Source: JAHJDO01 sp030671985 [NCBI: bacterium]
GTDB lineage: Bacteria > JAHJDO01
Assembly: GCA_030671985.1 (NCBI GenBank)
Contig: DAOVHI010000033.1
Coordinates: 1-11,884, forward strand
Length of the DNA stretch: 11,884 bases
Reading direction: 5' to 3'
In this document: piece by piece, positions 1-11,884 of the stretch
Position numbering within the stretch: position 1 is the stretch's first letter
Layout of the letters: each line of letters begins with the position of its first letter
Position numbers and translations under genes: made by a program
Notes under the pieces: generated by a model
Database searches by the model: none
What the model was told of the DNA's origin: nothing
The model's input: the letters and a program-made list of their open reading frames with translations, nothing else

Positions 1-89
1 CCGGAATAATCAAATTCACAAGCCTGACTTATAATTATAGGCCCTGAACCTATGATCAGAATCTTTTTTATATCAGTTCGTTTCGGCAC
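1..89 (-). CDS. carB: Carbamoyl-phosphate synthase large subunit, N-terminal start only (partial)
   Basis: The large subunit makes carbamoyl phosphate from bicarbonate, ATP and ammonia delivered by CarA, for pyrimidine and arginine synthesis. Only the first 29 codons lie in the window; the gene runs off the left edge. Reading from a GTG at 87-89, the start is [17 protein letters not shown], followed by [13 protein letters not shown], which is the hallmark CarB amino terminus (first ATP-grasp domain, GSGPIIIGQ loop). A GGAG ribosome site with about 7-8 nt spacing precedes the GTG. The start overlaps the 3' end of carA by 17 nt in another frame, a normal carAB coupling. Odd point: the usually invariant Gly of the IIIGQ loop reads Ser (AGT instead of a GGT-type codon), a possible sign of relaxed constraint like that in carA. 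Identity is secure; whether the rest of the gene is intact cannot be seen. Confidence 0.9.
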
Positions 90-1167
90 TTTTTTTCTCC
101 ATCATATCCATAAATCTCTTAAATAGATAACCTGCATCATGCGGACCGGGGAATGCTTCAGGATGAAACTGCACTGAGAATATGGGCAGCTTCTTATGTC
201 TCATTCCCTCTAATGTATCGTCATTAAGATTGATGTGTGTAATTTCTATATCTGCCTTATTCAAAGAATTTATATCCACACAGAAGCAATGGTTTTGAGC
301 GGTAATAGCTACTTTCCCTGTTTCTAAATCCTTAACCGGATGATTCCCGCCATGGTGACCGAACTTAAGCTTATAAGTCTTTCCGCCCAGAGCCAATCCC
401 AATATCTGGTGTCCTAAGCAGATTCCAAATATAGGTAACTTTTCCAGTAGTTTTTTTACTGTTTCTGCCACATACGGTACCCCTGCAGGGTCGCCCGGAC
501 CATTGGAAAGCAATATGCCGTCCGGTTTCATGTTTAGAATTTGTTCCGCTTTTGTTTTTGCAGGAACAACAATCACTTGACACTTACATTCTTCAAGCAT
601 TCGCAATATATTAAATTTTACTCCGCAATCAATAACTACTACCTTATAAAGTTTTGAGTTTCCCTCCCATTCATAAGCTTAGTCAGAAGTTATCCCTTTA
701 ACTAGATCTCAGCCAATCAGGCTCGGGGAATCTTTCTCCTTTTTGATTAATTTTTTCTCAGCCAAATATTCAGTAGAAATAACTGCCCGCATTGCACCCT
801 TTAATCTTATATGTCTTGTAAGCGCTCGTGTATCTATCCCTTCTATTCCAATGATATTATTTTCTTTAAGATATTCACTCAGAGTTTGTTTTGACTGCCA
901 GTTGCTGGCAATTCTGCTGCATTCCTTAACAATAAGACCTTCTATAAAGGGTTTTCTTGATTCTGCATCTTCAGGATTAACGCCGTAATTGCCAATCAAT
1001 GGATAGGTCATGGTAACAACCTGACCTTTGTAGGAAGGATCTGTAAGAATTTCCTGATAGCCCGTCATGCTTGTATTAAAGACTACCTCGCCGCATCTTT
1101 CGCCGCATGCGCCAAAAGATACACCTTCAAAAATTGTCCCGTTTTCTAAAACGACTAATGCTCTCAC
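73..1167 (-). pseudogene. carA: Carbamoyl-phosphate synthase small subunit, interrupted by two in-frame stops
   Basis: CarA hydrolyses glutamine and passes ammonia to CarB. The whole frame from GTG 1167 to the TGA at 73-75 is 364 codons, the usual CarA length, with no frameshift. Codon 153 is TGA (709-711) and codon 163 is TAA (679-681). The N-terminal domain (residues 1-152) is well conserved ([41 protein letters not shown]). The amidotransferase domain follows the second stop (AYEWEG...VVVIDCGVK) and keeps LSNGPGDP, the nucleophile loop [20 protein letters not shown] and the His-Glu of FHPEA. The stops sit where relatives have sense codons (E. coli GMDLAKEVTTAEAY; here G-stop-DLVKGITSD-stop-AY). 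No good restart exists: the first initiator after the stops is TTG 606, inside the domain. A young pseudogene is the simplest reading; sequence error, or a protein made in two pieces, is less likely but possible. Confidence 0.85.
679..711 (-). other. Double nonsense segment inside carA (TGA 709-711, TAA 679-681)
   Basis: Read on the minus strand in the CarA frame this 11-codon segment is stop-D-L-V-K-G-I-T-S-D-stop. The reading frame is unchanged on both sides, so each lesion is a substitution and not an indel. Likely ancestral codons are CGA, GGA or a similar codon at the first site (relatives have GRDLV or GMDL) and AAA or GAA at the second; that ancestry is inferred. Neighbouring genes terminate with TAA and TGA and contain no in-frame stops, which argues against a reassigned code. 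Confidence 0.85.
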
Positions 1168-1175
1168 GGGATAGA

Positions 1176-1184
1176 ATTATAGCA
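1176..1184 (-). promoter_or_regulatory. Candidate extended -10 promoter for carA
   Basis: The minus strand reads TGC-TATAAT here, a perfect -10 hexamer with the TG extension. No convincing -35 lies 16-18 nt upstream, which extended -10 promoters tolerate. The box ends only 8 nt before the GTG start of carA, so transcription would begin at or next to the start codon and give a leaderless or nearly leaderless message. No Shine-Dalgarno sequence is visible before that GTG, which fits. It lies in the 52-nt gap between the GXGXG-domain gene and carA; read-through from the glnA operon is an alternative. Confidence 0.45.
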
Positions 1185-1219
1185 TAGTGTTAACATAATG
1201 GCTAAATTATTTTATCCTC

Positions 1220-1984
1220 TTAATATGCATACAATTTACCGTATGGACGTGAAGAACCAGGCAGTAGTTTTGTAAAATTAGTTTTTATAATACTGTCAAA
1301 ATCAAGTGAAAATAATTCACAATATTGCCTGAGATATTTTTCTATCAGGCTAAAGTCATCTTTGTTTTTGTTTGGTTCATATACCCTGACTTCTTTTCCC
1401 AGCTGCCATGGTTCTACATTTCCGCGTATAAAAATCTTTCCTCCATGCATACCTGTCCCACAATAGCTTCCTACAATTGGATTTTTGCTTTTTCTGTTTA
1501 ATCCCAATACTATCAATAATCCGCCGGCCATATATTCACCCAGAAAATCTCTGGCGCATCCGCCTATAATGATAACAGGATACATGTTTTTATAGGACTT
1601 CATATGTATTCCCACACGATAGCCTACATTTCCCTTTACAAAAATCTCCCCACCCCTCATGGAATATCCCAGAATATCACCGGCACTTCCATTAATAACA
1701 ATTCTTCCGCTATTCATTGTATTTCCAATTCCATCTTCACCATTACCGGATACATTTATTGAACATCCGTCCATAAAAGCTCCAAGATCATTTCCAGGAA
1801 CTCCATTTATATTGATTTTAGGAGCGTTGTTAACTCCTGTACCAATATAACGCTGACCATTAACATTAGTTAAATGAATATTTTTTATGCCTTCATTTGC
1901 AGCGTCTTTGATGAGCCTATTTAATTCTCTATAATTCAAATCTCTCGCATCTATTCTTTGGAGTTTCGATATATTTCTGTTCAT
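1220..1984 (-). CDS. Glutamate synthase GXGXG-domain subunit (GltB3-type)
   Basis: This 254-residue protein is the stand-alone equivalent of the C-terminal beta-helix of the bacterial glutamate synthase large subunit (GXGXG domain, shared with FwdC/FmdC). Residues about 60-190 carry the repeated glycine pattern: GVPGNDLGAFM, GNGEDGIGNTM, GSAGDILGYSMRGG, GNVGYRVGIHMK, GGCARDFLGEYMAGG, GTGMHGGKIFIRG. The domain is structural; in GOGAT it braces the amidotransferase against the FMN barrel and the ammonia tunnel. The last 65 residues are a non-repeat tail. Its ATG lies in an ATGA overlap (1981-1984) with the stop of the oxidoreductase gene, and AGGA precedes it by about 8 nt, so translation is coupled. 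It is the last gene of the GOGAT set, 52 nt before carA. Family assignment is firm; membership in GOGAT, as opposed to a formylmethanofuran-dehydrogenase-like complex, follows from its neighbours. Confidence 0.9.
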   Translation of the reverse strand: MNRNISKLQRIDARDLNYRELNRLIKDAANEGIKNIHLTNVNGQRYIGTGVNNAPKININGVPGNDLGAFMDGCSINVSGNGEDGIGNTMNSGRIVINGSAGDILGYSMRGGEIFVKGNVGYRVGIHMKSYKNMYPVIIIGGCARDFLGEYMAGGLLIVLGLNRKSKNPIVGSYCGTGMHGGKIFIRGNVEPWQLGKEVRVYEPNKNKDDFSLIEKYLRQYCELFSLDFDSIIKTNFTKLLPGSSRPYGKLYAY

Positions 1985-3252
1985 ACTTCTAATCCTACAT
2001 CTCCGACCAGATGCTTTCTGTATTTCTCAGGTAAGGCAAGGATTCCAAAGTCCTCTTCAAGCAACGTGTCTTTAACATTAGAAATGTCAACTCTGTTTAT
2101 TATCAATCCTGTATATATTCCGGCACGTTCAATATTGCCTACAAAAATACATCCGACAATATGATTGTTTTCCAGTACGATTTTCTTGTATATTAATTCC
2201 TCTTTTTTATGCATCTCCAAAATTTTATATTTATCCTGTTCTAAAGAGGTTTTCCCAATGGATATAGTAGGGATTCCACACAGCTCAACAGAGTTCATAG
2301 CTATGCCGCCTGTATATACCGCATTTCCTCCTGCCATATTCTCTCCGGCAATCCTTCCCTGTTTAAAAGCGTTAGGCCATATTGGTATATTCTTTTCACA
2401 CACATCCCCTGCGGCATAGATATCCTTAACATTCGTTTGCATAGTCTCATCAACTAAAATCCCCTTATTTATACTAATTGAGGTATTCTTAACTAACTGT
2501 ATATTTGGACTTACACCAATTGCTGTGATAACCAGATCTGCAGGAACCTGTTTCCGGGTTTTTAGAGTAACGGACTTCACTTTTTTATTATTATCTTTGC
2601 CTAAAATCTCAACAACTGTATTGTTGCTAAAAATATTACATCCTGTCTTTCTTAATGCATCTTGTATGATCTCTGAAGCTTTGGTGTCAAACGTTGTACT
2701 TAAAATCCTATCTGCAAGCTCAACAATGCTAACCTTTATGCCAAGCTCAATAAGAGCTTCTACTGCTTTAAGCCCGATTAATCCGCCGCCTATAACAATC
2801 GCACGTTTTACAGTATGGTTTTTTATGTAATCTTTGATTGCAACGACGTCGCCGAATGTTGTAAAAGCAAAAACTCCATCCAACCAGCTTCCTTTTATTT
2901 CGGGGATAATAGGGCTTCCGCCTATTGCAATGAGAAGCTTATTAAAAATATTTTTTTCTCCATGAGAAAGACACACTATTCTTTTTTTTGTATCCAGCTT
3001 TTTTGCCATATTCCCAAGAATAAGTTTTACATTGTTTTTGCTATAGAATTTTTTATCTCTGAATGGCATTTCCTCTTTTTTTACTTTTCCTGCTAAAAAG
3101 TATGAAATCAGAGGCCTTGAATAATTAAATGTGTTTTCATCTGATATCACAGTAATACTGCCTGTTTTATCAATTTTTCTTATACCCTCAATACAGGCAG
3201 CTCCAGATGCGGAATTACCTATTATGAGATACTCAGTCTTTAGAGTCTTCAT
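1981..3252 (-). CDS. FAD/NAD(P)-dependent oxidoreductase subunit of glutamate synthase
   Basis: This 423-residue two-dinucleotide-fold flavoprotein belongs to the NADH oxidase / NirB / rubredoxin-reductase group (Pyr_redox_2). The FAD-binding motif is near residues 10-26 (IIGNSASGAA); the second nucleotide motif is VIGGGLIGLKA at 153-163; the third FAD motif IYAAGDVCE is at 278-286. The C-terminal 120 residues match the extra domain of this group. It probably takes electrons from NAD(P)H and passes them to the adjacent iron-sulfur protein and then to the FMN subunit, replacing the usual GltD small subunit. It has no N-terminal iron-sulfur domain of its own, unlike GltD, which fits a separate Fe-S partner. 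The ATG overlaps the upstream Fe-S gene by 20 nt, with GAGG about 9 nt before it, and its stop overlaps the GXGXG gene by 4 nt. The family is certain; the preference for NADH or NADPH cannot be read reliably. Confidence 0.88.
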   Translation of the reverse strand: MKTLKTEYLIIGNSASGAACIEGIRKIDKTGSITVISDENTFNYSRPLISYFLAGKVKKEEMPFRDKKFYSKNNVKLILGNMAKKLDTKKRIVCLSHGEKNIFNKLLIAIGGSPIIPEIKGSWLDGVFAFTTFGDVVAIKDYIKNHTVKRAIVIGGGLIGLKAVEALIELGIKVSIVELADRILSTTFDTKASEIIQDALRKTGCNIFSNNTVVEILGKDNNKKVKSVTLKTRKQVPADLVITAIGVSPNIQLVKNTSISINKGILVDETMQTNVKDIYAAGDVCEKNIPIWPNAFKQGRIAGENMAGGNAVYTGGIAMNSVELCGIPTISIGKTSLEQDKYKILEMHKKEELIYKKIVLENNHIVGCIFVGNIERAGIYTGLIINRVDISNVKDTLLEEDFGILALPEKYRKHLVGDVGLEV

Positions 3253-3676
3253 ATTTTAATGCCTCATTTGGACAGTTTTTAACGCACACAGGCATATCTT
3301 CACCCATACACAGATCACATTTGGAAGCTATCTTCTTATCTGAACTTCTGCTTATAACGCCAAAAGGACATACCATTATACACATCCAGCAGCCAACGCA
3401 CTTATCCTCACTGCATAACACTGCTCCTGTTTCTTTATCCCGATACATTGCTCCTGTCATGCATGCATCCAGACACGGCGCATCCTCACAATGCCTGCAT
3501 TGGAGAGCAAAAGTAACGTATCCTTTTTCCTCTACAAAAATTCTTGGAGCAGGCTTTGAGCATTCTCCCATATATGTCTTTAAAATATTCTTTGTTTTTG
3601 AATGCTGTACAATACAGTGTACTTCACATAACCTGCATCCCATGCAGTACTTTTCGTCAATGCGTATTCTTTTCAT
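3233..3676 (-). CDS. Four-cluster ferredoxin-like electron-transfer subunit (HycB/CooF type)
   Basis: The 147-residue protein has sixteen cysteines in four [4Fe-4S] patterns: C11-C14-C17-C21, C60-C63-C68-C72, C93-C96-C99-C103 and C120-C123-C131-C135. This is the layout of the electron-transfer subunits HycB, CooF and DmsB. Two more cysteines (39 and 88) lie outside the motifs. There is no signal peptide or Tat motif, so it is cytoplasmic. Position makes it the likely wire between the FAD subunit and the FMN core of glutamate synthase. Its ATG follows directly on the TAA of the FMN-subunit gene (no gap), and its 3' end overlaps the oxidoreductase gene by 20 nt. A comparable Fe-S gene sits in the split glutamate synthase cluster that I recall from Thermotoga. 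It could instead use an external ferredoxin or hydrogenase partner, but nothing nearby suggests one. Confidence 0.9.
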   Translation of the reverse strand: MKRIRIDEKYCMGCRLCEVHCIVQHSKTKNILKTYMGECSKPAPRIFVEEKGYVTFALQCRHCEDAPCLDACMTGAMYRDKETGAVLCSEDKCVGCWMCIMVCPFGVISRSSDKKIASKCDLCMGEDMPVCVKNCPNEALKYEDSKD

Positions 3677-5200
3677 TTATTGAGGTTCTCCGGCAGACTT
3701 TATTCCTAATATTTCAAGTTCTCTATCTGAAAGCCCTATACCTCTTAGGTGCGTTCTATTTCCGCATAATGAATCAATTGAATTAATTCCCATGCCTCCA
3801 AGCATATCCTTTATTTCAAGCGACCATGCCCTGATCAGATTTTTTAATCTTTGTACACCTATTTCAGGATTCAACCTTTTTGTAAGATAAGGATCCTGAG
3901 TAGCTATGCCCCAGTTGCACTTACCTGTATAACATTTTTGGCATTGGCTGCATCCTAGAGCTATTAAAGCAGATGTTGCAATATAAACAGCGTCTGCGCC
4001 AAGAGCTATTGCTTTAATAACATCTCCACTTGAGCGGAATCCTCCTGCTGCAATAAGCGAGACCTTGGTTCTGATCCCTTCTTCTCTTAAACGAGCGTCA
4101 ACTGCCGCAATGGCAAATTCTATTGGAATGCCGACATTATCTCTAATTACTTTAGGCGCTGCGCCGGTTCCTCCTCTCATCCCGTCAATTGCGATATAAT
4201 CTGCTCCTGCGCGAGCTACGCCGGAAGCAATCGGCACAACATTATGCACAGCTGCGATTTTAACTCCAACAGGTTTTTCGTAATCAGTAGCCTCTTTTAA
4301 TGCATGGATTAATTGTCTCAGATCTTCTATGGAATATATATCATGATGCGGCGCTGGAGATATTGCATCTGTGCCCTCAGGGATCATTCTGGCTTCGCTT
4401 ACCTCCTTACTGACTTTTTCTCCCGGAAGATGTCCGCCTATTCCTGGCTTTGCGCCCTGACCTATTTTTATCTCTATAGCAGCGCCTGTTCTTAGATACT
4501 CCGGATGCACTCCAAACCTTCCGGAAGCAATCTGAATAATTGTATTTTTGCCGTATTTATAGAGACTCTTGTGAAGTCCGCCCTCTCCCGTATTGTAAAA
4601 GATTCCAAGTTCATGCGATGCTTTTGCAAGCGAGATGCATGTATTAAGACTTACGGAGCCATAAGACATAGCGCTGAACATAATAGGCACTTCAAGTTTT
4701 AGCTGTTTTTCTAACATTGTTTTTAGTTCAATCTTTCCTTTCTTATTATAATCAAGTTCTATTTTGTCAGGTTTTCTTCCTATATATCTTCTTAATTCCA
4801 TAGGCTCTCTCAAAGGATCAATAGATGGATTTGTAACCTGCGAAGCGTTAAGAAGAATGTGATCCCAGTATATCGTATATGGTTTATCGCAGCCCATGCC
4901 TGTTAATATTACACCGCCTGTTTCAGCCTGTTTTGTTATGTCAGAGATTACTGACACAGACCAGTTAGCATTTGGCTTAAAACTGGATTCGTTCTTCTTT
5001 ATTGTTATTGCGTCTGTCGGACATAATGTTTCGCAGAAATGACATCCCACACATTTAGAATTATCACTGGTAACAGTATTTGTATCAGCGTCATAGATAT
5101 GAACATCATTTGAACACATTCTTACGCAAACCTGACAGGCTATACATCTGTCTTTGTCTCTTTCAACAATAAATTCTGTAGGAGTTGGTCTTTTAGCCAT
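3677..5200 (-). CDS. gltB: Glutamate synthase FMN-domain subunit with N-terminal 2[4Fe-4S] ferredoxin domain
   Basis: This is the catalytic core that makes glutamate from 2-oxoglutarate and ammonia released by the amidotransferase subunit. Residues 19-29 (C19, C22, C25, C29) and 50-60 (C50, C53, C56, C60) form a two-cluster ferredoxin domain. Residues about 120-475 are the FMN-binding (beta/alpha)8 barrel, with FSAMSYGSVS, NTGEGG, KIGQGAKPGIGGHLPG and DGMRGGTGAAPK. Residues 417-428 (C417, C420, C423, C428) correspond to the [3Fe-4S] ligand region, followed by GIATQDP. At 507 residues it matches archaeal/Thermotoga-type GltB, which lacks the fused amidotransferase and GXGXG domains; both are encoded by separate genes here. 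The ATG is 1 nt after the stop of the amidotransferase gene, implying coupled translation and fixed stoichiometry. Assignment is secure. Confidence 0.95.
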   Translation of the reverse strand: MAKRPTPTEFIVERDKDRCIACQVCVRMCSNDVHIYDADTNTVTSDNSKCVGCHFCETLCPTDAITIKKNESSFKPNANWSVSVISDITKQAETGGVILTGMGCDKPYTIYWDHILLNASQVTNPSIDPLREPMELRRYIGRKPDKIELDYNKKGKIELKTMLEKQLKLEVPIMFSAMSYGSVSLNTCISLAKASHELGIFYNTGEGGLHKSLYKYGKNTIIQIASGRFGVHPEYLRTGAAIEIKIGQGAKPGIGGHLPGEKVSKEVSEARMIPEGTDAISPAPHHDIYSIEDLRQLIHALKEATDYEKPVGVKIAAVHNVVPIASGVARAGADYIAIDGMRGGTGAAPKVIRDNVGIPIEFAIAAVDARLREEGIRTKVSLIAAGGFRSSGDVIKAIALGADAVYIATSALIALGCSQCQKCYTGKCNWGIATQDPYLTKRLNPEIGVQRLKNLIRAWSLEIKDMLGGMGINSIDSLCGNRTHLRGIGLSDRELEILGIKSAGEPQ

Positions 5201-5201
5201 A

Positions 5202-6290
5202 TTAGTTTTTTAATTTCCCAATAATCGGTTCGCTGGATTTTGAATAATATATTTCTTTTTTGCTCTTGCAAACCTCTCTAATAGCACATTCTTCAGTTGC
5301 CATATAAACGGTATCACCATCTTTTAATGATACAAGAGGACGCAGTTTGACCCTGTCATTAAGGCCCATCATTATGTTGCCGTCTGAGATAATTATTGAA
5401 AAAGGTCCATTAATAAGCGCGCTTGAGTATATTATGCGAAGTGTTTTTAATAATTCTCTTTCTTCGTCATCACCGTTTCTGTCTATTTCCTCCCATAACG
5501 GAGCGTCAATGATCTTGCAGACTATATCAAACGGTAATTTATGTTTGCGCACTAAGAGGTCAAATAAATACAATATTACCTCTGTGTCTGTGAATAATGA
5601 GCATCTATACCCAAAATTTTCAAGATATCTCTTATTTATCCCGTAGGAAGAAATTTCTCCATTATGGACAACTGACCAGTTTAACAGACCAAAAGGATGA
5701 GCTCCTCCCCACCATCCCACGGAATTAGTCGGGAACCTTCCATGCGCAATCCAGATATACGCCCTATATTCCTCAAGCTTATAATATCTGCCTATATCCT
5801 CAGGATAGCCTATACCTTTAAATATACCCATATTTTTTCCGCTGGATGTTACAAACGCGCCTTCAATTTCCGCATTAATCTTCATAACATCATTAACAAC
5901 TATATCTTCCTCTGTTAAGTCATAATACAAATTCTTTACTTTATCTTTTAGCTCAACAAAATAACGCCATAAAAGAGGTCTGTTCTTTATTGACTTATCC
6001 TCTATTGTTGGAATCTCCTCACTTTTAACCACTCTATAATTAGTTTTTAAATATCCCTCTGCATCAGCCATTGCCTTTTTGTCGTCATACATCATATGAA
6101 ACGCAAAATAGTTTTTAAATTTAGGATATATTCCATAAGCTGAAAATCCGCCACCAAGACCATTCGATCTTTCTCTCATTACAGCAATTGAGCGGATAAT
6201 AGCTTCTCCGCTGATTTTCCTGCCGGATTCATTCATAATACCGGCAACACTACATCCGCTGATTAACTTCTCTTGTTCACTATGCCGCAT
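5202..6290 (-). CDS. Class II glutamine amidotransferase subunit of glutamate synthase (GltB1-type)
   Basis: The 362-residue Ntn-type amidotransferase hydrolyses glutamine and supplies ammonia to the FMN subunit. The nucleophile is probably Cys13 (SGCSVAGIMNESG), so a 12-residue propeptide must be removed, as in PurF and GltB. Other class II markers are HGRFPTNS at 183-190, the glutamine-binding HNGEI at 209-213 and FTDTEV at 233-238. Residues about 290-350 form the C-terminal part of the fold (NGPFSIIISDG, YMATEECAIR). The ATG at 6290 is preceded by GGTGA about 5 nt away; an in-frame TGA two codons upstream rules out a longer product. It begins 14 nt after glnA, and its stop is 1 nt before the FMN-subunit gene. 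A PurF-like or asparagine-synthase role is unlikely given this context and the lack of a phosphoribosyltransferase domain. Confidence 0.92.
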   Translation of the reverse strand: MRHSEQEKLISGCSVAGIMNESGRKISGEAIIRSIAVMRERSNGLGGGFSAYGIYPKFKNYFAFHMMYDDKKAMADAEGYLKTNYRVVKSEEIPTIEDKSIKNRPLLWRYFVELKDKVKNLYYDLTEEDIVVNDVMKINAEIEGAFVTSSGKNMGIFKGIGYPEDIGRYYKLEEYRAYIWIAHGRFPTNSVGWWGGAHPFGLLNWSVVHNGEISSYGINKRYLENFGYRCSLFTDTEVILYLFDLLVRKHKLPFDIVCKIIDAPLWEEIDRNGDDEERELLKTLRIIYSSALINGPFSIIISDGNIMMGLNDRVKLRPLVSLKDGDTVYMATEECAIREVCKSKKEIYYSKSSEPIIGKLKN

Positions 6291-6304
6291 TATTCACCAT
6301 GCCA

Positions 6305-7636
6305 TTAAGTTATAGAAAGATATTTATCAAGTTCATACTGAGTTACCTGTATTCTGTAATTATCCCACTCTTTTTTCTTAAGTTCGATAAATCTTGGGAA
6401 TATATGATCTCCAAGAGTTCTTTTTACAAGCTCGCTTTCTTCTGTTATAGCTACAGCGTATCCAAGATTATCCGGCAAAGTCTCTATCTCTTTTTCTTTC
6501 CTCTCAGAGTCTGTAAGATGATAAAGATTCTGTTTCATAGGCTCAGGCACTTTGTACCCTTTCTCTATGCCGTCCAAACCGGCTTGAAGCATTGCGGCGA
6601 AGGTAAGATACGGATTGCATGCTGGGTCGCATGCTCTAAACTCACAGCGTGTTGCTTTTTCATCCCCGGGATGATAAAGCGGTACTCGTACAAGAGCGCT
6701 CCTATTTCTACGGCTCCACGCTATGTATACAGGCGCCTCATAGCCGGGAACTAATCTCTTATAAGAATTTGTTGTCTGCGCAAATATTGAACAAATAGCT
6801 CTTGAGTGCTTCAAGAGACCTGCAATATAGCTGTAAGCGACATCTGAAAGATTATCCTCTGAGTTAGAGTCAAAAAATGCGTTTTTATCTCCTTTAAATA
6901 AAGATTGGTGTACATGCATGCCTGAGCCGTTTTCACCAAATATGGGCTTTGGCATAAATGTAGCGTAAACTCCAAATTTGCTGGCAATTTCTTTAACAAC
7001 AATTCTATATGTTAATACGTCGTCAGCCATTTTTAGAGCGTCAGTATAGCGCATATCTATCTCGTGTTGCGATGGGGCAACTTCATGATGAGAATATTCT
7101 ATGTGCATACCCATTTTTTCCAAAGCAAGAACCGTTTCTCGTCTCAAATCGCTTGCAACATCGAGAGTAGTAAGATCAAAATAGCCTCCTTTATCCAGTA
7201 TCTCAGTACCCTGATCATTTTTAAAATAGAAATATTCAAGTTCAGGGCCTAAATAGAAATGATCAAATCCCATCTTATTTGCTCTTTTAAGAGCTTTCTT
7301 TAAAACATAACGAGGGTCTCCTTCATAGGGTGTTCTATCAGGATTAAGTACGTCACAGATCATTCTTGCAACCTTTTTTTCATCAGGTCTCCACGGAAGA
7401 ATAGCAAACGTATTTATATCGGGCATAGCAATCATATCTGATTCCTCAATATCCTGATAACCCGTAATGGACGAACCGTCAAAACCCATGCCGTTCTCCA
7501 TTGCTCCCTTCAGTTCGCTGTCAGTAATCGCAAAACTCTTTACTTGTCCCAGAATATCTGTAAACCATAATCTGATAAACTTAACATCCTGTTCCTTAAC
7601 GATCTTCAACACATCTTCTTTGGTCTTTTTAGCCAT
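6305..7636 (-). CDS. glnA: Glutamine synthetase, type I (alpha-like)
   Basis: GlnA joins ammonia to glutamate using ATP; the GOGAT subunits downstream recycle its product. The protein is 443 residues, the length of GSI-alpha enzymes, and shows no sign of the insertion typical of the adenylylated GSI-beta group. Motifs: the Asp-loop GFDGSSITGY at 51-60, metal ligands in GPELEYF (E132, E134), the HHEVAPSQHEID block at 183-194, NGSGMHVHQS at 236-244, the flexible-loop region near 300 and EFRACDPACNPYL at 332-344. NLYHL at 370-374 aligns with the adenylylation-site region but lacks the beta-type NLYDLPPEE context, so feedback or transcriptional control is more likely than adenylylation. The ATG has a strong AGGAGG site 8 nt upstream. 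It is the first gene of the operon, behind a sigma-54 promoter with two enhancer-like dyads. Confidence 0.97.
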   Translation of the reverse strand: MAKKTKEDVLKIVKEQDVKFIRLWFTDILGQVKSFAITDSELKGAMENGMGFDGSSITGYQDIEESDMIAMPDINTFAILPWRPDEKKVARMICDVLNPDRTPYEGDPRYVLKKALKRANKMGFDHFYLGPELEYFYFKNDQGTEILDKGGYFDLTTLDVASDLRRETVLALEKMGMHIEYSHHEVAPSQHEIDMRYTDALKMADDVLTYRIVVKEIASKFGVYATFMPKPIFGENGSGMHVHQSLFKGDKNAFFDSNSEDNLSDVAYSYIAGLLKHSRAICSIFAQTTNSYKRLVPGYEAPVYIAWSRRNRSALVRVPLYHPGDEKATRCEFRACDPACNPYLTFAAMLQAGLDGIEKGYKVPEPMKQNLYHLTDSERKEKEIETLPDNLGYAVAITEESELVKRTLGDHIFPRFIELKKKEWDNYRIQVTQYELDKYLSIT

Positions 7637-7644
7637 GTTTTATG

Positions 7645-7650
7645 CCTCCT
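7645..7650 (-). promoter_or_regulatory. Ribosome binding site of glnA (AGGAGG)
   Basis: The minus strand reads AGGAGG followed by 8 nt and the ATG at 7634-7636. It is the strongest Shine-Dalgarno site in the window and settles the glnA start. It also suggests that GlnA is made at a higher rate than the downstream GOGAT subunits, whose sites are weaker. Confidence 0.85.
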
Positions 7651-7678
7651 TTGCTTTTATCATTCAAGTTATATACAG

Positions 7679-7694
7679 AGCAAATAGCATGCCA
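7679..7694 (-). promoter_or_regulatory. Sigma-54 (-24/-12) promoter of the glnA-GOGAT operon
   Basis: The minus strand reads TGGCATGCTATTTGCT, against the consensus TGGCACG-N4-TTGCW. The invariant GG and GC doublets are present and exactly 12 nt apart. Transcription should start about 12 nt below the GC, near 7668, giving a leader of roughly 30 nt that contains AGGAGG. Sigma-54 promoters need an enhancer-binding ATPase; one is encoded immediately upstream, and two dyads sit 80-120 bp upstream of this element as candidate enhancer sites. The near-consensus match, spacing and context together make this call strong. Confidence 0.88.
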
Positions 7695-7705
7695 AATATT
7701 ATTAC

Positions 7706-7717
7706 ATCCCGCAGGAT
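7706..7717. repeat. Short inverted repeat ATCC-CGCA-GGAT between enhancer and promoter
   Basis: Two 4-bp arms with a 4-bp centre lie about 12 bp upstream of the -24 element. They share the outer ATCC/GGAT of the longer enhancer dyad but lack its TACA/TGTA core. It may be a weak accessory site, or chance in a short AT-rich stretch. Nothing else in the 55 bp between the sigma-54 promoter and the extended -10 box is recognisable; a search by eye for an IHF consensus gave no acceptable match. Confidence 0.2.
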
Positions 7718-7749
7718 AGCGATAATGATATTAAAATTTGAAAAGCCGT

Positions 7750-7758
7750 ATTATAGCA
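7750..7758 (-). promoter_or_regulatory. Candidate extended -10 (sigma-70) promoter upstream of glnA
   Basis: The minus strand reads TGC-TATAAT, a perfect -10 with the TG extension and without a good -35 hexamer at the right distance. It would start transcription near 7743 and give a basal glnA transcript independent of sigma-54. The proximal enhancer-like dyad begins at its upstream edge and covers the spacer and -35 area, so a protein bound there should block it. This is the arrangement of glnAp1 and glnAp2 in E. coli. The role is inferred; the hexamer is seen. Confidence 0.4.
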
Positions 7759-7775
7759 TCCTACAACATTGTATC
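7758..7775. promoter_or_regulatory. Proximal enhancer-like operator A upstream of glnA
   Basis: The plus strand reads ATCCTACA-ACAT-TGTATC, ten of twelve core positions of the dyad CCTACA-N4-TGTAGG found at the activator's own promoter. The left half-site ATCCTACA is complete; the right half departs in its last two core bases. Its centre (7767/7768) is about 100 bp upstream of the predicted sigma-54 start and 30 bp from the centre of operator B, close to three helical turns, as expected for tandem enhancer sites. The protein assignment to the adjacent enhancer-binding protein is inferred. Confidence 0.6.
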
Positions 7776-7789
7776 TTTTTATTAAATAT

Positions 7790-7807
7790 CATACATATTG
7801 GTAGGAT
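7790..7807. promoter_or_regulatory. Distal enhancer-like operator B upstream of glnA
   Basis: The plus strand reads CATACA-TATT-GGTAGGAT. Ten of the twelve core positions match CCTACA-N4-TGTAGG, and the right flank GGAT is complete. Its centre lies about 130 bp upstream of the predicted sigma-54 start. Its better half is the right one, whereas operator A keeps the left half, so the pair may bind cooperatively. It ends 21 bp after the activator's stop codon (downstream on the minus strand). Confidence 0.55.
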
Positions 7808-7828
7808 TTGAACGTGTGAGGTTAAGGC

Positions 7829-9388
7829 CTATGAATTAGAGCGAAACTGCTTGATATCAATTGCGTGTTTTTTTACCCTGAGTCCCATGAGTCTTTCAGT
7901 AATTCCAAGTATACGGGAAGACTTTGCCATATTTCCCCTTGTGCTGTGAAGCGTATCCAGTATCAGCTCTCTTTCCACATTATCCAGAATAGCCTGCAAT
8001 GTACTGCTCTCTTTTGCATTGAGTTTGTATGGCTGAAGACTTGGCGGCAGATGATACACATGGATTACCTCATCCTTGCTGAGCAGAACTGCGCGTTCAA
8101 TGTAATTTTCAAGCTCTCTTACGTTCCCGGGCCATTTATAATTTACAAGCACATCAAGCGCCTGAGGTGATATGCGTTCTATCGGCTTATTGTGGATTTT
8201 ACTGTATTTTTCTGCGAAAAAATTTGCCAGAAGCATGATATCTGTTTTTCGCTCTCTCAGTGGTGGTATATGGATGGGGAACACGTTTAAGCGATAATAG
8301 AGATCTTCTCTGAATTTGCCCTGCTTAATTAATTGTTCCAGATTTCTGTTCGTAGCCACAATAATTCGCACATTGATTTTAATAGAACTGATTCCACCCA
8401 CCCGCTCAAATTCCTTTTCCTGAAGCACTCTTAAAAGCTTTATTTGAATTGCGGGAGACAGGTCTCCAATTTCATCTAAGAACATGTTTCCATTATTTGC
8501 AAGCTCAAACCTTCCCTTTTTCGTACTGATCGCGCCGGTAAATGCTCCCTTTTCATGTCCAAACAGTTCGCTTTCAATCAGCGTCTCCGGCAATGCTGAA
8601 CAATTGACCTTTATAAATGATTCATTGGCGCGAAGACTATTGTAGTGTATTGCCTGCGCAACAAGTTCCTTGCCTGTACCGCTTTCTCCGCAAATCAGAA
8701 CGGTAGTATCTGTATTTGATATCTGAGCAATAAGGTCATAGACTGTTTGCATGGATTTTGTTTTGCCAATGATATTGGACGGACAAAAACGATCCTTAAG
8801 TTCATTCTGTAGACGAAGGTTTTCTTCAACTAACCGCTTACGCTCTTCTTGAAGAGATTGTCTGAGTCGAACAGCCTGAGCAATCATTGAAGCAATAATA
8901 GAAAGAAGTCTTACATCCTCTTCGGATGATATGGTATTATTGAAGAGCTGGTCAGCGCTTAGCGCACCTATTACTTCATTGCCTAGTTTAATTGGTACAC
9001 AGATGAAAGAAATATCTTTTTTGCGCAGAGATTTCCTGGCACCGGTTTTGTTTAAGAACAGCGGATTTTCGAAGATTCGCGGAACCACTGCAGGTTTTCC
9101 TGTTTGCACTACTTTTCCAGTAATGCCTTCACCGAGTTTATATCTGCCTTTTTCTTTTTGACTTGTTGAAAGCCCATAAGCGGCTTCGATTCCTCTTTCT
9201 TCTGTGTCCCTATTTATAAGAGTAAGAGTTCCACGCGACATGCCCATATGTTCAGCCAGTGATTTTAAGACAGGGTTTACTACATCTCTAAGATCCATGC
9301 TGCGATCAAGTATTCTGCTGATTTCAAAGAGCATGGATAACTCTTCGACCTTACGTCTTGCTTCTGAATGTTTCTTCTTATATTCCAT
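7829..9388 (-). CDS. Sigma-54-dependent transcriptional activator, NifA-like (GAF, AAA+, Fis-type HTH)
   Basis: The 519-residue enhancer-binding protein remodels sigma-54 polymerase using ATP. Residues about 15-175 form a GAF domain ([38 protein letters not shown]). A predicted coiled linker spans 176-200. The AAA+ domain covers about 203-430: Walker A GESGTGKE at 234-241, the sigma-54 contact loop GAFTGA at 281-286, Walker [11 protein letters not shown] at 301-310, and the arginine-finger region [12 protein letters not shown] at 359-370. The Fis-type HTH ([25 protein letters not shown]) is at 484-508, the form seen in NifA-like proteins. There is no response-regulator receiver domain, so it is not NtrC; the GAF domain may sense a metabolite such as 2-oxoglutarate, as in some NifA proteins, but the ligand is unknown. 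AAGGA lies about 7 nt before the ATG. It is transcribed toward glnA, with a 192-nt gap between the two genes. Confidence 0.93.
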
Positions 9389-9410
9389 GATTTTTCCTTT
9401 TCACCTAAAA

Positions 9411-9428
9411 CCTACATAATTGTAGGAT
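9411..9428. promoter_or_regulatory. Operator C: near-perfect dyad over the activator's own -10 box
   Basis: The plus strand reads CCTACA-TAAT-TGTAGG-AT, with perfectly complementary 6-bp arms. Operators A and B upstream of glnA each match ten of the twelve arm positions. It lies 23 bp upstream of the activator's ATG and wholly contains the -10 hexamer TACAAT (9419-9424) of the promoter reading toward that gene. Bound protein here should exclude RNA polymerase, so negative autoregulation is predicted. Confidence 0.65.
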
Positions 9429-9447
9429 ATTTTGTTGAGCAAGTCAA
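9419..9447 (-). promoter_or_regulatory. Sigma-70 promoter of the activator gene
   Basis: The minus strand reads TTGACT (9442-9447), a 17-nt spacer and TACAAT (9419-9424); each hexamer has five of six consensus bases. Transcription would start near 9412, within operator C, about 24 nt before the ATG, leaving a short leader that holds the AAGGA ribosome site. Confidence 0.7.
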
Positions 9448-9456
9448 CATCCAAAT

Positions 9457-9483
9457 AATGAGAACTTCATCTACCTTCTCATT
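9457..9483. repeat. Inverted repeat AATGAGAA-N11-TTCTCATT against the efflux promoter
   Basis: Perfect 8-bp arms at 9457-9464 and 9476-9483 are separated by 11 bp. The right arm overlaps the first two bases of the -35 TTGACA of the promoter reading toward the TolC-family gene; the left arm is 9 bp from the -35 of the divergent activator promoter. The spacing suits an operator better than a terminator, since no T-run follows. No matching regulator gene is in the window. Confidence 0.45.
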
Positions 9484-9509
9484 GACAATATATTTTGTTA
9501 TGTTAATAT
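9482..9509 (+). promoter_or_regulatory. Candidate sigma-70 promoter of the efflux genes
   Basis: TTGACA (9482-9487) is a perfect -35, followed by a 16-nt spacer and TAATAT (9504-9509), a moderate -10. The predicted start near 9515-9517 falls on the GTG taken as the first codon of the TolC-family gene, so either the message is leaderless or translation begins further in. Confidence 0.5.
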
Positions 9510-9515
9510 TTAGTT

Positions 9516-11018
9516 GTGCTCAATAAATCTCATAATCAATTTCCTGATAAACTTTCGTCGTTGCAAAAAATCACGGATAAAATTTTTACCATAGGTTTTT
9601 TATTAATTTTTGCCTGTGCAAGTTTTGTTTTTGCTCAAGAAGAACACAGGACTTTTAAGTTATCGTTGGATGAAGTAACGAACATTGCATTAGAAAACAA
9701 CCTCGATATCCAGATGGCTAAATATGATGTTTTTATTTCGGAAACATCTCTCGATACAGCAAAATCAATATTTGATGTTATTCTAGACGCAAAAATTAAT
9801 TATCAGGACGCCAAGTCATCTTCGCACGAAACAAAAACTGTCGATAATGATTACAACGTAGGAATATCTAAGAAATTTTCTTCAGGCACAACCATTGAAG
9901 CTGACATGGATAATAACAAAAATTGGACTAATTCAAGTTCAACAAGCTCTGCCTTAAATCATAATTCATCTTTAAGCTTATCTTTAACACAAGCATTAGG
10001 TAAAAATTTCTTTGGAATTAAAGATAAAAGCAATATTGATATTACAAAAATAAACATAGAAAATTCCGGTTATACTTCTTTAGAAAAGATAGAAACTATT
10101 ATTAGTACAGTTGAAAAAGCTTATTGGGATTTAGTTTTACAACTTAAAAAAGTAGAAATTCAAAAGGATATGGTTGATCAAGCTAAGCGGCTTTATGATT
10201 TGCATCAGAAAAAATTGGAAGATGGATTAGTCGAGATGCCTGAAGCTATCGCATCGGAAGCTAATTATAAAGATAGAATCAACAATCTTACTTTGGAAGA
10301 AAACTCTGTTAAAACTAAAGAAAATCTTTTAAAGCTATTATTAAATATTAAGGAAGATAATATAACAATCAAACCTATTGATGGCTATTATTTAAATATA
10401 ATTGACCAAGATTTTACAGAATCTTTAAAAATTGCTTTCGATAATAGGAGAGATTATTTAAGGGTAAAGAATACAATCATAGCTAAAGATATTAGTTTGG
10501 TTATTGAAAAAAACAACAATTTACCGACTATTAATTTAACGGCTTCATTAGCGAAAAACGGTTTGGGAGATCATTTCGAACAATCTGTTACAAACATTGT
10601 GACAGAAGATAATACAAATTATTCTGTTGGTTTAATATTTAGTTTGCCATTAGGAAACAGGGATGCAAAGGCAAAGTTAAAAAAAGCTGAATATGAAAAG
10701 ATAAAAGCATTAGTGGAGCTGAAACTTATAGAAAGAAAAATTACGATTGAGATTATTGATCAGATCCGTGATTGTAATATTTATAAGGAATTCGCGTTAA
10801 ATAGCATTGATATCGCAGAGTTGCAAGCACAAAAGCTGAAAGAAGAAGAGAAACGTTTTAATTTAGGCAGATCGAATACAGATACATTAATTCGTTACCA
10901 AGAAGATGTTATATATGCGAAACAATCGTCAGTTTCGGCTCAATATCAATTTTATAGCGCGCTTGTTGATTTAGAACTTAAAAAGGGCACATTGTTAGCA
11001 AATTACAATTTGAGGTAA
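9516..11018 (+). CDS. TolC-family outer-membrane efflux channel
   Basis: The 500-residue protein is an outer-membrane efflux channel subunit: a trimeric barrel plus periplasmic helical tunnel that carries pump substrates out. Residues 22-40 form a signal-peptide core (FTIGFLLIFACASFVFA) with likely cleavage after Ala40. Cys34 lies in a poor lipobox, so a lipoprotein is unlikely. The mature part shows the two outer-membrane-efflux repeats: FKLSLDEVTNIALENNLDIQ early in the first, and TESLKIAFDNRRDYLRVKNT opening the second near residue 305. Long helices are rich in Lys, Glu and Asn. The start is uncertain: GTG 9516 gives a long n-region and has no Shine-Dalgarno; TTG 9561 would give a standard 25-residue signal peptide but also lacks one. 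The gene is visibly richer in A+T than the RND gene 4 nt downstream. The substrate cannot be inferred. Confidence 0.88.
   Translation: MLNKSHNQFPDKLSSLQKITDKIFTIGFLLIFACASFVFAQEEHRTFKLSLDEVTNIALENNLDIQMAKYDVFISETSLDTAKSIFDVILDAKINYQDAKSSSHETKTVDNDYNVGISKKFSSGTTIEADMDNNKNWTNSSSTSSALNHNSSLSLSLTQALGKNFFGIKDKSNIDITKINIENSGYTSLEKIETIISTVEKAYWDLVLQLKKVEIQKDMVDQAKRLYDLHQKKLEDGLVEMPEAIASEANYKDRINNLTLEENSVKTKENLLKLLLNIKEDNITIKPIDGYYLNIIDQDFTESLKIAFDNRRDYLRVKNTIIAKDISLVIEKNNNLPTINLTASLAKNGLGDHFEQSVTNIVTEDNTNYSVGLIFSLPLGNRDAKAKLKKAEYEKIKALVELKLIERKITIEIIDQIRDCNIYKEFALNSIDIAELQAQKLKEEEKRFNLGRSNTDTLIRYQEDVIYAKQSSVSAQYQFYSALVDLELKKGTLLANYNLR
11012..11015 (+). promoter_or_regulatory. Ribosome binding site of the RND gene (GAGG)
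   Basis: GAGG at the end of the channel gene, spanning its last codons, lies 7 nt before the GTG at 11023. It favours this GTG over the in-frame ATGs at 11029 and 11032, which would be too far away, and shows that translation is coupled to the upstream gene. Confidence 0.65.
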
Positions 11019-11022
11019 AGTT

Positions 11023-11884
11023 GTGAAAATGATGTCAATTATTAAATATTTTCTTGATAACAAAATAGCTGTTAATGTATTTGTTCTTGGGCTGTTTTTT
11101 CTGGGACTGATTTCTTTTAAAAATATTCCTAAGGAGGGAATGCCAGGTATAGAACTCAATCAGATACAGATTACGACTACATATCCGGGGGCTGCACCTG
11201 AAGATGTCGAACTCAATGTCACTATACCACTTGAAGAAGAAATAAGTAAAATAATAGGCATAGATTATATTGAATCCGTTTCAGCCGATAATGTGTCATC
11301 AATCTTTATCCAATTGGATGAATCTTATTCTAAAAAAGAGATGGCAGAGACCATTCAGGATATAAGGGAGGCAGTGGATACGGTTAATGATCTCCCTCCC
11401 GAAGTGGAAAATTCACCTTTAGTACAGGAAATTAAAACCGATGATGTTCCGATTATAGAAATAGCGTTGTCTGATGCAAATCACGAAACTTTAAGGAATA
11501 ATGCAAGAAAACTTGAGTTAGCTCTTGAAAGAATATCCCCTGTGTCAGAAGTTGATAAAATCGGTTATTTTGACAGGGAGATTCACATAGAAGTGGATCC
11601 AGACGCATTGAACGAAACCTATTTCTCGCTTCCTGAGCTGGCAACATCTATATACAAGAGAAATATCAGATCTACTTCCGGTATTTTGGAGTCACATAAG
11701 GGATCGAAAAACATAAGAATATTGAGCAAGTTCACGGATCCTATGGAAGTAAAGAATGTGATTCTAAGAAGTAATTTCGTGCAGAATAGAGTCAATCTAC
11801 ATCAGGTTGCTTCCGTAAAGCTTGCCGAAAAAGACCAGAAAATAAAGATCAGAAACAACGGCGAAAAAGGTATTTCTCTAGTAG
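11023..11884 (+). CDS. RND-family efflux transporter (AcrB/MexB-like), N-terminal part
   Basis: The first 287 codons of an inner-membrane proton-driven RND pump; the gene continues beyond the window. The product starts MKMMSIIKYFLDNKIAV and has one transmembrane helix at about 15-33, then the pore-domain signature IQITTTYPGAAPEDVE (48-63), a conserved feature of AcrB-type proteins, and the periplasmic stretch LEEEISKIIGIDYIESVSADN. Residues about 125-280 (PLVQEIKTDDVPIIEIAL, VSEVDKIGYFDREIHIEVD) cover the porter subdomains before the second helix. No stop or frameshift is seen. It follows the TolC-family gene by 4 nt in one transcript. A membrane-fusion protein gene, normally part of such operons, is not between them. 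Substrate class (drug, lipid, metal) cannot be told. Confidence 0.9.
   Translation, partial: MKMMSIIKYFLDNKIAVNVFVLGLFFLGLISFKNIPKEGMPGIELNQIQITTTYPGAAPEDVELNVTIPLEEEISKIIGIDYIESVSADNVSSIFIQLDESYSKKEMAETIQDIREAVDTVNDLPPEVENSPLVQEIKTDDVPIIEIALSDANHETLRNNARKLELALERISPVSEVDKIGYFDREIHIEVDPDALNETYFSLPELATSIYKRNIRSTSGILESHKGSKNIRILSKFTDPMEVKNVILRSNFVQNRVNLHQVASVKLAEKDQKIKIRNNGEKGISLV

What the first reader, a model, noticed from the sequence alone, without database searches (positions are those of the whole stretch)
9411..9447. Activator gene probably represses itself: same dyad covers its own -10 box
The best copy of the dyad (CCTACA-TAAT-TGTAGG) wholly contains the -10 hexamer of a good sigma-70 promoter (TTGACT-17-TACAAT). 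Only three full copies are recognisable in the window, all in the two promoter regions that one local regulator would control. Activation at glnA and repression at its own gene by one protein makes a compact feedback circuit.
Basis: partly seen in the sequence, partly recalled or inferred. Interest (0 to 1): 0.6.

Follow-up and report, generated by a model that had tools for sequence, protein, structure and literature searches.

The report
Nitrogen regulator likely represses itself
A nitrogen-control protein seems to use one short DNA mark twice in front of the ammonium-assimilation genes it switches on and once on top of its own promoter, where it would turn itself down; such feedback is known from other bacteria, but here it belongs to a little-studied branch of regulators.

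Summary
The dyad is real: CCTACA-TAAT-TGTAGG (9411-9426) contains the -10 of TTGACT-17-TACAAT before the activator gene, and is the only perfect copy in the 1.25 Mb genome. The two other copies (7760, 7790) have two mismatches each; site counts alone are at chance level. Arrangement and conservation carry the case. Those two lie exactly 30 bp apart upstream of a -24/-12 promoter before glnA. In a sister species all three sites persist although the controlled gene is gdhA; in two congeners the 16-mer at the activator promoter is identical. At 21 more distant activator loci the core ACA-N4-TGT occurs 26 times against 2.6 expected; 47 loci of other activators give 4 against 4.3. Pairs 29-30 bp apart recur. 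The core TAC-N6-GTA is the published AnfA consensus. The sites therefore very probably belong to this NifA-family activator. Self-repression is inferred from the overlap with -10 and is untested. The logic matches NtrC at glnAp1/glnLp. I call it a new variant of a known kind: a one-component NifA-family regulator of ammonium assimilation with an AnfA-like operator.

The parts
9411..9426 (.). Perfect dyad CCTACA-TAAT-TGTAGG, proposed self-operator
   Evidence: 16 of 16 identical in G003 and G004
9442..9447 (-). -35 TTGACT of the activator promoter
   Evidence: TTGATT in G003 and G004
9419..9424 (-). -10 TACAAT, inside the dyad
   Evidence: same in G003 and G004
7829..9388 (-). GAF / sigma-54 AAA+ / Fis-HTH activator, 519 aa, NifA family
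7760..7775 (.). Imperfect dyad CCTACAACATTGTATC, enhancer site
7790..7805 (.). Imperfect dyad CATACATATTGGTAGG, enhancer site, 30 bp from the first
7679..7694 (-). -24/-12 promoter TGGCATGCTATTTGCT before glnA
   Evidence: TGGCATATTATTTGCT before gdhA in G003
6305..7636 (-). glnA, type I glutamine synthetase, proposed target
1220..6290 (-). Glutamate synthase parts (amidotransferase 5202-6290, synthase 3677-5200), ferredoxin-like 3233-3676, FAD oxidoreductase 1981-3252 and a 254-aa protein 1220-1984 that looks like the glutamate synthase C-terminal part; presumed same operon
   Evidence: ORFs; Pfam for three of the five; the ferredoxin-like and 254-aa proteins named by eye

Best explanation
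A one-component GAF-domain activator of the NifA family binds dyads CCTACA-N4-TGTAGG (core TAC-N6-GTA) through its Fis-type HTH. Two imperfect dyads 30 bp apart, with 65 and 95 bp between them and the -24/-12 promoter, form the enhancer from which it activates glnA and the glutamate synthase genes with sigma-54. One perfect dyad covers the -10 of its own sigma-70 promoter; when occupied it would block RNA polymerase and lower its own synthesis. As the self-site is the better match it should fill first or at the same level and cap the amount of activator. Shown by computation: the sites, their conservation, pairing and association with the activator gene, and the presence of rpoN. Inferred: binding, activation, repression, and the input signal (2-oxoglutarate or PII, recalled from NifA).
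For: Self-site 16 of 16 identical in G000, G003 and G004 with -35/17/-10 kept, while the neighbour on the other side differs; fourfold-degenerate sites of the activator are 66% identical between G000 and G003, 132 of 201. Target promoter: both dyads unchanged in their arms between G000 and G003, the gap to the -24/-12 is 66 bp longer and the gene is gdhA instead of glnA. Exact TAC-N6-GTA pairs at 30 bp: 4 in 8 genomes, 3 of them beside this activator gene. 21 distant activator loci: ACA-N4-TGT 26 against 2.6, TAC-N6-GTA 8 against 1.1; 47 other activator loci: 4 against 4.3 and 0 against 1.8. Pair distances peak at 29-30 bp: 11 pairs, 0.2 expected, in 25 loci including the window. Relatives' targets by Pfam: amtB in three loci, glnA, glnD. 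A dyad overlaps a candidate sigma-70 promoter of the activator also in G044 and two Spirochaetota. rpoN over cut-off in 5 of 5 genomes of the genus.
Against: No binding or expression data. G018 has no dyad upstream of the activator. In G044 no clear site was found on the glnK side (p 0.265), and in G018 the site downstream of the activator has no -24/-12 found near it. G098 has a -24/-12 before the activator itself, so self-repression is not general in the family. 10 of 21 distant loci have no exact ACA-N4-TGT, among them the locus beside nifH (L049). Pairs with up to one mismatch are fewer than the control pattern in 6 of 8 genomes. The promoters outside the genus are weak or tied matches.
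Confidence: 0.72

Rival explanations
1. The activator binds the self-site but does not repress: its gene has a sigma-54 promoter there, or the dyad is only a remote enhancer.
For: A weak -24/-12-like string lies at 9438-9453 (8 of 12). G098 has a -24/-12 before its activator.
Against: The string is not kept in G003 or G004, and the dyad would lie at or beyond its start point. The centre of the self-site, part of the -10, is invariant in three species while the centre of an enhancer dyad changed.
Confidence: 0.12
2. Another DNA-binding protein owns the dyad; the activator is only its neighbour.
For: The genome encodes at least one further complete sigma-54 activator and a fragment; binding was not tested.
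Against: The core is enriched beside relatives of this activator in many groups and not beside 47 other activators; perfect dyads in 8 genomes number three, all before this gene.
Confidence: 0.07
3. The dyad regulates the divergent outer-membrane efflux gene (9516-11018).
For: It lies in the shared intergenic region, upstream of a candidate promoter at 9482-9509.
Against: The dyad is kept where the other neighbour is different; no -24/-12 directed at the efflux gene was found between dyad and gene.
Confidence: 0.05
4. It is a chance palindrome, or an RNA hairpin or terminator.
For: Approximate copies occur at chance frequency; the terminator scan lists it on both strands.
Against: Identical in three species; neither adjacent gene ends there; the RNA strand folds no better than shuffles (z -0.35), and with a start near 9412 most of the dyad would not be transcribed.
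Confidence: 0.04

Closest known systems
NtrC of Escherichia coli at glnAp2, glnAp1 and glnLp
   Same: One sigma-54 activator with two high-affinity enhancer sites at glnA and negative feedback on its own expression through glnAp1 and glnLp (passages of PMC3870243).
   Different: NtrC is a phosphorylated response regulator encoded in the glnA operon; here a GAF one-component protein has its own promoter and another operator.
AnfA of Rhodobacter capsulatus and VnfA of Azotobacter vinelandii
   Same: GAF-type activators; AnfA consensus TAC-N6-GTA, two sites at anfH; VnfA GTAC-N6-GTAC, mostly two motifs per promoter (passages of PMC7294313 and PMC9542535).
   Different: They control alternative nitrogenases; their GAF domains carry conserved cysteine motifs. 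Here targets are ammonium-assimilation genes. No AnfA or VnfA sequence was compared.
NifA of Pseudomonadota
   Same: Curated model TIGR01817 reached, 543.1 against 528.85 bits.
   Different: Falls outside the set holding annotated NifA in an unrooted tree; TGT-N10-ACA not enriched; no nifH over cut-off in the own genome.
EbpA of Leptospira interrogans
   Same: GAF-type sigma-54 activator of amtB in a spirochaete (passages of a review, PMC12655853).
   Different: Two GAF domains; sequence and operator not compared.
DVUA0143-type regulator of Nitratidesulfovibrio vulgaris
   Same: 42% identity; GCTACATTTTTGTAGT upstream of nifH; a motif was predicted for it in print (passages of PMC4641369), its letters not seen.
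   Different: Predicted to control nitrogenase; it groups with the NifA side of the tree.

Membership tests
Sigma-54 enhancer-binding proteins | Sigma-54 AAA+ domain with GAFTGA and Fis-type HTH | tested here: met
   PF00158 3.8e-73 and PF02954 4.5e-08; GAFTGA in the alignment
NifA | Reaches the curated NifA model | tested here: met
   TIGR01817 543.1 bits, cut-off 528.85
NifA | Operator TGT-N10-ACA at targets | tested here: not met
   None in the two promoter regions; at chance in 21 relatives, 4 against 2.6
NifA | Nitrogenase genes in the genome | tested here: not met
   nifH over cut-off in 1 of 9 genomes, not in the own one; drafts
AnfA/VnfA | Paired TAC-N6-GTA operators at a -24/-12 promoter | tested here: met
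   consensus from PMC7294313
AnfA/VnfA | Cysteine motif in the GAF domain | tested here: inconclusive
   One cysteine seen by eye in the GAF part of the query; no AnfA or VnfA sequence compared
AnfA/VnfA | Controls alternative nitrogenase | not tested
   anf and vnf genes were not searched for; neighbours are glnA and glutamate synthase
Negatively autoregulated activator (NtrC-like logic) | Own operator overlaps own sigma-70 promoter | tested here: met
Negatively autoregulated activator (NtrC-like logic) | Own expression rises when the activator is lost | not testable with these tools
   No expression data

The most novel reading that the evidence does not exclude
A widespread branch of the NifA family acts as a general ammonium-assimilation switch, mostly in bacteria without nitrogenase. 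It has its own operator code (ACA-N4-TGT core, tandem pairs at 29-30 bp, CCTAC arms with the helix ERxMGLR) and, in part of the branch, a self-operator. It behaves as a cassette whose target can be exchanged: glnA with glutamate synthase, gdhA, amtB. Control of nif genes may be a later use of such a regulator.
Probability: 0.45. Interest if true: 0.55.

Novelty: new variant of a known kind. Interest (0 to 1): 0.42.

Why it matters
It gives a readable operator for a branch that curated models label 'nif-specific activator' although nifH was found over cut-off in only 1 of 9 genomes searched, so regulons could be predicted and annotation corrected. One enhancer and self-operator cassette stands before glnA in one species and gdhA in its sister, a natural case of target exchange that can be tested.

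Tried and rejected
Counts of approximate sites: at chance, not used. Further targets in the own genome: of the 23 two-mismatch sites outside the window I inspected nine (L002-L010); eight lie in open frames of 564 bp or more, and none has a -24/-12 within 300 bp; fourteen were not inspected. Exact CCTAC-N6-GTAGG sites G003 C54 and G018 C44 and C62 were inspected and fall in or at coding regions; G018 C83 was not inspected. G118 L172, an exact 30-bp pair before a gene that looks like an oligopeptide-binding protein, has no -24/-12 near. L177, in the Treponema genome, a one-mismatch pair near a -24/-12 and an ABC transporter ATPase (named by eye), may be a second target. Hairpin, terminator and a sigma-54 promoter for the activator were rejected.

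Mistakes of mine: the -24/-12 scan had a wrong offset and found nothing; repeated. The tree held a wrongly cut row (L132) and a frameshifted row (L061); rebuilt with L132 corrected and without L061, L063, L186 and four other activators. L061 stayed among the 21 loci despite its frameshifts. One search tested 30 bp only, not 29. The label 'glt' given to L052 in the trees has no support: Pfam found no family.

Selection: the relatives were chosen by hand. The 21 are rows at about 44-71% identity; other rows of about 45% and less (L022-L040) were left out. The window, G003 and two Spirochaetota were left out because their sites made the matrix. Of the 80 loci, 47 were used as controls, 10 among the 21, two as matrix sources, and 21 in neither.

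Literature: no paper on such an operator at ammonium-assimilation genes was seen in the listings; only open-licence PMC papers are held. Other self-repressing activators such as PspF and XylR are recalled, not looked up.

Full report
What is there. On the minus strand the window carries a 519-aa GAF / sigma-54 AAA+ / Fis-HTH regulator (7829-9388), then glnA (6305-7636) and glutamate synthase genes. The best curated family of the regulator is NifA, 543.1 bits against a cut-off of 528.85. The dyad CCTACATAATTGTAGG at 9411-9426 holds the -10 of TTGACT-17-TACAAT before the regulator gene. A -24/-12 promoter, TGGCATGCTATTTGCT, lies at 7679-7694 before glnA; two imperfect dyads, 7760-7775 and 7790-7805, lie upstream of it, 30 bp apart. 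rpoN is over its cut-off in all five genomes of the genus.

More than chance? Counts do not show it. Matches with up to three mismatches in the window equal the shuffles; matches with up to two in the genome are fewer than for the control pattern, 26 against 46; sigma-70 patterns are as frequent as in shuffles. The perfect dyad is unique in the genome. In the own genome and seven others, about 21 Mb, the perfect pattern occurs three times, in G000, G003 and G004, each time before this regulator gene; about 1.3 would be expected naively, so the place is telling, not the number. Exact TAC-N6-GTA pairs at 30 bp occur four times in eight genomes: before glnA here, before gdhA in G003, before amtB in a Treponema (G117), and once elsewhere in G118. 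Counting pairs with up to one mismatch, six of the eight genomes have fewer than the control pattern and two, G117 and G118, have more.

Sister species. Five genomes of the phylum are held, all of one genus. G003 has the whole regulator at 94% identity. G004 has its first codons at a contig end, read by eye. G001 (62% complete) and G002 have no match at E 1e-125. The regulator promoters of G000, G003 and G004 share all 16 bases of the dyad, the -10 and a 17-bp spacer; the -35 is TTGACT or TTGATT. The gene on the other side differs: an outer-membrane efflux protein, a gene that I read by eye as ruvB, small unnamed ORFs. Fourfold-degenerate sites of the regulator are 66% identical between G000 and G003, 132 of 201. 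At the second promoter the arms of both dyads are unchanged, with three substitutions in the block outside the arms; the gap to the -24/-12 is 66 bp longer, the -24/-12 is kept, and the gene is a glutamate dehydrogenase instead of glnA. No glnA of this type was found in G003 at E 1e-40. Sites kept while distance and gene change is what an enhancer would show.

Other phyla. Relatives sit beside nitrogen genes. G044 (71%) lies beside genes that I read as glnK and amtB, with a glnA further on. G018 (71%) lies beside a gene without Pfam family and one read as amtB. A Spirochaetaceae bacterium (64%) and a Treponema (51%) lie beside amtB. In the Treponema one dyad precedes the regulator, and a pair at 30 bp precedes a -24/-12 and amtB. 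The Spirochaetaceae locus is the same with a weak second member. A dyad overlaps a candidate sigma-70 promoter of the regulator in six of seven close loci (G000, G003, G004, G044 and the two Spirochaetota; in the Treponema by one to four bases), not in G018. Outside the genus these promoters are weak or tied matches. Against the reading: no clear site at the glnK side of G044 and no -24/-12 near the G018 site.

Family-wide test. In the flanks of 25 loci, the window included, distances between core-like sites peak at 29 and 30 bp, 4 and 7 pairs, about 0.1 expected each. Leaving out the window, G003 and the two Spirochaetota, 21 loci hold 26 exact ACA-N4-TGT against 2.6 expected and 8 TAC-N6-GTA against 1.1. 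The NifA motif TGT-N10-ACA (4 against 2.6) and the spacer controls are at chance. 47 loci of other sigma-54 activators show 4 against 4.3. Eleven of the 21 have the exact core and ten do not. Sites with a CCTAC arm were listed in 6 of 7 loci with the helix ERxMGLR and in none of 17 others; the six are also close relatives, so this is suggestive only.

What it works like and what it is. The logic is that of NtrC at glnAp2, glnAp1 and glnLp (passages of PMC3870243). The operator core is the AnfA consensus (passages of PMC7294313), and VnfA is similar with paired sites (passages of PMC9542535). By curated model it is a NifA, but in the tree, rooted for drawing only, it falls outside the set with annotated NifA, TGT-N10-ACA is not enriched, and nifH is over cut-off only in the Treponema, 1 of 9 genomes. 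I describe it as a NifA-family ammonium-assimilation activator with an AnfA-like operator, not as NifA proper.

Inferred, not shown: binding, activation, repression and the input signal. That the self-site fills first and caps the regulator is a prediction.

Noticed in passing
window 73-1167, minus strand: carA reads in one frame with two in-frame stops about ten codons apart near its middle: decayed gene or assembly error.
   Followed up: partly
L124:165-1442 (G003): The same activator and enhancer pair stand before a glutamate dehydrogenase gene instead of glnA.
   Followed up: yes
L177:1422-1542 (Treponema genome G117): One-mismatch 30-bp pair and a -24/-12 promoter before a gene that looks like an ABC transporter ATPase: candidate second target.
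   Followed up: partly
L187:14267-15089 (Nitratidesulfovibrio vulgaris plasmid): GCTACATTTTTGTAGT upstream of nifH, with a weaker neighbour 18 bp away and a -24/-12 on the nifH side.
   Followed up: partly
window 9482-9509: Candidate divergent promoter TTGACA-16-TAATAT for the efflux gene; parts of this stretch are conserved in G003 and G004 although the genes differ.
   Followed up: no
window 1220-6290: Glutamate synthase split into separate proteins with a ferredoxin-like protein and an FAD oxidoreductase; I recall this layout as archaeal-type.
   Followed up: no
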